A DNA stretch of 64,000 nucleotides from Micromonospora sp. RHAY321 (GTDB lineage: Bacteria > Actinomycetota > Actinomycetes > Mycobacteriales > Micromonosporaceae). The DNA is taken from the NCBI RefSeq assembly GCF_023896955.1, contig NZ_JAMHIW010000019.1, forward strand, positions 1 to 64,000, written 5' to 3'. This document shows, piece by piece, positions 1 through 64,000 of the stretch. A program made the position numbers and the translations under genes. How positions within the stretch are numbered: the stretch's first letter is position 1; each line of letters starts with the position of its first letter. Under the pieces are notes generated by a model, which was not told the origin of the DNA, ran no database searches, and saw only the letters and a program-made list of their open reading frames with translations.

Positions 1-22
1 CCAACGGGTGGGCCGGCCTGTC

Positions 23-691
23 TCAGTCTGCCCGCCGTCGCTTCCGCGAACGCCGGTGCGGGGCCTGGTCCGGTTCGGACGGGTCGGGGCGTTCGACCCG
101 GGTGGGGTCGCCGCGAACGAGCTCGTCGTGGATGCGCCACCGGGAGGTGGTGACGGCACGTCGGGCCGCCTCGTCGCCGTCCTCGATGCGCCGCCGCAGG
201 AGTTGCAGCGCGATGCGGCGGTTCAGGCTGAACTGCCGCTCGTCGTCCACCACCACCACGATGCCCGAGGGACGGTGGGTCGCCCGTACCGCCGTGCTGG
301 CCTTGTTGCGGTGCTGACCGCCGGGCCCGCCGGTGCGGCAGGCGACGATGTGTACGTCCGCCTCCGCGAACCTGGTCGGCGGAGCGTCGAGCTGGGGTGG
401 GCGAGCGGTGACGTACCAGTTCTTCCGGCCGGTGCCCGACCGGTAGGGGCTGGGAGCCTGCCAGCACAGGGTGCCGGTCCACGAGGCGGCGAAGGCCTCG
501 GCGCCGGCACCGGAGATCTGGATCAGGACCGATCGGTGGGTGCCGGGCCGGTCACCCGGCAGGGTCTCTTCCCTCCGGGTCGTCAGGCCCTGTGCGATGG
601 CGTCGTCCTCCAGACGACGCAGTAGGTGGGTCAGCGCCCAGGCGCACTCCTGCGGGCCACGCCCGGCCGACAGCAGCAGGCGTACGCTCAT
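23..691 (-). CDS. prfH: Peptide chain release factor-like protein PrfH
   Basis: This 222-residue protein is a class-I release-factor relative. It keeps the peptidyl-tRNA hydrolysis loop GGPGGQHRNK at residues 121-130, with the GGQ at 124-126, and the following conserved stretch STAVRATHRPSGI. It is much shorter than RF1 or RF2 and lacks their stop-codon-reading domain, as expected for PrfH. PrfH is known to release peptides from ribosomes whose decoding centre has been cut. The ATG overlaps the rtcB stop codon (ATGA on the minus strand), so the two genes are translationally coupled. The C-terminus is basic (RRSRKRRR). Pairing with rtcB supports a ribosome-rescue role rather than normal termination. 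Confidence 0.9.
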   Translation of the reverse strand: MSVRLLLSAGRGPQECAWALTHLLRRLEDDAIAQGLTTRREETLPGDRPGTHRSVLIQISGAGAEAFAASWTGTLCWQAPSPYRSGTGRKNWYVTARPPQLDAPPTRFAEADVHIVACRTGGPGGQHRNKASTAVRATHRPSGIVVVVDDERQFSLNRRIALQLLRRRIEDGDEAARRAVTTSRWRIHDELVRGDPTRVERPDPSEPDQAPHRRSRKRRRAD

Positions 692-1875
692 GACCGCCCC
701 CGCCTGCGACGCTGGTCACGGCGGTCCGGTCGGGCCGCGGATCCAACGTCGGGCGTCTTGTACGTGACCAGCGGAGTGGTGGCGGCCACCGGTGTGGCCA
801 GGTGGTGGTCGACCAGGTCGGCGATCACCTGCTCGATGCGCTTGTACGCCGTGGGCGCCTCCTCGAAGAGCAACTGGCGGTCCCCGCACACCACCACGGA
901 ACCCACCGGCGTGCGGCGCAGCTCCTCGACCGTGTGCTTGGCCCGGCCTCGGCGCAGGGCGTCGGCGCGGGACATCTTGCGGCCCGCGCCGTGCGCCACC
1001 GAGTGGTTGGCGTCCGCGCCGGCGTGGGCGGCCACGAGGTAGGAGGCGGTACCCCGCGTACCGGCGATGAGCACGTCACGGCCGTCACCGGGGGCCGCGC
1101 CCTTGCGGTGCAGGTAGACCCCGTCGCGGACCTCGACCAGGTTGTGGCACTGGTCCACGATCGGCTCGGTGGGCTCGGCGCCCAGGGCGTGCGCGACCCG
1201 GGCGGCCATCAGCCGGCGGTTGAGCGACCCCCACCGCACGGCGTCGTCGTGCATCGCCAGGTAGGCGGCCGGGTCGGGGGCGGGGCCGGCGCCGTGGACC
1301 TCGGTGTGCGCCCGCAGGATCCGCTCGCCCAGGCCACGGGAACCACTGTGGACGATGAGGACGAGGTCGCCGGCGTCGAGCCCGAGGCGGCTGGCGTGGC
1401 CCGGGTCGAAGACGGTCTCGACGCGTGCGAGTTCGACGAAGTGGTTACCCCGGCCGACCGTCCCGAGGCCCTCCAGGTGACCGGCGGGGATGTCGTCCGG
1501 CGCGACGGCCCAGGCCGGGTCGTCGGCGTGCTGCTGCGGGTCCAGCGCGCGGTCGAGGTCGGGGAACCGGGCGGCGAGCCGCTCGGGCACGGCCCGCTTG
1601 AGCCGGATGGGGAACACGGCGATGCCGCAGCCGATGTCGGAGCCCACCAGGAACGGGTACAGCACGGTCGACGCCATGGCGGCGCCGATGGGCGCGCCCT
1701 TGCCCGGGTGCAGGTCCGGCATGGCGGCAACGTGGATCATGCCGTCGAGGGCGGCCACCTGCCGGCACTGCGTGAGGGCGTCGGACTCGACCCAGCTGGC
1801 GGGGGAGGCGAACACGGTGACGGTGGCGGGGGTGGATCGGGGCAGCGACTCCCGATCCGAGAGGTGCTGGGACAA
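688..1875 (-). CDS. rtcB: RNA ligase RtcB (RtcB2-type, paired with PrfH)
   Basis: This 395-residue protein is an RtcB 3'-phosphate RNA ligase, which joins 2',3'-cyclic-phosphate or 3'-phosphate ends to 5'-OH ends using GTP and Mn2+. Visible motifs are SDIGCGIAVFP (metal ligands D80 and C83), GNHFVE (H145), HSGSRGLG (H176) and HGAGRKMSR with H295, the expected guanylylated histidine. The frame has a TGA three codons upstream of TTG 1875, so translation must begin at that TTG or later. The gene overlaps prfH by 4 bp. RtcB enzymes linked to PrfH are described as repairing ribosomal RNA cut in the decoding centre, and the context suggests the same job here. Confidence 0.92.
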   Translation of the reverse strand: MSQHLSDRESLPRSTPATVTVFASPASWVESDALTQCRQVAALDGMIHVAAMPDLHPGKGAPIGAAMASTVLYPFLVGSDIGCGIAVFPIRLKRAVPERLAARFPDLDRALDPQQHADDPAWAVAPDDIPAGHLEGLGTVGRGNHFVELARVETVFDPGHASRLGLDAGDLVLIVHSGSRGLGERILRAHTEVHGAGPAPDPAAYLAMHDDAVRWGSLNRRLMAARVAHALGAEPTEPIVDQCHNLVEVRDGVYLHRKGAAPGDGRDVLIAGTRGTASYLVAAHAGADANHSVAHGAGRKMSRADALRRGRAKHTVEELRRTPVGSVVVCGDRQLLFEEAPTAYKRIEQVIADLVDHHLATPVAATTPLVTYKTPDVGSAARPDRRDQRRRRGRS

Positions 1876-2181
1876 GGTGGCTCACATCTCGTACAGACGG
1901 AGGGGCGGGCGGCGTCACGGCCCCGGGCGGCGCGGCCGGGGGCTCGGAGCAGATTCGGTGATGTCCGTCAGTACGTCATGGACGCCACTGTGGCGGAGCC
2001 GAGCGCGGCCGGCAAGCGAGTTTCGAGGCCCGGTTCCGTGCAGACCTGGGTGGTGCGTCTGGGGAAGGGGCAGCCCGGGTCCTGCTCTACCTGTCGCACG
2101 AGCGGGAGGAAGACGCCACGGAGCGGGCCTCACCCGCCGAACCGTCCGTCTCCGTACCTCGACGGGCCGTCCCCGCTCGGA
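1876..2181. other. Intergenic region upstream of rtcB
   Basis: About 340 bases lie between the rtcB start and the end of the ice-binding-like gene. I see no convincing gene. It should hold the rtcB-prfH promoter (minus strand), but I could not assign clear -35 and -10 boxes. The left end carries the terminator described next. Confidence 0.5.
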
Positions 2182-2216
2182 GGTGGCCCGGCCGGCACAT
2201 CGCCGGCCGGGCCACC
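2182..2216 (-). terminator. Hairpin terminator of the ice-binding-like gene
   Basis: A perfect 14-bp stem (GGTGGCCCGGCCGG paired with its complement) closes a 7-base loop. It begins 3 bases past the TGA of the minus-strand gene ending at 2219. There is no long T run, which is common for GC-rich actinobacterial terminators. Confidence 0.75.
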
Positions 2217-2218
2217 GA

Positions 2219-3379
2219 TCAGGACTCCTGGCTTCGACGCCGGGCGAGGAAGAACGCGAGCCCGCCCAGGGCGACCATGACGCTTCCCAGGCCCGTCATG
2301 GCAGGGACCGCGCCACCACCGGTTACCGGCAGGATCGGAGACTTGCCGCCCGGGCTGCCAGGGCCACCGGGGGCGCCGGGACTACCAGGTGCTCCAGGGC
2401 TGCCGGGTGCTCCGGGTGCTCCGGGTGCGCCGGGTGCTCCCGGCGCGCCAGGTGCGCCAGGCGCTCCGGGTGCTCCAGGGCTACCGGGGGCGCCGGGACT
2501 ACCGGGTGCTCCAGGGCTACCGGGGGCACCGGGGCTACCGGGTGCTCCAGGGCTTCCCGGGGCGCCGGGGCTGCCGGGAGGGCCGGACGGTCCGGGTGGG
2601 CCGGTCGGTCCGGGTGGGCCGGTCGGTCCGGGCGGACCCGTCGGTCCAGCGCAGGTGGGTGCCGTGATGACGTTGGTGTCGAGGGTGACGGCGGCCGTTC
2701 TCGCCAGGGCGCGGCCCTGGAGTGTCGCGCCCGTTGCCAGCGTGATCGACGCCTGGGCCATGATGGTGCCCACGAAGGTGGTGCCCGTGCCGATCGTGGC
2801 CGAGCTGCCGATCTTCCAGAACACGTTGCAGGCCGACGCGCCGTTGATCAGGACGACGCTGCTGTTCGACGCCGTCGTCAGCGACGAGTCGATCTGGAAG
2901 ATGAACACGGCCGACGGGTCGCCCTGGCCGTTGAGCGTCAACGGCCCGGTCAGCTGCGCGGCCCCGATCCGGTAGACCCCGGCGTTGAGGGTGTTGCCGC
3001 CCAGTTCCGCCGGAAGGTTGGTGAAGGGGGTCCGACCGGCGGCGTCGTTGAAGGCGATCGTCAGGTCGCTCTGGGCCTGGAGGGCGACCGCGTCGCCGAG
3101 GTGGACCTCGCCCCCGATGGTTGCCGTCTCGAAGCCGGCCGCGGTGTTCCCCGGGAACCGGCCGAGGCTCTGGGCCAGGAAGCTGGGGCCGGTGTTGGTG
3201 GGCTCGGCGCCGGCCAGGACGGAGAAGTTGGCCGCCGTTCCCAGGTTCACCGGTGCTTCCTGGGCGTTGGCCGCGGTCGAGCTGAAGAGCAGCAAGCTGG
3301 CCGCCACAGCGGCGGCCGCGGAAGCCGCGAGCGCCGGCAGGGCCGTACGCCGTAGACGAGAATTGGGTTTAGCTGTCAC
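2219..3379 (-). CDS. Cell-wall-anchored ice-binding-like (DUF3494) protein with collagen-like stalk
   Basis: This is a 386-residue secreted surface protein. Order: signal peptide to about residue 39 (cleavage after ANA), a DUF3494/ice-binding-type domain at about 42-235 (starts [13 protein letters not shown] and includes FIFQIDSSL and [21 protein letters not shown]), about 35 collagen-like Gly-X-Y triplets (239-343), the sortase motif LPVTG (350-354), a hydrophobic segment and a RRR tail. I chose GTG 3379 over an upstream in-frame ATG because GGAGGG lies 6 bases before it and the signal peptide then starts correctly. Known members bind ice or act as adhesins. In a soil actinomycete an adhesin or surface role is equally likely. 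No sortase gene is nearby. Confidence 0.85.
2347..2647 (-). repeat. Collagen-like Gly-X-Y coding repeat
   Basis: A run of 9-bp and 18-bp related units encodes GPT, GPP, GSP and GAP triplets. The N-terminal part is GPT/GPP and the longer C-terminal part is GSP/GAP, which suggests two separate expansion events. The antisense strand also reads as a Gly-Pro-rich open frame, a by-product of the repeat. Confidence 0.9.
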
Positions 3380-3688
3380 AGAACACCCTCCGTGGGTACT
3401 ACTCGCAGGCGGCGTCTCACGAACCGCATTCCTGCGCGGAACCATCTATATGACGCAGACAAGTGCGGTGACCACCACATCACGCCAGATGCGCTTATGC
3501 CATCAAAACGGGACAATAAGTCAGCCCGGCGGTGCAAAGAGGATCGACCTTCACGTTCCCGTCGTCGGTCTCGCGTTTCCTGGCTCGGCTCGCCACCACG
3601 GCCACCGGCCGCATCCACATGCGGCATCTGATGTCGGAGCGCCGTCGGCGGCAGCGGTCGCGGTCGGTTCAGCCGACGGGTGCCGTCC
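3380..3688. other. Intergenic region upstream of the ice-binding-like gene
   Basis: About 309 bases separate the ice-binding-like start from the end of the methyltransferase gene, both on the minus strand. It is less GC-rich than its surroundings near 3440-3530 and should contain the promoter. TATAGAT on the minus strand near 3450 is a possible -10 box, but no good -35 is visible. I see no gene. Confidence 0.4.
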
Positions 3689-4342
3689 TCAGTGCAGGTT
3701 CGTCGGGACCGCTCTGATCGCGCGGCCGAGGACGCACGGCGAGGACGGGCTGTTGCTGCCGGCCGGGAACCGGAACCGGTGCACGTCCTCGATGACGAAC
3801 CCGGCGGAGCTGATGGCGGCGGCGGTGTCACGGCCGGTGTGGCAGCCGGCGAACAGTTTCGGCCAGAGCGTCGCGTCGAGCAGCCGTTGGGCCCGTTGCA
3901 GACGGCCGGGCTCCTCGACGGCGACGTGCTCGAAGAACCGCAACTGCCCACCGGGACGCAGCACCCGGCCGATCTCGGCGAGCGCGCTCGCCTGGTCGGG
4001 CACGGTGCACAACACCAACGCGGCCACGGCCGCGTCGAACTCGCCGTCCCCGGCGGGCAGCGCCTCGGCCAGACCGTCGACGACCGTGACCGGTACCGGC
4101 GCCGTCGACGCCGCCCTGAGGGCGGCCGCACGCAGCCGTCGTTCCGGCTCGACCGCGACGACCTCGGTCACCGCGGGAGGGTAGTGGGGGAACATCCGTC
4201 CGTTGCCCGCGCCGATCTCGATCACCCGGCCGGACAGGCCGGCCACCAGGTCCCGTCGGTACTCGGCGGTGCCGGCACGGTCCATGGCCACACTGAGTCG
4301 CTCGTAGACCCGGGCGTACACCGGGTGGGACACCGCCGCCAT
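3689..4342 (-). CDS. Class I SAM-dependent methyltransferase
   Basis: This 217-residue protein has a Rossmann methyltransferase fold. It shows motif I VIEIGAGNG (40-48), an acidic ribose-binding residue E65, motif II DAAVAALVLCTV (103-114) and VLRPGGQLRFFEHV (127-140). The layout resembles UbiE- and METTL7-type small-molecule methyltransferases. The substrate cannot be told from sequence. ATG 4342 is chosen because GGAGG lies 5 bases upstream; longer in-frame starts (to 4504) lack a ribosome-binding site and would add a non-conserved stretch. The reductase at 4582 is divergent, so the two may share a regulatory region. Confidence 0.85.
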   Translation of the reverse strand: MAAVSHPVYARVYERLSVAMDRAGTAEYRRDLVAGLSGRVIEIGAGNGRMFPHYPPAVTEVVAVEPERRLRAAALRAASTAPVPVTVVDGLAEALPAGDGEFDAAVAALVLCTVPDQASALAEIGRVLRPGGQLRFFEHVAVEEPGRLQRAQRLLDATLWPKLFAGCHTGRDTAAAISSAGFVIEDVHRFRFPAGSNSPSSPCVLGRAIRAVPTNLH

Positions 4343-4581
4343 GCCGACCTCCAGGTGCGCTGGGACGCCGTCACCATCCTGCACGACCTGCGCAATCATG
4401 AGCCGTGATGTCCCAGCGCCAGACATCCACAGGTACGTAGCCTGATGTCGTCCGTGGCTCCACCGACCGGGGCATCCCGGCAACTGGATCGACGCACCTG
4501 TCACGGATCGGCGCCCTGTTTCCGTCGTACCTGGTTGGCAACGACTCAGCCCATCGCGGGCAGGCAGGAAGTGGTTCGATC

Positions 4582-5337
4582 ATGAAGATCGTCGTCATCG
4601 GCGGCAGCGGCCTCATCGGCTCCAAGCTCGTGGACCGTCTCGGTGAGCAGGGCCACGAGGCGGTGCCGGCGTCGCCCAAGACCGGCGTGAACACGCTGAC
4701 CGGCGAAGGGGTCAGTGAGGTGCTCGACGGCGCCGACGTCGTCGTCGACGTGTCGAACTCGCCCTCGTTCGAGGACGCCGCCGTGCTGGAGTTCTTCGAG
4801 ACGTCGACCCGGAACCTCCTCGCGGCCGCGGCGGCCGCCGGGGTGGGGCACTACGTGGCGCTCTCGATCGTGGGTTCGGACCGCATTCCCGACAGCGGGT
4901 ACATGCGGGCGAAGGTCGCCCAGGAGAAGCTCATCACCGCGTCCGGTCTGCCCTATTCGCTGGTGCACGCCACGCAGTTCTTCGAGTTCGTCCAGGGCAT
5001 CATCGACGCCGCCGCGGACGGCGACACCGTACGCCTCGCGCCGGTGTTCATCCAGCCGATGGCGGCCGCCGACGTCGCGGCCGCGGTGGCCGAGGTCACG
5101 GTCGGCGCACCGATGAACGGGGCGGTCGACATCGCCGGACCGGAGCAGTTCCGCCTCGACGAACTGGGTCGATCCGTCCTCGCGGCCCAGTCCGACCCCC
5201 GCTCGGTGGTGACCGACCCCGAGGCCCGGTACTTCGGCGCGAAACTCGGCGAACGCTCACTCGTTCCCGCTGGCGACGCCCGCGTCGCCGACACCAACCT
5301 CGACGACTGGCGTGCGCGGGCGGCTCGCGGGAAGTGA
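4582..5337 (+). CDS. NAD(P)-binding reductase, NmrA/atypical SDR type
   Basis: This 251-residue protein begins with a dinucleotide-binding motif (GGSGLIG, 7-13) directly after the start. It lacks the YxxxK catalytic pair of classical short-chain dehydrogenases, like atypical SDR or NmrA-like proteins annotated as NAD(P)H-binding or NADH-ubiquinone-subunit-like. It could be an oxidoreductase or a redox-sensing protein. An AGGAAG element precedes ATG 4582 by about 10 bases. A strong terminator follows 10 bases after the stop. Confidence 0.82.
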   Translation: MKIVVIGGSGLIGSKLVDRLGEQGHEAVPASPKTGVNTLTGEGVSEVLDGADVVVDVSNSPSFEDAAVLEFFETSTRNLLAAAAAAGVGHYVALSIVGSDRIPDSGYMRAKVAQEKLITASGLPYSLVHATQFFEFVQGIIDAAADGDTVRLAPVFIQPMAAADVAAAVAEVTVGAPMNGAVDIAGPEQFRLDELGRSVLAAQSDPRSVVTDPEARYFGAKLGERSLVPAGDARVADTNLDDWRARAARGK

Positions 5338-5347
5338 CGTCCCCGGC

Positions 5348-5385
5348 GCGCTACGGCGGGTCGGTTCTGGGACCCGCCGTAGCGC
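5348..5385. terminator. Bidirectional hairpin terminator between convergent genes
   Basis: A perfect 15-bp stem (GCGCTACGGCGGGTC with its complement) has an 8-base loop. It serves the plus-strand reductase ending at 5337. It also contains the last codons and the TAG stop (5351-5353) of the convergent minus-strand membrane-protein gene. Confidence 0.8.
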
Positions 5386-7603
5386 CGAGGCGCTCCACCA
5401 GCTCCCGCACCGCCCGGATGAACCGGTCGTCGGACTCGCACCCCCAGTGCCCCTGGATGGGTGGGGGGATGCTGTCCCCGGGGGGAGTCACCACGCCGCG
5501 CGGATCCCGCTGCCGGCGGTCCACCGTCATGGCCGGGCCGTCGACGGTCGCCATCTCGCCCGGCCGGTGGCCGGAGAAGATCCAGCCACCGATGGGGTCG
5601 GTGTCACGCCACAGGTTCACCCACCGCCAGCCGACCCGGTCACCAACCTCCTGCAGCACCGCGTCGTTGACGTAGGCGGGGAAGAGCCGGCCGTAGAGCC
5701 GACGCAGCGGTGCCCCGTCGGTGAGCAGGGCGACCCGGCTGCCGACCTGTGGTGGCAACTGGAGCACCGTCGCGGCGACCAGGACCGAGCCGTGGCTGTG
5801 CCCGGTGAGCACCACCGCGTCGCCGCGTTCCACCAGGTAGGTGATGCGTCGGGTCAGCTCCGGCACGGCCCGCTCGGCGTAGCAGGGCGGCGCGAACGGG
5901 TGGGCGGCCCGGGGCCAGAAGGTGCCCAGATCCCAGATGACTCCGACGTACCGCCGGAACTGGCTGGTCCGGTAGGCGAAGACTCCCCCGATGACCAGGC
6001 CGAGGATGATCGCCGCGATCACCCAACTGCCGAACGCGATGGCGAAGGTGACGACGTCGGACGGCACGCCGGCGTACCGCTCGACGACGTCACTCGGGAA
6101 CAGCCCCAGCAGGCCGATGGTGGTGGTGGCCGTGCCGAGTCCCGCGAGACAGCCGAAGACCACGGCCAGGGGCACCAGCTTCTCGGTGAACAGGGCACGT
6201 GCTATCACCTGTCGCACCTGCCGCAGCCGGGGCTCGGCCTCGGCGGGCGGGTCCGGGTGGTCGCGCGCGACGATCGCCGCCGCGGCGCGGTACCGGCCGC
6301 GGCGGGAGACCAGAATGACCAGGCCAACGACGATCAGCGTGAACAGCACCGTCCGGAAGAAGCCGAAGATCGCCCAGGTGTACGCCCACGGCGGGCCGTT
6401 GACGATTCCCTCTCCGGTCGGGGCGTCGCGATCCAGAAAGTCCGCCACCCGGTAGACGAGCTCCGCGGAGTACGCCACCGCCAGACTGATCGCGACGGCC
6501 ACCATCACCAGCGTTCCCAGCCCGAACAGCGGGGTGGCGCCCCGCCGCCGGTCCCGGCGCCAGAGCAGCACCACGCCCAGGGCCACCAGCAGTGTCGTCT
6601 GGGCGACGAACACGCAGGCCAGAATCGCCTCGTAGCCGGGCAGGGCGCCCCCGGTGCGCCACGGCGCCGGGTTGGCCAGCAGGTGGGCTACGACCACCAC
6701 GGTCAGGATGATGGCGGTCGTCCGCAGCGTGGTGGTGATCGCGTCGAGCCGCCGGTCCGTAGCGCCCCGGTCGATCAGCGGGGGCGTGCAGAGCAGGACC
6801 ACGCAGGCGGCCAGGACCACCCCGGTGACCACGACCAGCGTGATCGTGCCGGCCGAGGCGCCGCTCGCGGCTCGGGCGGCGAGCAACGTGACGTCCAGTG
6901 TCGCGAACGCCGCTGCCACGTGGATGGAGCGCAGCCGACCCACCAGCGGCTCGGCGTCCCACTGACCGACCGCGCCGAGCGGTAGACCGGAGACCTCCCT
7001 CTCGGGTGCCCGAAACGCCTCGAAGGTTCTGCCCGGGCGGTTGCTGAGCCGCCAGAGCAGGCCGATGGCGGCGGCCGGGCCCAGCGCGAGCACCGCCAGC
7101 CGCAGCCCGGTGGATTGCCCTCCCAACCAGGAGAACCAGCTACGCCCGGCCAGGCAGCCAGACGAGGTCATGCACTTCCAGGCCAGCAGGTCCAGGGCGA
7201 CGCCGGCGGCGGCGAGGACGTACAGCGCGGTGAGCGTGAGCGCCAGCACCCGGCACAGGGACTTGACCATGGCCTCGGAGCCAGGGTTCGCCGGGCGCAT
7301 CCAGATCGCCACGTTGGCCAGCATGAACGGCAGCAGGAAGACCAGCGCCAGGGTGCGGGCCACGGTCCCGGAGGGCAGATCACCCCAGCGGTACGCCTCC
7401 AGCGCCACCCCCTGCGCGCCGCTGGTGTGCGAACAGCGCGGACTGGCCCGGTAGAAGCCGCCGCTGCGGTCTCCCGCGACCTGCGAGGTCTGCTCCAGCC
7501 CCAACACCTGCTCGGCGCTCGTACTGGAGACCCCGTGCACCCGCAGCTCGACGACCCCGCCAGAGCTGCCCGACCCGCTCAATCGCGCTGATCCATCCGA
7601 CAA
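5351..7603 (-). CDS. Large membrane protein with C-terminal serine-hydrolase-like motif
   Basis: This protein of about 750 residues has many hydrophobic segments through residues 60-540. A soluble C-terminal part contains GHSHGS (601-606), the nucleophile elbow of alpha/beta hydrolases and lipases, with candidate partners D667 or D669 and H719 in a GHWG context. The N-terminus has a conserved-looking ELRVHGVSS stretch. TTG 7603 is the most sensible start: it follows a G-rich sequence, and longer versions run into low-complexity sequence and the divergent gene at 7798. The start is uncertain. Function is unknown; a membrane-tethered lipase or esterase is inference. Confidence 0.7.
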   Translation of the reverse strand: MSDGSARLSGSGSSGGVVELRVHGVSSTSAEQVLGLEQTSQVAGDRSGGFYRASPRCSHTSGAQGVALEAYRWGDLPSGTVARTLALVFLLPFMLANVAIWMRPANPGSEAMVKSLCRVLALTLTALYVLAAAGVALDLLAWKCMTSSGCLAGRSWFSWLGGQSTGLRLAVLALGPAAAIGLLWRLSNRPGRTFEAFRAPEREVSGLPLGAVGQWDAEPLVGRLRSIHVAAAFATLDVTLLAARAASGASAGTITLVVVTGVVLAACVVLLCTPPLIDRGATDRRLDAITTTLRTTAIILTVVVVAHLLANPAPWRTGGALPGYEAILACVFVAQTTLLVALGVVLLWRRDRRRGATPLFGLGTLVMVAVAISLAVAYSAELVYRVADFLDRDAPTGEGIVNGPPWAYTWAIFGFFRTVLFTLIVVGLVILVSRRGRYRAAAAIVARDHPDPPAEAEPRLRQVRQVIARALFTEKLVPLAVVFGCLAGLGTATTTIGLLGLFPSDVVERYAGVPSDVVTFAIAFGSWVIAAIILGLVIGGVFAYRTSQFRRYVGVIWDLGTFWPRAAHPFAPPCYAERAVPELTRRITYLVERGDAVVLTGHSHGSVLVAATVLQLPPQVGSRVALLTDGAPLRRLYGRLFPAYVNDAVLQEVGDRVGWRWVNLWRDTDPIGGWIFSGHRPGEMATVDGPAMTVDRRQRDPRGVVTPPGDSIPPPIQGHWGCESDDRFIRAVRELVERLGATAGPRTDPP

Positions 7604-7797
7604 TCGCCCCCCGAGGCGTCCCGGCAGTCCCTGCCCCACGCATCCGGCCGAGGACGCCCGCCACCCACGTGGCAGGCCGGGGTCTACCCGGCCTGGAGGG
7701 GCGCAATCGTGGCACCAGCGGCGTCCTGCACAGCCGGCACCCGACCGCGGGCCGTGGCGGCCAGGACTGATCCGGGCGGGGTGGGGTAGGTGCCGCC

Positions 7798-9012
7798 ATG
7801 GTCGATGCCGGTCGGAACGGGGCGGACGGGGATGCACCGACCCGGCCCGACGACTCCGCCCGGGCCGGCCTGGCGGGGGTCGCCGCCAGGGTTCCGGCTC
7901 GTTCGGCCGCCGTCCTGCGGGAACGGTCGCGTCGGCTGCGCGCCACCTGGGGGCTCGCCGTGCAGGCCGGCCTCGCCGCGGCGCTGTCCTGGGTGGTGGT
8001 GCACGACGTGCTGCACGTCTCTCAGCCGGTGTTCGCGCCGATCTCGGCGGTGTCGACTCTCGCCGCGTCGGTGGGTCAACGCCTGCGCCGTACGGTCGAG
8101 TTGATCATCGGCGTCACCGTCGGGGTGCTGATCGGTGACCTGCTGCTCGTCGTGATCGGCACCGGGTGGTGGCAGCTCGCACTGATCGTGGTGCTGGCGA
8201 TCGTCGTCGCGTTGTTTCTCTCCGGCAGTGCGGCGGTGGTCATCCAGGCCGGGGCGACCGCGGTGCTCATCGCCACGCTCACCCCATCCGTGCGTGATCT
8301 GGAGATCCCCCGGTTCGTGGACGCGCTCGTGGGGGGAGCGGTGGCACTGCTGGTCACCGCCGTGCTGCTGCCGCTGAACCCGCTCCGGGTGCTCAACCGG
8401 GCCGCCCGTCCGGCGCTGGACCTGCTCAGCGCCCAGCTCGACGCCACCGCCGGCGCGCTGGCCGAGCGCGAGGTCGCTCCGGCGCGTACCGCCCTGGTCG
8501 AGCTGCGGCAGAACAAGGACGAGCTGAAGGCCCTCGTCGAGGCGACGCAGGGGGCGCGGGAGGCCAGCATCCTGTCGCCGGTGCACTGGCACCAGCGGCA
8601 CGGGCCGGTGGGCCGGTACGCGCAGGCGGCGGAACCGATCGACCGGGCGATGCGCAACAGCGGGACGTTGATCCGCCGGGCGGTGACCCTGATCGAGGAC
8701 GGCGAGCCGATCCCGGAGCCGATGCCGACGGCGGTCGCGGGCCTGGCCGAGGCGGTCCGGCTGTTGAAGCGGCAGTTCGCCGCCGGCGACGAACCCAGGC
8801 GGGCGAGGGATCAGGCACTGCGGGCGGTCTGCGCTGCGGGTGACGCCTACCGTGAGGGGGTCGGTTTCTCGGGCGCGGTCGTCGTCGCGCAGGTCCGCAC
8901 GACCGTCAGCGACCTGCTGGTGGCCACCGGGCTGAGCCAGGAGGACGCGAACCACCTGGTCCGGCGCGCGTTCGGCGAGTTGACGCCGCCCATCAGGGGT
9001 CGCAGGGGTTGA
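7798..9012 (+). CDS. FUSC/aromatic acid exporter family membrane protein
   Basis: This 404-residue protein has an N-terminal block of membrane helices (about 50-205) typical of the FUSC/ArAE family, then a long cytoplasmic alpha-helical region. The first helices include the family-like stretch LSWVVVHDVLHVSQPVFAPISAV. Family members export aromatic acids or are of unknown function. It is divergent from the membrane hydrolase gene over a 194-bp gap. AGGTG lies shortly before ATG 7798. Confidence 0.8.
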   Translation: MVDAGRNGADGDAPTRPDDSARAGLAGVAARVPARSAAVLRERSRRLRATWGLAVQAGLAAALSWVVVHDVLHVSQPVFAPISAVSTLAASVGQRLRRTVELIIGVTVGVLIGDLLLVVIGTGWWQLALIVVLAIVVALFLSGSAAVVIQAGATAVLIATLTPSVRDLEIPRFVDALVGGAVALLVTAVLLPLNPLRVLNRAARPALDLLSAQLDATAGALAEREVAPARTALVELRQNKDELKALVEATQGAREASILSPVHWHQRHGPVGRYAQAAEPIDRAMRNSGTLIRRAVTLIEDGEPIPEPMPTAVAGLAEAVRLLKRQFAAGDEPRRARDQALRAVCAAGDAYREGVGFSGAVVVAQVRTTVSDLLVATGLSQEDANHLVRRAFGELTPPIRGRRG

Positions 9013-9051
9013 CCAGGGCGTACGGCCACTCGTCCGCAAGCTGACACCACC

Positions 9052-9096
9052 CTGAGCCAAGAGGTATTGCGCGCTGAGCCAAAGTGGTGCCATGAT
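9052..9096 (+). promoter_or_regulatory. Probable promoter for leaderless HicB-like mRNA, with direct repeats
   Basis: TTGCGC (9067-9072) and CATGAT (9091-9096) are separated by 18 bp and lie just ahead of ATG 9103, leaving only 6 bases, so the mRNA is probably leaderless. CTGAGCCAA is repeated directly at 9052-9060 and 9074-9082, 22 bp apart (two helical turns). This suggests a dimeric ribbon-helix-helix protein binding its own promoter. Confidence 0.6.
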
Positions 9097-9102
9097 GGCG
9101 TC

Positions 9103-9627
9103 ATGGATCTGAGGCCGTACGTCGAGAACCTGCGTAACGAGTTCGCCGTGGCAGCGGAGGGCGTCGACCCGGACAGTCGGGCGCTGGCCCAGCGGCTCTT
9201 CACCCAACTGGAGGCGGCGACCCGCCTCATGCTGCTCGACGCGCTGTCCGACGCGGCCGGCGAGATCACCCGGGAGCTCGCGCCCGGGTCGGTGCACGTC
9301 CGGCTGCGGGGGCGCGAACCGGACTTCGTGGTGACGCCGGCCAGCCCGCCGACCGACGGGGGCGGCGAGGACGCCGGCCCGCCAGCGCCGCCGCCGCCGG
9401 TGCTCGCCCCCGGGGGCGACGAGGGTGGCACGTCGCGGATCAACCTCCGGCTCCCCGACCAGTTGAAGGCCAGCGTCGAGGAGGCTGCCGGACGGGCGGG
9501 GTTGTCGGTCAACGCCTGGCTCGTGCGGGCGGTCGCCGGCGCCATCGGGGCGGGCGAGCCGGATCGTCGCCCGGCGCGCCGGGTGGAGCCACGCTCCGGC
9601 CAGCACTTCACCGGCTGGGCGCGCTGA
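9103..9627 (+). CDS. HicB-like / ribbon-helix-helix regulator
   Basis: This 174-residue protein has a helical N-terminal half (1-75), a Pro/Gly-rich linker (80-108) and a C-terminal ribbon-helix-helix DNA-binding module (111-150) starting SRINLRLPDQLK and ending NAWLVRAVAGAI. Actinobacterial homologues are usually named toxin-antitoxin HicB family antitoxins, but there is no HicA toxin beside it. I chose ATG 9103 because there is no ribosome-binding site and a -10 box sits 6 bases upstream, which fits a leaderless start. It leads a run with DUF4097 and an ABC exporter and probably regulates them. Confidence 0.8.
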   Translation: MDLRPYVENLRNEFAVAAEGVDPDSRALAQRLFTQLEAATRLMLLDALSDAAGEITRELAPGSVHVRLRGREPDFVVTPASPPTDGGGEDAGPPAPPPPVLAPGGDEGGTSRINLRLPDQLKASVEEAAGRAGLSVNAWLVRAVAGAIGAGEPDRRPARRVEPRSGQHFTGWAR

Positions 9628-9699
9628 CCCCGTACTCCCTTTCCTTTCCCCACCGCTGACCTGCAGCGATGTGCGCTGCCCACCTTCCGGGAGACCGCC

Positions 9700-10542
9700 A
9701 TGCCTGTTTTCGATACGCCAGAGCCCATCTCCGTCCGGATCGAGCTGCCGGTGGGGGACGCCTGGATCAGCGCGACCGACCGTGCCGACACCGTCGTGGA
9801 GGTGCGGCCCCGTAACCCGTCGGACAAGGCCGACGTGAGCGCCGCGGAGCAGACCACCGTCGAGTACGCCGGCGGGCAACTGCTGATCAGGGCGCCGAAG
9901 AGTTGGCGTCGCTACGGCTTCGGCACCGGGCCGTCGGTCGATGTCCTGATCGAGCTGCCGACGGGATCCCGTGTGCGCGCCGAGTCGTCCTGGGCCGCGT
10001 TCCGCTGCGAGGGGCGGCTCGGCGAGTGCCACTTCAAGACCGGCGGCGCGATCCGGCTCGACCAGACCGGACCGTTGGACGTCGACAACAGCCACGGTGA
10101 GGTCGCCGTGGAACGCGTGGCCGGCCCCGCTCGGGTGAAGGCCTCCTCCGGCAAGGTGCGCCTCGGCGATGTCGACGGCACCACCGAGATCAAGAACTCC
10201 TCCGGCGACTGCTGGGTCGGCCGCAGCAGCGGCGACGTCCGGGTCAACTCCGCCTACGGCGACATCACCGTCGACGAGGCTCTCGCCTCGGTGACGGCAC
10301 GGACGGCGTACGGCAACGTCCGGCTGGGCGCGGTCGTGCGGGGGTCGATCGAGCTGCAGACGTCCTACGGGGCCGTCGAGGTCGGCGTACGCCGGGGGAC
10401 CGCCGCCTGGCTCGACGTCAGCTCCCGCTACGGCCGGGTGCACAACGCGCTCGAAACGACCGACGGCCCGGCGCAGACCGACGACACGGTCGAGGTCCGG
10501 GCCGGCACCTCCTACGGCGACATCACGATCCGCCGCGCGTGA
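9700..10542 (+). CDS. DUF4097 family beta-helix protein
   Basis: This 280-residue protein is rich in short repeated beta-strand units such as SSGKVRLGDVDGTTEIKNSS and AYGDITVDEALASVTARTAY, the repeat pattern of DUF4097 proteins. No signal peptide is seen. Function is unknown. It is found in actinobacteria between a HicB-like gene and an ABC exporter, as here, so a role tied to the exporter is likely but unproved. GGGAG precedes ATG 9700 by 6 bases. Confidence 0.82.
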   Translation: MPVFDTPEPISVRIELPVGDAWISATDRADTVVEVRPRNPSDKADVSAAEQTTVEYAGGQLLIRAPKSWRRYGFGTGPSVDVLIELPTGSRVRAESSWAAFRCEGRLGECHFKTGGAIRLDQTGPLDVDNSHGEVAVERVAGPARVKASSGKVRLGDVDGTTEIKNSSGDCWVGRSSGDVRVNSAYGDITVDEALASVTARTAYGNVRLGAVVRGSIELQTSYGAVEVGVRRGTAAWLDVSSRYGRVHNALETTDGPAQTDDTVEVRAGTSYGDITIRRA

Positions 10543-10586
10543 CGGACCGCGCGCGGCGACAACCCCGTACCCGAATCGAGGAGACC

Positions 10587-11543
10587 ATGGCCAGCCCTTC
10601 CCGACCCGCGATAGTCGCGACCGGCCTGCGCAAGTCGTACGGCGACAAGGTCGTGCTCGACGGCATCGATCTGGAGATCGCCGAAGGATCGATCTTCGCC
10701 CTGCTGGGCCCCAACGGCGCTGGCAAGACCACCACCGTGCAGATCCTGTCCACGCTGATCGGTGCCGACGGCGGCGAGGCCCGCGTCGGCGGCCACGACC
10801 TGACCCGGGAACCCGACGCGGTACGCGAGCTGATCGGCGTCACCGGCCAGTTCTCGGCCGTCGACAACCTGCTCACCGGCCGGGAGAACCTGAGCCTGAT
10901 GGCCGACCTGCGCCACCTCGGCAGGGCGGCCGGCCGGCGACGCGTCGTCGAACTGCTGGAGCAGTTCGACCTGGCGGAGGCGGCGGACAAGCCGGTGGCG
11001 ACGTACTCCGGGGGGATGCGCCGACGGCTCGACCTGGCGATGACCCTGGTCGGGGAGCCGCGTGTCATCTTCCTCGACGAGCCGACGACGGGCCTCGACC
11101 CGCGTAGCCGCCGCGCGATGTGGCAGATCATCCGCGACCTCGTCGCCGGTGGCGTCACCATCCTGCTGACCACCCAGTATCTGGAGGAGGCCGACCAGCT
11201 CGCCGACCGGGTCGCGTTCCTCGACCACGGCCGCCTGATCGCCGAGGGCAGCCCGCACGAGTTGAAGCGGCTCATCCCCGGTGGTCATGTCGTCCTGCAG
11301 TTCGCCGACCACGAAGGGCTCGACTCGGCCGCTCGGCTGCTCGTGGCGGCCACCCGCGACGACGCGGCGCTCACCCTGCAGATCCCGAGCGACGGCGGGG
11401 TCGGCTCGCTGCGGTCCCTGCTGGACCAGCTCGACCGCGCCTCGATCGGCGTCGCCGGTCTCACCGTGCACGGCCCCGACCTCGACGACGTCTTCCTCAC
11501 CCTTACCGGCCGACCCGACAACGAAAGGGCCATGGCGCGATGA
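10587..11543 (+). CDS. ABC exporter ATPase, DrrA/daunorubicin-resistance type
   Basis: This 318-residue ABC ATPase has Walker A GPNGAGKT (41-48), signature YSGGM (140-144) and Walker B VIFLDEP (160-166). A C-terminal extension after about residue 225 is typical of the DrrA subfamily that powers drug export. GAGGAG lies just before ATG 10587; an in-frame start 48 bases upstream is less likely. The stop overlaps the permease ATG at 11540 (ATGA), so the two are coupled. The substrate is unknown. Confidence 0.9.
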   Translation: MASPSRPAIVATGLRKSYGDKVVLDGIDLEIAEGSIFALLGPNGAGKTTTVQILSTLIGADGGEARVGGHDLTREPDAVRELIGVTGQFSAVDNLLTGRENLSLMADLRHLGRAAGRRRVVELLEQFDLAEAADKPVATYSGGMRRRLDLAMTLVGEPRVIFLDEPTTGLDPRSRRAMWQIIRDLVAGGVTILLTTQYLEEADQLADRVAFLDHGRLIAEGSPHELKRLIPGGHVVLQFADHEGLDSAARLLVAATRDDAALTLQIPSDGGVGSLRSLLDQLDRASIGVAGLTVHGPDLDDVFLTLTGRPDNERAMAR

Positions 11544-12328
11544 GCACCCTCACCCTCGCTGCCCGCGACTCGAGCACGATGCTGCGGCGCAACCTCCTGC
11601 ACATGCGGCGCTATCCGTCGATGACGCTCCTGCTCATCGGCATGCCGGTCATCTTCCTGCTGCTCTTCGTCTACGTCTTCGGTGGCACGCTCGGCGCCGG
11701 CCTCGGGCCGACCGGCGACCGGGCCCAGTACGCCAACTACGTCACCCCCGGCATCCTGCTCATCACCGTGGCCAGCGCGGCGCAGGGCACCGCCATCTCG
11801 GTTGCCATGGACATGACCGAGGGCATCATCGCCCGGTTCCGCACCATGGCGATCTTCCGGCCGTCGGTCCTCACCGGCCACGTGCTCGGCAGCCTGCTCC
11901 AGACGCTGCTCAGTCTCGCGGTCGTGACCGGTGTGGCACTGCTCGTCGGCTTCCGGCCGACCGCCAATCCGGTCGAGTGGCTCGCCGCGATCGGCGTCCT
12001 CGCCATGATCACCTTTGCGCTCACCTGGCTGTCGGTCGCTCTCGGGCTGGTCAGCAAGAGTGTCGAGACGGCCAGCAACCTGCCCATGCCGCTGGTGTTG
12101 CTGCCGTTCCTCGGCAGCGGGTTCGTCCCCACCGACTCGATGCCGACGGCGGTGCGGCTGTTCGCCGACTACCAGCCCTTCACGCCTGTGATGGAAACCC
12201 TCCGCGGTCTGCTGCTCGGCACCGGCATCGGCAGCAACGGATTCCTCGCGGTCGCCTGGTGCGCCGTCATCACCGTGCTCTGCTTCTTCTGGGCCAGGGC
12301 GCTGTACAACCGCAATCCCGCACGCTGA
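11540..12328 (+). CDS. ABC-2 type permease, DrrB-like
   Basis: This 262-residue membrane protein has six predicted hydrophobic segments and the ABC-2 permease layout. The N-terminus is RDSSTMLRRNLLHMRRYPSMT, followed by a first helix, and the C-terminal half contains PLVLLPFLGSGFVPTDSMP. It forms an exporter with the ATPase at 10587, whose stop it overlaps by 4 bp. A strong terminator follows 33 bases after the stop and ends the HicB-like/DUF4097/ABC transcription unit. Confidence 0.88.
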   Translation: MSTLTLAARDSSTMLRRNLLHMRRYPSMTLLLIGMPVIFLLLFVYVFGGTLGAGLGPTGDRAQYANYVTPGILLITVASAAQGTAISVAMDMTEGIIARFRTMAIFRPSVLTGHVLGSLLQTLLSLAVVTGVALLVGFRPTANPVEWLAAIGVLAMITFALTWLSVALGLVSKSVETASNLPMPLVLLPFLGSGFVPTDSMPTAVRLFADYQPFTPVMETLRGLLLGTGIGSNGFLAVAWCAVITVLCFFWARALYNRNPAR

Positions 12329-12361
12329 ACGCAGGCGCTCGCTGCGATCCACCGCGATGAC

Positions 12362-12395
12362 GACGACGGCCCGGCTGGTAAGCCGGGCCGTCGTC
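12362..12395 (+). terminator. Terminator of the HicB-like/ABC exporter unit
   Basis: A perfect 15-bp stem (GACGACGGCCCGGCT with its complement) is closed by the 4-base loop GGTA, 33 bases past the permease stop. Confidence 0.85.
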
Positions 12396-12479
12396 CGTTC
12401 CGTAGCTGTGCCCGTGGTCGGTCTGAGGATCGTTGTCGTACGGCCCTCGGGAGTGGCGGCGGCCTCGCGGGAATCGCGT

Positions 12480-12493
12480 TGTTATCGATAACA
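12480..12493. promoter_or_regulatory. LacI-type operator, perfect palindrome
   Basis: TGTTATCGATAACA is a perfect 14-bp palindrome, and the symmetry extends one base each side (12479-12494). It has the central CG and TGTTA/TAACA arms of the other sites in the window. It lies about 560 bp upstream of the araB promoter, so it may be an auxiliary site. Confidence 0.65.
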
Positions 12494-12862
12494 ATCGAAT
12501 CCTTCTCTGCTGTCCCGCGTTTTGTCTGGCAGCAGTGGCCGGTCGACCAGATCGACGCGGGATCGAATCCGGTGATCCCCGGTCACCGGACGGGACCCGG
12601 ATGGCCGCACCGGATGACGGCACGGGCGCCAGCCCTGGCAGACGGCTGGCACCGACTTCCGTCCCGGACAAGTGGGGCACTGACGGTCCGAAGCGACGGC
12701 GGACCGGCGTGGGTCGCCGAGCCGGCCCTGCGTCGCGGAAGCGCCGGCAGCCTGCGCTTTCGGATGGCCGCTGCAATTGACGGTCCTCCACGACTCACCC
12801 ATTCATGAGCCTGAGTGTCTGCCCGCGATGATCAGCCGAATATCCTGCGTGCCGGGTATGGA

Positions 12863-12876
12863 TGTTATCGCTGACA
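12863..12876. promoter_or_regulatory. LacI-type operator
   Basis: TGTTATCGCTGACA matches the perfect site at 12480 except at two positions, and its arms still pair in 5 of 7 positions. It lies about 175 bp upstream of the araB -35 box. Confidence 0.55.
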
Positions 12877-13035
12877 TTGCCTCTCGCTGGTGAATGGTCG
12901 TGATCGGACGGTCGCGCTGAACGGCCTGCCCGGGGTGGTCCGGATGTGGCACCGCGTTGTGCGCCTGTCGCACCTCGTCGACGCACCCGTCGGACGATCC
13001 AGGGCGCCGTTACGGAGCTGTTGCGATCAGATGTC

Positions 13036-13064
13036 TTGACGGGTTTAGATGTGAGCGTTAACAC
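13036..13064 (+). promoter_or_regulatory. araB operon promoter with overlapping operator
   Basis: TTGACG (13036-13041) and TAACAC (13059-13064) are separated by 17 bp, a good sigma-70-type promoter. The operator TGTGAGCGTTAACA (13050-13063) covers the -10 box, so a bound repressor would block polymerase. The same arrangement occurs before the GH127 gene and the chvE-type operon. Confidence 0.75.
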
Positions 13065-13067
13065 TGT

Positions 13068-13081
13068 CACCGTTAACGGTG
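13068..13081. promoter_or_regulatory. Second palindrome between araB promoter and start
   Basis: CACCGTTAACGGTG is a perfect 14-bp palindrome lying just after the -10 box and touching the ribosome-binding site GGAGGTG. It could be a second operator, or a hairpin at the mRNA 5' end. It shares only the central GTTAAC with the other operators. Confidence 0.5.
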
Positions 13082-13090
13082 GAGGTGAGC

Positions 13091-14761
13091 ATGAACCGTG
13101 TGGACGGAGCCGGCGAACGCTACGTCGTCGGCGTCGACTTCGGCACCCTGTCCGGCCGTGCCCTGGTGGTGCGGGTCAGTGATGGTGCCGAGATGGGGAC
13201 GGCGGTGCGCGAGTACCGCGACGGGGTCATCAGCACGGAGCTTCCGGAAGGTCGACCGCTGCCGCCGGACTGGGCTCTGCAGAATCCGGAGGACTACCGT
13301 GACGTGCTGCGGTACGCCGTCCGGGCGGCCGTGTCCGCCGCAGGGATCGACCCGGCGGCGGTAGTCGGCATCGGCATCGACTTCACCGCCTGCACGGTGC
13401 TGCCGACGTTCGCCGACGGCACCCCGCTGTGCGAGGCGCCCGAGCTGCGCGACCGTCCGCACTCCTGGGTCAAGTTGTGGAAGCACCACGCCGCCCAGCC
13501 GCACGCCGACCGGATCAACGCGCTGGCCCACGAGCGCGCGGAGCCGTGGATCGGCCGGTACGGCGGCAAGATCTCCGCCGAGTGGCAGTTCGCCAAGGGC
13601 CTGCAGATGCTGGAGGAGGATCCCGAGGTCTACCACCGGGCAGAGCGTTTCGTCGAAGCCGCGGACTGGATCGTCTGGCAGCTCAGCGGCACCGAGACCC
13701 GGAACGTCTGCACGGCCGGCTACAAGGGCATCCGGCAGGATGGCCAGTACCCGTCGGCGGAGTTCCTGACCGCGCTCAACCCGGACTTCGGCGACTTCGT
13801 GGCCAAACTGGACGGCCCGCTGCTGCCCCTCGGCGCCCGTGCCGGCACGCTCACCGCCCAGGCCGCGGCCTGGACCGGCCTGCCGGTGGGGATCGCGGTC
13901 GCCGCCGGCAACGTCGACGCACACGTCACGGCGGCCTCCGCGCAGGCCGTGCGGCCCGGTCGGCTCGTCGCGATCATGGGCACCTCCACCTGCCACGTGG
14001 TCAACGGCGCCCACCTCGCGGAGGTGGCCGGGATGTGCGGTGTCGTCGACGGCGGCATCAGCCCTGGCGCATGGGGTTACGAGGCCGGGCAGAGCGGGGT
14101 GGGTGACATCTTCGGCTGGTTCGTCGACCACGCGGCCCCCGCCGGCGTCGCCTCGCACGAACGCCTCACCGAGCTGGCCGCCAGCCAGCCGGTCGGCGCG
14201 CACGGCCTGATCGCGCTGGACTGGTGGAACGGCAATCGCTCACTGCTGGTCAATCACGACCTCAGCGGGCTCGTCGTCGGGATGACGCTGGCCACCCGAC
14301 CACAGGACATCTACCGGGCGCTGCTGGAGTCCACGGCGTACGGGACACGGATGATCATCGAGGCGTTCGTCGACGCCGGAGTGGCGGTGGACGACCTGGT
14401 GATCGCCGGTGGTCTGACCTCGAACGAGCTGTTGATGCAGATCTACGCCGACGTGACCAACCGTCCGCTGAACATCATCGGCTCCGCACAGGGCCCCGCG
14501 CTCGGGTCGGCCATCCACGCGGCGGTCGCCGCCGGTGAGTACCCCTCGATCCACGAAGCGTCGCAGGCGATGGGGCGGGTGCACGAGGCCGTCTACCGAC
14601 CGGACCCCGACCGGGCGCGCGCCTACGACGCCCTCTACGCCGAGTACCGCGCCCTGCACGACCACTTCGGGCGCGGGGGCAACGACGTCATGCTCCGCCT
14701 GCGAGCGATCCGCAACGCGGCGGTCGGGACCGCCGCGGCCCCACTGGAGGTGGTCGCGTGA
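13091..14761 (+). CDS. araB: L-ribulokinase AraB
   Basis: This 556-residue FGGY-family kinase phosphorylates L-ribulose to L-ribulose 5-phosphate with ATP. It shows the N-terminal phosphate motif VGVDFGTLSGRALV, the ribulokinase-type stretch LWKHHAAQPHADRIN, GYKGIRQDGQYPS, MGTSTCHVV and YEAGQSGVGDIFGW, and its length is right for AraB. ATG 13091 follows GGAGG by 5 bases; an in-frame GTG 12 bases upstream overlaps the palindrome and is less likely. The GTG of araD overlaps the araB stop. It is the first gene of the arabinose operon. Confidence 0.93.
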   Translation: MNRVDGAGERYVVGVDFGTLSGRALVVRVSDGAEMGTAVREYRDGVISTELPEGRPLPPDWALQNPEDYRDVLRYAVRAAVSAAGIDPAAVVGIGIDFTACTVLPTFADGTPLCEAPELRDRPHSWVKLWKHHAAQPHADRINALAHERAEPWIGRYGGKISAEWQFAKGLQMLEEDPEVYHRAERFVEAADWIVWQLSGTETRNVCTAGYKGIRQDGQYPSAEFLTALNPDFGDFVAKLDGPLLPLGARAGTLTAQAAAWTGLPVGIAVAAGNVDAHVTAASAQAVRPGRLVAIMGTSTCHVVNGAHLAEVAGMCGVVDGGISPGAWGYEAGQSGVGDIFGWFVDHAAPAGVASHERLTELAASQPVGAHGLIALDWWNGNRSLLVNHDLSGLVVGMTLATRPQDIYRALLESTAYGTRMIIEAFVDAGVAVDDLVIAGGLTSNELLMQIYADVTNRPLNIIGSAQGPALGSAIHAAVAAGEYPSIHEASQAMGRVHEAVYRPDPDRARAYDALYAEYRALHDHFGRGGNDVMLRLRAIRNAAVGTAAAPLEVVA

Positions 14762-15450
14762 ACGCCGAGCTGGACCGACAGATCGGTGAACTGCGGGAGA
14801 CGGTCGCCCGCCTGCACGCCGAGCTGACCCGGTACCGCCTGGTCGCCTGGACGGCCGGCAACGTCTCCGCGCGGGTCCCCGGCCGGGACCTCATGGTGAT
14901 CAAGCCGAGCGGCGTGGGCTACGACGAACTCACGGCGGACACCATGGTGGTGTGTGACCTCGACGGCGTCCTCGTCGACGGGGATCTCGCCCCGTCCAGC
15001 GACACCGCCGCCCACGCCTACGTCTACCGGGCCATGCCCGAGGTCGGTGGGGTCGTCCACACGCACAGCTCGTACGCCAGCGCCTGGGCCGCCCGTGGGG
15101 AGGCGATCCCCTGCCACCTCACGGCACAGGCCGACGAGTTCGGCGGGGAGATCCCCGTCGGCCCGTTCGCCCTGATCGGCGGCGACGACATCGGCAAGGG
15201 CATCGTCGCCACACTGGCCGGGCACCGCTCGCCGGCGGTGCTGATGCGCAACCACGGCGTGTTCACCATCGGCCGCGACGCCCGCGCGGCGGTCAAGGCG
15301 GCGGTCATGTGCGAGGACGTGGCGCGTACCGCACACCTGGCCCGCGCGGTCGGGCAGCCGGTGCCGATCGCGCAGGCCGACGTCGACGCGCTCTACCACC
15401 GCTACCAGAACGTCTACGGCCAACAACCAGTCTCACCGGCGGGGTCCTGA
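14758..15450 (+). CDS. araD: L-ribulose-5-phosphate 4-epimerase AraD
   Basis: This 230-residue class-II aldolase-fold enzyme converts L-ribulose 5-phosphate to D-xylulose 5-phosphate. The zinc ligands are visible: SSD (D82), HTH (H101 and H103) and RNHG (H166), matching the spacing of E. coli AraD. Tyr220 near the C-terminus fits the catalytic tyrosine. The GTG start overlaps the araB stop by 4 bp (GTGA), giving tight coupling. A 116-bp gap without an obvious promoter separates it from the transporter genes, so they are probably co-transcribed. Confidence 0.92.
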   Translation: MNAELDRQIGELRETVARLHAELTRYRLVAWTAGNVSARVPGRDLMVIKPSGVGYDELTADTMVVCDLDGVLVDGDLAPSSDTAAHAYVYRAMPEVGGVVHTHSSYASAWAARGEAIPCHLTAQADEFGGEIPVGPFALIGGDDIGKGIVATLAGHRSPAVLMRNHGVFTIGRDARAAVKAAVMCEDVARTAHLARAVGQPVPIAQADVDALYHRYQNVYGQQPVSPAGS

Positions 15451-15566
15451 CCGTCGAGATTCGCCGGTGCGCACCACCGAGGTACAGCACGCACCACCCG
15501 CGTACGCCGCTTTCCGAATCTCTGCGGTCGGCGCGGTCACCCACCACACCGAGCCAAGGAGATCCG

Positions 15567-16568
15567 ATGGGAAAGATGCGAACGCACTCCGCCCGGTGGC
15601 GTGCCGGCGCGGTCATCGCCAGTGCGCTGCTCGTCGGCAGCATGGCGGCCTGCGGCAACAGTGACACCGGCGGCGGATCCAGCGACGACGGCAAGCTCAC
15701 CCTGGGCTTCTCGCAGGTCGGCGCGGAGAGCGGTTGGCGTACCGCGAACACCACCTCGATCAAGGAGGCCGCCGCGGCGGCGGGGGTCGAGCTGAAGTTC
15801 GACGACGCGCAGCAGAAGCAGGAAAACCAGATCAAGGCGATCCGCAACTACATCCAGCAGAAGGTCGACGTGATCGCCTTCTCGCCGGTGGTGGAGTCCG
15901 GGTGGGACACCGTGCTCAAGGAGGCCAAGGACGCCGACATCCCGGTCATCCTGACCGACCGCTCGGTCGACTCGGCCGACAAGTCCCTGTACAAGACGTT
16001 CCTCGGCTCGGACTTCGTCAAGGAGGGCCGGCTCGCTGGTGAGTGGCTGGTCGAACAGAAGAAGACCGCCTCGGGCCCGGTGAACATCGTGGAGTTGCAG
16101 GGCAACACGGGCGCGGCGCCGGCGAACGACCGCAAGAAGGGCTTCGGCGAGGCGATTGCCGCCAACCCGAACCTCAAGATCATCGCTTCCCAGCCGGGCG
16201 ACTTCACGCGGGCCGGCGGCAAGGCCGTCATGGAGCAGTTCCTCAAGGCCAACCCGAAGATCGACGTGCTGTTCGCGCACAACGACGACATGGGTCTGGG
16301 CGCGCTCGAGGCGATCACCGCCGCTGGCAAGGTGCCCGGCAAGGACATCACCATCATCACCGTCGACGCCGTCAAGGACGGCATGCAGGCTCTCGCCGAC
16401 GGGAAGTTCAACTTCATCGCGGAGTGCAGCCCGCTGCTCGGCCCGCAGCTGATGGACCTGGCGAAGAAGGTCCACGCGGGCGAGGAGGTGCCTGCTCGGA
16501 TCGAGACCGAGGAGACCACCTTCACCCAGGAGCAGGCCAAGGAGGCGCTGCCCAACCGCAAGTACTGA
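15567..16568 (+). CDS. ytfQ: Sugar ABC transporter binding lipoprotein, YtfQ type
   Basis: This 333-residue lipoprotein has a signal peptide with lipobox MAAC (C29). The mature part begins LGFSQVGAESGWR, a hallmark of YtfQ, the galactofuranose-binding protein. It also shares QQKQENQIKAIRNYI, PVVESGWDTVLKEAKDADIPV, GDFTRAGGKAVMEQF and AHNDDMGLGALEAI. In this arabinose operon the ligand is probably the furanose form of L-arabinose, though galactofuranose is possible. ATG 15567 has AAGGAG in front; longer in-frame starts precede the signal peptide. A strong hairpin follows the gene. Confidence 0.9.
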   Translation: MGKMRTHSARWRAGAVIASALLVGSMAACGNSDTGGGSSDDGKLTLGFSQVGAESGWRTANTTSIKEAAAAAGVELKFDDAQQKQENQIKAIRNYIQQKVDVIAFSPVVESGWDTVLKEAKDADIPVILTDRSVDSADKSLYKTFLGSDFVKEGRLAGEWLVEQKKTASGPVNIVELQGNTGAAPANDRKKGFGEAIAANPNLKIIASQPGDFTRAGGKAVMEQFLKANPKIDVLFAHNDDMGLGALEAITAAGKVPGKDITIITVDAVKDGMQALADGKFNFIAECSPLLGPQLMDLAKKVHAGEEVPARIETEETTFTQEQAKEALPNRKY

Positions 16569-16662
16569 TCGACGCCGGGGGTCGCCGCGCTCGCGTGGCG
16601 GCCCCGCCGCGTCGCCCCCTACCCGCAACGGACCGGGCCTGGCCCGCGACCACCCGGAGCAG

Positions 16663-16699
16663 GCCCGCCCGATCGACCCGCAGGGACGACCGGGCGGGC
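16663..16699 (+). other. Intercistronic hairpin after the binding-protein gene
   Basis: A 13-bp stem with one mismatch (GCCCGCCCGATCG against CGACCGGGCGGGC) and an 11-base loop lies in the 184-bp gap between the binding protein and ATPase genes. Such hairpins often protect the upstream mRNA or partly terminate transcription, so more binding protein than ATPase is made. A similar one occurs at 27686. Confidence 0.55.
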
Positions 16700-16752
16700 G
16701 CACGGGAGCGTAGCGGCCTTCCGTGTCGACGACCCAGAAGAGGTCTGATGGG

Positions 16753-18290
<1,538 letters not shown>

Positions 18291-18294
<4 letters not shown>

Positions 18295-19361
18295 ACGCCA
18301 CCATGGGCCGCTACCGGGCGGTGACCGGCCACCGGCTGTTCTGGCCCGCCGCCGTGCTGGTCGTCATGCTCGCCGCGAACACGATCTACCGGCCCGGGTT
18401 CCTGTCGATCGAGCTCAAGGACGGGCATCTGTACGGCTCGCCGATCGACATCCTGCGGCTGAGCGCGCCGCTGATCCTCGTCGCACTGGGCATGACCCTG
18501 GTCATCTCGACCGGCGGCATCGACCTGTCCGTCGGCTCGGTGTGCGCGATCAGTGGCGCGATCGCCTGCATGTACATCAGCAAGCAGTCCGACCAGAACA
18601 GCCTTGCCGTGGTGCTGACCGCCCTCGCGATGGCGTTGGGGGTCGCGCTCGTGCTCGGCGCGTGGAACGGGGTGCTGGTGGCCGTGATCGGAATCCAACC
18701 GATCATCGCCACCCTGATCCTGATGGTGGCCGGCCGGGGTCTCGCCCAGCTGATCACCCAGGGTCAGATCATCACCATCAACTCCGAGCCGTTCCGGGCG
18801 ATCGGGCTGGGCCACCTGTTGACCCTGCCGCTGGCCATCTTCATCGCCCTCGCCGCGGCCCTGCTCGTCGCCGCGTTCACCCGGCGCACCGCGCTCGGGA
18901 TGATCGTCGAGTCGGTGGGCGGCAACGCCGAGGCGAGCCGGCTGGCCGGCATCCGCTCCGGCCGGGTCATCTTCCTCGCGTACGTGCTCAGCGCCGTCTG
19001 CGCCGCGGTCGCCGGATTCATGATGACGGCCAACGTCTCCAGTGCCGACGGCAACGCCGTCGGCCTCTGGGTGGAGCTGGACGCCATCCTCGCGGTCGTC
19101 ATCGGCGGTACGTCCCTCGCCGGCGGCCGGTTCTTCCTCAGCGGCACGATCATCGGCGCGCTGATCATCCAGACCCTGACCACCACGGTGTACGCCATGG
19201 ACATCTCACCGCAGACCTCGCTGCTGTTCAAGGCGGTCGTGGTCATCGCCGTCTGTCTCATCCAGGCGCCGGCCTTCCGGGCCCGGTTCGCCCGCCGCAG
19301 GCGTGGCGCTCCGAAGCCCAACACCATCGCCGACAAGCCGAAGGAGCAGGTGCCGGCATGA
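18291..19361 (+). CDS. ytfT: Sugar ABC transporter permease, YtfT type
   Basis: This 356-residue membrane protein of the RbsC/AraH family has the family motif [30 protein letters not shown] and DAILAVVIGGTSLAGG. The start ATG overlaps the ATPase stop (ATGA). Two different permease genes in a row is diagnostic of the YtfQRT-YjfF furanose importers, unlike ribose or xylose systems with one permease gene. The C-terminus is charged and cytoplasmic. Confidence 0.88.
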
Positions 19362-20347
19362 CCACTGGATCGCTCACCGCTGGTCGTGCCCGGTTCCGGC
19401 TGCCGAGGCGGCAGATTCCGGTCCTGGCCACGCTCGCCCTGCTGCTGGTGATGTACGGCATCGGCGTGTCCCAGTACACGGCGTTCTCCAACGTGCAGGT
19501 GATCTTCAACGTCTTCATCGACAACAGCTTCCTGCTCGTGGTCGCTGTCGGGATGACCTTCGTGATCCTCACCGGCGGCATCGACCTGTCGGTCGGGTCC
19601 GTCGTCGCCATGACGGCGATGGTGTCGGCCTGGCTGCTCCAGGAGGGTCTGCCGGCCGCGCTGGTGCTCGTCATCGCCCTGCTCATCGGCCCGACGCTCG
19701 GCCTCCTGATGGGCTGCGCCATCCACTTCTTCGAGATCCAGCCGTTCATCGTGACGCTCGCCGGGATGTTCTTCGCCCGGGGGATGTGCACGTTCATCTC
19801 CGGCTCGTCCATTCCGATCACCGACGGGTTCTGGACCAGGATGTCGCAGGAGCGGATCGGTGACCCGCGGGGCAACTTCGTCTCGGTCAGCGTGCTGATC
19901 GCCTTCGTCGTGGTCGCCGTCGCCGCGTACACGCTGGCCTACACCCGGCTGGGGCGCAACGTGTACGCCATCGGCGGCAACTCCCAGTCGGCCCTGCTGA
20001 TGGGTCTGCCGGTGGGGAGGACCCGGATCGCCGTCTACACGATCAGCGGTCTGTGCTCCGCGATCGGCGGGATCCTGCTGTCCTTCTACACCCTCTCCGG
20101 TGCGCCGTTGATCGCCGTCGGCATGGAGCTGGACGTCATCGCCGCCGTCGTCATCGGTGGCACCGTGCTCACCGGCGGCTCGGGGTACGTCTTCGGCACG
20201 GTTCTCGGCGTCCTCGTCCTGGGCGTGATCCAGACCCTCATCACGTTCGACGGCAGCCTCAACTCCTGGTGGACCAAGATCGTGATCGGGGGCCTGCTCT
20301 TCGCGTTCATCCTGCTCCAGCGCCTCATCGGAATCCGTTACAAGTGA
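19358..20347 (+). CDS. yjfF: Sugar ABC transporter permease, YjfF type
   Basis: This 329-residue membrane protein is the second permease of the furanose importer. It has [56 protein letters not shown] and [13 protein letters not shown]. Its ATG overlaps the stop of the first permease. The two probably form a heterodimeric channel. araA starts 26 bases after it. Confidence 0.88.
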
Positions 20348-20373
20348 CCGCCCCACTCGCGGAAGGCAACCCC

Positions 20374-21876
20374 ATGGCACCACACAGCGCACCCGAGATC
20401 TGGTTCCTCACCGGCAGTCAAGGCATGTACGGCGAGGACACTCTCCGGCAGGTCGTCGAGCAGTCCCGCGTGATCGCGGCCGCGCTCGACGACTCACCGC
20501 AGATTCCCGCCCGGGTGGTCTGGAAGCCGGTCCTGACCAACAGCGGTGAGATCCTTCAGGTCTGTCGGGAGGCCGCAGCACAGGGCGCCGTCGGGGTCAT
20601 CGCGTGGATGCACACCTTCTCCCCGGCGAAGATGTGGATCGCCGGGCTGGACGCGCTCCAGACGCCGCTGCTGCACCTGCACACCCAGGCCAACGTCATG
20701 CTGCCGTGGGGCGACATCGACATGGACTTCATGAACCTGAACCAGGCCGCTCACGGCGACCGCGAGTTCGGGTACATCCAGACCCGCCTCGGTGTGGCCC
20801 GCAAGACGGTGGCCGGGCACGTCAGCGACCCGCGGGTGATCGCCCGCGTCGGGGCGTGGGCCCGCGCCGCGCTCGGCTGGTCGGCGATGCGGTCACTGCG
20901 CCTGGCCCGGTTCGGCGACAACATGCGCGACGTCGCGGTGACCGAGGGCGACAAGGTCGAGGCGGAGCTGCGGTTCGGGGTGTCGGTCAACACCTACGGG
21001 GTCAACGACCTGGTCGAGGTGGTCGGTGAGGTCACCGACGCGCAGGTGGACGAGCTGGTCAAGGAGTACGACGACAGCTACCGCATCGTCGGTGAGCTCC
21101 TTGCCGGAGGCGAGCGGCACGAGTCGTTGCGGTACGCCGCCCGCCTGGAACTCGGCATGCGGGCCTTCCTGGACGCTGGCGGATTCCGGGCCTTCACCAC
21201 GAACTTCGAGGATCTCGGCGGCCTCCGTCAGCTGCCCGGCATCGCCGTGCAGCGGTTGATGGCCGACGGCTACGGATTCGGCGGCGAGGGCGACTGGAAG
21301 ACCTCGGTACTGGTCCACACGCTCAAGGCGATGGCGGTGGGCGTCGAGGGCGGCACCTCCTTCATGGAGGACTACACCTACGACCTCACTCCGGGCAACG
21401 AGCTGGTCCTCGGCGCTCACATGCTCGAGGTCTGCCCGACGATCGCCGCCGACAAGCCGACCGTCGAGATCCATCCGTTGAGCATCGGCGGCCGCGAGGA
21501 CCCGGTGCGGTTGGTGTTCGACGCCGCCCCGGGTCCGGCGGTGGTGCTCGGCATGGCCGACATGGGGGACCGCTTCCGGTTGGTGGCCAACGAGGTCGAC
21601 GTCGTGTCGCCGCCGCACCCGCTGCGGAAGCTGCCGGTGGCACGGGCCGTGTGGCGGCCCCGGCCGCACCTGGCCGGTTCGGCGGAGGCGTGGATCACCG
21701 CTGGCGCGCCCCACCACACCGTGCTGTCCCAGGCGGTCGGAGTGGAGGAACTGCACGACCTGGCCGAGATGACCCGCACCGAGCTGGTCGTCATCGACGC
21801 CGACACCCACCCGCGCCGCTTCGCGGACGAGATCCGGTGGAATCAGGCGTACTACCGGCTCGCCCGGGGGTTCTGA
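20374..21876 (+). CDS. araA: L-arabinose isomerase AraA
   Basis: This 500-residue enzyme converts L-arabinose to L-ribulose, the first catabolic step. The Mn2+ ligands are all in place: E305 ([10 protein letters not shown]), E332 (FMEDYTYDL), H349 (GAHMLE) and H447 or H448 (GAPHHT), matching E306, E333, H350 and H450 of E. coli AraA. The N-terminus is [15 protein letters not shown] 20374 follows GGAAGG by 7 bases. It is the last gene of the araB-araD-ytf-araA operon and is followed by a strong terminator. Confidence 0.95.
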
Positions 21877-21895
21877 GCCCGCACGGACCCGACGG

Positions 21896-21931
21896 GAGCA
21901 GCCGGTCGGCCAGTTGGCCGACCGGCTGCTC
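21896..21931. terminator. Bidirectional terminator between araA and GH127 gene
   Basis: A perfect 17-bp inverted repeat (GAGCAGCCGGTCGGCCA and its complement) has only GT between the arms, so the real loop takes in a few stem bases. It lies between two convergent genes and can serve both. Confidence 0.85.
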
Positions 21932-21955
21932 GCGTGACGGGCAGGCCCGGGTGGT

Positions 21956-24697
21956 TCAGACGAAGCGCCACCGCTGGTCGGCGGCCCCGCTGTCGTTGCC
22001 GAGGACAACCTGCGCGCCCTGGCTGCCGGAGCCACCGCTGACACCGAGGACCCGACCGCCGTTGGCGCACTGGATGCGGAAGTAACCGCTGCCGCCGTAC
22101 CGCAGCCGCCACCGGTGGTCGCTCGCGCCGTTGTCGGCCCACTGCACGATCCGGGTGCCGGCGGCGCTGGCGCCGCCCTCGACCCCGAGCACCTTGCCGC
22201 TGTGGGAGTTGCGCAGCCGCAGGTACCCGGCGGTGTCGACGATCGCGGTCCACAGGTGGTCGGCGGTGCCGCTGTCGCCCCACTGGATCACGAGGCCGCC
22301 GTCGGCGGTCGACATGTCCTGCACGCCGAGTACGAGCCCGCTGGCGAGGTTCTGGATCCGGCGCGCGCCGTTGGGGACGAACCGCCACTGGTTGTCCAGG
22401 CTGCCGTTGTCCGGGTCCTGCACCGCCTGGGCGCCCTGGCCGGTGGCGCCGCCGGCGATGGCCAGCAGCTTGCCGCTGTGCACGTTGCGCAGCTTGTGTG
22501 TGCCGTCGCCCACGTCCACGGGCGTCCAGTTGTGGTCGGCGGTGCCGTTGTCGGCCCACTGGAGGATGCGGGCGTCGTCGGCGGTGGACATGTTCTCCAC
22601 CCCGAGCACCTTGCCGCTGTTGACGTTGCGTAGGCGGATCGCCGACCCGTCGACCAGGATCTGCCAGTCGTGGTCGGCGGTGCCGGTGTCGCCCCACTGG
22701 AGGGCGAGCCCGCCGTCCGCCGTGGACATGTTCTGGATGCCGAGGACGAGGCCGCTGGCCGCGTTGACCAGGCGGAAACTCGCGTCGTTGCCACCACCGC
22801 CTGCGGCGGTGCTCCAGTAGACCGTGTAGTTGTGCCCGTGTGCGTCGTAGAACGGCCCGAGATTGACCGGGGCGCCGTTGGCGAGGGCGGTGAACGCGAG
22901 GGCGTTGCTGCCCGTCCGCGTGATCGAGCCCGTGTCCAGTGCCGGTGGTCCGCTCAACGTGGTGGTGCCGTAGTTGCCGGAGAGCACCACCGGTCCGTAC
23001 GTGATCGCCTGCACCGAGGCGTTGTCGTTGGCGGCCGCCAGGACGACCCGCATCGGCAACCGGACCGTGACCACGTCCCCGGAGGCCCAGGATCGGGTGA
23101 GGCTGGCGTAGCTGCCCGGTGTCGTGGCGATGGTCTGTGGTGTGCCGTTGACGCTGACGGTGGCGCCGCTCGTCCACCCGGGGATCCGGATCCGCATCGT
23201 CCACGATCCGCCGACCGAGCCGCTGACGGTCAGGGTGGTGGTGTCGCCGACCGGGTACGAGGTGGTCTGGGTGACCGTGATCCCGCGCTGCGACCAGGTG
23301 AGCACCGACGGCATGAACAGGTTCACGGTCAGCGTGCTGCCGTTGTGGAAGTAGATGGAGTCCATCAGCGTGGTGTTGGTCTCCACACCGGTGCCCTGGC
23401 AGCACCAGAACGAGTTGTAGTCGGTGCTCCAGGTGCCGCCGCCCCACGCCGGGCCGACGCCGCGGCGGCCGCCCGGGTTCAGTGGCGTGAAGTAGGTGAC
23501 GTGCCCGTGGCTGTCGGCCGGGTTCTGCTGGCCGATCATATGGTTGAGCAGCGCGCGCTCGTAGAAGTCGAAGTAGGCGGCCCGGTCCGGGTCGAGCAAC
23601 CACAGCTCGCGGGTCAGCTTGAGCATGTTGTACGTGTTGCACGCCTCGCAGGTGTCCGAGCGGAGGTACGCGGCGATGGCGTTAGGCGCCCGGAAATGCT
23701 CGGCCTGACTGTTACCGCCGATCACGTAGCTGTGGGCGTTGACGGTGATGTTCCAGGCGTTGCTGGCGATGTCGCGGTAGCGGGTGGTGCCGGTGGCCTT
23801 GAACTCCCGGGCCGCGCCGATCCACTTCGGCACCTGGGTGTTCGCGTGCAGGCCGTTGAGCTGGTCGGAGTTGGCGGCGAGCGGATTGAACACGGCGGCG
23901 TGGTCGAAGCGCTGGGCGGCGGTGAGCCAGCGGGCGGCGCCGGTCTGCTGGTACAGGTCGGTCAGGACGGCGTTCATGCCGCCGAACTCGGTGCCCAGCA
24001 TGGCCTGCATCTGGGCGGTGGTGAGCCGGCCGGTGCGCCAGTCCACCCAGCCGGCCAGCGCCAGCAGCACGTCGCGGGCCTGGGTGTTGCCGATGAGGCG
24101 CCAGACGTCGAGCAGCCCGGCGAGAGTCTTGTGGATGCAGTAGTACGGCACGTTGCCGTTGTTCAGCGTCCGTGCCTCCAGGGCGGTGAAGTCGGACTCG
24201 GGGAAGCCGGACAGGTAGCCGGTGTTGAAGCCGGCGGCGGCGTTGTTGGCCTGACACCTGGCCAGCTCCGCCACCATCTGGTTGGCCTTGTCCCGGCAGG
24301 TGGTGTCGCCCAGTACCGCCCAGGCGTTGGCCCAGGCGGTCAGGAGATGCCCCTGCATGTGGGTGCGGAACGGGAACGTGGGGGCGTCCCAGCCGCCGGT
24401 CGGTGCCGCACCGGCCGTGGAGAGCCGGTGGTTGGCGCGGAAGTTGTAGAGCAGCCGGTTGACGTCGACGAAGCGCAGGTAGTTCAGCGTGCGGTTCTGG
24501 TTGTCCTGCCAGCGGCTGGCGGTCAGTCGGATCTGGCCCGGTTCGAAGGCGTACGCGGAGACGCCGATGTCGGAGCGGACGGGGGGAAGCGCGGCACTGG
24601 CGGCATCGACACCGGCAGCGGAACCGACGGTGGTGGCGACGGCCGCCGCGCCGGCGGACTGCAGGAGGAATCGACGGCTGACGAGGGGAGAGGACAT
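21956..24697 (-). CDS. Secreted GH127 beta-L-arabinofuranosidase with two ricin-type domains
   Basis: This 913-residue exported enzyme starts with a Tat-like signal (SRRFLLQSAG). The GH127 catalytic part spans about 45-630. The zinc and nucleophile residues of the family are present: E351 and C353 (CEACNTYNML) and C432-C433 (FWCCQGTGVE), matching E338, C340, C417 and C418 of the Bifidobacterium enzyme HypBA1. Residues 640-913 hold six beta-trefoil repeats (GLVLGIQNMSTADGG type, each ending DxxW), enough for two ricin/CBM13-like domains. It should release L-arabinose from beta-linked arabinofuranosides. Its promoter carries the same operator as araB. Confidence 0.9.
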   Translation of the reverse strand: MSSPLVSRRFLLQSAGAAAVATTVGSAAGVDAASAALPPVRSDIGVSAYAFEPGQIRLTASRWQDNQNRTLNYLRFVDVNRLLYNFRANHRLSTAGAAPTGGWDAPTFPFRTHMQGHLLTAWANAWAVLGDTTCRDKANQMVAELARCQANNAAAGFNTGYLSGFPESDFTALEARTLNNGNVPYYCIHKTLAGLLDVWRLIGNTQARDVLLALAGWVDWRTGRLTTAQMQAMLGTEFGGMNAVLTDLYQQTGAARWLTAAQRFDHAAVFNPLAANSDQLNGLHANTQVPKWIGAAREFKATGTTRYRDIASNAWNITVNAHSYVIGGNSQAEHFRAPNAIAAYLRSDTCEACNTYNMLKLTRELWLLDPDRAAYFDFYERALLNHMIGQQNPADSHGHVTYFTPLNPGGRRGVGPAWGGGTWSTDYNSFWCCQGTGVETNTTLMDSIYFHNGSTLTVNLFMPSVLTWSQRGITVTQTTSYPVGDTTTLTVSGSVGGSWTMRIRIPGWTSGATVSVNGTPQTIATTPGSYASLTRSWASGDVVTVRLPMRVVLAAANDNASVQAITYGPVVLSGNYGTTTLSGPPALDTGSITRTGSNALAFTALANGAPVNLGPFYDAHGHNYTVYWSTAAGGGGNDASFRLVNAASGLVLGIQNMSTADGGLALQWGDTGTADHDWQILVDGSAIRLRNVNSGKVLGVENMSTADDARILQWADNGTADHNWTPVDVGDGTHKLRNVHSGKLLAIAGGATGQGAQAVQDPDNGSLDNQWRFVPNGARRIQNLASGLVLGVQDMSTADGGLVIQWGDSGTADHLWTAIVDTAGYLRLRNSHSGKVLGVEGGASAAGTRIVQWADNGASDHRWRLRYGGSGYFRIQCANGGRVLGVSGGSGSQGAQVVLGNDSGAADQRWRFV

Positions 24698-24844
24698 CAG
24701 TGCCTCCGTGCGGGGGGATGAGGTGGTGGTGGGGCTGCGGGCGCGGTGATACCGCCAGTGGGGTCGTCTGTGGGGCGGGTTGTGCGCCGTCCGAGCGGGC
24801 GGCGGTGCTCCGGGTCTCGTGCACCAATCCGGCCGTGATTCGTT

Positions 24845-24873
24845 ACGTTAGCGTTAACAGAGGTAGGCGTCAA
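24845..24873 (-). promoter_or_regulatory. GH127 gene promoter with overlapping LacI-type operator
   Basis: On the minus strand TTGACG (24873-24868) and TAACGT (24850-24845) are 17 bp apart. The operator TGTTAACGCTAACG (24859-24846) covers the -10 box, as at araB. The start codon is about 150 bases further, giving a long leader. Confidence 0.72.
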
Positions 24874-25003
24874 TCGATGGAAGTAGGCGTCCAGGTCGGG
24901 TCCCGCACGTCGGCTTGGTTTCCTGGGCGTAAGCCCTTCTGCTCGCTGTACTGCCCGTTTCCGCAATTCCCGGCGTATCAGGCACCGTGATTTCGGTATA
25001 GGC

Positions 25004-25017
25004 TGTTAGCGATCACA
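25004..25017 (+). promoter_or_regulatory. LacI-type operator upstream of the lacI-family gene
   Basis: TGTTAGCGATCACA fits the shared consensus, with 5 of 7 arm positions paired. It lies between the divergent GH127 gene and the LacI-family gene, about 280 bp before the latter's start, and suggests autoregulation or a second site for the GH127 promoter. Confidence 0.6.
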
Positions 25018-25294
25018 CCGAATCGCGACAAGTGGTACTGACGACTGGCGGCAATGGCAGTTCATGGCGTCAGGCCGTGGCTTGCCACGGTCCGGCGCTT
25101 CCGCCCGTTGCGAGGGCGGGGCGCCGGCCGCGTCCCGTGCCGTGGCGTGGGCGGTGGCTGGCGTAGACTGTCGGCGATTCAGCGCTGGTCACCGGGGTTC
25201 AGCACCGGCGTGGCGGCTGAGCGAGGGGTCGCGTCCGGCCGCTCCGGTCGACATCGACGGGCGCGGGTCGGAGATGCAGGGCGGGGGGAGCGAG
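25018..25294 (+). other. Leader region of the LacI-family regulator gene
   Basis: About 280 bases lie between the operator and the start. The regulator's frame is open through most of it, but the translation is low-complexity and no ribosome-binding site is seen, so I treat it as non-coding. TAGACT at 25164-25169 is a possible -10 box for the regulator. Confidence 0.45.
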
Positions 25295-26302
25295 ATGGCC
25301 GTGCACGGTCCCGCGATGACGGACGTTGCTCGTCTCGCCGGTGTCTCCCATCAGACGGTGTCGCGGGTGCTCAACGGGCACCCCAATGTCCGTGAGCAGA
25401 CCCGGTTGCGGGTGCGGGCGGCGATCGCCGAGCTCGGCTACCGGCCCAACGGTGCGGCCCGCGCGCTGGTGACCGGTCGATCGCAGGTCATCGGCGTGGT
25501 CGCACAGAACACGACCCTCTACGGTCCGGCGTCGCTGCTGGCCGCGTTGGAGCAGACCGCCGCGGAGGAGGGCTTCGCGGTCAGCGTGGGCAGTGTGCGC
25601 GACCTCGACCACCGCTCCATCTCGGCCGCTGTCGAGCGGCACCTGGCGCACCGTGTCGCCGGCATCGTCGTCATCGCGCCGGTCGAGTCCGCCGGTGAGG
25701 CGCTGGAACGACTGCCCAAGGATGTCCCGCTGGTCACGGTCGACGGTGATCCGCACCGGCCGGTGCCGCTGGTGACGGTCGACCAGGCCGCCGGCGCTCG
25801 TGCGGCGACCCAGCACCTGCTCGACGCCGGGCACCGCACCGTCTGGCACGTGTCGGGGCCCTCCGACTGGTTCGACAGCGTCGGTCGTATCGAGGGCTGG
25901 CGGGAGGCGCTGCTGGCTGCCGGCGTCGAGCCACCGCCGTTGATGCCGGGGGACTGGTCGGCGGCGTCGGGTTACCGGTGTGGGCAGATGCTGGCGCGGA
26001 TGCCGGAGGTCACGGCCATCTTCACCGCCAACGACCATCTCGCACTGGGCGTGCTGCGGGCACTGCACGAGTTCGGCCGACGGGTGCCGGCCGAGATCAG
26101 CGTGGTGGGCTTCGACGACGTGCCGGAAGCGGCGTACTTCATACCGCCGCTGACGACCGTCCGGCCGGACTTCGACGCGGTGGCGCGGGCGAGCCTCCAG
26201 ATGCTGCTGGCCCAGATCGAGTCGGGTGTCGGCGGAGCGATGCGACAGACCGTCGCCCCCACCCTGGTCGCCCGCGACAGCGTCGCCCCGCCGCGCCACT
26301 GA
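25295..26302 (+). CDS. LacI-family transcriptional regulator of the arabinose regulon
   Basis: This 335-residue protein has an N-terminal LacI helix-turn-helix (MTDVARLAGVSHQTVSRVLNGH, first 30 residues or so) and a periplasmic-binding-protein-like effector domain ending ISVVGFDDVPEAAYFIPPLTTVRP. ATG 25295 is preferred, with GGGGGGAG 4 bases before; the next ATG (25316) would also keep the whole helix-turn-helix. It is flanked by GH127 and the ChvE-type operon, and several LacI-type sites lie in front of all the sugar genes. It is the only LacI gene in the window, so it is the likely binder. The effector is probably L-arabinose or a derivative (inference). Confidence 0.88.
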   Translation: MAVHGPAMTDVARLAGVSHQTVSRVLNGHPNVREQTRLRVRAAIAELGYRPNGAARALVTGRSQVIGVVAQNTTLYGPASLLAALEQTAAEEGFAVSVGSVRDLDHRSISAAVERHLAHRVAGIVVIAPVESAGEALERLPKDVPLVTVDGDPHRPVPLVTVDQAAGARAATQHLLDAGHRTVWHVSGPSDWFDSVGRIEGWREALLAAGVEPPPLMPGDWSAASGYRCGQMLARMPEVTAIFTANDHLALGVLRALHEFGRRVPAEISVVGFDDVPEAAYFIPPLTTVRPDFDAVARASLQMLLAQIESGVGGAMRQTVAPTLVARDSVAPPRH

Positions 26303-26449
26303 CCAGGGCGGCCGCCCACGGCGCTGCCTGACGTCCTGACGAGCAACAACGGCACCGCCGGCCGCGTGGCGCGGATCGGGCCTCCGGGGACCGCCCTTGT
26401 CGGGATGCTTCCGTTACGAGACCGTGACGCCGGTATTTCGGATCAAGTG

Positions 26450-26477
26450 TTGACGTGCTCTATGTGAGCGCTAACAC
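26450..26477 (+). promoter_or_regulatory. chvE-type operon promoter with overlapping LacI-type operator
   Basis: TTGACG (26450-26455) and TAACAC (26472-26477) are 16 bp apart. The operator TGTGAGCGCTAACA (26463-26476) covers the -10 box and has 6 of 7 arm positions paired. It is almost the same as the araB promoter operator. Confidence 0.75.
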
Positions 26478-26536
26478 TACCCGAAAGGTGACGGTTGGCC
26501 CCGGCGGTCGGCCGCGAGTCCAGAGAGGAGAGTCCC

Positions 26537-27679
26537 GTGGGCAGGAGATTCCTGGTCGCTCTCGGTGGCGCGGTGTTGGCGCTGAGCCTGGCGGCGTGCA
26601 GCGGCGAGGGTGCGGGCGGCGGCGGTGACACCAGCGGGGACAAGCCCGGAGACCTGACCATCGGTGTCTCGATGCCGACCCAGACCTCCGAGCGGTGGAT
26701 CGCCGACGGCAACGCCGTCAAGCAGAAGCTGGAGGCGAAGGGCTACAAGGTCGACCTCCAGTACGCGGGCGACGACATTCCCACCCAGTCACAGCAGGTC
26801 GACCAGATGATCACCCAGGGCGCCGACGTCCTGGTCATCGCGGCGATCGACGGCACGGCGCTCAGCGGCCAGTTGCAGGCCGCCGCCGACGCGAAGATCC
26901 CGGTCATCGCGTACGACCGGCTGATCCGTGGCAGCAAGAACGTCGACTTCTACGTCAGCTTCGACAACTACAAGGTCGGCGTCGCCCAGGCCACCGGGCT
27001 GCTCGTCGGTCTCGGCCTGCAGAACAAGGACGGCTCGAAGGGTACGGCGAAGGGGCCGTTCAACGTCGAACTCTTCGCCGGCTCCCTCGACGACAACAAC
27101 ACCCAGTACTTCTTCGGCGGGGCCATGGACACGCTGAAGCCGTTCTTCGACAACGGCACGCTGCGGGTCAAGTCGCGCCAGACCACCGCCGAGCAGACGG
27201 CCATCCTGCGGTGGCAGCAGGAGACCGCGCAGAAGCGGATGGAGGACCTGCTCACCTCCAGCTACAACGACGGCGCCCGGGTCGACGGCGTGCTGTCGCC
27301 GTACGACGGCATCTCCCGGGGCATCATCACCGCCCTGCAGAACGCCGGCTACGGCAGCGCGGGCAAGAAGATCCCCGTGGTGACCGGTCAGGACGCCGAG
27401 ATCGCCTCGATCAAGCTGATCAACGACGGTGTGCAGAGTTCCACGGTCTTCAAGGACACCCGCCTGCTGGCCGACCAGGCCGTGAACGCCGCCGAGGCGT
27501 TCCTGCAGGACAAGCAGCCGCAGGCCAACGACACGCAGACGTACAACAACGGCGTCAAGGTCGTGCCGGCGTACCTGCTGCCGATCGCGACGGTCTACAA
27601 GGACGACATCAAGGCCACGCTGATCGACTCCGGCTACTGGACGGCGGAAGAGGTCGCCGCCGGTCAGGCCAAGAAGTAA
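26537..27679 (+). CDS. chvE: Monosaccharide-binding lipoprotein, ChvE/XylF type
   Basis: This 380-residue lipoprotein has lipobox LSLAAC (C21). It shows ChvE/XylF-family features: IGVSMPTQTSERWI, GADVLVIAAIDG, VIAYDRLI, DFYVSFDNYKVG, GSLDDNN, VVTGQDAE and a C-terminal YNNGVKVVPAYLLP. ChvE binds several aldoses including L-arabinose, D-galactose and D-xylose, so the ligand may be broader than that of the YtfQ system. The GTG 26537 start follows GAGAGGAG. It is the first gene of the operon and is followed by a perfect hairpin. Confidence 0.88.
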   Translation: MGRRFLVALGGAVLALSLAACSGEGAGGGGDTSGDKPGDLTIGVSMPTQTSERWIADGNAVKQKLEAKGYKVDLQYAGDDIPTQSQQVDQMITQGADVLVIAAIDGTALSGQLQAAADAKIPVIAYDRLIRGSKNVDFYVSFDNYKVGVAQATGLLVGLGLQNKDGSKGTAKGPFNVELFAGSLDDNNTQYFFGGAMDTLKPFFDNGTLRVKSRQTTAEQTAILRWQQETAQKRMEDLLTSSYNDGARVDGVLSPYDGISRGIITALQNAGYGSAGKKIPVVTGQDAEIASIKLINDGVQSSTVFKDTRLLADQAVNAAEAFLQDKQPQANDTQTYNNGVKVVPAYLLPIATVYKDDIKATLIDSGYWTAEEVAAGQAKK

Positions 27680-27685
27680 GCCGTC

Positions 27686-27718
27686 CGCCGGGCTCGGCGT
27701 CCATCGCCGAGCCCGGCG
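27686..27718 (+). other. Intercistronic hairpin after the chvE-type gene
   Basis: A perfect 14-bp stem (CGCCGGGCTCGGCG with its complement) and a 5-base loop start 7 bases past the binding-protein stop codon, inside the operon. It probably stabilises the upstream message or reduces read-through, giving excess binding protein. Confidence 0.65.
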
Positions 27719-27759
27719 CCCTGGCGTACCGCGTCCGTACCTGACAGAGGACAGTGACC

Positions 27760-29298
27760 ATGGACGACACGATCCTCGAGATGCGTCGCATCACGAAGAC
27801 CTTCCCCGGTGTGACCGCGCTGGAGGACGTCACCCTCTCGGTGCGCCGGGGGGAGATCCACGCCATCTGTGGCGAGAACGGCGCCGGCAAGTCGACCCTG
27901 ATGAAGGTGCTGTCCGGCGTCCATCCGACCGGCTCGTACGACGGCGAGATCCTGTTCGACGGCAAGCCGGTGCAGTTCCGCGGCATCCGCGACAGCGAGG
28001 CCAACGGCATCGTCATCATCCACCAGGAGCTGGCCCTGGTGCCGCACCTGTCGATCGCCGAGAACATCTTCCTCGGCAACGAACGGCGCGGCCGCAGTGG
28101 GCTCATCGACTGGAACCGGGCCAACGCCGAGGCGGCGCAACTGCTGGCGTCCGTCGGGCTGCGCGAGAACCCGGTCACCCCGGTCATCCAGCTCGGCGTC
28201 GGCAAGCAACAGCTCGTGGAGATCGCCAAGGCGTTGTCGAAGAAGGTGCGCCTGCTCATCCTGGACGAGCCGACGGCGGCCCTCAACGACATCGACTCGG
28301 CTCACCTGCTCGACCTGTTGCGGCAGCTCAGGGACCGGGGCATCACCTGCATCATGATCTCGCACAAGCTCAACGAGATCACCGCGATCGCCGACTCGAC
28401 CACCGTCATCCGCGACGGTCGCGCGGTGGAGACCCTCGACATGCGCGCCGACGACGTGACCCAGCAGCGGATCATCCGGGGCATGGTCGGGCGCGACCTG
28501 GACAGCTTCTACCCCGACCGGGTGTCGTCACCCGGCGAGGAGGTGCTCCGGATCGAGGACTGGACCGTGCGGCACCCCGTGCAGGACCGGATGGTCGTCG
28601 AGGGCGTCGGCCTGTCCGTCCGCGCCGGTGAGGTCGTGGGCATCGCCGGACTCATGGGCGCCGGGCGCACCGAGCTGGCGATGAGCGTCTTCGGCCGGTC
28701 GTACGGGCGCCACATCAGGGGTCGGCTGTTCGTGCGCGGACGGGAGGTGCACGCGGGCACCGTCGCGGAGGCGATCGACAACGGCATCGCGTACGTCACC
28801 GAGGACCGCAAGCGGTACGGCCTCAACCTCATCGACGACGTCCGCCGCAACGTCTCCGCCGCCGCCCTGGACCGGCTGTCCCGACTGGGCTGGGTGAACG
28901 GCAACGAGGAGATCAAGGTCGCCGAGGCGAGCCGGCGGGAGATGAACATCCGGGCGCCCAGCGTCATGGCGGTGGTCGGAAAGCTGTCCGGCGGCAACCA
29001 GCAGAAGGTGGTGCTGTCGAAGTGGCTGTTCACCGACCCGGACGTGCTGATCCTGGACGAGCCGACCCGCGGGATCGACGTCGGCGCCAAGTACGAGATC
29101 TACACGATCATCAACCGGCTGGTGGCCGAGGGTAAGGCGGTGATCGTCATCTCCTCCGAGCTGCCGGAGCTGCTCGGGATGTGCGACCGCGTCTACACCC
29201 TCGCCGCCGGTCGGATCACCGGCGAGATGCCGGTCGGCGAGGCGACCCAGGAGAGCCTCATGGAGCTGATGACCAAGGACAAGGAGCTCGTCGGATGA
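27760..29298 (+). CDS. mmsA: Monosaccharide ABC transporter ATPase, MmsA/GguA type
   Basis: This 512-residue protein has two fused ABC domains. NBD1 has GENGAGKST (38-46) and [16 protein letters not shown]2 has [20 protein letters not shown] and [19 protein letters not shown], then [13 protein letters not shown]. The GRSYG stretch and [21 protein letters not shown] are typical of the MmsA/GguA/XylG group. ATG 27760 has AGAGGA 8 bases upstream; an in-frame GTG two codons earlier is too close to that site. Its stop overlaps the permease start. Confidence 0.9.
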
Positions 29299-30545
29299 CC
29301 AGCATCAAGACCCCCTCGACGGAGCGCCCGACGCCCCCGGACAGCACACCCGCCGCGGCCCTGCACACCGGGACGAGCGACCTGCGGGCCCTGGTGCTGA
29401 ACAACCTGCGGCAGAGCGGGATCTACGTCGCCCTGGTCGTCATCGTCGCGCTCTTCGCGATCCTGACCGACGGGGTGTCGCTGAGCCCCGGCAACATCAC
29501 CAACATCGTCCTCCAGTACTCGTACATCCTGGTGCTCGCGATCGGGATGGTCATCCTGATCATCGGCGGGCACATCGACCTGTCGGTGGGGTCGGTGGTC
29601 GCGCTGACCGGGGCGGTGTCCGCCGTCCTGGTGATCCAACAGGGCTACCCGTGGTGGGTCGGCGTCCTGGCCGCGCTGGCCGTCGGCGTCGCGGTCGGGG
29701 CCTGGCACGGCTTCTGGGTGGCGTACGCCGGCATCCCGGCGTTCATCGTGACCCTCGCCGGGATGCTGCTGTTCCGTGGCCTCACCCTGCGGGTGCTCGA
29801 CAACATCTCGCTGTCGCCGTTCCCTGCCGAGTACCAGCGCGTGGCGGCGGGATTCCTCAACGGACTGCTCGGGGGTCAGGGCTTCGACGCGTTCACGCTG
29901 CTGATCGGCGCCGTCGCCGTGGCCGGGTACGCGGTGAGCGGCTTCCGCACCCGGGTCGCGCGCATCCGCTACCAGCAGCCCGTCGAGTCGTTCCCGCTGT
30001 TCGTCGCCCGGGTCGCCGTGGTCGGCGCGGTCATCATGTACTTCGCCTGGCAGTTGGCGCACGCCCGTGGGCTGCCGATCGTGCTGATCATCCTGGCGGT
30101 CCTCGTGCTGGTCTACGGTCTGCTCACCCGGCGCACCGTCTTCGGCCGTCAGGTCTACGCCATCGGCGGCAACCTGTCGGCGGCGGCGCTGTCGGGGGTG
30201 AAGGTCCGCACCGTCAACTTCTGGATGTTCGTCAACATGGGTTTCCTGGCGGCGGTGGCCGGCGTCATCTACTCCTCCCGGTCCAACGGTGCCCAACCGG
30301 CTGCCGGCAACATGTTCGAGCTGGACGCGATCGCCGCCGCGTTCATCGGCGGCGCGGCCGTCACCGGTGGGGTGGGCACCGTGGTGGGCGCGATGGTCGG
30401 TGGCCTGATCATGGCGGTGATGAGCAACGGCATGCAGCTGATGGGCGTCGACCAGTCGACGCAGTCGGTGGTGAAGGGCCTGGTCCTGCTCGTCGCCGTG
30501 GCCTTCGACGTCTACAACAAGCGCCGCGCAGGCACGGCCCGCTGA
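29295..30545 (+). CDS. mmsB: Monosaccharide ABC transporter permease, MmsB/GguB type
   Basis: This 416-residue membrane protein has [54 protein letters not shown] and [16 protein letters not shown]. It has the extra central loop that makes MmsB/XylH permeases longer than RbsC. The ATG overlaps the ATPase stop. It is the last gene of the operon and is followed 26 bases later by a T-rich terminator. Confidence 0.88.
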
Positions 30546-30570
30546 GGCTGAGCCTCGTCCACTGAGCCCG

Positions 30571-30608
30571 CCTGTCGAGCTGCCCCGCATCCGGGGCAGC
30601 TCGACAGG
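30571..30608. terminator. Terminator of the chvE-mmsAB operon
   Basis: A perfect 17-bp stem (CCTGTCGAGCTGCCCCG and its complement) with a 4-base loop CATC is followed by GTTTTC, so it looks like a classical intrinsic terminator. It lies between convergent genes. Confidence 0.88.
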
Positions 30609-30638
30609 GTTTTCAGGCAGGGCCGTCGGGCGGGCGGA

Positions 30639-32015
30639 TCAGTGGCAGTTGCCGGTGCCGCTGTCGTTGTAGGTCTGCCCGGCGACCGGCACGAACTGCC
30701 AGTTGTAGCTGCTGGCGTGCAGGGTGAACTTCAGGACCCCGTACGCCGAGCTGTTGCGGGCCTCGCTGTTGGGCTGGATGGTGCCGAAGCTGTAGTGGCT
30801 CGCACCGCCCATCCCGGCGACGAAGCTGCGCATGCCCCGGCTGGCGTCGGCGCCTCCGGCCGGGTTCATCGGGGCGAACCGCTCGTACACGTGGTTGTGC
30901 CCCCACACCACGACATCGGCGTTGTTGTCGTAGAGCGCCTGGTACAGCGGGCGCGTCGACGTCGACGGCGCGTGGTTGGAGCTGGACGTGAACAGCGGGT
31001 GGTGCCAGTAGGCCAGCGTGCACGGCTTGCTGCTGGCCGCGAGGTCCGTCCGCAGCCACTGCTCCTGCGCGGAGCCGGCCGACATGCTGATGTTCGAGTT
31101 CAGCGACACGATGTGCCAGTTGCCGAGGTCGTAGGAGTAGTAGCCCCGGCCGCTCGGGCCGGCGGACGTACCGAAGTAGTTGTAGTAGGGGGTCGCGCCG
31201 GAGGTGTTGTAGTCGTGGTTGCCCGGCGACGGACGGGTGCGTGCCTTGTGCCGGCCCCAGGTGGGCTCGTAGTAGCTGGCGAACTCGGCCGCGGTGCCGT
31301 TGTCGTAGACGTTGTCGCCGGTGGTGAAGACCGTTCCCGGGATGGAGTCCAGCAGCGCCGCGGTGGCGGTGTCGCCGGAGCCGGAGTTGGCGATGTCACC
31401 GACGCCGACGAGGACCGGGTCCCCGGACGGCGGCGGCGTCGTCCCGGTCGTGACCACCAACTGCGGGGCGTCCGCGCCACTCTCGCGCGTGTCGTAGTAG
31501 GCGCCGTCGCCGCTGGCGGAGGTCGCACCGAAGCTGTACGTGCCGTTGCCGCCGACCGCGGTCGTGACGTCGATCTCGTACCAGGTGTTGCCGCTGACGG
31601 CGCCGATCGTGCCGAGTGTGGCCCCGTCGATGGCCGGCTGGTTGTTCCAGGTGGTGCCGGTCTCCGACCAGGTGGTGTTGGACATCCGCCGGAAAGTGCC
31701 ACCGGCGTCACTGCCGCTGTTGCCGCTGATGGTGCGTAGCCGCAGCTTCGCGCTGGTGACCGTGCCGCTGACGCCGCTCACCGTGAAGCGCAGGAACGTC
31801 CGCCGGACCGGGGAGTTGTCGACCACGACCTGCGTCGACGTGCCGTAGTTGGTGGACGCGGTGTCGTTCTGCACGTAGGTGTCGGCGACCGGCGTGAACG
31901 TCACGCTCGCCGCCGAGGCCACGCCCGAGCCGGTCAGGACGACGGCGGCGGTGGCGGCGACCAGCACCGCGACCGCCCCCAGCGCCACCGACGGGCGGGG
32001 AATTCGAGTGTCCAT
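30639..32015 (-). CDS. Secreted metallophosphatase with N-terminal DNRLRE-type domain
   Basis: This 458-residue exported protein has a signal peptide to about residue 36. A DNRLRE/CBM96-like beta domain follows (about 38-190, with PVADTYVQNDTASTNYG and LRFTVSGVSGTVTSAKLRL), then a short Pro-rich linker and a calcineurin-like phosphoesterase domain (about 200-440). Metal-binding motifs are GDIA, GDNVYD, GNHDYN, WHHPLF and GHNHVYER. The enzyme should hydrolyse phosphate esters outside the cell, and the N-terminal domain may bind polysaccharide. The phosphatase part resembles purple acid phosphatases. It is a single gene, convergent with mmsB. Confidence 0.87.
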   Translation of the reverse strand: MDTRIPRPSVALGAVAVLVAATAAVVLTGSGVASAASVTFTPVADTYVQNDTASTNYGTSTQVVVDNSPVRRTFLRFTVSGVSGTVTSAKLRLRTISGNSGSDAGGTFRRMSNTTWSETGTTWNNQPAIDGATLGTIGAVSGNTWYEIDVTTAVGGNGTYSFGATSASGDGAYYDTRESGADAPQLVVTTGTTPPPSGDPVLVGVGDIANSGSGDTATAALLDSIPGTVFTTGDNVYDNGTAAEFASYYEPTWGRHKARTRPSPGNHDYNTSGATPYYNYFGTSAGPSGRGYYSYDLGNWHIVSLNSNISMSAGSAQEQWLRTDLAASSKPCTLAYWHHPLFTSSSNHAPSTSTRPLYQALYDNNADVVVWGHNHVYERFAPMNPAGGADASRGMRSFVAGMGGASHYSFGTIQPNSEARNSSAYGVLKFTLHASSYNWQFVPVAGQTYNDSGTGNCH

Positions 32016-32237
32016 CCAGGAGCCCTTCTCTTGCGGGTGGAGAGCGCAAGGAATGTAGGAAGGTCGATGGGCCGGCGCACTACGAACACATGAACAGTAC
32101 GCTCAGGCAGCGAAACATCTCGATGTTTTCGCCCTGTTCATCCGCCGCATTCCTGCCTGCCACCCACGGTCCCTTGTCTCTCGTCCGGTTAGTCCGGACG
32201 ATGGCTGACCGTCAGCCCCCGATCCGAGGAGATGCTC

Positions 32238-33518
32238 GTGTACCTGTCGACCGTCTCCCGACCCGCGGCGGACCCACCCGCCGGCGGCCGACCCGGCCGA
32301 CGGCTCGCGCTGGTCAGCGGCAACGTCGTGGCCCTGGGCACGGTCAGCCTGATCACCGACGTGTCGGCCGAGATGGTGACGGCGATCCTTCCGCTGTACC
32401 TGGTGCTGGGCCTGCAACTCAGCCCGGTGGCCTTCGGTGTGCTCGACGGCGTGCACACCGGCGCGACCGCGCTGCTGCGGGTCGTCGGCGGCTTCGTCGC
32501 CGACCGGTTCCAGCGGCGCAAGCTCGTCGCCGGTGTCGGCTACGCGCTCTCGGCGGTAGCCAAGCTCGGGCTGCTGCTCGCCGGCCGGTCGGTGCCGATG
32601 ATCGGTGCGGTCATCGCCGTCGACCGCCTCGGCAAGGGTGTGCGCAGCGCACCGCGCGACGCGCTGATCACCCTCTCCACGCCACCGGAGTCGCTGGGCC
32701 GGGCGTTCGGCGTACACCGGGCGATGGACAGCGTCGGCGCGTTCCTCGGGCCGCTGGCCGCGTTCGCGGTCCTGCTGGCCGTCGGCCAGTCCTACGACGC
32801 GGTCTTCGTCACCAGCTTCTGCGTCGCCGCCCTCGCCCTCGTGGTGCTCGTGCTCTTCGTCCGGGAGCGCCCGGCCGGCGGGCCGGTGGACAGCCCCGAC
32901 CAACCGAGGGTCTCCGTCCGCGAGGCGTTCGGTCTGCTGCGCAGCCGGCACGCGCGCCGTCTGGTCCTGGCCGCGGCGCTGCTCGGGCTCGCCACCATCG
33001 GGGACGGTTTCGTCTACCTGCTGCTGCAGCGCCGGGAGGACCTCGGTCTGCGCTGGTTCCCGCTGCTCGCGGTGGGAACCAGCCTGGCCTACCTGGTGCT
33101 GGCCGCGCCGCTGGGCGTGCTGGCCGACCGGATCGGCCGCCTCCCCGTGGTGGTCGGTGGGTACGCGGCCCTCGGCGCCACGTACCTGCTGCTGGCCGGC
33201 CCGGTCCACGGCTGGCCGCTGCTCGTGCTGACGCTGACGCTGTACGGCACGTTCTACGCGGCCACCGACGGCGTTCTCATCGCGCTCGCCGGGCCGGTTC
33301 TGCCGCCGCGGCTGCGTACCACCGGCATCGCGCTCGTCCAGACCGGGCAGGCGCTGGCGTACCTCGTCTCCTCGGTGCTGTTCGGCCTCGCCTGGCAGGC
33401 GTGGGGCCCGGAGAACGCGATCCGGGCCGCGGCGGCGGTCGTCGCCGGCGTCCTCGTCGTCACGCTGCTCCTGCTGGCCTCCCCGTCCCGTCCCGTCACC
33501 CGGAAGGTGCCCCGATGA
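32238..33518 (+). CDS. Major facilitator superfamily transporter
   Basis: This protein of about 426 residues has twelve predicted helices. It carries the MFS loop 2-3 motif GGFVADRFQRRKLV, and the loop 8-9 copy GVLADRIGRLPVV supports MFS. The stretch DRLGKGVRSAPRDALI places it with bacterial drug or metabolite MFS proteins of unknown substrate. I chose GTG 32238, 6 bases after GAGGAG; an in-frame ATG at 32232 lies too close to that site. Its stop overlaps the ATG of the next gene, so the two are coupled. Confidence 0.85.
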   Translation: MYLSTVSRPAADPPAGGRPGRRLALVSGNVVALGTVSLITDVSAEMVTAILPLYLVLGLQLSPVAFGVLDGVHTGATALLRVVGGFVADRFQRRKLVAGVGYALSAVAKLGLLLAGRSVPMIGAVIAVDRLGKGVRSAPRDALITLSTPPESLGRAFGVHRAMDSVGAFLGPLAAFAVLLAVGQSYDAVFVTSFCVAALALVVLVLFVRERPAGGPVDSPDQPRVSVREAFGLLRSRHARRLVLAAALLGLATIGDGFVYLLLQRREDLGLRWFPLLAVGTSLAYLVLAAPLGVLADRIGRLPVVVGGYAALGATYLLLAGPVHGWPLLVLTLTLYGTFYAATDGVLIALAGPVLPPRLRTTGIALVQTGQALAYLVSSVLFGLAWQAWGPENAIRAAAAVVAGVLVVTLLLLASPSRPVTRKVPR

Positions 33519-34501
33519 CCGCGCTGTCGACCCGAGCGAAGCTGGGCGTGGTGGCCGCTTCGGCGGTGCTGCTGGGTGCCGTCGCGGCCGGCTACGCCGC
33601 CACGGCCGCGGAGCCGGCCCGCACGCCGCCGCCCGCCGCGACCGGCGACCAGGCGGTCACCCTGACGCCCGGCCCGCGCCTGCTGGCGATCACCGACCGG
33701 CACGTCTCCTCCGTCGCCACGGCCGACCCCACCGGTCCGCGCTCCGTGTCCGGCCTGGAATGCCTCCGGGTGTACGCGGCCGCCGGCACCGGTGTCTGCC
33801 TGAAGCCGGACACGCCCTGGACGTACCAGGTCGTCGTGCTCGACGCCGCGCTGCACCCGACGCGGACGCTCAGCGTGCCCGGCCTGCCCAACCGGGCCCG
33901 GGTCTCGGCCTCCGGTCGGATGGTCTCCTGGACGACGTTCGTCGGTGGCGACTCCTACACCAGCGGCGGCTTCTCCACCCGCACCGGGATCATCGACACC
34001 GTCACCGGCGCCACGGTGACCTCGCTCGAGGAGTTCACGATCAAGCGGGACGGCCGGGCCTACCGCAACCCCGACGTCAACTACTGGGGCGTCACCTTCA
34101 CCGCCGACGACAACGTCTTCTACGCGACGATGTCGACCGGGGGTAAGCGGTACCTCGTCCGGGGCGACGTCGCGAGCCGCGCCGTCGAGACGGTGAAGGA
34201 GAACGTCGAGTGCCCGTCGCTGTCGCCCGACGGCACCCGGATCGCCTTCAAGGAGGCGATCGGCGCCGACCCCGCGAAGGGCTGGCGGTTGTCGGTCCTC
34301 GACCTGGCCACGATGCGGGTGACGGCGACGGCGGAGACGACCAGCGTCGACGACCAGGCCGCCTGGCTGGACAACGGCACGTTGGCCTACACGCTGCGCC
34401 AGAGTGACGGCCGGCCCGACGTCTGGGCCGTTGCGGCGGACGGGTCCGGCGCGCCGAGACTGGTGCTGCCCGGCGCCGAGTCACCGTCCCCGCTCGCCTG
34501 A
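33515..34501 (+). CDS. Exported TolB/WD40-like beta-propeller protein
   Basis: This 328-residue protein has an N-terminal membrane or signal segment (about 9-31, LGVVAASAVLLGAVAAGYAATAA) and repeated propeller strands such as CPSLSPDGTRIAFKEA and DDQAAWLDNGTLAYTLRQ, like TolB C-terminal repeats. It has three widely spaced cysteines. It is coupled to the MFS gene by an ATGA overlap and GGAAGG, so the two may act together at the envelope. Function unknown. Confidence 0.75.
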   Translation: MTALSTRAKLGVVAASAVLLGAVAAGYAATAAEPARTPPPAATGDQAVTLTPGPRLLAITDRHVSSVATADPTGPRSVSGLECLRVYAAAGTGVCLKPDTPWTYQVVVLDAALHPTRTLSVPGLPNRARVSASGRMVSWTTFVGGDSYTSGGFSTRTGIIDTVTGATVTSLEEFTIKRDGRAYRNPDVNYWGVTFTADDNVFYATMSTGGKRYLVRGDVASRAVETVKENVECPSLSPDGTRIAFKEAIGADPAKGWRLSVLDLATMRVTATAETTSVDDQAAWLDNGTLAYTLRQSDGRPDVWAVAADGSGAPRLVLPGAESPSPLA

Positions 34502-34640
34502 CGGCTTCGGTCCTAAGTGGACTCCGGACGGTCCGTCGGGGGATAGGACACCTGACCGCCTTGGTGCGGACAGCATCGCGTCATGTCGGATTCGGCACCG
34601 AACCCATCGCCGTTCATCGACGTCTCGCAGGGTGTTGACC

Positions 34641-36167
34641 ATGACAAGGCTGAGTCGTCGCATCTTCGTCCTCGGTGGACTTGCCGCCGCCGGCGCCGCG
34701 GTAACACCCTGGCAGGGTGCCCAGGCCGCGGTGCCGTATCCCTTCAAACTCGGTGTCGCCTCCGGTGATCCGGCGCCCGACAGCGTCGTCCTCTGGACCC
34801 GGCTGGCACCCTCGCCGCTCAACGCCGACGGACAGGGCGGCATGGCCAACGCCGACGTGACCGTCGAATGGCAGGTGTCGACCAACGACCGGTTCTCCTC
34901 GCTGGTCTCCTCGGGCTCGGTGGTCGCCCGCTACGCCGACGCGCACTCGGTGCACGCGATCGCCGGCGGACTCGCCGCCGACTCCGACTACTACTACCGC
35001 TTCCGGGCCCAGGGCCACATCTCCCCGGTCGGGCGTACGCGAACCGCACCCGCGCCCGGCACCTTCGGCCGCGACCTGGTGATGGCCTTCGCCTCCTGCG
35101 CCCACTACGAGGCCGGCTACTACACCGCGTACCGGCGGATGGCCGAGGAGAACCCCGGTCTGATCCTGCACCTCGGCGACTACATCTACGAGGGCGGCGT
35201 CAACACCTCCGCCGTGCGGCAGCACGTCGGCGCCGAGATCGTGTCGCTGGCGGACTACCGCCGCCGGTACGCGCTCTACAAGTCGGACCCGGACCTGCAG
35301 GCGGCGCACGCGGCGGCCCCCTGGCTGGTGGTGCCGGACGACCACGAGGTGGAGAACAACTACGCCACCATGGTCCGCGCCGACAGCAGTCCGACGCTGA
35401 CCGCGGCGCAGTGGACCGCCCGGCGGACGGCGGCGTACCGCGCCTACTACGAGAACATGCCGCTGCGGCCGGCGTCCGCGGCCAACGGCAACAGCATCCC
35501 GCTGTACCGCCGGATCCGGTGGGGTCAGCTCGCCACCTTCCACATGCTCGACACCCGGCAGTTCCGCGACGACCAGGCGTGCGGTGACGGCTGGAAGGTC
35601 TGCGCCGACGCGGACCTGACCTCCCGGTCGCTGACCGGCGCAGCGCAGGAGACCTGGCTGCTTGACGGGCTGGCACAGCACTACGGCACCTGGGACATCC
35701 TCGGCCAGCAGGTCTTCTTCGCCCGGCAGTTCGAGGCGAGCGGAGCGGCGAGCATGGACTCCTGGGACGGTTACCGGGCCTCCCGCAGTCGGATCCAGAC
35801 CGGCTGGCAGCAGCGCGGGGTGCGTAACCCCCTGGTCCTCACCGGCGACGTGCACAAGTCGTGGGCCAACGAGCTCAAGGCCGACTACGCGAACCCGTCC
35901 TCGGCCACCATCGGCACCGAGCTGGTCTGCACCTCGATCGCCACCGGCGGGAACGGCAGCGCCACCACCACCATCCCGAACGCGGCCACCAACCCGCACC
36001 TGAGGTTCTACTCCGACCGGCGCGGCTACGTGCGTACCACGATCAGCCGCAGCCAGGTCCGCGCGGACTTCCGCGCGGTGAGCACGGTGACCGAGCACGG
36101 GGCGGCGGCGTCCACGGTGCGCTCGTTCGTCATCCTCGACGGCCAGCCCGGCCTGCAGGCCGGGTAG
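34641..36167 (+). CDS. Tat-exported PhoD-like alkaline phosphatase
   Basis: This 508-residue enzyme begins with a Tat signal (RLSRRIFVLGG). A PhoD N-terminal domain (about 33-130, FKLGVASGDPAPDSVVLWTRL) is followed by the metallophosphoesterase domain, with ASCAHYEAGYYTAYR, HLGDYIYEGG, PDDHEVENNY and LTGDVHKSW. PhoD enzymes are phosphodiesterases or monoesterases using Fe3+ and Ca2+. ATG 34641 has a weak upstream site; GTG 34632 is an alternative. The next gene begins 14 bases after its stop and is probably co-transcribed. Confidence 0.9.
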   Translation: MTRLSRRIFVLGGLAAAGAAVTPWQGAQAAVPYPFKLGVASGDPAPDSVVLWTRLAPSPLNADGQGGMANADVTVEWQVSTNDRFSSLVSSGSVVARYADAHSVHAIAGGLAADSDYYYRFRAQGHISPVGRTRTAPAPGTFGRDLVMAFASCAHYEAGYYTAYRRMAEENPGLILHLGDYIYEGGVNTSAVRQHVGAEIVSLADYRRRYALYKSDPDLQAAHAAAPWLVVPDDHEVENNYATMVRADSSPTLTAAQWTARRTAAYRAYYENMPLRPASAANGNSIPLYRRIRWGQLATFHMLDTRQFRDDQACGDGWKVCADADLTSRSLTGAAQETWLLDGLAQHYGTWDILGQQVFFARQFEASGAASMDSWDGYRASRSRIQTGWQQRGVRNPLVLTGDVHKSWANELKADYANPSSATIGTELVCTSIATGGNGSATTTIPNAATNPHLRFYSDRRGYVRTTISRSQVRADFRAVSTVTEHGAAASTVRSFVILDGQPGLQAG

Positions 36168-36181
36168 AAGGAGAGCCCACC

Positions 36182-37504
36182 ATGACCGCGATCACGACAC
36201 TGCTCGTCACGTCCGTGCTGCTCCCGGGCGTCGTCACGGGCGTCGCCGCGCCGACCGCCATGACCGCCGAGGCGGTCGTTTGGACCACGGCGAACAGCGC
36301 CGCCACCGGTGACCAGGACCTGCCCGGCATCGCCATGAACCGCAACGGTCACGTCGCGGTGGTCTGGGAGGACGACCGCGACAGCACCGCTCCCGAGGAC
36401 GACACCCACAGCGAGATCTTCCTGCGCCTGTTCCGTGACGGCACCCCCGGCTACGAGCTGAAGCTCTCCGGCGGTGGCACCAGTGGGGCCGCCTGGCGCC
36501 ACGTCAGCCCCGACGTCGGCCTCGACGACCGGGGCAACGCCGTGGTGGTCTGGGCCGCCGACGGTGACGGCAACGGCGTCTACAACATCCAGTACCGGGT
36601 GGTGTCGCCGACCGGGACGGTGCTCGGGTCGGGGCAGGCCAACGCCAGCGACGCGGGGCAGCAGATCTTTCCGAAGGTCGCCGTCGACCCGGACGGCGCG
36701 CCCACCAACGCCGCCGCCGTGGGGTTCACGGTGGTCTGGGAGGACGTCCAGGGGACCGCCCCGGCCACCGTCAGGGCCGCCGGCTTCACCGCCGCCACCA
36801 CCAAGGCGTACGAGGTGACGGCCTCGCAGACCACGGGTAGCCACCACCGCCCCGACGTGGCGGTGTCCGCCGCCGGCGAGGCCCTGGTGGTCTGGGACGA
36901 GGACGCCGACGCGAACGGCTCGTACAACATCGGGTTGACCCGTCTGGCGCGGTCCACCGGCGCGGTGGTGCTGTCGCGGCGGACGGCCAACGTGCAGAGC
37001 GGCGGGCAGCAGCAACGCGCCTCGGTGGCGGCGAGCTTCGCCGGTGACTTCACGGTCGGCTGGGAGTCCGACCACACCGGTACGCGCGGCGTCTGGGCGC
37101 GCTCGTTCACCGTCACCGGCACGGCACGGCACGACGAGGTGCAGGTCTCCACCGGTACGGGAGCTACCGCGCCCGGCGTCGGTGTCGACGACCAGGACAA
37201 CGTGGTGGTGGGGTGGACGGTCGCGGGCGCCAACCCGGACGTCTGGGTGCGGGGCCTCAACCCGGACGGCACGTCCACCGGCCGGCTGGCGGCCCAGGCG
37301 TTGAGCCAGACCACGACCGGTCGGCAGGAACAGCTGGCCGTCGCCGCCTCCCCGTGGGGCGAGGTGAGTGTCTGCTACACGGACGACAACGACGGCAACT
37401 CGTTCGACCAGGTGCTCCTCGGCCTCGGGGCCACGAACTCCACCTGGCTGATGTCCGCCGACGAGCTGCGTCGCCTCAAGGCGCGGGCGGTGGCTGCGGG
37501 CTGA
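36182..37504 (+). CDS. Secreted seven-repeat propeller-like protein
   Basis: This 440-residue protein has a signal peptide (about 1-23). The rest consists of about seven repeats of the pattern PxVAVxxxGxxVVVWxxDxD (for example NAVVVWAADGDGNG, EALVVWDEDADANG and FTVGWESDHTG), with Asp-rich turns that could bind calcium. Seven such units fit a seven-bladed beta-propeller. I know no family for it. ATG 36182 has GAAGGAG in front. It follows the PhoD gene closely and may be its partner or a surface protein. It has a single cysteine near the end. Confidence 0.72.
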   Translation: MTAITTLLVTSVLLPGVVTGVAAPTAMTAEAVVWTTANSAATGDQDLPGIAMNRNGHVAVVWEDDRDSTAPEDDTHSEIFLRLFRDGTPGYELKLSGGGTSGAAWRHVSPDVGLDDRGNAVVVWAADGDGNGVYNIQYRVVSPTGTVLGSGQANASDAGQQIFPKVAVDPDGAPTNAAAVGFTVVWEDVQGTAPATVRAAGFTAATTKAYEVTASQTTGSHHRPDVAVSAAGEALVVWDEDADANGSYNIGLTRLARSTGAVVLSRRTANVQSGGQQQRASVAASFAGDFTVGWESDHTGTRGVWARSFTVTGTARHDEVQVSTGTGATAPGVGVDDQDNVVVGWTVAGANPDVWVRGLNPDGTSTGRLAAQALSQTTTGRQEQLAVAASPWGEVSVCYTDDNDGNSFDQVLLGLGATNSTWLMSADELRRLKARAVAAG

Positions 37505-37547
37505 GCCGCCCGTCGGTGCGCGTGTAGAAAACTTTCGTTGCGGCCGG

Positions 37548-37576
37548 TTGACTTCGACGATTTGTGCCACAACAAT
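37548..37576 (+). promoter_or_regulatory. Candidate promoter for the cysteine-rich protein cluster
   Basis: TTGACT (37548-37553) and AACAAT (37571-37576) are separated by 17 bp, in a stretch that is unusually AT-rich for this window (37530-37620). The ribosome-binding site of the cysteine-rich gene is about 45 bases further. Confidence 0.5.
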
Positions 37577-37631
37577 CACCGTCAATATTTACATCCGTCT
37601 CTTTCGTTCTCCTGCTCGGAAAGGAGGCACC

Positions 37632-38045
37632 ATGGCAGCTCTGCGAGGCGAGGTGTCCTGGTTCTGCTGCGGCAGCGCCTGGGGTCCCTGCGGCACAGCC
37701 GGCGGCGGCGCCTGCGGCACCTGCAGCTCAGGCAACTACCAGCACGCCTGGCCGAACACCTCGGACGCGTGCCTGGCCATCACCCGACCCGACCGGTGCG
37801 GGGTGACCGGGATGACCCGGCGCGGCTGCGGCTTCCGGCACTACACCACCAACCTGTGCAACGGCGCCCGGGTCGGCACCACGATCGCCGACTGCGGGCC
37901 GCAGACCGACCTGTTCTGCGGCGAGCGCACCTGCTGCGGCTCCGCCTGCGGCAGCAACCGGATCATCGATCTGACGCCCGCCGCGTACAGCGCGATCGCC
38001 AGTCTCTCCGCCGGGCTGCGGCCCTGCTCGGTCGACACGGTCTGA
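37632..38045 (+). CDS. Cysteine-rich double-psi beta-barrel (RlpA/expansin-like) protein
   Basis: This 137-residue protein contains 15 cysteines, including two CC pairs. It begins GEVSWFCC near the N-terminus, like the GxASWY start of RlpA and expansin domains, and ends with DCGP and RIIDLTPAAYSAI, matching the DxGP and IDLSPAA motifs of double-psi beta-barrels. So many cysteines suggest a disulfide-rich extracellular protein, yet no signal peptide is visible from ATG 37632 (AAGGAGG upstream) or from an in-frame start at 37548. Export may depend on a partner. Neighbours are a Tat-signal protein and a MauE-type membrane protein. Confidence 0.75.
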   Translation: MAALRGEVSWFCCGSAWGPCGTAGGGACGTCSSGNYQHAWPNTSDACLAITRPDRCGVTGMTRRGCGFRHYTTNLCNGARVGTTIADCGPQTDLFCGERTCCGSACGSNRIIDLTPAAYSAIASLSAGLRPCSVDTV

Positions 38046-38060
38046 ACGGAGGGTGCCACC

Positions 38061-38657
38061 ATGAACCAGACCCTGGACCGCCGGCGTCTGCTCGCCACCG
38101 CCGCGCTCGGCGGCGTGGTCGGGGCCACCGGCCTCGGCTCGCTCGCCCCCGAGGCGGCCTTCGCCGCCGAGCCCGCGACCATCGAACCCGGCGCGCCGGA
38201 CCCGAACTTCGCCGAGGGCCGGATCAGCAGGATCTCCGGCAGCATGCTGCTCGTCACGGGCTCGGACACCGTGCTGCACTCGATCCGGATCACCGACGGC
38301 ACGAGCATCTGGAAGCTGCACCCGACCACGTTCGACAAGGTGACCGTCGGCGACGGGCTCTACGCCCGCGGCGTCCGTCTGCCCGACGGCACGCTCGCCG
38401 CCGACTCCGTCTGGCTCAACATCGTCAACCTGCACGGGCACATCGCCGCCGTCGGCCGCAACGTGCTGCACCTCGACCACCAGGGCCGGCGGATCGTCGC
38501 GCACGTCGTGCCGGACCGGTCCGCCGCCGTCTACAACGGCACCCCGGCGGTCAGCGACCTATCGCTGCTCCGCGTCGGCCGGCACGTCCAGGTGCTCGGC
38601 GCCTGGCATCCGGACACCAACGAGATCGACATCGCCACCGTCTACGCCGCCGCCTAG
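38061..38657 (+). CDS. Tat-exported protein of unknown function
   Basis: This 198-residue protein has a Tat signal (LDRRRLLATAALGG, cleavage about AFA-AEP near residue 35) and a small beta-rich mature domain with SISGSMLLVTGSDTVLHSI-like strands, probably OB-fold or DUF5666-like. It has no cysteine in the mature part. GGAGGG precedes the start by 6 bases. It lies 15 bases after the cysteine-rich protein gene and before the MauE-type gene. It could be a carrier that helps export the signal-less partner, which is inference. Confidence 0.7.
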   Translation: MNQTLDRRRLLATAALGGVVGATGLGSLAPEAAFAAEPATIEPGAPDPNFAEGRISRISGSMLLVTGSDTVLHSIRITDGTSIWKLHPTTFDKVTVGDGLYARGVRLPDGTLAADSVWLNIVNLHGHIAAVGRNVLHLDHQGRRIVAHVVPDRSAAVYNGTPAVSDLSLLRVGRHVQVLGAWHPDTNEIDIATVYAAA

Positions 38658-38736
38658 CAACGGCCGCCGGGCGGCGCGACCCGCACCCACGCGTCGCCCG
38701 GAGTGTCACCCGCCGGCACACCCGAGGGGAGAAACG

Positions 38737-39603
38737 ATGATCGACGTGATCGCGGCTGTCCAGCCGCTGGTCGTGGGCGTGGTGCTGATCTGGTCCGCCC
38801 GCGTCAAGCTGGCCAGCCCGCACGCCGCAGCGGCCGCCAACCGGTCCGCACTCGTCCGGCTGCTCGGGCAGCACCGGGCGCTGCCCGCGTACCGGCTGCT
38901 GGGCGGCGTCGAGCTGACCCTCGGCGCGCTGCTCCTGCTGCCACCCGTGCTGCGCGCGGAGGCGCTGGCCGCGACGGGGCTGGCCGTGGCCTTCCTCGGC
39001 TACCTCGCGTACGCCCGCCGCGCCGCACCAACCTCCTCCTGCGGCTGCCTGAGCGCCCGGGCGACGCCGGTCTCCGGGCGCAGCCTGGCCCGGGCCGGGT
39101 TGCTCGCGGTGGCGGGCGGGCTGGCCCTGCTGGCCACCGGCGGTTGGCCGACCGCGGTGGCCGGGCACCCGGTGGCCGGCGGCGCCGTACTGGTCGTCGA
39201 GTTGGCCGCGGTGGTGGCGCTCTCCCCGGAACTGGACCAGGTCTGGCTGCTGCCGCTGCGCCGCCTGCGGGCCCGGCTGACGCATCCGCTGCGTGGCGGC
39301 TCCGGCGTACCGCTGCTCGCCACCGTGCAGCAACTCCAGCTCAGCGACGCCTACCGGAGGGTGGCACCGCTGCTCCGCTCCGACGTTCGGGAGCACTGGG
39401 ACGAGGGCGACTGGCGCTTCGTCGGGCACGCCGCGCGCTACCAGGGCCGGCTGGTGACGGCGGTGTTCGCCGTGCCGCTGGCCGACCGTGAGCCCGACCG
39501 GGTGCGGGTCGCCGTGGTCGACGACGCCACCGGGCAGACCCTGCTCAACCTCACCGGCGCACGGCCCGCCAGTGGTCCCCGGCTCTCCATTGCCCCGGTC
39601 TGA
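38737..39603 (+). CDS. MauE/DoxX-type redox membrane protein
   Basis: This 288-residue protein has four or five membrane helices in the first 155 residues and a soluble tail of about 120 residues. The helix layout and SSCGC (C102 and C104) fit MauE, the membrane protein needed to mature the disulfide-rich small subunit of methylamine dehydrogenase. No other mau genes are present. Next to a protein with 15 cysteines, it probably supplies oxidising power for disulfides. The soluble tail is not part of classical MauE, and its role is unknown. GAGGGGAG precedes the ATG. Confidence 0.75.
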   Translation: MIDVIAAVQPLVVGVVLIWSARVKLASPHAAAAANRSALVRLLGQHRALPAYRLLGGVELTLGALLLLPPVLRAEALAATGLAVAFLGYLAYARRAAPTSSCGCLSARATPVSGRSLARAGLLAVAGGLALLATGGWPTAVAGHPVAGGAVLVVELAAVVALSPELDQVWLLPLRRLRARLTHPLRGGSGVPLLATVQQLQLSDAYRRVAPLLRSDVREHWDEGDWRFVGHAARYQGRLVTAVFAVPLADREPDRVRVAVVDDATGQTLLNLTGARPASGPRLSIAPV

Positions 39604-39631
39604 AACCCACACCAGGAAGGCGAGGACCACG

Positions 39632-40801
39632 ATGAGGCACGCTCGACGATGGACCGGTGGCGCAGCCGCCGCCTTGCTGACGGTCACGAGCCTGATCGGG
39701 GCGGCGCCCAGCGCCGCCGCGCCGGCGGCCGACGCTCCCACGCTCACCGACGCGGTGACCGCCAAACTACTCGGCTCGGCCGAGGCACCCACCGCCCTCG
39801 CCGAACGGGACACCCGGGTCACCGTCAGCCGCACCGACGGCCGATGGGCGTTCGGCACCGCCGTCGCCCTCGCACCCCGGCAGGAGGACGCGCACCCCAC
39901 CGGGTCGATCTTCATCGCCCGTGCCGACCGGGCCGGGTGGCGGGTCGCCTTCGACGGCGAGGCCGCCTTCGCGGACCTGGCCGCCGAGTCACCCCTGGTG
40001 GCGGGACGGGAGAGGAGCGTGCTCACCACCACCCCGACCCCGATGTACGCGGGCGGGGACTACCGGACCGGGATGGCCCTGCCGTTCGCGGTGGGCCAGA
40101 CGTGGACGCTCACCAGCGGCCCGCACGGCTGGGGCGGGAGCGAGTCGCCGTACAGCTCGATCGACCTGGCCGGCGGCGACCAGGTGGTCCGCGCGGCACG
40201 GGCCGGCGCGGCGTACACGATGTGCCAGGGCTGGATCCGCGTCATCCACGACCGGGGCTACTCGACCGACTACTACCACCTGTGGAACAGCATCTCCGTC
40301 AACGGCGCCAGCGTCGGTCAGGGTGCCGCCCTGGGCAACACCGGCACGGACGTCACCTGCGGCGGCGCCGCCTACGGTCGGCACGTCCACTTCGGGCTGC
40401 GGCAGAACAGCGCGTACGTGCCGATCGCCGGTCACGACATCGGCAAGTGGGTGCTGGCCAACGGTGCCGCCGCGTACCAGGGTGGTGCTCGGCACGGGTC
40501 GGCCTGGGCCGGTGCGGGGGCGGGTCTGTACAACTACGGCGCGCTCGGCTTCACCCAGGCGGTGGTCGACGCGAACGGCGGTGGGGCACTGACCCGCCGC
40601 GCCGGCCCCGGGACGGGCTACGGATCGCTCGGCTCCCTGGGCGACGGCGCCACCGTCTCCGTCTCCTGTTCCGCCAACGGCACCGCACACACCGGCCGCT
40701 ACGGCACCACCGCGCTCTGGGACCGGCTGAGCGACGGCAGTTGGGTGTCCGACGCCTACCTGTGGACGGGTGTGAACGGTCCGATCAACGGCTGGTGCTG
40801 A
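39632..40801 (+). CDS. LasA-type (M23A) cell-wall peptidase with SH3 domain
   Basis: This 389-residue secreted protein has a signal peptide (1-30), a propeptide-like stretch (30-130), the M23 peptidase (about 140-275) and a C-terminal SH3b-like domain with two cysteines (320-389). The zinc site matches LasA/staphylolysin: H165 and D178 (H, 12 residues, then PYSSID), H216 (YYH), H251 and H253 (GRHVHFGL). Such enzymes cut Gly-Gly or other peptide bridges in peptidoglycan and can lyse other bacteria. It sits directly before an amidase gene carrying a similar SH3 domain. Confidence 0.87.
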   Translation: MRHARRWTGGAAAALLTVTSLIGAAPSAAAPAADAPTLTDAVTAKLLGSAEAPTALAERDTRVTVSRTDGRWAFGTAVALAPRQEDAHPTGSIFIARADRAGWRVAFDGEAAFADLAAESPLVAGRERSVLTTTPTPMYAGGDYRTGMALPFAVGQTWTLTSGPHGWGGSESPYSSIDLAGGDQVVRAARAGAAYTMCQGWIRVIHDRGYSTDYYHLWNSISVNGASVGQGAALGNTGTDVTCGGAAYGRHVHFGLRQNSAYVPIAGHDIGKWVLANGAAAYQGGARHGSAWAGAGAGLYNYGALGFTQAVVDANGGGALTRRAGPGTGYGSLGSLGDGATVSVSCSANGTAHTGRYGTTALWDRLSDGSWVSDAYLWTGVNGPINGWC

Positions 40802-40838
40802 CGCGCCGACCCGACCCCATCCATCGCAAGGAGTGGCA

Positions 40839-42227
40839 ATGACCGTACGAACCTCCCGCCGGGGTCGGCTCCTGCTCGGCGGACTGCTCACCCTGACCAC
40901 AGCCCTGGCCGGTTCCGCCGCCACGGGGTCGCCGGCGGCCGCCGCCCCGACCGGTACGCCGGCGTCGTCCGGCCCGCTGGCCGCCGCGTTCGACACCGCC
41001 GCCACGCGGTACGACGTCCCCCGCGACCTGCTGATGGCACTCGGGTACGCCGAGTCGCGCCTGGACCCGAAGGCCGGTACGCCCAGCGCGGGCGGCGGGT
41101 ACGGGATCATGCACCTGGCGAGCAACACGCAGGTGCACACCCTGGAGGAGGCGGCCGGCCTCACCCGCCTGACCCCGACCGTGCTGCGGGCCGAGCCTGC
41201 CGCGAACATCCTCGGGGCGGCCGCCGTGCTGCGCTCGTACGCCGACCAGGCCGGCCTCACCGCCGCGGCCCGTGACGACGTGAACGGCTGGTACGCACCG
41301 GTCGCCCGGTACGGCGGTGCCACCGACCCGTCGGTGGCGCGACTCTACGCGGACACCGTCTACGACCTGCTGCGCACCGGGTTCACCTCGGCGCGCGGCG
41401 AGGCGGTGGCCGCCCGACCGGTCGCGCCCCGGCGCGGCGGCCTGGAGCGGGCCGCCGTGCTCGGCGGGATCGGCACTCTCAGCACCGACTACGGGCCGGC
41501 CGCCTGGGCGCCGGCCAGCACCAGCAACTACACGGTGGCCAGCCGACCGGGCAGCCACCCCGTCAACCGCATCGTCATCCACATGACGCAGGGTTCGTAC
41601 GCCGGCTCCATCAGCTGGTTCCAGAACCCGGCGGCAAAGGTCAGCGCGCACTACACCTTCCGGTCCTCCGACGGGGCCGTCACCCAGTCGGTGCGAGAGA
41701 AGGACATCGCCCACCACGCCGGCAACTGGACCTACAACACCCAGTCGATCGGCATCGAGCACGAGGGGTACGTCGACAACCCCGCCTGGTTCACCGACGC
41801 GATGTACCGCGCCTCGGCGGCGCTCGCCCGCAGCCTCACCACCAGGTACGGCATCCCGAGGGACCGGGCGCACATCATCGGGCACGTCGAGGTGCCCGGC
41901 GCCACCCACACCGACCCGGGCCCGAACTGGAACTGGACCTACTACCTGCAACTGGTGAACGGAGTCACCGGCATCGGCTCCGGCACCGTCAACACCGAGT
42001 CGGCCAACCTCAACGTGCGGTCCGGGCCGGGCGCCAGCTACCCGATCGTCGGCTCGGTCGCCGACGGCGCCACGGTCTCCGTCTACTGCCAGGCGGTCGG
42101 GAGCACGGTCACCGGCCCGTACGGCACGACGAGCATCTGGAACCGGATCGGCACCAACCGCTACGTCTCCGACGCCTTCGTCCTGACCGGCTACGACGGG
42201 TACATCCCGAACGTGCCCCGCTGCTGA
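40839..42227 (+). CDS. N-acetylmuramoyl-L-alanine amidase with transglycosylase-like and SH3 domains
   Basis: This 462-residue secreted protein has a signal peptide (1-36), a lysozyme/transglycosylase-like N-domain (about 45-180, with MALGYAESRLDP giving E72), an amidase_2 domain (about 215-370) with zinc ligands H248 (IVIHMT), H357 and D359 (THTDPGP), and a C-terminal SH3 domain (about 385-462). AAGGAG precedes ATG 40839. The final domain resembles that of the peptidase at 39632 (ADGATVSVYC against GDGATVSVSC), so the two enzymes probably bind the same wall target. Confidence 0.88.
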   Translation: MTVRTSRRGRLLLGGLLTLTTALAGSAATGSPAAAAPTGTPASSGPLAAAFDTAATRYDVPRDLLMALGYAESRLDPKAGTPSAGGGYGIMHLASNTQVHTLEEAAGLTRLTPTVLRAEPAANILGAAAVLRSYADQAGLTAAARDDVNGWYAPVARYGGATDPSVARLYADTVYDLLRTGFTSARGEAVAARPVAPRRGGLERAAVLGGIGTLSTDYGPAAWAPASTSNYTVASRPGSHPVNRIVIHMTQGSYAGSISWFQNPAAKVSAHYTFRSSDGAVTQSVREKDIAHHAGNWTYNTQSIGIEHEGYVDNPAWFTDAMYRASAALARSLTTRYGIPRDRAHIIGHVEVPGATHTDPGPNWNWTYYLQLVNGVTGIGSGTVNTESANLNVRSGPGASYPIVGSVADGATVSVYCQAVGSTVTGPYGTTSIWNRIGTNRYVSDAFVLTGYDGYIPNVPRC

Positions 42228-42244
42228 CGGCGCGGCGGCCGTCA
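42225..42244. terminator. Short hairpin between convergent amidase and TetR genes
   Basis: TGACGGC (42225-42231) pairs with GCCGTCA (42238-42244). Each arm contains the stop codon of one of the two convergent genes, which are only 14 bases apart. Confidence 0.45.
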
Positions 42245-42814
42245 ACCGAAGAGCAGGTCGAGGTGGGCATCCAGCGCCGCCAAGGCCTGCTCGGCGGTGT
42301 ACTGCCCGCCCAGCAGATAGATGCCGAGCCCTTCCATGAGCGCCAGCAGCCCGGCCGCGGCCGCGGCGGCGTCGGCGTGTCGAGCGGGCAGGGCGCTGGC
42401 GACGAACTCGGTCAGCTGCGTGGTGTCCGCGCGCAGGCTGGAAGCGGCCGCCGGCCGCACCGCGGTGTAGGCGAAATACGCCAGCGCCACCCGCCCGTCG
42501 TCGCGGGTCCCCTCGTCCAGCGGCAACAGCGCGGCGATCATCGTGCGCAGCAGGAGCCGGGGGGAGGGGTCCGCGCCCAGCCGCGCCATCGCCTCGGTGA
42601 CCCGGATCTGACCGCGCTCGCGGACCACCGCCAACGCGAACGCCATCATCTCGTCCTTGGTGCGGAAGTAGTGCTGCACCATCCCGGCGGACACGCCGGC
42701 CTCGGCAGCCACGTGACGGAGGCTGACAGCCTCCAGGCCCTGGTCCGCGGCGACCCGCATCAACGCGTCCGCGATGAGGGTGCGCCGCTCCTGGTGATCG
42801 ACCTTCTTGGGCAT
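42242..42814 (-). CDS. TetR/AcrR-family regulator
   Basis: This 190-residue protein has a TetR helix-turn-helix at the N-terminus (VSLRHVAAEAGVSAGMVQHYFRTKDEM) and a helical ligand domain with ILLPLDEGTRDDGRVALAYFAY-like features of the BetI/TetR_C_6 group. It lies last in a minus-strand run behind the Rph-like enzyme and a membrane protein, with gaps of 43 and 53 bases. It is therefore the natural candidate to bind the 22-bp palindrome at 45999. Confidence 0.85.
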   Translation of the reverse strand: MPKKVDHQERRTLIADALMRVAADQGLEAVSLRHVAAEAGVSAGMVQHYFRTKDEMMAFALAVVRERGQIRVTEAMARLGADPSPRLLLRTMIAALLPLDEGTRDDGRVALAYFAYTAVRPAAASSLRADTTQLTEFVASALPARHADAAAAAAGLLALMEGLGIYLLGGQYTAEQALAALDAHLDLLFG

Positions 42815-42867
42815 GACCTCGATCGTTTCACAGTGGGTGGCCCGGACAGTCCGCCGACGGGCGGCGG

Positions 42868-43533
42868 TTACCGGCTGACGGTTCCGGGCGCGGGAGTGCC
42901 CCGCGCGCTGCGCAGGAGGCCGTCGGGGTCGTCCGCGTACAGCCGCAGCTCGTCCACCGGCTCGGACCGGCCCTTCGGCAGGTCGAAGGTCGTCGGCCGG
43001 CGCAGCAGGACGTCGATGCTCGTCTGGCTGCCGACCGAGAGGTGCAGCACCCGGCGCTCGCCCTCCTGCTCGACCTGCACCGTCTTACTGGACGGCAGCG
43101 AGCGGTAACGCTTGCGGAGGGCCTCGATGTCCGTCCACGGAATCCAGATGTCGATGCCCGAACTCACGCGGACCCGCAGGCCCCTGTCACCGACGAGGTG
43201 CGGGTGGATCTGCATGCTCGCGTAGAGACCGGCCATCCAGAGCAGACCCCAGACGCCGAGGGCGAGCACGATCCAGCGGGCCGGGCCCCACGGCACCACG
43301 TGGGTGACGATCAGGTCGAAGATCGGAATCTCCACGACCGACAGGCCGATGAAGATGCCGAGGATCGGCTTGACCACGCCCAGGTAGCCGAACGGTTCGT
43401 CGCCCGGCGCCAAGGGCAGTGGCTTGCGCCGCGCCCACACGTACAGGCTGCGCCACATCGCGGCCTCCATCTCGGCCACCCGGCGCAGCAGCGGGCCCAC
43501 CTTCACCCCGGTCGGGGCCTTCACGTCGGTCAT
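42868..43533 (-). CDS. Membrane protein with PH-like soluble domain, unknown function
   Basis: This 221-residue protein has an N-terminal helical segment, two membrane helices (about 53-75 and 82-105) and a cytosolic beta-rich C-terminal half (about 115-215: GDRGLRVRVSSGIDIWIPW and KTVQVEQEGERRVLHLSVG). It resembles membrane proteins with a bacterial PH-like domain. GAGGA precedes the start. It probably shares an operon with the Rph-like gene and TetR. Confidence 0.72.
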   Translation of the reverse strand: MTDVKAPTGVKVGPLLRRVAEMEAAMWRSLYVWARRKPLPLAPGDEPFGYLGVVKPILGIFIGLSVVEIPIFDLIVTHVVPWGPARWIVLALGVWGLLWMAGLYASMQIHPHLVGDRGLRVRVSSGIDIWIPWTDIEALRKRYRSLPSSKTVQVEQEGERRVLHLSVGSQTSIDVLLRRPTTFDLPKGRSEPVDELRLYADDPDGLLRSARGTPAPGTVSR

Positions 43534-43576
43534 GGTCGTCCTCGCGGCAATGGTCGGGCGGTCAGTGGGCGGGTGG

Positions 43577-45982
43577 TCAGTGGACGGTGACGGTTCCGGC
43601 GGCGCCGTCCACGGTGACGAGCTGACCGGTCGAGATCGTGCGGGTGGCGTCGGGCACGCAGATGACGGCCGGGATGCCGTACTCCCGGGCCACCGTCGGG
43701 CCGTGCGCCATGATCGCGCCGGTCTCGGTGACCAGTGCCCCGGCGGTGAGGAACAGCGGGGTCCAGCCGGGGTCGGTGGTCGCGGCGACCAGGACCTCGC
43801 CCGGCTCGACGTGTGCGGTGGCCGGGTCGTGGACGACCCGGGCAGGGCCGGTCACCCGGCCCGCCGACGCGCCCACGCCGGTGAGGGTGCCATCGACGGC
43901 GGGCGCCACCGGCAGTACGGCCTCGACGTCGGTGCCGTCGGACAGCAGCGCCACGGGCACCGTCCTGCGGCGCAACTCCCTGCGGTGCACCGCCCTGCGG
44001 GAGGCGATCGTGGCCCGGTGGTCGACGCTGTCGTGCACCGAGGCGTGTGCCTCGTCGAGGGTCAGGAACATGATGTCGTCGGGCTGTTCCAGCAGGCCGG
44101 CCGCGTGCAGGTCGGCGCCGATGAGCAGCAGTTGCCGGCGGGTCTCGCGCAGCGGGTACAGCCCGGCGAACTTGCCGGCCTCGCGCAGGCCGGCCAACGA
44201 CCGGGCACGGCGCAGCAGGAACCCGGCGATCGTGCCCCGTACCGGCCGCCGGCGGCGTGCCCGCCTGACCAGTTCGTCGAGCGCGGCCTCGGCCGTCGCG
44301 GCGGCCCGCTGGAAGCGCTGGTCCGGGCCCTGCCGCGGGTCGGTGACCCGCAGGTAGTTGGCGAGCGCCGCGAAGACCGGCGTCGGGTCCTCCGCCCACC
44401 GCGGCACCCCGAGGTCGACCTCGGCGACGCCGCGGTGACCGTAGGCGTCCAGGAAGCCGGCCATCCCGACGTCGGGCAGTGTCCCGCGCAGGTATCGCGC
44501 GGCCAGTTCGTCCGGCGGGGTGTCGAGCAGGAGTTGACGATGGTCGCCCGCGTTCTGGGCGAGCCGCCAGAGCGCCAGATCCATCTCGATGGTGACGTTG
44601 TGCGGCATCCCGCCCAGCACGGTGTGGATCTCATCCTGGGTCGCGACGCCCTTGAGCAACGAGGCTGGCAACGCGGCGGCGAGCATGCCCGTGACGATCG
44701 GCCACATGATCGCGTCGGCGCTGTCGTCGTCGGCGTCCCGCGCCTTTAGGAAGCGCAGGCGGTCGGCGGCGGTGCGCAGGTCGGCGGGGGCCGCCGACCG
44801 TACTCTCATCTGCTCGACGGCCTGGAACATGCGGATCCGCGCCGCGTCGGGACGGGCCAGCGCGCGCAGGATCCCCACCACCGCGCGGCCGGCGGTCCGC
44901 AGGGACGCCGCCCCCTGCGCCGCGCCGCGCTCGGCGCTGACCGTGGTCACGGCGAACCGTGGATCCCCCAGGACGTGCTGCATCACCGCCTGCGCCCGCG
45001 GGCCGAAGTCGACGGCCAGGAGCTTGACCAGCCGCTTGCGGGACGACCTGCTTCGAGCCAGGTCGGTCAGGTCGCCGTAGAGGCGACCGCCGATGTCGAC
45101 GATCTCGACCCGGACGCCGAGGGAGGCGAGCATCGCCGAGATCTGCGACCGCAGGGTCGACATGCCCATGGGGGTGACCGGTTGCAGCATGCCCTGAACG
45201 TGGCCGAACTCCAGATAGACCCGGGGGAGGGGCTTCCCGGTCTCCGGCGGAAGGGGGAACAGGCTCGTGATCGGCCGGGACTGCAACAGCCACAGCACCC
45301 CGTCGCCGTCGATCGCCCACTCCACGTCCTGCGGGGAGCCGAAGTGTCCCTGCAGCCGCTCACCGGTGGCCCGCAGCTCCGCGAGGTGCGCGGGCGTCAG
45401 GCAACCTTCGGCGTCCCGCGCGACGCCGTCGAGGACGTAGTGGTCCACGGTCGCCGCCCCGTCCACCACGGCCGTGCCGAGGCCCGGCGCGGCGTCGACG
45501 GCCATCTCGTCGCGTCGGCCGGTCAGCGGGTTGGCGGTGAACAGCACCCCGGCCACGGCGGGAGTGATCATGCGTTGGACGACGACGGCCATCCGCACCG
45601 TCGAGTGGTCGATCTCGCGGGCGTCGCGGTAGGCGGTCGCGCGAGCGCTGTGCAGCGAGTCCCAGCACTTCCCGATCGCGGCGATCAGCTCGGCGGTGCC
45701 CGTGACGTTCAGGACGGTGTCCTGCTGCCCGGCGAAGCTCGCATCCGGCAGGTCCTCCGCCGTGGCGCTGGAGCGTACGGCCACCGGGCCGGCACCGAGC
45801 CGCTCGTACGCGGCGACGATCTCCGCCTGCGGGATGACGCCGAGCCGGTGAGCCTCGGCGGTGACGCAGAATCCCTCCGGGACCCGCTCGCCTCGCCGGA
45901 TCAGCTCGCCCAGCCCGGCCGCCTTGCCGCCGACCAGGTCGACCATGTCGGCGGTGGCCTCGGACAACGCGATCACGTGCAT
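43577..45982 (-). CDS. Rifampin phosphotransferase-like / PEP-synthase-family enzyme
   Basis: This 801-residue protein has the Rph domain order. The ATP-grasp part (about 1-310) has VDLVGGKAAGLGEL, VAVRSSATAEDLPDASFAGQ and a final DVEWAIDGDGVLWLLQSRP. A middle substrate domain (about 315-700) is followed by the phosphohistidine domain, with a catalytic His in TGAIMAHGPTVAREYGIPAV. Rph transfers the ATP beta-phosphate to rifamycins. Other PEP-utilising enzymes share the fold, so the substrate is not certain. ATG 45982 is chosen because an upstream ATG (46015) lies inside the palindromic operator. It leads a three-gene minus-strand operon. Confidence 0.8.
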   Translation of the reverse strand: MHVIALSEATADMVDLVGGKAAGLGELIRRGERVPEGFCVTAEAHRLGVIPQAEIVAAYERLGAGPVAVRSSATAEDLPDASFAGQQDTVLNVTGTAELIAAIGKCWDSLHSARATAYRDAREIDHSTVRMAVVVQRMITPAVAGVLFTANPLTGRRDEMAVDAAPGLGTAVVDGAATVDHYVLDGVARDAEGCLTPAHLAELRATGERLQGHFGSPQDVEWAIDGDGVLWLLQSRPITSLFPLPPETGKPLPRVYLEFGHVQGMLQPVTPMGMSTLRSQISAMLASLGVRVEIVDIGGRLYGDLTDLARSRSSRKRLVKLLAVDFGPRAQAVMQHVLGDPRFAVTTVSAERGAAQGAASLRTAGRAVVGILRALARPDAARIRMFQAVEQMRVRSAAPADLRTAADRLRFLKARDADDDSADAIMWPIVTGMLAAALPASLLKGVATQDEIHTVLGGMPHNVTIEMDLALWRLAQNAGDHRQLLLDTPPDELAARYLRGTLPDVGMAGFLDAYGHRGVAEVDLGVPRWAEDPTPVFAALANYLRVTDPRQGPDQRFQRAAATAEAALDELVRRARRRRPVRGTIAGFLLRRARSLAGLREAGKFAGLYPLRETRRQLLLIGADLHAAGLLEQPDDIMFLTLDEAHASVHDSVDHRATIASRRAVHRRELRRRTVPVALLSDGTDVEAVLPVAPAVDGTLTGVGASAGRVTGPARVVHDPATAHVEPGEVLVAATTDPGWTPLFLTAGALVTETGAIMAHGPTVAREYGIPAVICVPDATRTISTGQLVTVDGAAGTVTVH

Positions 45983-45998
45983 GTGGGGCCTCGTCTCT

Positions 45999-46020
45999 AT
46001 GCAATGCACCTGCATTGCAT
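45999..46020. promoter_or_regulatory. 22-bp palindromic operator before the Rph-like operon
   Basis: Ten-base arms ATGCAATGCA and TGCATTGCAT flank a CC centre, a perfect inverted repeat immediately upstream of the Rph-like start. Size and symmetry suit a TetR-type dimer. It would cover the promoter or first transcribed bases. Confidence 0.7.
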
Positions 46021-46102
46021 CCCACGGTACCCGTTTGGCGATACGACTGCAATGTCACCGTCGCGGGGGCGACCCGGAGCGGAGGCGTTGCCGACGTCTG
46101 CC

Positions 46103-46759
46103 ATGCTCGGGGCGGTGACGACCGGCCACCCCACCAGAGTCCGCACCCACCGTCGCGCCCGCAGTCGCACCGCCCGCGTCCTCCTCGCGCTCGTCGCGGT
46201 CGTGGCCCTCATCGCCGTCGCCGTGGTCGTCGTGCCGATGCTGCGCCCGCCCGGCCCGCGACCGCTCTTCCAGCTTCCGGTCGCCTGCGGTGAGACGTGG
46301 CAGCTCAGCACCTACCCCGGCCACGACGACTACGACGTCGACCTGTTCCCGACCGAGGGTGAGGCGTGGGGGAGGCCCGTCCTCGCGTCCTACGCCGGCA
46401 CCGTCACCGTGGCGGGCGTCAACGGGTCGGTGGGCGGGCGTAACCCGGAGAACCCGGAGGGCCCGCGTGGTCGCGGCGGCGGTTACTGGGTCAAGATCGA
46501 CCACGGCGGCAAGTGGGAGACGCAGTACCTGCACCTGCTCGAACCGCCGCTGGTCCGGGTCGGTCAGCGGGTCGCCCAGGGCGACCAGATCGGGCGGCTC
46601 GGCAGCACCGGCAATTCCGGCGCCCCGCACCTGCACTACGAGCAGCGCCGTGGCTGGGACAAGGTCGAGACCCACTTCGACGGCGAGCCTTCGGGCATCA
46701 CCACCGACGAACGCGAACAGATCATCAAGCGCAAGAGCAACAACTGCGTGCCCGGCTGA
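46103..46759 (+). CDS. M23-family peptidase, membrane anchored
   Basis: This protein of about 218 residues has a basic N-terminus, one membrane helix (about 25-47) and an extracellular M23/LytM domain. The zinc motif is HDDYD (H then D four residues on), then DHGGKWETQYLHL and APHLHYE. The form suggests a peptidoglycan endopeptidase or an amidase activator. The exact start is unclear: ATG 46052 and GTG 46115 are in frame, and ATG 46103 has only a distant GGAGG. It is divergent from the Rph-like gene. Confidence 0.75.
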   Translation: MLGAVTTGHPTRVRTHRRARSRTARVLLALVAVVALIAVAVVVVPMLRPPGPRPLFQLPVACGETWQLSTYPGHDDYDVDLFPTEGEAWGRPVLASYAGTVTVAGVNGSVGGRNPENPEGPRGRGGGYWVKIDHGGKWETQYLHLLEPPLVRVGQRVAQGDQIGRLGSTGNSGAPHLHYEQRRGWDKVETHFDGEPSGITTDEREQIIKRKSNNCVPG

Positions 46760-46870
46760 CCGCCAGCCACCGCCTCACGCTCTTTTGTGGACGTCGGTGG
46801 CACGTTTTGCCCGGCCCGGCTCCGGGCACTGGTTCTGATGGACAGACTCAGACGCAGGGAGGAACCGGTC

Positions 46871-47101
46871 ATGACCAAGGGTGACGTCGACACGTACCAC
46901 GAGGACGGGCAGTGGAAGAACCGCCCGGAGGGCAACGAGCGAGCCAGCAGTACCCATGAGGTCAAGGCCGAGGCGCAGGCCCGTGGTCGCGAGATGGCGG
47001 CCGACCGTGGCGTCGAGCATGTGATCAAGAAGCAGGACGGCACGATCGGGGAGAAGAACACGTACCCGCGCAGCCGCGATCCGCGAGACATCGAGGGCTG
47101 A
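46871..47101 (+). CDS. DUF2188 small protein
   Basis: This 76-residue, highly charged protein has the DUF2188 pattern: an N-terminal strand HEDGQWKNRPEG, a helix THEVKAEAQARGREMAADRG and a final strand VIKKQDGTIGEKNTY. DUF2188 proteins are widespread, small and of unknown function. GGGAGGAA sits 8 bases before ATG 46871. A long hairpin terminator follows. Confidence 0.82.
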   Translation: MTKGDVDTYHEDGQWKNRPEGNERASSTHEVKAEAQARGREMAADRGVEHVIKKQDGTIGEKNTYPRSRDPRDIEG

Positions 47102-47119
47102 GCGCTTCTCGCCCACCTG

Positions 47120-47158
47120 CGGGCTGACCTCTCCGGCGACTCCGGAGAGGTCAGCCCG
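47120..47158. terminator. Bidirectional terminator between DUF2188 and DUF4331 genes
   Basis: A perfect 17-bp stem (CGGGCTGACCTCTCCGG with its complement) and a 5-base loop lie 19 bases past the DUF2188 stop, followed by TTTC. The convergent gene ends at 47183. Confidence 0.85.
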
Positions 47159-47182
47159 TTTCGGGCACGAACGGCGGCCCGA

Positions 47183-48205
47183 TCAGGCCGGCACCACGTA
47201 CGGGAACGTGTCGGCGCGCGCGCCCTTGGTCACGTCCGGGGTGAGTCCGGAGGTCATGCCGGTGTTGAGCACCAGGGAGAACATCACCTCGGGCGCGTTG
47301 TCGGCCATGGTGCGTCCGTTGCGGACGGCGAAGCCGTAGTTGGCAGCCGTGCCCACCTGGTACGACAGCACGTCCGGATAGAGCTGCCGTGCCACGCTCC
47401 AGCCGTACGCCTGCGGGTCCGGCGCGGTGCCGTTCGCCGCGACGACCCCCGCGACGGCGGACGCGATCTCCTCGCCGTCCTCCCGGAGATCGTCGCAGGG
47501 GTGCCGGGTGTTGGCCGGGTTGGAGAAGTCGGTGTCGGTGGGCCAGAAGATCGGCCACATCATGGGGTGGCCGGCGCGGTTGATCTGGCGCCACCCGCCC
47601 GCGTCGGTGGCCAGCATGGTGCGGCACCAGACGCCGATCTGGGTGCCGTCGCGCAGCATCGGCTCGTCGTGGGACACCTCGAGCACGATGGACTCGACGG
47701 TGGTGCCGGCGAAGCTGTTCTTGGCGTTGTCGGCCCGCCACGCCGAGCGGTCCAGCTTCGCGCCGTCCTTGACCGCGCCGTTGATGGTCGCCAGCTCGTC
47801 GAGGTCGACGTAGAACGGGTCGGTGATCCGCCCGGCCCAGACCCGTGCGTTGCCGCCACGGGACACCTCGCCGCTGCGGCCCTGCACGATCGGAGTGCCC
47901 ATCGCGGCGTCGTCGCGGGCGTCGGCACCGGTGAGCTCGTACAACTGCAGCGCCTGCCTGCCGTCGCCGTCCAGCTCACCGAAGGCGAACCGGTAGGTCA
48001 ACCCCTCGGTGTCGGCGTCGTTGAAGTGAATCTTGATCTCGTAGCGCGCCTCGGCGTGGAAGCCCCGCTTGATGTCGGCCTTCGTCACCGAGCTGTTGAC
48101 GTCCATGACGAACACCGTGGCGCGGTCGCCGTTGAAGACGTACAGGTCGTCGATGTAGAGCTGGCCGCTCTGGGCGGCGAGGGGGGTGTCGAGGTGGTGC
48201 GACAT
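47183..48205 (-). CDS. DUF4331 family protein
   Basis: This 340-residue protein begins MSHHLDTPLA, the SHHLDSP-type start of DUF4331 proteins, and continues DLYVFNGDRATVFVMDVN. No signal peptide is visible. Function is unknown; homologues occur in many soil bacteria. GGGAG lies 7 bases before ATG 48205. It follows the ROK regulator gene on the same strand with a 51-bp gap and may be in its operon. Confidence 0.85.
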   Translation of the reverse strand: MSHHLDTPLAAQSGQLYIDDLYVFNGDRATVFVMDVNSSVTKADIKRGFHAEARYEIKIHFNDADTEGLTYRFAFGELDGDGRQALQLYELTGADARDDAAMGTPIVQGRSGEVSRGGNARVWAGRITDPFYVDLDELATINGAVKDGAKLDRSAWRADNAKNSFAGTTVESIVLEVSHDEPMLRDGTQIGVWCRTMLATDAGGWRQINRAGHPMMWPIFWPTDTDFSNPANTRHPCDDLREDGEEIASAVAGVVAANGTAPDPQAYGWSVARQLYPDVLSYQVGTAANYGFAVRNGRTMADNAPEVMFSLVLNTGMTSGLTPDVTKGARADTFPYVVPA

Positions 48206-48256
48206 GGATTCACTCCCGGTACTGCCGGACTTATTGGACTAATCCGAACATAGCGG

Positions 48257-49444
48257 TCAGTCCTCCTGTCGCCGGCCGAATCCGTGGTCGTGCTCGTTGG
48301 GGGACCGGAGGTCCGCCGAGGATGCCGTTCGTGAGGGGAGGGCGATGATGGCCGAGCGAAGGCGGTCAAGAGCCTCGGCGCGGGCGCCGGTCAACGACGG
48401 CTCCTCCGTCAGCCGCGCCGGGCGTACCTCGACATGGCGGGGCATCCGCGTGAACTCGGTGGCGATGGCGTCCAGGATCGCCGGCCGGCTGCCCCAGGGG
48501 CCGCCGACGAGGACCAGGCGCGGATCGGCGAGCGCGACGACGGCGGCCAGCACCCCGCTGACGGCCCGCCCCAGCGCCTGGCGGCTGGTCGCGGGGAGCC
48601 GGCCGACGCGGTCGACGTCGATGGCCGTCGTGCCGGCGCGTCGCAGGTCGAGGTCGGCGAACACGTCGATGAACCGGGTGGCCTGCCCGTCGGGGCCGAT
48701 GGTCACCAGGTGCGCGATCTCCCCGGCGACCCCGGAGTGACCGCGGCGTACCTCGCCGTCGCTGACGATCGCGCATCCCAGTCCCTCGCCGAGGAACACG
48801 TAGGCGAAGTCGTGCAGGCCCGCCGGGTCGGTGTCGCGTTCGGCCTGCGCCGCCCAGTTGACGTCGTTGTCGACGATGACCGGGCCGGCGACCTGGGGCG
48901 TCAGCACACCGACCGGGTCGAGTTCGCCGAGCAGGAACGGCGCGTCGGGCAGTCGGACCAGTCGTCCGCTGGCGCGTTCCACCGGGTCGGCGGCGCTGAC
49001 GACCGCCAGCCGGATGCTCTTCCCGTCGCTCTCGCCGGCCTGGTCGACGGCGCGGCGCAGGGCGGCCGCCACCTGCTCGGCCCGGGCCGGCCGGCTGATG
49101 TCGTGCCGGGTCCGCCCGAGGATGTCGCCGTGGGCGTCGACCCGCTCGACCACCACCCCGTCCGGCGCGATGCTGATGGCCAGGGCGGTGCCGACGGTGT
49201 CGGCGAGGGCGTAGTACGAGCCGACGCGGCCCCGGCCGCGCCCGCCGGGCGTCCGTTCCCCGGTGTCCACGAGCAGGCCGGCCTCGGTCAGCCGGCGCAC
49301 GCTCTCGCCCACGGTGGGCTTGGAGAGGCCGCTGCGGGCCGCCAGGTTGGCGCGGGTCAGCCGCCGCGCGCGCATCAGCTCCCGCAGCACGTGCTCGTCG
49401 GTCAGCGAGCGGAGCAGCTCCAGCGAGGGCTTGACGGTGGTCAC
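48257..49444 (-). CDS. ROK-family regulator without the zinc cysteine cluster
   Basis: This 395-residue protein has an N-terminal winged helix-turn-helix (about 28-62, RLTRANLAARSGLSKPTVGE) and a ROK domain (about 85-370, with VIVDNDVNWAAQAER and GHSGVAGEIAHL). The usual CxCGxxGCxE zinc motif after GEIxH is missing; the sequence there is VTIGPDGQATRFIDVF. It thus probably senses a sugar without zinc, or has lost ligand binding. The start is GTG 49444. A palindrome at 49452 sits between it and the divergent DUF1479 gene. Confidence 0.85.
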   Translation of the reverse strand: MTTVKPSLELLRSLTDEHVLRELMRARRLTRANLAARSGLSKPTVGESVRRLTEAGLLVDTGERTPGGRGRGRVGSYYALADTVGTALAISIAPDGVVVERVDAHGDILGRTRHDISRPARAEQVAAALRRAVDQAGESDGKSIRLAVVSAADPVERASGRLVRLPDAPFLLGELDPVGVLTPQVAGPVIVDNDVNWAAQAERDTDPAGLHDFAYVFLGEGLGCAIVSDGEVRRGHSGVAGEIAHLVTIGPDGQATRFIDVFADLDLRRAGTTAIDVDRVGRLPATSRQALGRAVSGVLAAVVALADPRLVLVGGPWGSRPAILDAIATEFTRMPRHVEVRPARLTEEPSLTGARAEALDRLRSAIIALPSRTASSADLRSPNEHDHGFGRRQED

Positions 49445-49451
49445 CCCCCGA

Positions 49452-49496
49452 TTCTAGGCAGGAGTCTTGCCTAGAAGGGTCCCCGCCTCCTACAGT
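49452..49496 (+). promoter_or_regulatory. Palindromic operator over the DUF1479 gene promoter
   Basis: TTCTAGGCA (49452-49460) and TGCCTAGAA (49468-49476) form a perfect 9-bp inverted repeat with a 7-base centre. The right arm overlaps TTGCCT (49467-49472), which with TACAGT (49491-49496, 18-bp spacing) makes a promoter for the gene at 49537. The ROK gene starts 8 bases to the left, so one protein could control both. Confidence 0.7.
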
Positions 49497-49536
49497 CATT
49501 TCCAAGAAGGAGCCCTAACTAGAAGGAGGTCGCGCC

Positions 49537-50835
49537 ATGAACGCCCAGCCCGCCCTGGCCGTCGCCCCGCTCCCGCCCCTGCCGCACTGGGAGTCGACCC
49601 CGGACGACCTCCCCGCCGCCATCCGCGAGATCAAGGCCGCGCTGCGGGGCCGGATCGAGGCCTCCGGCCGTACGGTCGAGGAGGTGTTCGCGGTCGTCGA
49701 ACGGCGGGTGCGGGCCAAGGTCGACGAGATCGTCGCTGCCAGGGACCGCGGCGAGACGGTCTGGCCGGTCATCGAGTACGCCGACATCGAGGCCGGCACC
49801 GTGCCGGCGGAGGCGATGGCGAAGCTCCGCGAGCGGGGGTGCCTCGTCGTCCGCGGCCACTTCGACCGTCAGCAGGCCCTCGACTGGGACCGCGACATCG
49901 TCGACTACGTGGACGGCAACGGGTTCACCGAGGCATACAGCGGCCCCGCCGACGACTTCTTCGGCAGCGTGGGGTCCACGCCCGAGATCTACCCGATCTA
50001 CTGGTCACCCGCGCAGATGCAGGCCCGCCAGAGCGACCGGATGGCCCGGGTGCAGGCATTCCTCAACAGTCAGTGGAAGCACGAGTCCGAGGGCGTCCGG
50101 TGGTTCGACCCGGATCGCGACTCGCTCTACCCGGACCGGATCCGCCGCCGGCCGCCGGGCGCGGACTCCAACGGCCTGGGCACGCACCTCGACCCCGGCA
50201 CCCTCGACCTGTGGATGACCGAGGTGTACCAGAAGGCCTTCCGCCACCTCTTCGACGGCACCGTCGAGCAGTACGACCCCTGGGACGCCGCCCACCGCAC
50301 CGCCGGGCCGCAGTACCCCGGCACCACCATGTGCTCGGCCTTCCGTACCTTCCAGGGCTGGACGGCTCTCTCCGACATGGACCACGACCAGGGGGTGCTG
50401 CACACCGTTCCGGTCCCCGAGGCGATGGCCTACCTGATGCTGCGGCCACTGCTCGCCGACGTGCCCGCCGACGACATGTGCGGCGTCACGGTCAACCAGG
50501 TCTTCCCCGCCAGCGAGACCTGGCACCCGCTGCTCATGCGGGCACTCGCCGGCATCCCCGACGTCCGGGCGGGCGACTCGGTCTGGTGGCACTGCGACAT
50601 GATCCACAGCGTCGCGCCGGTTCAGGACCAGCGGGGCTGGGGCAATGTCATGTACATCCCCGCTGCCCCGTGGTGCCCGCGCAACGAGCGGTACGCGGCC
50701 TCCGTCCGCGAGGCGTTCCGCACCGGGGCCAGCCCGACGGACTTCCCGGCGGAGCACTACGAGCGCAACTGGCCCGACCGTTTCCAGCCCGACGACCTCA
50801 ACCCCATCGGGCGGCGCGGCCTGGGCCTCGACTGA
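49537..50835 (+). CDS. DUF1479 / YbiU-like non-heme iron oxygenase family protein
   Basis: This 432-residue protein matches the DUF1479 family (E. coli YbiU): RGCLVVRGHFDRQQALDWD, GNGFTEAYSGP, PIYWSPAQMQARQS and GTHLDPGTLDLWM. The HxD in THLD and a later H (HCDMIH) fit the iron ligands of 2-oxoglutarate-type oxygenases. The substrate is unknown. GGAGG lies 8 bases before ATG 49537. It is controlled from the promoter-operator at 49452, probably by the divergent ROK protein. Confidence 0.85.
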   Translation: MNAQPALAVAPLPPLPHWESTPDDLPAAIREIKAALRGRIEASGRTVEEVFAVVERRVRAKVDEIVAARDRGETVWPVIEYADIEAGTVPAEAMAKLRERGCLVVRGHFDRQQALDWDRDIVDYVDGNGFTEAYSGPADDFFGSVGSTPEIYPIYWSPAQMQARQSDRMARVQAFLNSQWKHESEGVRWFDPDRDSLYPDRIRRRPPGADSNGLGTHLDPGTLDLWMTEVYQKAFRHLFDGTVEQYDPWDAAHRTAGPQYPGTTMCSAFRTFQGWTALSDMDHDQGVLHTVPVPEAMAYLMLRPLLADVPADDMCGVTVNQVFPASETWHPLLMRALAGIPDVRAGDSVWWHCDMIHSVAPVQDQRGWGNVMYIPAAPWCPRNERYAASVREAFRTGASPTDFPAEHYERNWPDRFQPDDLNPIGRRGLGLD

Positions 50836-50882
50836 TCACCGGCTCGCGGGGCCGTCCGGCGGTGGCGGTCCCGCGTACGGCG

Positions 50883-50916
50883 GTGGGCCGCCCGGACATG
50901 TCGCCGGACAGCCCAC
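50883..50916. terminator. Imperfect hairpin between convergent DUF1479 and GH16 genes
   Basis: GTGGGC and GCCCAC form the outer stem, CCGG and CCGG the inner stem, with a 3-by-3 internal loop and an 8-base end loop. It lies between two convergent stop codons and could terminate both. Confidence 0.45.
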
Positions 50917-50936
50917 TCGCCGCTGCTCGGGAGGTG

Positions 50937-52196
50937 TCAGACGCGGGACCACTTCTGGTTGGCGGCACCTATGCAGTCCCACAGGTGCAGCTTGCCGCCG
51001 TTGTTGGGGTTGGCGTCCCGGACGTCCACGCACTTGTTGGCGCTCAGGTTGACCAGGTCGCCAGCGCCGTTGAGGGTGAAGCGCTGGGCGGGATTGCCGT
51101 TGCAGGAGACCAGGTTGACCTCGGTGCCGTTGGCGGTGCCGGCCCAGGCCGGGTCCATGCACTTGCCCATCGCCCGGACGGTCCCGTCAGAGGCGAACGT
51201 CCAGGACTGCGCCGCGGTGGTGTTGCAGTCCCAGATCTGCAGCTTGGCGCCCTCGACCGGGTTGGCGCCGGGGATGTCGATGCAGCGTCCGCTCTGCGCG
51301 CCCCTGATCCGGCTGGTGCCGGGAGCCGGGTCGCCGCCGCCGCCGGAGGTGTAACTGGACACCCGGACGTAGTCGACGAGCATCTGCTGCGGGAACTGGG
51401 TGGAGGCGTCCGGGTAGCCGGGCCAGTTACCGCCGACCGCCACGTTCAGGATCATGAAGAACGGGTGGTCGAACACCCACCGGTTGCCGCCGAGCCGGGC
51501 GGGGTCGACCCGGTGGTACTGCACGCCGTCCAGGTACCAGGTGATCACGTTCGGCTCCCAGTCCACCCGGTAGGTGTGGAAGCCGTCGGCGAGCGGCCCG
51601 CCGAGGGTGCGGCTGCCGGTGATGCCGCCGCCGCCGGAGTAGCCGGGCCCGTGCACGGTGCCGTAGACGGTGTTGGGTTCCCGGCCGATGTTCTCCATGA
51701 TGTCGATCTCGCCGGCGTCGGGCCACCCGCCGCCGGTGCCGAGCATCCAGAACGCCGGCCAGATGCCCTGGCCGCGCGGGATCTTGATGCGGGCCTCGAA
51801 GCGGCCGTACGTCTGGGTGAAGGTGGCCGCGGTCAGCAACCGCGCCGACGTGTACTCGCAGCGCCCGTAGTGGCACTGGTAGTTGGCGGGGTTTTCCCGG
51901 CGGGCGGTGATGACCAGGTTGCCCTGGCCATCGTGGACGGCGTTGCTGGTGCTGTTGGTGTAGTACTGCCGTTCGTTGTTGCCCCAGCCGCCGCCGCCGA
52001 TGTCGAACCGCCATTTGTTCTGGTCGACGGGCGTGCCGGCCGAGGCGTTGAACTCGTCCTGCCAGCTGATCGGGCCGATGGCGGCCTCGGCCCGGTCGTT
52101 CTGGGACGGGAGGACGAGCGCCACGGAGGTGGCGATGAGGGCGACCGCCGCGAGGACGAACGGCCGGAGGCGTGGGGCGGGACGGGCTGTGAACAC
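50937..52196 (-). CDS. Secreted GH16 beta-glucanase with ricin-type domain
   Basis: This 419-residue enzyme has a signal peptide (1-39), a GH16 catalytic domain (about 43-282) with the active-site motif EIDIMEN (E163, D165 and E168) and a WPAFWMLG stretch, a Gly-rich linker, then one beta-trefoil ricin/CBM13-like domain (about 295-419, with GRCIDIPG, KCMDPAW and KCVDVRD repeats). GH16 proteins of this type cut beta-1,3-glucans. GTG 52196 is chosen because GAGGAG sits 6 bases upstream; longer frames extend into the promoter region. Confidence 0.92.
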   Translation of the reverse strand: MFTARPAPRLRPFVLAAVALIATSVALVLPSQNDRAEAAIGPISWQDEFNASAGTPVDQNKWRFDIGGGGWGNNERQYYTNSTSNAVHDGQGNLVITARRENPANYQCHYGRCEYTSARLLTAATFTQTYGRFEARIKIPRGQGIWPAFWMLGTGGGWPDAGEIDIMENIGREPNTVYGTVHGPGYSGGGGITGSRTLGGPLADGFHTYRVDWEPNVITWYLDGVQYHRVDPARLGGNRWVFDHPFFMILNVAVGGNWPGYPDASTQFPQQMLVDYVRVSSYTSGGGGDPAPGTSRIRGAQSGRCIDIPGANPVEGAKLQIWDCNTTAAQSWTFASDGTVRAMGKCMDPAWAGTANGTEVNLVSCNGNPAQRFTLNGAGDLVNLSANKCVDVRDANPNNGGKLHLWDCIGAANQKWSRV

Positions 52197-52523
52197 GGGA
52201 GGCTCCTCAGCGAGGGGGTGGCGGAGGCTTGAGCCCGGAGAGTGCCGGAGAGCGCTCTCTAGAACGAAGAATGTCGATATGAACGGCATTCTGTCAAGAG
52301 TGTTGCCAGCACGGGGACAGGGGGTCACCGCCCGGTTCTCGCCCGTAGTCGGGGCGGCTCCGTGCCACCCCCGAACGCGCACACGTGCTACCCCGATAGC
52401 GGTCGAATCGACCCTTCCTATTGCCGTGGGGCGTCCACGGGGGACAGGATGACGAGGCTCGCCGGAAACATCCCCGTAACCTGCGCGCTGCTGGTCTCTG
52501 TCACGAGGAAGTGGGAGTCAGTC
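52197..52523. other. Divergent control region of the GH16 gene
   Basis: About 330 bases lie between the GH16 gene and the hypothetical gene at 52524. It contains a LacI-type palindrome (52248) and TTGACA on the minus strand (52297-52292) as a likely -35 box for GH16. The right part has no clear signal. No gene is seen. Confidence 0.5.
52248..52259 (-). promoter_or_regulatory. CelR-like operator before the GH16 gene
   Basis: GAGAGCGCTCTC is a perfect 12-bp palindrome with the central GAGCGCTC known from LacI-family CelR sites of cellulolytic actinobacteria (TGGGAGCGCTCCCA). It differs from the arabinose sites, so another regulator, not in this window, is expected. Confidence 0.65.
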
Positions 52524-52922
52524 ATGAGCGACGTGTCGACGGCGCTGGGTGTGCGCCTCTACCCGGACCTGGTCGAGCGGGGTGGTCTGGCCCCCGCGCT
52601 CATCGAGATCGCTGCCCGCCACGAGCTGGATCTGGGCCGGGTGAGCGCCCCGGAGCAGGGGCGTAGCCGGTTCACCTGCGCCGAGCTGCACTCCGACCAG
52701 GGTGTGGTCTGCGTCGGCCTGGGTTCCCAGGCCCGATACTTCATGGTGGACCTCCGGGTGTCCGGCGAGGTCCAGGCCCGGGGCGACGCCATGGATCTCG
52801 TCCAGGTGGCCCAGCTGGCCTCGGCCTGGCGGGCAGGACTGACGCTCGCCGAGCTCACCACCCGGTTCCCGTTCATGGAGGAGACGAAGCGCCACCCCGC
52901 ACCGGTGGCCCAGGTGCACTGA
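52524..52922 (+). CDS. Hypothetical protein
   Basis: This 132-residue protein shows no family that I recognise. The sequence looks like a compact alpha/beta domain: LGVRLYPDLVERG, RFTCAELHSDQGVVCVGLGSQARYFMVDLRVSG, and a helical end AQLASAWRAGLTLAELTTRFPFM. It has no signal peptide or membrane helix. GGGAG lies 8 bases before ATG 52524. It has genuine coding bias. Its neighbours give no clue. Confidence 0.7.
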   Translation: MSDVSTALGVRLYPDLVERGGLAPALIEIAARHELDLGRVSAPEQGRSRFTCAELHSDQGVVCVGLGSQARYFMVDLRVSGEVQARGDAMDLVQVAQLASAWRAGLTLAELTTRFPFMEETKRHPAPVAQVH

Positions 52923-53016
52923 CGGATCGACGTGTCAGGTCAGGGTCGGCGACCAGCAACGACGCCGTCGGCCGTGACCCGGCACCGGCCACCTGCGACG
53001 GCGGTAGCCTCAGGCT

Positions 53017-53919
53017 GTGACCCCTGATCTTCGGCAGCTCAGGTACTTCGTTGCCGTTGCCGAGGAGTCGAGCTTCACCCGGGCCGCCAGCCGGCTGATG
53101 ATCACGCAGCAGTCACTCTCCCAGCAGATCAACGCCCTGGAGCGGATCCTCGGCGCGAAGTTGTTCGACCGGGGCAGCCGGGGCACCAGGCTGACCGGTA
53201 CCGGAACGCTGTTTCTGCCGGAGGCGCGCGCGGTGCTGGACCGCGCCGACGAGGCCGTCGCCGTGGTACGGCGGGCCGTGCGCGGCGAGACAGGCCAACT
53301 CCGCGTGGCGTTCCTGGCCACCACCGCCAACCATCTGCTGCCGCCGGTGGTCCGGGCGGTGCGGGACCGCCTGCCCGGCCTGGAACTGACCACCGAGGAG
53401 ACCACCATCGGGCCACTGGTCGACGGCCTGTCCAGCGGCCGGTACGACCTCGCGTTCACCCGCCCGCCGCAGGTGCCCGGCCTGGCCGCCAGGACCCTCG
53501 TCACCGAACAGGTGTGCGCCGTTCTGCCCGAGGGCCACCCGCTCGCCGACCGGACCGAGCTGACGCTGCCCGAGTTGGCCGACGAACGCTGGGTGATGAC
53601 CCCGCGCAGTTCCTGGGAGCCCTGGCACCGCAGGTTCGACGAGGACTTCCGGGCCGCCGGGTTCACTCCCGACATCGTCGCCCGGGACGCCAGCGTCCAG
53701 GGTCTGCTGGGTCTCGTCGCCGCAGGCGTCGGGATCACCCGACTCGGCCGGTCCGCGCACAACCTCCGCCGTACGGGTGTGGTGTTCGTGCCGCTGGCCG
53801 GCGAGTTCGCCACCACCGTGATGCTCTGGCGGCCCGACGACCGCTCGGTCGCCCTGCACCGCGTGCTGGCGGTGGTGACCGAGTTAGCCGCCACGGTTGA
53901 CCTCACCACCACCGGCTGA
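53017..53919 (+). CDS. LysR-family transcriptional regulator
   Basis: This 300-residue protein has a LysR helix-turn-helix (LRQLRYFVAVAEESSFTRAASRLMITQQSLSQQINALE, early residues) and an effector-binding domain typical of LTTRs (GQLRVAFLATTANHLLPPVV onward). The start is GTG 53017 with no ribosome-binding site; TAGCCT a few bases upstream could be a -10 box for a leaderless mRNA. It is convergent with the TetR gene. The target is unknown. Confidence 0.87.
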   Translation: MTPDLRQLRYFVAVAEESSFTRAASRLMITQQSLSQQINALERILGAKLFDRGSRGTRLTGTGTLFLPEARAVLDRADEAVAVVRRAVRGETGQLRVAFLATTANHLLPPVVRAVRDRLPGLELTTEETTIGPLVDGLSSGRYDLAFTRPPQVPGLAARTLVTEQVCAVLPEGHPLADRTELTLPELADERWVMTPRSSWEPWHRRFDEDFRAAGFTPDIVARDASVQGLLGLVAAGVGITRLGRSAHNLRRTGVVFVPLAGEFATTVMLWRPDDRSVALHRVLAVVTELAATVDLTTTG

Positions 53920-53926
53920 CGCGCAC

Positions 53927-54547
53927 TCAGTCGGTCGCGGCCCGGGCCTGTGCCGGTACCTGGAGAAGGTCGAGGCAGTTGCGCCACAGCATCTCCAGCT
54001 GGGCCGGATCGTTGAGCAGCTTCGCGAGCAGAACCCGTCCCTCGATCTGGGCGACGATGGACCGGGCGGCCTCGCGGGTGTCGACCGACGGGCCCGCCAC
54101 GCCGGCCTCCTTCGCCTCGACGACCACCCGCTCGATGAGGTCCATCTGCTCCTCGAAGATCTCCTGAAGCCTTTGGCGGATCTCCTCGGCCTGGTTGCTG
54201 AGTTCGAGGGCGAGGTTGCCGAACAGGCAGCCGGCGACCACCCCGGCCTTCTGCTGGCCGGCGCGCTGGATCTCCTCGGTGGCCTCGAACAGGTCCCGGA
54301 GCCGCCGCAGCGGGTCGTGCCCGCTGCCGAGCAGCTGCTCCCACTGGCGGCGCTGGGTGGCCCAGTGCTCCTCGATGACGGTGCGGGCGAGCGCCTGCTT
54401 CGACTCGAAGAAGTAGTAGAAGCTGCCCTTCGGCACGCCCGCCGCCGCGCAGATCTCGGCCACGCCCAGCGCCGAGTAGCCACGCTGTTCGATCAGCGTG
54501 GCGGCCGCGTCGAGGATCTTGTTCCGCGCGTCACTGGTCCGTCCCAT
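53927..54547 (-). CDS. TetR-family regulator divergent from SDR-tautomerase genes
   Basis: This 206-residue protein has the TetR helix-turn-helix (ALGVAEICAAAGVPKGSFYYFFESKQAL) and a helical ligand domain with a single Cys in AGCLFGN. The type resembles NemR/AcuR-like regulators that respond to small electrophiles. ATG 54547 is preferred to an upstream in-frame start at 54562, which lies in the operator area. Two similar 18-bp operators lie in the gap to the divergent SDR gene, suggesting control of itself and of SDR-tautomerase. Confidence 0.87.
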   Translation of the reverse strand: MGRTSDARNKILDAAATLIEQRGYSALGVAEICAAAGVPKGSFYYFFESKQALARTVIEEHWATQRRQWEQLLGSGHDPLRRLRDLFEATEEIQRAGQQKAGVVAGCLFGNLALELSNQAEEIRQRLQEIFEEQMDLIERVVVEAKEAGVAGPSVDTREAARSIVAQIEGRVLLAKLLNDPAQLEMLWRNCLDLLQVPAQARAATD

Positions 54548-54557
54548 GCTTTGACGA

Positions 54558-54598
54558 TACACGACCGGTCGGCTAGTTTTTAGTCGACCAGTCGTCTA
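54558..54598. promoter_or_regulatory. Two tandem TetR-type operators
   Basis: Both sites fit TAG-n-CGAC-nn-GTCG-n-CTA: 54558-54575 (TACACGACCGGTCGGCTA) and 54581-54598 (TAGTCGACCAGTCGTCTA). Their centres are 23 bp apart. They lie between the TetR start and the SDR gene. Confidence 0.72.
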
Positions 54599-54663
54599 GT
54601 GGTCACTCCGACCGGGCCGACCAGGCCCGACCCCACGGCTCCGGCCAGTCAGGAAGTGTTTCC

Positions 54664-55380
54664 ATGAGTACCAGTCAGGGACAGAAGGTCGTCGTGATCA
54701 CCGGTGCGTCCCAGGGCATCGGCGCCGACCTCGTCACCGCCTACCGCAAGCTCGGATACGGCGTCGTGGCGACCTCGCGCTCGATCGGCGTGGCCGACGA
54801 CCCGGAGATCGTCACCGTTCGCGGCGACATCTCCGAGGCCGACACCGCCGAGCGGGTGGTCCGTGCCGCCCTGGACCGTTTCGGGCGGATCGACACCCTG
54901 GTGAACAACGCCGGGATCTTCGTCGCCAAGCCCTTCACCGACTACACCGACGAGGACTACCAGCTGGTCACCGGGATCAACCTCGCCGGGTTCTTCCACC
55001 TCACCCGGCGCGTCCTGCCGCACCTGCTGGCCACCGGCGCCGGGCACATCGTCACCATCACGACCAGTTTCGTCGACCAGCCCAACTCGAACGTCCCGTC
55101 GGCGCTCGCCTCGTTGACCAAGGGTGGTCTCAGCTCCGCCACCAAGTCACTGGCCATCGAGTACGCGGGTCGGGGAGTCCGGGTCAACGCCGTCGCACCC
55201 GGCATCATCAAGACCCCGATGCACCCCGTCGAGACGCACCAGGCGCTCGCGGGCCTGCACCCGGTGGGTCGCATGGGCGAGACCAGCGACGTCGTCGACG
55301 CTGTCGTCTACCTCGAGTCCGCACCCTTCGTCACCGGCGAGATCCTGCACGTCGACGGCGGCCAGAACGCCGGTCACTGA
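54664..55380 (+). CDS. Short-chain dehydrogenase-like protein lacking the catalytic Tyr
   Basis: This 238-residue classical-type SDR has the cofactor motif TGASQGIG (13-20), NNAG (81-84), Asn106, Lys153 and the end VTGEILHVDGGQ. In the YxxxK position the sequence is ALASLTK, so the tyrosine four residues before Lys153 is Ala149. It may be a non-catalytic or altered SDR, or use another residue. AGGAAG precedes ATG 54664. The tautomerase gene follows by 30 bases and is probably co-transcribed under the TetR repressor. Confidence 0.85.
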   Translation: MSTSQGQKVVVITGASQGIGADLVTAYRKLGYGVVATSRSIGVADDPEIVTVRGDISEADTAERVVRAALDRFGRIDTLVNNAGIFVAKPFTDYTDEDYQLVTGINLAGFFHLTRRVLPHLLATGAGHIVTITTSFVDQPNSNVPSALASLTKGGLSSATKSLAIEYAGRGVRVNAVAPGIIKTPMHPVETHQALAGLHPVGRMGETSDVVDAVVYLESAPFVTGEILHVDGGQNAGH

Positions 55381-55410
55381 ACCCACGCAACCCCGGAAGA
55401 GGAGCAGATC

Positions 55411-55650
55411 ATGCCGATCGTCACCATCCAGATCACCCGCGAGGGCAGCACGCCCGGCGCGTCCGCGGCGACCGCCGAGGAGAAGGCCGCACTCATCAAG
55501 GGCGTGAGCGAACTGCTGCGCGACGTCCTCAACAAGCCCTTGACGTCCACCTTCGTGGTGATCGACGAGGTCGAGACCGAGAACTGGGGTCACGGCGGCC
55601 TGCCGGTCGAGCAGTTCCGGCAGCAGCAGCGCGACGCTGGATCCGAGTAG
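55411..55650 (+). CDS. Tautomerase-family protein (4-oxalocrotonate tautomerase-like)
   Basis: This 79-residue protein begins MPIVTIQITREG, exposing Pro2, the catalytic N-terminal proline of the 4-OT family, and has the usual beta-alpha-beta order. A helix of EEKAALIKGVSELLRDVL is followed by a strand TFVVIDEV and a tail NWGHGGLPVEQ. The substrate is unknown. GAGGAG lies 6 bases before ATG 55411. It is second in the SDR operon and is followed by a terminator. Confidence 0.88.
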   Translation: MPIVTIQITREGSTPGASAATAEEKAALIKGVSELLRDVLNKPLTSTFVVIDEVETENWGHGGLPVEQFRQQQRDAGSE

Positions 55651-55668
55651 ACCGAGGCGACCAAGCCG

Positions 55669-55698
55669 GCCGGGTGGCGTCGCTCGACGCCGCCCGGC
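55669..55698 (+). terminator. Terminator of the SDR-tautomerase operon
   Basis: A 13-bp stem with one G-T wobble (GCCGGGTGGCGTC against GACGCCGCCCGGC) and a 4-base loop starts 19 bases past the tautomerase stop. Confidence 0.7.
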
Positions 55699-55788
55699 AC
55701 GACCGGTGCGGGCTCGACCTGCCGGCCGGTGGCATGAACCGACCGGCCCCGGGAAGGACGGGTCCCTGCCGCCGGTGAGGGAGTAGGG

Positions 55789-56964
55789 ATGAGAGCCGTG
55801 GTCTACACGGACGTGCGCACCGTCGCGGTGCGGGAGGTGCCGGACGCGACGGTGGAGGCCGGGACCGACGCGCTCGTGCGGATCACCTCCACCGCCCTGT
55901 GCGGCACCGACCTGCACATGTACGACGGGCGGACCAGCGCCGAACCCGGCATGGTGCTCGGTCACGAGCCGCTGGGCGTCGTGCAGCAGGTGGGCGCCGC
56001 CGTGCAGACCGTCCGCCCGGGCACCCGCGTGGTGATCCCCACGCACCTCTTCTGCGGAACGTGCGTGATGTGCGCCCGGGGCCTGTCGGCGGCCTGCCTC
56101 CGCGTGCGCGCCGAGGGGCCGGGCGCGGCGTACGGCTACGCCGGGATGGGCACGTACCGGGGTGCCCAGGCCGATCTGCTGCGCGTGCCGTGGGCCGACG
56201 CGAACTGCGTACCCGTGCCCGGTGAGCCCGGGGACGCGTACGAGGACGACTTCGTGCTGCTCGCCGACGCGTTCGTCACCGGTTGGCACGCGGCGGCCAC
56301 CCTTGCCGGTGTCGAGCCCGGTGACACGGTGGCCGTGTTCGGTGCGGGCACCATCGGCCTGCTCAGCGCGTACTCGGCGCTGATCCGCGGTGCCCGGGTG
56401 GTGTACTGCGTGGACGGCGTCGACGTCCGGCTCGACAAGGCCGGCGAGATCGGCGCGGTGCCGGTGGACTTCCGACACGGTGACCCGGTCGAGCAGATCC
56501 GCGCGGACCGCGCTCGGACGGGGCTGCCGCTCGGCGAGGAGAAGCTGGGCGGGATCGACAAGGTCATCGACGCGGTCGGGTTCCAGGCCAGGAACCGGGA
56601 ACGGCCCGACCAGGAACGCCCCGACCAGGTCATCGCCGACGCGGCGCGGCTGGTCAACCCCGTCGGCGCGATCGCGGTCGCCGGTGTGTACCCGAACAAC
56701 GACCCGCACCCCCGACCCGGTGCGAGCGCCCACGAGGACCTGGTCGCACCATGGGGAACGCTGTTCGGCAAGGGCGTCACGGTCCGGTTCGGCCGCACCC
56801 ACGACCGCCGCTACACCGTGCTGCTGCGGGACATGGTCGTCGCCGGCCGGGCCCGACCCGGCTTGATCGTCACCCACCACGGCGGCCTCGACGACGCACC
56901 CGGGTTGTACCGCAGCTTCGACCGCCGCGAACACGGGGTGATCAAGGCCGTGCTGCACCCCTGA
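55789..56964 (+). CDS. Zinc-dependent alcohol dehydrogenase (formaldehyde-dehydrogenase-like MDR)
   Basis: This 391-residue medium-chain dehydrogenase has catalytic-zinc residues C38 (CGTD) and H59-E60 (GHEPLG), a structural zinc set C89, C92, C95 and C103, and a Rossmann motif VAVFGAGTIGLLSA. It resembles glutathione-independent formaldehyde dehydrogenases. The substrate is uncertain. A short duplicated stretch ERPDQERPDQ occurs at about 272-281. GGGAG precedes ATG 55789. It is convergent with the thioesterase gene. Confidence 0.88.
   Translation: MRAVVYTDVRTVAVREVPDATVEAGTDALVRITSTALCGTDLHMYDGRTSAEPGMVLGHEPLGVVQQVGAAVQTVRPGTRVVIPTHLFCGTCVMCARGLSAACLRVRAEGPGAAYGYAGMGTYRGAQADLLRVPWADANCVPVPGEPGDAYEDDFVLLADAFVTGWHAAATLAGVEPGDTVAVFGAGTIGLLSAYSALIRGARVVYCVDGVDVRLDKAGEIGAVPVDFRHGDPVEQIRADRARTGLPLGEEKLGGIDKVIDAVGFQARNRERPDQERPDQVIADAARLVNPVGAIAVAGVYPNNDPHPRPGASAHEDLVAPWGTLFGKGVTVRFGRTHDRRYTVLLRDMVVAGRARPGLIVTHHGGLDDAPGLYRSFDRREHGVIKAVLHP
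56599..56628 (+). repeat. 15-bp tandem duplication inside the dehydrogenase gene
   Basis: GAACGGCCCGACCAG and GAACGCCCCGACCAG follow each other directly, differing at one base. They encode ERPDQ twice, in frame, in a surface loop. It looks like a recent slippage or duplication. Confidence 0.85.
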
Positions 56965-56976
56965 GGACGGCCGGCC

Positions 56977-57399
56977 TCAGAGGTTGAGCGGCCCCGGGTC
57001 GGTGGCCAGCTGCCGGAACCGTACGCGCGGGTCGGGCACCAGCCGTCGGGCCGACAGGTCCAGCAGCCCGCCGACCCCGGTCAGCCTGGCGACCGGGGTG
57101 CCGTCCACGCGGGTGTAGTCCTGCTCGATCTGGAACACCTTGCTCTCGCTCCAGTGGAACTGGCAGGACACGTCGACCTCGTCCCCACCGCGCAGCTCCC
57201 GCAGGTACTTCAGCGTGACCTCCAGGGCGACCGGCCCCACGCCGGCCGCCAGGAGCCGGTCCTGCGCGATGCCCGCGGCGCGCAGGCACTCCCACCGGGC
57301 GTGCTCGCCGTACTGGAGGTAGACGGCCTGGTTCAGGTGCCCCTGCGTGTCCAGCTCGTAGCCACGGACGGTGATGCGTACCCGGAACGGATCTGCCAT
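56977..57399 (-). CDS. Acyl-CoA thioesterase, 4HBT hotdog family
   Basis: This 140-residue hotdog-fold protein has the 4HBT pattern ELDTQGHLNQAVYLQYGEHARW with catalytic-type Asp17, followed by the helix and the strand VTLKYLRELRGGDEV. It should hydrolyse an acyl-CoA or 4-hydroxybenzoyl-CoA-like thioester. No ribosome-binding site precedes ATG 57399, and TACCCT 7 bases upstream on the minus strand may be a -10 box, so the mRNA may be leaderless. Confidence 0.85.
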   Translation of the reverse strand: MADPFRVRITVRGYELDTQGHLNQAVYLQYGEHARWECLRAAGIAQDRLLAAGVGPVALEVTLKYLRELRGGDEVDVSCQFHWSESKVFQIEQDYTRVDGTPVARLTGVGGLLDLSARRLVPDPRVRFRQLATDPGPLNL

Positions 57400-57468
57400 G
57401 GGCCGAGGGTAGCGAGGCTCCGTCGCCGTGGATCGGGTGGCGCTCCACCCGGCCGGACCCGGGTCGCA

Positions 57469-57849
57469 TCAGGCGCGGGCGACCCGCCAGGCGCTCACCA
57501 CGCACACGGCCGCCGGCAGCAGCCCGACCAGCCAGGCCCACTCCTGGTCCCGCAGGAGGTAGTACCCGACCAGTGCGGCCAGCAGCGCGACGCCGTAGGC
57601 GTTGAGGATGCTCGCCGTCGTCCGTGCCGACTCGGCCCCGCCCCGCCGGCGCACGGCCGAGCCCACCCACGCCAGGGCGCCGACGAAGAAGATGACGCTG
57701 AAACCGAGGACCGTCCGCACCACCGGCGGCAGGCGGTCCGCGCCGGCGAAGATGACGACCGTCAGGACGGCCAGGGCCAGGACGCCGGCGACGTACCGCG
57801 ACCGCGCCGGGTCGTGCTGGTCGCCGTGGGCATCGGGTCGTGCGGTCAT
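57469..57849 (-). CDS. Small integral membrane protein, unknown function
   Basis: This 126-residue protein has a charged N-terminus, four membrane helices (about 19-36, 42-63, 82-97 and 103-122) and a short basic loop (RRRGG) in the middle. I know no family. ATG 57849 is chosen because GGAGGAG lies 6 bases upstream; longer starts (57948) lack one. It lies 69 bases from the thioesterase start, on the same strand. Confidence 0.72.
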   Translation of the reverse strand: MTARPDAHGDQHDPARSRYVAGVLALAVLTVVIFAGADRLPPVVRTVLGFSVIFFVGALAWVGSAVRRRGGAESARTTASILNAYGVALLAALVGYYLLRDQEWAWLVGLLPAAVCVVSAWRVARA

Positions 57850-58331
57850 ATCGCTCTCCTCCGGCGACGCGTGCGGCGTGGCGATTGCCGAAGGGGTCGG
57901 CATCACCCTGGTGCCCGACTGTCCGGATTCTAGGAGAAACGGCCCCACGCCAGGGGGCCTGACCAGCGGTGTGGATCACATCGTCGCAGCCTGGCCGGCC
58001 GGACTCCCCGCCGCGCGGTCCTCGGCGACTTCAATGATCATGGACGCTCGATGGCGGAGGGGCGCCCGTGGTGGCTACCCTGTGCCGGCCGTGAAACGGT
58101 CGTGCCTGGTGGCGGCCCTGCGGACAGCGGCCGGGGTCGATCATCCGGATTCGCCCGGCCGGCGTCAGGGCGGAGAGCGTTCCCGGGGTGCCGTGAGTGG
58201 CTGCCGGGGCGACTGGGGCAGACGAACACTGCGCTACGTCTATATTGCCGGATTGTTACATTTTCAACAGGCCCTCGCCTTGCGGATGGGCCTCTCGCCG
58301 CAATACGTTGCCGTCAACAACAAAACCGAGT
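57850..58331 (+). other. Control region of the second mmsA operon
   Basis: About 480 bases without a convincing gene. TATATT at 58241-58246 is a likely -10 box, though its -35 is weak. Just after it is the imperfect repeat TTGTTACATTTTCAACA (58253-58269). TTGCGG and CCGCAA (58280-58285 and 58298-58303) form an inverted repeat, and GTTG/CAAC lies nearby (58307-58318). Any of these may be the ROK-regulator site. It lacks the arabinose-type operator. Confidence 0.45.
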
Positions 58332-58346
58332 GAAGGTCAAACCTTC
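58332..58346 (+). other. Small hairpin beside the leader-peptide ribosome-binding site
   Basis: GAAGGT (58332-58337) and ACCTTC (58341-58346) form a 6-bp stem with loop CAA, two bases before the CGGAGG ribosome-binding site of the leader frame. It could affect ribosome access. Confidence 0.4.
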
Positions 58347-58358
58347 CGGAGGCAACCG

Positions 58359-58388
58359 ATGACGTTGGCGAGGTGGTACGAGCGATGA
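58359..58388 (+). CDS. Nine-residue leader frame overlapping mmsA
   Basis: ATG 58359 follows GGAGGCAACCG, the best ribosome-binding site in front of the operon, and encodes MTLARWYER then TGA. The TGA shares bases with the mmsA ATG (ATGA, 58385-58388). The mmsA gene itself has only GAGG about 11 bases upstream, so ribosomes finishing the leader may restart at mmsA. It could be a translational-coupling leader or sensor. Confidence 0.5.
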
Positions 58389-59932
58389 GCGACGTGCCCA
58401 TCCTCCTTGAGATGCGCTCCATCACCAAGGAGTTTCCCGGAGTCAAGGCCCTCTCCGACGTCAACCTGGTGGTTCGCGCCGGCGAGATCCATGCCATCTG
58501 CGGCGAGAACGGCGCGGGCAAGTCCACGCTGATGAAGGTCCTCAGCGGGGTCTACCCGTACGGCACCTACGACGGCCAGATCATCTACCAGGGCGCGGAG
58601 ACACGGTTCTCCGACATCCGCGCCAGCGAGAACGCCGGCATCGTGATCATCCACCAGGAGCTCGCGCTGATCCCCGGCATGTCGATCACCGAGAACATCT
58701 TCCTCGGCAACGAGCCGCGCAAGCGGGGTGCGATCGACTGGACCGCTGCCAACCGGATGGCGCTGGACCTGATGGCCCGGGTCGGTCTCGAGGAAGACCC
58801 GGACACCCTGATCAAGGACATCGGTGTCGGCAAGCAGCAGCTCGTGGAGATCGCCAAGGCGTTCGCCAAGGACGTGAAGCTGCTCATCCTGGACGAGCCG
58901 ACCGCCGCGCTGAACGAGGCTGACTCGCGGCACCTGCTCGACCTGCTGCGCGGCTTCCGCTCGCGCGGCATCACCTCGATCATGATCTCGCACAAGCTGA
59001 ACGAGATCGAGGCGATCGCGGACCAGATCACCATCCTCCGGGACGGCCGGACCGTCGAGACGCTGGACGTCAAGGCCGACGGCGTCGACGAGGACCGGAT
59101 CGTGCGGGGCATGGTCGGCCGCGAGCTGAGCAGCCGGTTCCCGGACCACACGCCGAAGATCGGCGAGGTCTTCTTCGAGGTCCGCAACTGGAACGTCCGG
59201 CACCCGATCTCGGCCGAGCGGCAGGTCTGCAAGAACGAGAGTTTCGTGGTGCGTCGCGGCGAGATCGTCGGCTTCGCCGGCCTGATGGGCGCGGGCCGCA
59301 CGGAGCTGGCGATGAGTGTCTTCGGCCGCTCCTACGGGGTGTTCGAGTCGGGCACGATCATCAAGGACGGCAAGGAGATCGTCCTGAAGTCGGTCGCGGA
59401 CGCGATCGACCACGGGCTCGCGTACGTCAGCGAGGACCGCAAGGCGATCGGCCTCAACCTGCTCGACGACATCAAGTCGTCGACGGTGGCCGCCAAGCTG
59501 TCCAAGATCTCGCACCACGGCGTCCTGAACGAGGTCGAGGAGTACCAGGCGGCTGAGGCGTACCGCAAGGAGTTGCGGACCAAGGCCCCGACGGTCGACG
59601 AGAGCGTCTCGAAGCTCTCCGGCGGCAACCAGCAGAAGGTCGTCCTGGCGAAGTGGATGTTCACCGACCCGGACCTGCTGATCCTCGACGAGCCGACGCG
59701 CGGCATCGACGTGGGTGCCAAGTACGAGATCTACGGCATCATCCAGCGGCTCGCCGACCAGGGGAAGGGCGTCGTCGTCATCTCCTCGGAGTTGCCTGAG
59801 CTGATCGGGCTCTGCGACCGCATCTACACCGTGTTCGAAGGCTCCATCACGGGCGAGATCGCCCGCGAGGACGCCACCCCGGAAAACCTCATGAAGCAGA
59901 TGACCTCGACGAAGAAGATGCTGACACGATGA
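58385..59932 (+). CDS. mmsA: Monosaccharide ABC transporter ATPase, second MmsA type
   Basis: This 515-residue protein has tandem ABC domains: NBD1 GENGAGKST (40-48) and [13 protein letters not shown], and NBD2 [39 protein letters not shown] and [13 protein letters not shown]. It is close to the ATPase at 27760 throughout. ATG 58385 overlaps the leader-peptide stop; an in-frame GTG at 58373 is possible. It is the first large gene of an ATPase-permease-binding-protein operon, an order different from the first system. Confidence 0.9.
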
Positions 59933-61227
59933 GCCGATTGAAGGACCTTCAGAAGAACCTGTTCGGAGGCACCACCTCCAACGCTCGCCAGTTCGGGATG
60001 ATCTTCACCCTGGTGGCGATCGTCGTCCTGTTCCAGATCCTGACCGATGGCCTCACCCTGCGGTCGGACAACCTGATCGCGCTGTTCCAGCAGAACTCGT
60101 ACATTCTGATCCTGGCCATCGGCATGCTCATGGTGATCGTCGCCGGGCACATCGACCTCTCGGTCGGCTCTGTCGCCGCATTCGCGGGCATCCTGGTGGC
60201 CAAGTCGATGGCCGACTGGTCGCTGCCCTGGCCCGTCGCCATCCTGTTCGGCCTCGCCATCGGCGCGATCATCGGCGCCTGGCAGGGCTTCTGGGTGGCC
60301 TACATCGGGGTTCCGGCGTTCATCGTGACCCTGGCCGGCATGCTGCTGTTCCGCGGTGGCAACCAGTACATCGGTAACGCCAACACGATCCCGGTGCCGG
60401 AGGGCTTCCGGGAGATCGGCTCCGGCTTCCTGCCCGAGTTCGGTCCGAACACCGGCTACAACAACGCCACGCTGCTGCTCGGCCTGGCCGCGGCGGTGGC
60501 CGTGGTGTGGCGCGAGATCCAGGCCCGCAAGACCCGTCGGGCGATGGACGCCGACCCGGCGCCGATGTGGATCTCGATCCTGCGGATGGCCATCATGGTC
60601 GGGGTGATCGCCTTCGCGGCGCTGCGCTTCGCCAGCGGTCGCGTCGGCACCAGCTTCCCGATCTCCGGCATCATCCTGCTGGTCCTGGTGATCGCGTACT
60701 CCTTCTACACCCGCAACACGGCCGGTGGCCGGCACATCTACGCGGTGGGCGGCAACTCCCGGGCGGCCGAACTGTCCGGCGTGAAGCTCAAGCGGGTCAA
60801 CTTCTTCGTCATGATGAACATGTCCGTCCTGGCCGCCCTGGCCGGCATGATCTTCGTGGCCCGTTCGGCGGCCTCCGGACCGCAGGACGGCAACGGCTGG
60901 GAACTGGACGCCATCGCCGCGGTCTTCATCGGTGGCGCGGCCGTCTCCGGCGGCATCGGCACCATCAGCGGCTCGATCGTTGGTGGTCTCGTCATGGCCG
61001 TGCTCAACAACGGCCTGCAACTGATGGGCGTCGGCACCGACCGCGTCCAGATCATCAAGGGCCTGGTCCTGCTGCTGGCCGTCGCCATCGACGTCTACAA
61101 CAAGAGCCAGGGGCGGTTCTCCATCATCGGGAGCCTGATGCGACCGTTCCGTCGCGAGGACTCCGCCCCACCCGCCTCACCGCCGGACGCGGAGCGCGAG
61201 CCCGCCAAGGCAGCGGTGTCCGGCTGA
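59929..61227 (+). CDS. mmsB: Monosaccharide ABC transporter permease, second MmsB type
   Basis: This 432-residue membrane protein has [56 protein letters not shown] and [16 protein letters not shown], with the long central loop of MmsB/XylH permeases and a charged Pro-rich C-tail. The ATG overlaps the ATPase stop. It partners the ATPase at 58385 and the binding protein at 61279. Confidence 0.9.
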
Positions 61228-61278
61228 CGGCCACCGACCTCTCCACCCGTTCCAACTTTCAGAAAGGCAAGTCCTCAC

Positions 61279-62382
61279 ATGCGTAAATTCTTCGGCACGT
61301 CGGTGGTGGCCATCAGTGCCGCTGCCATGCTGGCCCTGGCCGGCTGCGGCTCCGGCCGTGACGGCGACAGCGGCTCCGGCGGCGAGGCGGCCAAGGGCTT
61401 CCCGGCGAACTCCCTGATCGGTGTGGCCCTGCCGGCCAAGACCTCGGAGAACTGGGTCCTCGCCGGTGACCTCTTCACCAACGGTCTCAAGGAGGCCGGT
61501 TTCCAGGCTGACGTGCAGTACGCCGGCGCGTCGACCACGGTGGCCGACCAGCAGGCCCAGATCACCGCCATGACCACCAAGGGCGCCAAGGTCATCGTCA
61601 TCGGCGCGACCGACGCCGCGCAGCTGTCGACCCAGGTCGCCGCGGCCCACGCCGCCGGCGTGAAGGTCATCGCGTACGACCGGCTCATCACCAACACGCC
61701 GGACCTCGACTACTACGTCGCGTTCGACAACTTCAAGGTCGGCCAGCTCCAGGGCCAGGCCCTGCTGGACGGCATGAAGGCCAAGAAGCCGAACGGCCCG
61801 TACAACATCGAGCTGTTCTCCGGCTCGCCGGACGACAACAACGCCGGTGTCTTCTTCAACGGCGCGATGAGCGTGCTCAAGCCGGAGATCGACAAGGGCA
61901 ACGTGGTCGTCGCCTCGAAGCAGACCGACGTCAAGCAGACCGCCATCCAGGGCTGGAAGGCCGAGGGTGCGCAGGCCCGCATGGACCAGCTGCTGACCTC
62001 GACCTACGGCAACAAGGAGCTGGACGGCGTCCTCTCCCCGAACGACACGCTGGCCCGCGCCATCCTGACCTCGGTCAAGGGTGCTGGCAAGCCGACCCCG
62101 GTCGTCACCGGCCAGGACTCCGAGGTCGAGTCGGTCAAGTCGATCGTCGCTGGCGAGCAGTACATGACGATCAACAAGGACACGCGGAACCTGGTCAAGG
62201 AGACCATCAACATGGTCAAGGCTCTCCAGGCCGGTAACACCCCGCAGGTGAACGACACCAAGTCCTACAACAACGGCAGCAAGGTCGTCGACACGTACCT
62301 GCTCCCGCCGGTCGCCGTCACCAAGGCGAACGCGGCTGAGGCGTACGCCAACGACCCGAAGCTCGCGCCGCTCACCAAGTAA
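61279..62382 (+). CDS. chvE: Monosaccharide-binding lipoprotein, second ChvE type
   Basis: This 367-residue lipoprotein has lipobox LAGC (C23). It shows the ChvE/XylF features IGVALPAKTSENWV, GAKVIVIGATDA, VIAYDRLI, DYYVAFDNFKVG, GSPDDNN, VVTGQDSE and YNNGSKVVDTYLLPP. It is related to the protein at 26537. The ligand may be xylose or another aldose; the next gene is a ROK regulator, as in xylFGH loci of Streptomyces. AAAGG precedes ATG 61279. A terminator follows it. Confidence 0.88.
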   Translation: MRKFFGTSVVAISAAAMLALAGCGSGRDGDSGSGGEAAKGFPANSLIGVALPAKTSENWVLAGDLFTNGLKEAGFQADVQYAGASTTVADQQAQITAMTTKGAKVIVIGATDAAQLSTQVAAAHAAGVKVIAYDRLITNTPDLDYYVAFDNFKVGQLQGQALLDGMKAKKPNGPYNIELFSGSPDDNNAGVFFNGAMSVLKPEIDKGNVVVASKQTDVKQTAIQGWKAEGAQARMDQLLTSTYGNKELDGVLSPNDTLARAILTSVKGAGKPTPVVTGQDSEVESVKSIVAGEQYMTINKDTRNLVKETINMVKALQAGNTPQVNDTKSYNNGSKVVDTYLLPPVAVTKANAAEAYANDPKLAPLTK

Positions 62383-62406
62383 TCACCGCTCGGTAGGCAG
62401 CAACGC

Positions 62407-62442
62407 CGATGGGTCCCGGATCTCTTCGTCCGGGACCCATCG
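62407..62442 (+). terminator. Hairpin after the second chvE-type gene
   Basis: A perfect 14-bp stem (CGATGGGTCCCGGA with its complement) has an 8-base loop, 24 bases past the stop. The ROK gene starts 52 bases later, so it may be partly read through or have its own promoter. Confidence 0.75.
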
Positions 62443-62494
62443 TCGTCCTGGCACCCCCGCACCACCCGCCACCGACCCGGAAGGAGGCCTGACC

Positions 62495-63754
62495 GTGGAG
62501 ACACCCGTCCGGTTCAGGCCATCCGGCGTCGGCCGCAACCCCGAATCCCCGCAGCCCGCGGCCCCGGGCGCGAGCCAGGAGGAGATCCGGCGGCAGAACC
62601 TCGGCGCCGTCCTGCGCTACGTCCACCTGCACGGGCCGACATCCCGGGCCGAGCTGACCAGCCGGCTCGGCCTCAACCGCAGCACCATCGGCGCGCTCGC
62701 GGCCGACTTGGTCGCGAGTGGCCTGGTCACCGAGGAGGCGCCGACCACCGCGCGCCGCGCCGGTCGCCCGTCGCTGGTGGTCAGCCCGCGCTCCGACCGC
62801 GTCTACGCGCACGCGTTGAGCATCGACGCGGACCGGCTGCGCGCCGCACGGGTCGGCCTCGGCGGCAGCATCCTCGACCTTCGCGAGGTCGCCCGCCGTC
62901 CCGGCACGTCGGTGGTCGACGCCGTCGGGCCGCTGGCCGACCTCGTCCGCGACATGGAACGCTCCGTGGCCGCCGACGCCCTGCTGGTCGGCGGCGCGGT
63001 CGCGGTCACCGACACCACCCGTGACCGCGACGGCCGGATCCGGATAGCCGGCGTCGACGAGACCCTCGGCGCCGCGCTGGCGGCCGAGTTCACCGCCGGC
63101 CCGGGTTTCGTTGCCGGCGACCTGGCCGACATCGCCGGCCTGGCCGAGCACGTCCGTGGCGTCGCGGCGGGCGTCGACGACCTCATCTACCTGCACGGTG
63201 ACCTCGGCATCAGCGCCGGCCTCATCATCGGCGGCCGGCTCGTGATCGGGCACCGGGGCCACAGCGGCAAGGTCGGCCACATGGTGGTCAACCCGAACGG
63301 GCTGCCGTGTGGGTGCGGCTCACGCGGGTGCTGGGAGACCGAGATCGGTGAGGCGGCGCTCCTGCGGCACGCCGGCCGGGACCCGGCCGACCGTGCGGCG
63401 GTGGCCGAGGTGCTGCGCGCGGCGGCGGACGGCGACCGCACGGCCCGTGAGGCGGTCGAGCGGGTCGCCGACTGGCTCGGCTTCGGCGTCGCCAACCTGG
63501 TCAACGTGGTCAACCCGGACGCCGTGGTGTTCGGCGGCTCGCTGCGCGACATCTTCACCGCCGGAGCGGACACGGTCCGCAGCCGGCTGGACGCGATGCC
63601 CCTGCCGGTCTCCCGTGAGCACCTGCGCCTGGAGCCGGCGGCACTCGGCCGCGACGCCGTCCTGATCGGTGCCGCCGAACTGGCCTTCGACAAGCTGCTG
63701 GCCGATCCGCTGAACGTCGGCGTCGTGGGTCAGCCCGGGGCCGACCCGGCCTAG
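62495..63754 (+). CDS. ROK-family regulator, XylR/Rok7B7-like
   Basis: This 419-residue protein has a winged helix-turn-helix (about 48-80, PTSRAELTSRLGLNRSTIGALAADLVASGL) and a ROK domain. The zinc motif is complete: GKVGHMVVNP, then CGCGSRGCWE. GTG 62495 has GGAAGGAGG upstream. It follows the ATPase-permease-binding-protein genes, the arrangement of Rok7B7 beside xylFGH in Streptomyces, so it probably controls that transporter in response to sugar. It lies on the same strand behind a hairpin. Confidence 0.87.
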   Translation: METPVRFRPSGVGRNPESPQPAAPGASQEEIRRQNLGAVLRYVHLHGPTSRAELTSRLGLNRSTIGALAADLVASGLVTEEAPTTARRAGRPSLVVSPRSDRVYAHALSIDADRLRAARVGLGGSILDLREVARRPGTSVVDAVGPLADLVRDMERSVAADALLVGGAVAVTDTTRDRDGRIRIAGVDETLGAALAAEFTAGPGFVAGDLADIAGLAEHVRGVAAGVDDLIYLHGDLGISAGLIIGGRLVIGHRGHSGKVGHMVVNPNGLPCGCGSRGCWETEIGEAALLRHAGRDPADRAAVAEVLRAAADGDRTAREAVERVADWLGFGVANLVNVVNPDAVVFGGSLRDIFTAGADTVRSRLDAMPLPVSREHLRLEPAALGRDAVLIGAAELAFDKLLADPLNVGVVGQPGADPA

Positions 63755-63789
63755 CCCGTCGAGCCGTCGGCCGCAGGGCGACGAGTCCC

Positions 63790-64000
63790 TCAGAGCGGCG
63801 GCAGTTCCTCCACCACGCTGGTGCCGGTGCCCGGTCGGGACTCCCACGACCAGCTCTCGTGCAGCCGGAGCCGGCCATCGGGCAGCACCGACACCTCCGA
63901 GACGCAGTGCCCTGAGGAGGTCTGGCCGTCGGTGTTGAGCTGGACGTACCGGAAGTCCAACCGATCGCCGTCACGGGTGCCGACGAGGTGACCGCGCCGG
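63790..64000 (-). CDS. Partial gene, N-acetylglutamate-synthase-annotated small family
   Basis: The 3' end of a minus-strand gene runs off the window. Seventy codons before the TGA encode RRGHLVGTRDGDRLDFRYVQ and later GHCVSEVSVLPDGRLRLHE, SWSWESRPGTGTSVVEELPPL. This fits a small avidin-like beta-barrel family often named N-acetylglutamate synthase in databases, probably wrongly. The start lies beyond 64000. It is convergent with the ROK gene. Confidence 0.7.
   Translation of the reverse strand, partial: RRGHLVGTRDGDRLDFRYVQLNTDGQTSSGHCVSEVSVLPDGRLRLHESWSWESRPGTGTSVVEELPPL

Follow-up and report, generated by a model that had tools for sequence, protein, structure and literature searches.

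The Tat translocase moves folded proteins. In the MelC1/MelC2 pair of Streptomyces, an actinobacterial system, a signal-less cargo adjoins a small Tat-signal helper that, according to the passages cited, is needed for its secretion (PMC2758597), and the FAD glucose dehydrogenase of Burkholderia is described in part of its report as having a Tat-signal gamma subunit that carries a secretion-dependent partner, as we propose for gene B below (PMC6719666). MauE, known from the maturation of methylamine dehydrogenase, combines a CxC motif with an adjoining cysteine-rich protein. The three genes described here, A, B and C, each recall one of these systems: A and B have the Tat carrier-cargo layout, with a signal-less candidate cargo and a Tat-signal partner encoded together; C is of the MauE family, with a CxC motif and a cysteine-rich neighbor; and A, in a low-confidence model, resembles the expansin, loosenin and RlpA barrels (PF03330), its best fold matches being PA4485, the loosenin PcaLOOL12 and a Clavibacter expansin, with a Streptomyces papain inhibitor also among the matches.

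The genes lie together in the window, by which we mean the whole 64,000-nucleotide stretch of Micromonospora sp. RHAY321 DNA that was analyzed. A first-pass annotation had described A as a 137-residue protein with 15 cysteines and no signal peptide, B as an adjoining Tat-signal protein and C as a MauE-type membrane protein with an SSCGC motif; all three proved to be real, adjacent genes, and each description was borne out by the evidence given below. The features are as follows.

37524..37536, plus strand: upstream box GTAGAAAACTTTC, 11 bases before the -35 hexamer (pattern count).
37548..37576, plus strand: promoter-like site TTGACT-N17-AACAAT (one found, against a mean of 0.0 in shuffles).
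37632..38045, plus strand: gene A, a 137-aa signal-less, 15-cysteine, double-psi-barrel-like protein, the presumed cargo (start site, profile, alignment, fold search).
38061..38657, plus strand: gene B, a 198-aa Tat-signal protein, DUF5666-like and free of cysteine, the presumed carrier (profile, alignment).
38079..38084, plus strand: twin-arginine codons R7-R8 of gene B (invariant in 41/41).
38737..39603, plus strand: gene C, a 288-aa MauE-family membrane protein with five helices and a soluble C-terminal domain, the presumed thiol oxidase (profile, model).
39040..39048, plus strand: CGC codons (C102-G103-C104) of gene C (invariant in 41/41 and in the 46 A5 alignment rows).

The linkage of A, B and C is far beyond chance. 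A strong A match was present in 65 of 300 searched genomes of the family, and B and C (the latter scored as present at E<=1e-20) accompanied it in all 65, so that co-occurrence, which the annotation had named as a test that could refute its proposal, came out strongly in favor of a self-standing module of a signal-less protein, a Tat-signal partner and a MauE protein with an invariant CGC. B or C without A was found only as three decayed operons, namely C with a B fragment (G194), a truncated C (G322) and a C fragment with a stop (G285); weak matches to A (G152, G295) and to B (G051, G047, G093, G210) were left uncounted. Gene order and strand were kept in 40/40 and 79/80 loci of two overlapping sets, the larger comprising 80 of 196 relatives, and the 80th locus (L114) ends at a contig edge. 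Pairwise distances among the A, B and C proteins correlated with one another (Mantel r 0.78-0.90 over 98 distinct trio sets, with 96 distinct A sequences; reached by 0/300 permutations), and r was 0.80-0.89 on all 114 rows. These were drawn from 119 sets (79 named plus 40); the other five sets are L075, whose B is frameshifted, L122, which has a wrong start, L114, which lacks C, and L076 and L107, in which a contig end truncates C. L125, for want of an assigned start, is not among the 119. The trio loci come from Micromonosporaceae, Kribbella and Streptosporangiaceae, and sequence comparison establishes an inseparable three-gene set in many soil actinobacteria.

The annotation had also noted that the trio leads into two wall hydrolases. 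An M23 peptidase and an amidase do follow here, but relatives of these genes lie near the trio in only 6/40 loci, and in 4 loci they follow it on its own strand; the hydrolases are incidental and were dropped from the unit. A fourth conserved gene was likewise sought and rejected, no other gene recurring in more than 2 of 13 genus labels when frames of at least 120 aa were compared from -5 to +6 kb in 29 of the 80 loci. No PADLOC or PHROG profile matched A, B or C at E<=0.1, and a defense or phage link was set aside.

The promoter region upstream of A is conserved, as judged from alignments and pattern counts. TTGAC is identical in 16/16 aligned upstream regions, and a box-type motif, matched with a pattern composed after the sequences had been seen, lies within 230 bases upstream of A in 61/79 named loci, compared with 48/3160 windows drawn at random from these loci and 20/1580 shuffled upstream regions. 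By this pattern the box was found in 0/3 Hamadaea, 0/4 Sphaerisporangium and 1/4 Streptosporangium loci. Box and TTGAC occurred jointly in 26/79 loci, all in Micromonosporaceae genera, versus 11/2370 random windows. Across the genome, the box with at most one mismatch gave 18 matches versus 10 for the reversed control, next to a mixture of genes. No known RNA element scored over threshold in positions 37000-43000.

The likely start of gene A is the ATG at 37632, which is preceded by the ribosome site AAGGAGG at 37621-37627 and was preferred over a TTG at 37548 that belongs to the -35 hexamer of the promoter-like site. No export signal was found in the sequence of A itself, in contrast to secreted RlpA and expansin barrels. 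A stop within 11 codons upstream of the chosen start in 19/79 named relatives, with start assignments that leaned towards the expected start, rules out a longer N-terminus in those loci, and the N-termini of the relatives are short or, in Streptosporangiaceae, lengthened by a polar stretch; we therefore regard A as lacking a signal peptide. Its match to the PF03330 (DPBB_1) profile is weak (E=0.0019, 18.9 bits, below the cut-off of 28.8), and the same profile is matched at E<=1 by 47/47 relatives, the best at 3e-7. The structure models of A and C were built from hand-picked alignments (47 rows, A4, and 46 rows, A5, respectively), and that of A is of poor quality, with a pLDDT of 59.1 (range over five models, 29.4-59.1). 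With this low-confidence model, the top Foldseek matches were barrels (E 9e-4), and the best structural match, PA4485, gave Z 8.3 over 93 residues at an rmsd of 2.8. No Me-amine-dh_L profile match was found in A.

Cysteine conservation in A was supported, twelve cysteines being kept in all 96 distinct sequences. C12 and C20 are absent together, in L032 alone, and L033 and L034 share a joint gain of C38 and C80, along with a third new cysteine in an N-terminal extension; a lone gain, that of C6, is seen in L032, L035 and L036. The paired loss and the paired gain fit disulfides, an argument from sequence that consists of two events.

Gene B carries a twin-arginine motif ahead of a hydrophobic stretch (the stretch being judged by eye). 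Of 80 named loci, 79 have RR-x-[LFVMI], and the remaining one, L075, carries a frameshift. The TIGR01409 Tat model scored 16.4 bits, just below its cut-off of 16.7, and DUF5666 (PF18914) scored 19.2 bits, below its cut-off of 27; 18/21 B members match DUF5666 at E<=1, the best at 2.6e-6.

Gene C matches PF07291 (MauE) at 57.2 bits, above the cut-off of 27, over residues 4-132, and its SSCGC occupies residues 100-104; the profile is also matched at E<=1 by 46/46 A5 members. The model (pLDDT 88.7) has helices at 2-26, 45-67, 73-96, 114-131 and 145-161, and these five helices would place the CGC and the C-terminal tail domain on one side of the membrane; no solved structure resembled the model at E<=0.001. 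We counted Lys plus Arg in 118 C rows, giving figures for the 103 distinct ones. The means are 6.97 in loop 1, 4.34 in loop 3 and 5.01 after helix 5, compared with 0.00 at the N-terminus, 0.42 in loop 2 and 0.68 in loop 4; loop 3 falls to 1.12 when residues within the model's helices are left out of the count. By the positive-inside rule, the CGC would face the cytosol. This is only a lean, because Arg common to the wider MauE family confounds the charge signal: Arg also occurs 10-22 residues past the CxC in 26/27 control MauE relatives, and other five-helix MauE relatives have the same charge pattern.

The controls were 30 MauE loci, reduced to 27 by dropping L181, L185 and L189, which have no CxC. 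None came from the mau cluster of a methylamine user, and two plasmid searches returned Streptomyces records only. They were split into 8 "canonical" and 19 "other" proteins after their charges had been seen, and the means for Lys/Arg in the CxC loop (0.9 versus 4.5) are for this reason descriptive only. Four hydropathy peaks were seen in 7/8 canonical proteins (L169 has three) and 6/19 others (L170, L178, L179, L187, L192 and L197). Cysteine-rich neighbors, sought on the MauE strand about 1.5 kb to either side, were found for 6/19 others and 0/8 canonical proteins, a difference that is not significant (p 0.14).

Taken together, we consider it somewhat probable, from the sequences and from analogy with known carriers, that A, B and C form a dedicated maturation-and-export unit in which C oxidizes A and B carries A through Tat. 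A would be the cargo, a small double-psi-barrel protein with about seven disulfides. C would be a MauE-type membrane thiol oxidase whose CGC forms or starts these disulfides and passes the electrons to the membrane. We infer that B would associate with already folded A in the cytosol and that B's own signal would then bring A across the membrane via the Tat translocase, with MelC1 carrying the tyrosinase MelC2 as the model. Once outside, A might behave like expansin-, loosenin- and RlpA-like barrels and act on a polysaccharide of the wall or of the soil. Oxidation is placed tentatively on the cytosolic face, prior to export, because Tat takes folded proteins and the charge pattern puts the CGC inside; judged from sequence and model, this order is no less likely than oxidation after export. 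The export-and-oxidation module put forward in the annotation stands in its linked genes, signal-less A, Tat partner and CGC, and falls in its link to the hydrolases, while its order of events, export first and oxidation by MauE afterwards, became doubtful. Export by a carrier need not depend on oxidation in any case, since disulfides were unneeded for secretion of the Burkholderia enzyme, as described in the part of the report cited (PMC6719666).

That order would hold if B carried reduced A out via Tat and an outward-facing CGC oxidized it there, as is presumed for methylamine dehydrogenase. MauE has been speculated to form the disulfides of the methylamine dehydrogenase beta subunit (cited passage of PMC7794033), and actinobacterial oxidative folding by VKOR and MdbA takes place outside the membrane (cited passage of PMC5478893). 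In the same genome, a MauE encoded elsewhere (L158) adjoins a DsbA-like gene and has charges that fit a CGC on the outside, unlike the trio, in which there is no thioredoxin-like gene. Against this, the charges of the 103 distinct C orthologues point the opposite way (confounded as they are by the family-wide Arg), and 14 cysteines would have to remain reduced while A was folded enough for Tat, so that we regard oxidation outside the cell as rather unlikely. Should the CGC face the cytosol, A might instead stay there as a thiol- or metal-binding protein with a redox state set by C, B being exported for a separate, linked job. Clustered cysteines can bind metal as well as form disulfides, and A's want of a signal peptide would also be accounted for. 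A cytosolic A nevertheless leaves unexplained why its gene is so strictly linked to that of a Tat protein in 65/65 genomes, and the two cases of paired cysteine change and the secreted-barrel-like fold fit disulfides, which makes this the more improbable proposal.

Elsewhere, MauE proteins do accompany small cysteine-rich peptides: at L175 the neighbors of a 59-aa, 8-cysteine peptide are MauE and two genes of redoxin type, a similar arrangement on a Streptomyces plasmid includes an ABC transporter and an S26 peptidase, and decRiPPter gave three families in which mauE accompanies precursors with 8 or more cysteines (in the passage cited, PMC7794033). A role for A as a RiPP-like precursor that C modifies, as has been suggested for Streptomyces clusters in which mauE is paired with cysteine-rich precursors, seems very improbable to us, as A has 137 residues and is conserved from end to end, the barrel family is matched at E<=1 by all 47 members, and the neighbor test yielded no further widespread gene.

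The trio looks undescribed as a set; we found no paper describing it in the open-licence PMC literature. If our reading is true, it is a compact unit joining many disulfides to Tat export, a thing that biotechnology has built artificially; five-helix MauE proteins gain a defined substrate, so that membrane orientation becomes testable; and a disulfide-rich cargo joins the proteins borne by a Tat partner. The 65/65 linkage among 300 genomes and the visible decay in the three strays make the genetics straightforward.

The likeness of B to the MelC helper is one of gene layout: in the MelC pair the cargo is a copper oxidase where A is a cysteine-rich barrel, the helper comes first, and no membrane redox gene figures in the passages cited (PMC2758597). 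The Burkholderia cargo, an FAD and iron-sulfur enzyme, also differs from A (cited part of PMC6719666). C differs from MauE in having, past the end of its Pfam match, a fifth helix and a soluble tail domain, and the trio differs from mau in having no MauD-like or mau enzyme gene; PF02975 had no match in its own genome, and the control genomes gave none either. Unlike the barrels it resembles, A lacks a signal peptide and has 14 conserved cysteines, and 44 of its 137 residues were unaligned to PA4485 (with the low-confidence model). The decRiPPter families share with the trio a mauE clustered with a cysteine-rich predicted precursor and are set apart from A by their description as predicted RiPP precursors (as far as the cited passage goes, PMC7794033); in the Streptomyces plasmid example, the exporter is an ABC transporter rather than Tat. 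Also close to our proposal is CyDisCo with Tat in Escherichia coli, in which disulfides are made in the cytosol and the folded protein then leaves via Tat (cited part of PMC6350376); that system is engineered, uses soluble yeast and human enzymes (cited part of PMC6708511) and has the signal on the cargo itself. It is possible, if doubtful, that the trio oxidizes inside and exports folded by nature, a cytosol-facing MauE oxidase putting about seven disulfides into A and the Tat carrier B exporting it. On that equally tentative view, the trio would be the natural counterpart of the engineered CyDisCo-Tat route, and C would stand for a branch of MauE proteins that faces the cytosol.

The first-pass annotation had described a cysteine-rich, signal-less protein (A), a Tat-signal neighbor (B) and a MauE-type protein with SSCGC (C). 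All three are present as real genes, and we regard that observation as confirmed and its interpretation, in which B exports A and C then oxidizes it outside, as partly supported.

Features of the trio and its upstream region
37524-37536, upstream of the trio: box GTAGAAAACTTTC, of the GAAA-N2-TTTC type
37632-39603, + strand: trio A-B-C, head to tail
37632-38045, + strand: A, 137 residues, 15 cysteines, no signal peptide; ATG at 37632 behind a strong ribosome site
38061-38657, + strand: B, 198 residues, twin-arginine signal at the N-terminus
38737-39603, + strand: C, 288-residue MauE-family protein with SSCGC (PF07291, 57.2 bits against a cut-off of 27)

Upstream, the trio has a promoter-like site of its own; TTG 37548, which would open a longer frame for A, is the -35 hexamer of this site and is not taken as the start of A. 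A GAAA-N2-TTTC-type box stood upstream of A in 61/79 named loci, as against 1.5% of random windows, including loci from Micromonosporaceae, Kribbella (12/15) and Nonomuraea (20/20); the same pattern did not find it in Hamadaea, Sphaerisporangium or most Streptosporangium, and other box sites across the genome indicated nothing clear. An exact second copy of GTAGAAAACTTTC in the genome (locus L203) lies ~30 bases ahead of a small protein whose N-terminus looks like a signal. By profile matches, C is followed by an M23 peptidase and then a transglycosylase/amidase protein; the SH3-like ends of this pair (39632-42227) partly fit the model of the sporangiospore hydrolase GsmA, with scores of 41.2 and 56.1 bits (cut-off 240).

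The annotation had proposed checking whether the three genes co-occur across actinobacterial genomes, and they do. Within the genus, 12 of 81 genomes have A; at family level, strong matches occur in 65 of 300 genomes, rising to 67 if every match is counted. Profile searches for B and C in 300 family genomes recovered both in 65/65 A-bearing genomes; outside these, B occurred in one more and C in three more, all remnants (C with a partial B in G194, a truncated C in G322, a C fragment with a stop in G285) with no credible A at any of the three loci. Order and strand were identical in 40/40 loci taken from the 65 genomes. Scanning a single genome for each species brought up 196 relatives of A. 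The 80 that were kept come, judging by record titles, from Micromonosporaceae genera, Kribbella, Nonomuraea, Streptosporangium, Sphaerisporangium, Thermoactinospora and one record labeled Streptomyces sp. SID13031; the trio was complete in 79/80 of these loci, which overlap the set of 40, and the remaining locus ends at a contig edge. (The 11.85-Mb NZ_LT559118.1 of Nonomuraea gerenzanensis is filed as a plasmid; its size suggests a chromosome.) Besides the trio and shadow frames, no further gene recurred in more than 2 of 13 genus labels among 29 of the 80 loci. In phylum samples, A (1/396) and C (1/198 at E<=1e-20) were found only in the genome that the trio comes from, so the module is restricted. 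Across 98 distinct sets, pairwise distances in the three proteins are correlated (Mantel r 0.79, 0.78 and 0.90). A is the most conserved of the three: named Micromonosporaceae and Streptosporangiaceae share a mean identity of 0.71 in A, as against 0.57 in B and 0.47 in C. We concluded that the trio is a real, apparently undescribed module made of parts of known kinds, its interest lying in unusually clean genetics and a sharp topology question.

Twelve cysteines of A are kept in 96/96 distinct sequences, whereas C132 varies (64/96). C12 and C20 are absent together in L032 alone, and C38 and C80 were gained jointly in L033 and L034 only; such paired loss and gain is expected from disulfides, but it was seen just twice. 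In addition, an N-terminal extension of L033 and L034 acquired one more cysteine, and L032, L035 and L036 acquired C6 without a partner. The match of A to PF03330 is weak (E=0.0019) but recurs in 47/47 relatives (E<=1; best 3e-7); the AlphaFold2 model of A is poor (mean pLDDT 59.1). The best Foldseek matches of this model were double-psi barrels and their relatives (fungal loosenin, Clavibacter expansin, kiwellin, PA4485), and loosenin ranked first when the A profile was compared with sequences of solved structures (E=0.037). VIA-align against PA4485 gave Z 8.3 over 93 residues (rmsd 2.8); because a Z near 8 can reflect a common structural arrangement, we call A only barrel-like. Its invariant D87, in 'DCGP', may resemble the catalytic Asp of expansins. 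No A relative with a signal peptide was seen; a stop codon lies within 11 codons upstream of the A start in 19/79 named loci, and the N-terminal extension of Streptosporangiaceae A proteins is polar only.

The twin arginine of B is invariant (41/41), and RR-x-[LFVMI] occurs in 79/80 named loci, the exception being L075 of Micromonospora globbae, in which B is split by a frameshift, be it an error or decay; the same break occurs in L168:3818-4425. Four Streptosporangiaceae proteins carry SRRQMLK, SRRQLLK (twice) and TRRQMLK. B lacks cysteine in 40/41 proteins; among named loci, 49/80 have none and 31/80 have one. It has a sub-threshold match to DUF5666 (18/21 members at E<=1), a family for which we know of no function.

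The AlphaFold2 model of C (mean pLDDT 88.7) has helices at 2-26, 45-67, 73-96, 114-131 and 145-161; these are followed by a further helix (164-182) and by a tail domain of alpha/beta type (~193-272). The whole model matched no solved structure at E<=0.001. The tail (residues 193-272; 39313-39552), which is conserved, soluble and follows the fifth helix, had no Pfam match over the cut-off. Two helices separate the CGC loop from the tail, which predicts that both are on one side.

We infer every functional step of the trio. A is cysteine-rich and lacks a signal, B has a Tat signal and C is a membrane protein resembling a thiol oxidase; keeping together in 65/65 genomes that have A, they are best taken as cargo, carrier and maturase. 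If CGC faces the cytosol, C would oxidize A there, ahead of export; if it faces out, A would be oxidized after export, as the first-pass annotation proposed. In 103 distinct C orthologues, mean Lys+Arg was 0.00 at the N-terminus, 6.97 in loop 1, 0.42 in loop 2, 4.34 in loop 3 with CGC, 0.68 in loop 4 and 5.01 after helix 5, and was near-identical on all 118 rows. By the positive-inside rule, under which positively charged loops of membrane proteins tend to be cytosolic, this pattern puts both CGC and the tail on the cytosolic side. The charge of loop 3 may be partly structural, since an Arg 10-22 residues past CxC also occurs in 26/27 control MauE relatives; the same charge pattern is found in other five-helix MauE relatives, and by the model's helix limits loop 3 holds only 1.12 Lys+Arg. 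A MauE adjoining a DsbA-like gene on contig C4 of the same genome has the pattern 3-2-1-1-1, which fits CGC outside. Tat transports folded cargo. According to passages of one report, an scFv was not exported via Tat unless CyDisCo formed cytoplasmic disulfides (PMC6708511; see also PMC6350376). We consider oxidation of A before export slightly more likely, and oxidation after export slightly less so.

Six of 30 MauE loci outside the trio have a cysteine-rich neighbor on the same strand, four of them Tat-like: 10 cysteines in L179, L182 and L195 and 12 in L191 (start uncertain).

Tat-like cysteine-rich proteins by MauE-domain genes in other actinobacteria
L179:2522-3043
L182:236-781
L195:275-808
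L191, near its start

The others are a 59-aa peptide with 8 cysteines (L175) and a 15-cysteine protein (L183). No cysteine-rich neighbor was found at the 8 canonical MauEs, a post hoc contrast that is not significant. Scanning the neighbors in L179, L182, L195 and L183 against Pfam gave no match at E<=0.1; the first three of these look like an uncharacterized cysteine-rich Tat family with a MauE partner. L175 resembles a bacteriocin-type cluster; the related L201:4141-8412 (NZ_CP109164.1, Streptomyces sp. NBC_01727) has a row of redoxin, 59-aa hypothetical, MauE/DoxX, TlpA, ABC transporter and S26 peptidase genes. In passages of another report, mauE adjoins cysteine-rich precursors in Streptomyces (PMC7794033); from these pairs and our six neighbors, MauE relatives may sometimes be dedicated to one cysteine-rich client, some clients having their own Tat signal. 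There the signal is on the client, whereas in the trio it is on the partner, B. For such carriage, passages on Streptomyces tyrosinase describe signal-less MelC2 as secreted by hitchhiking on MelC1 (PMC2758597), and those on Burkholderia glucose dehydrogenase likewise establish the carrier principle (PMC6719666). By analogy, MelC1/MelC2, a signal-less protein exported by its signal-bearing partner, would be the precedent for A traveling on B.
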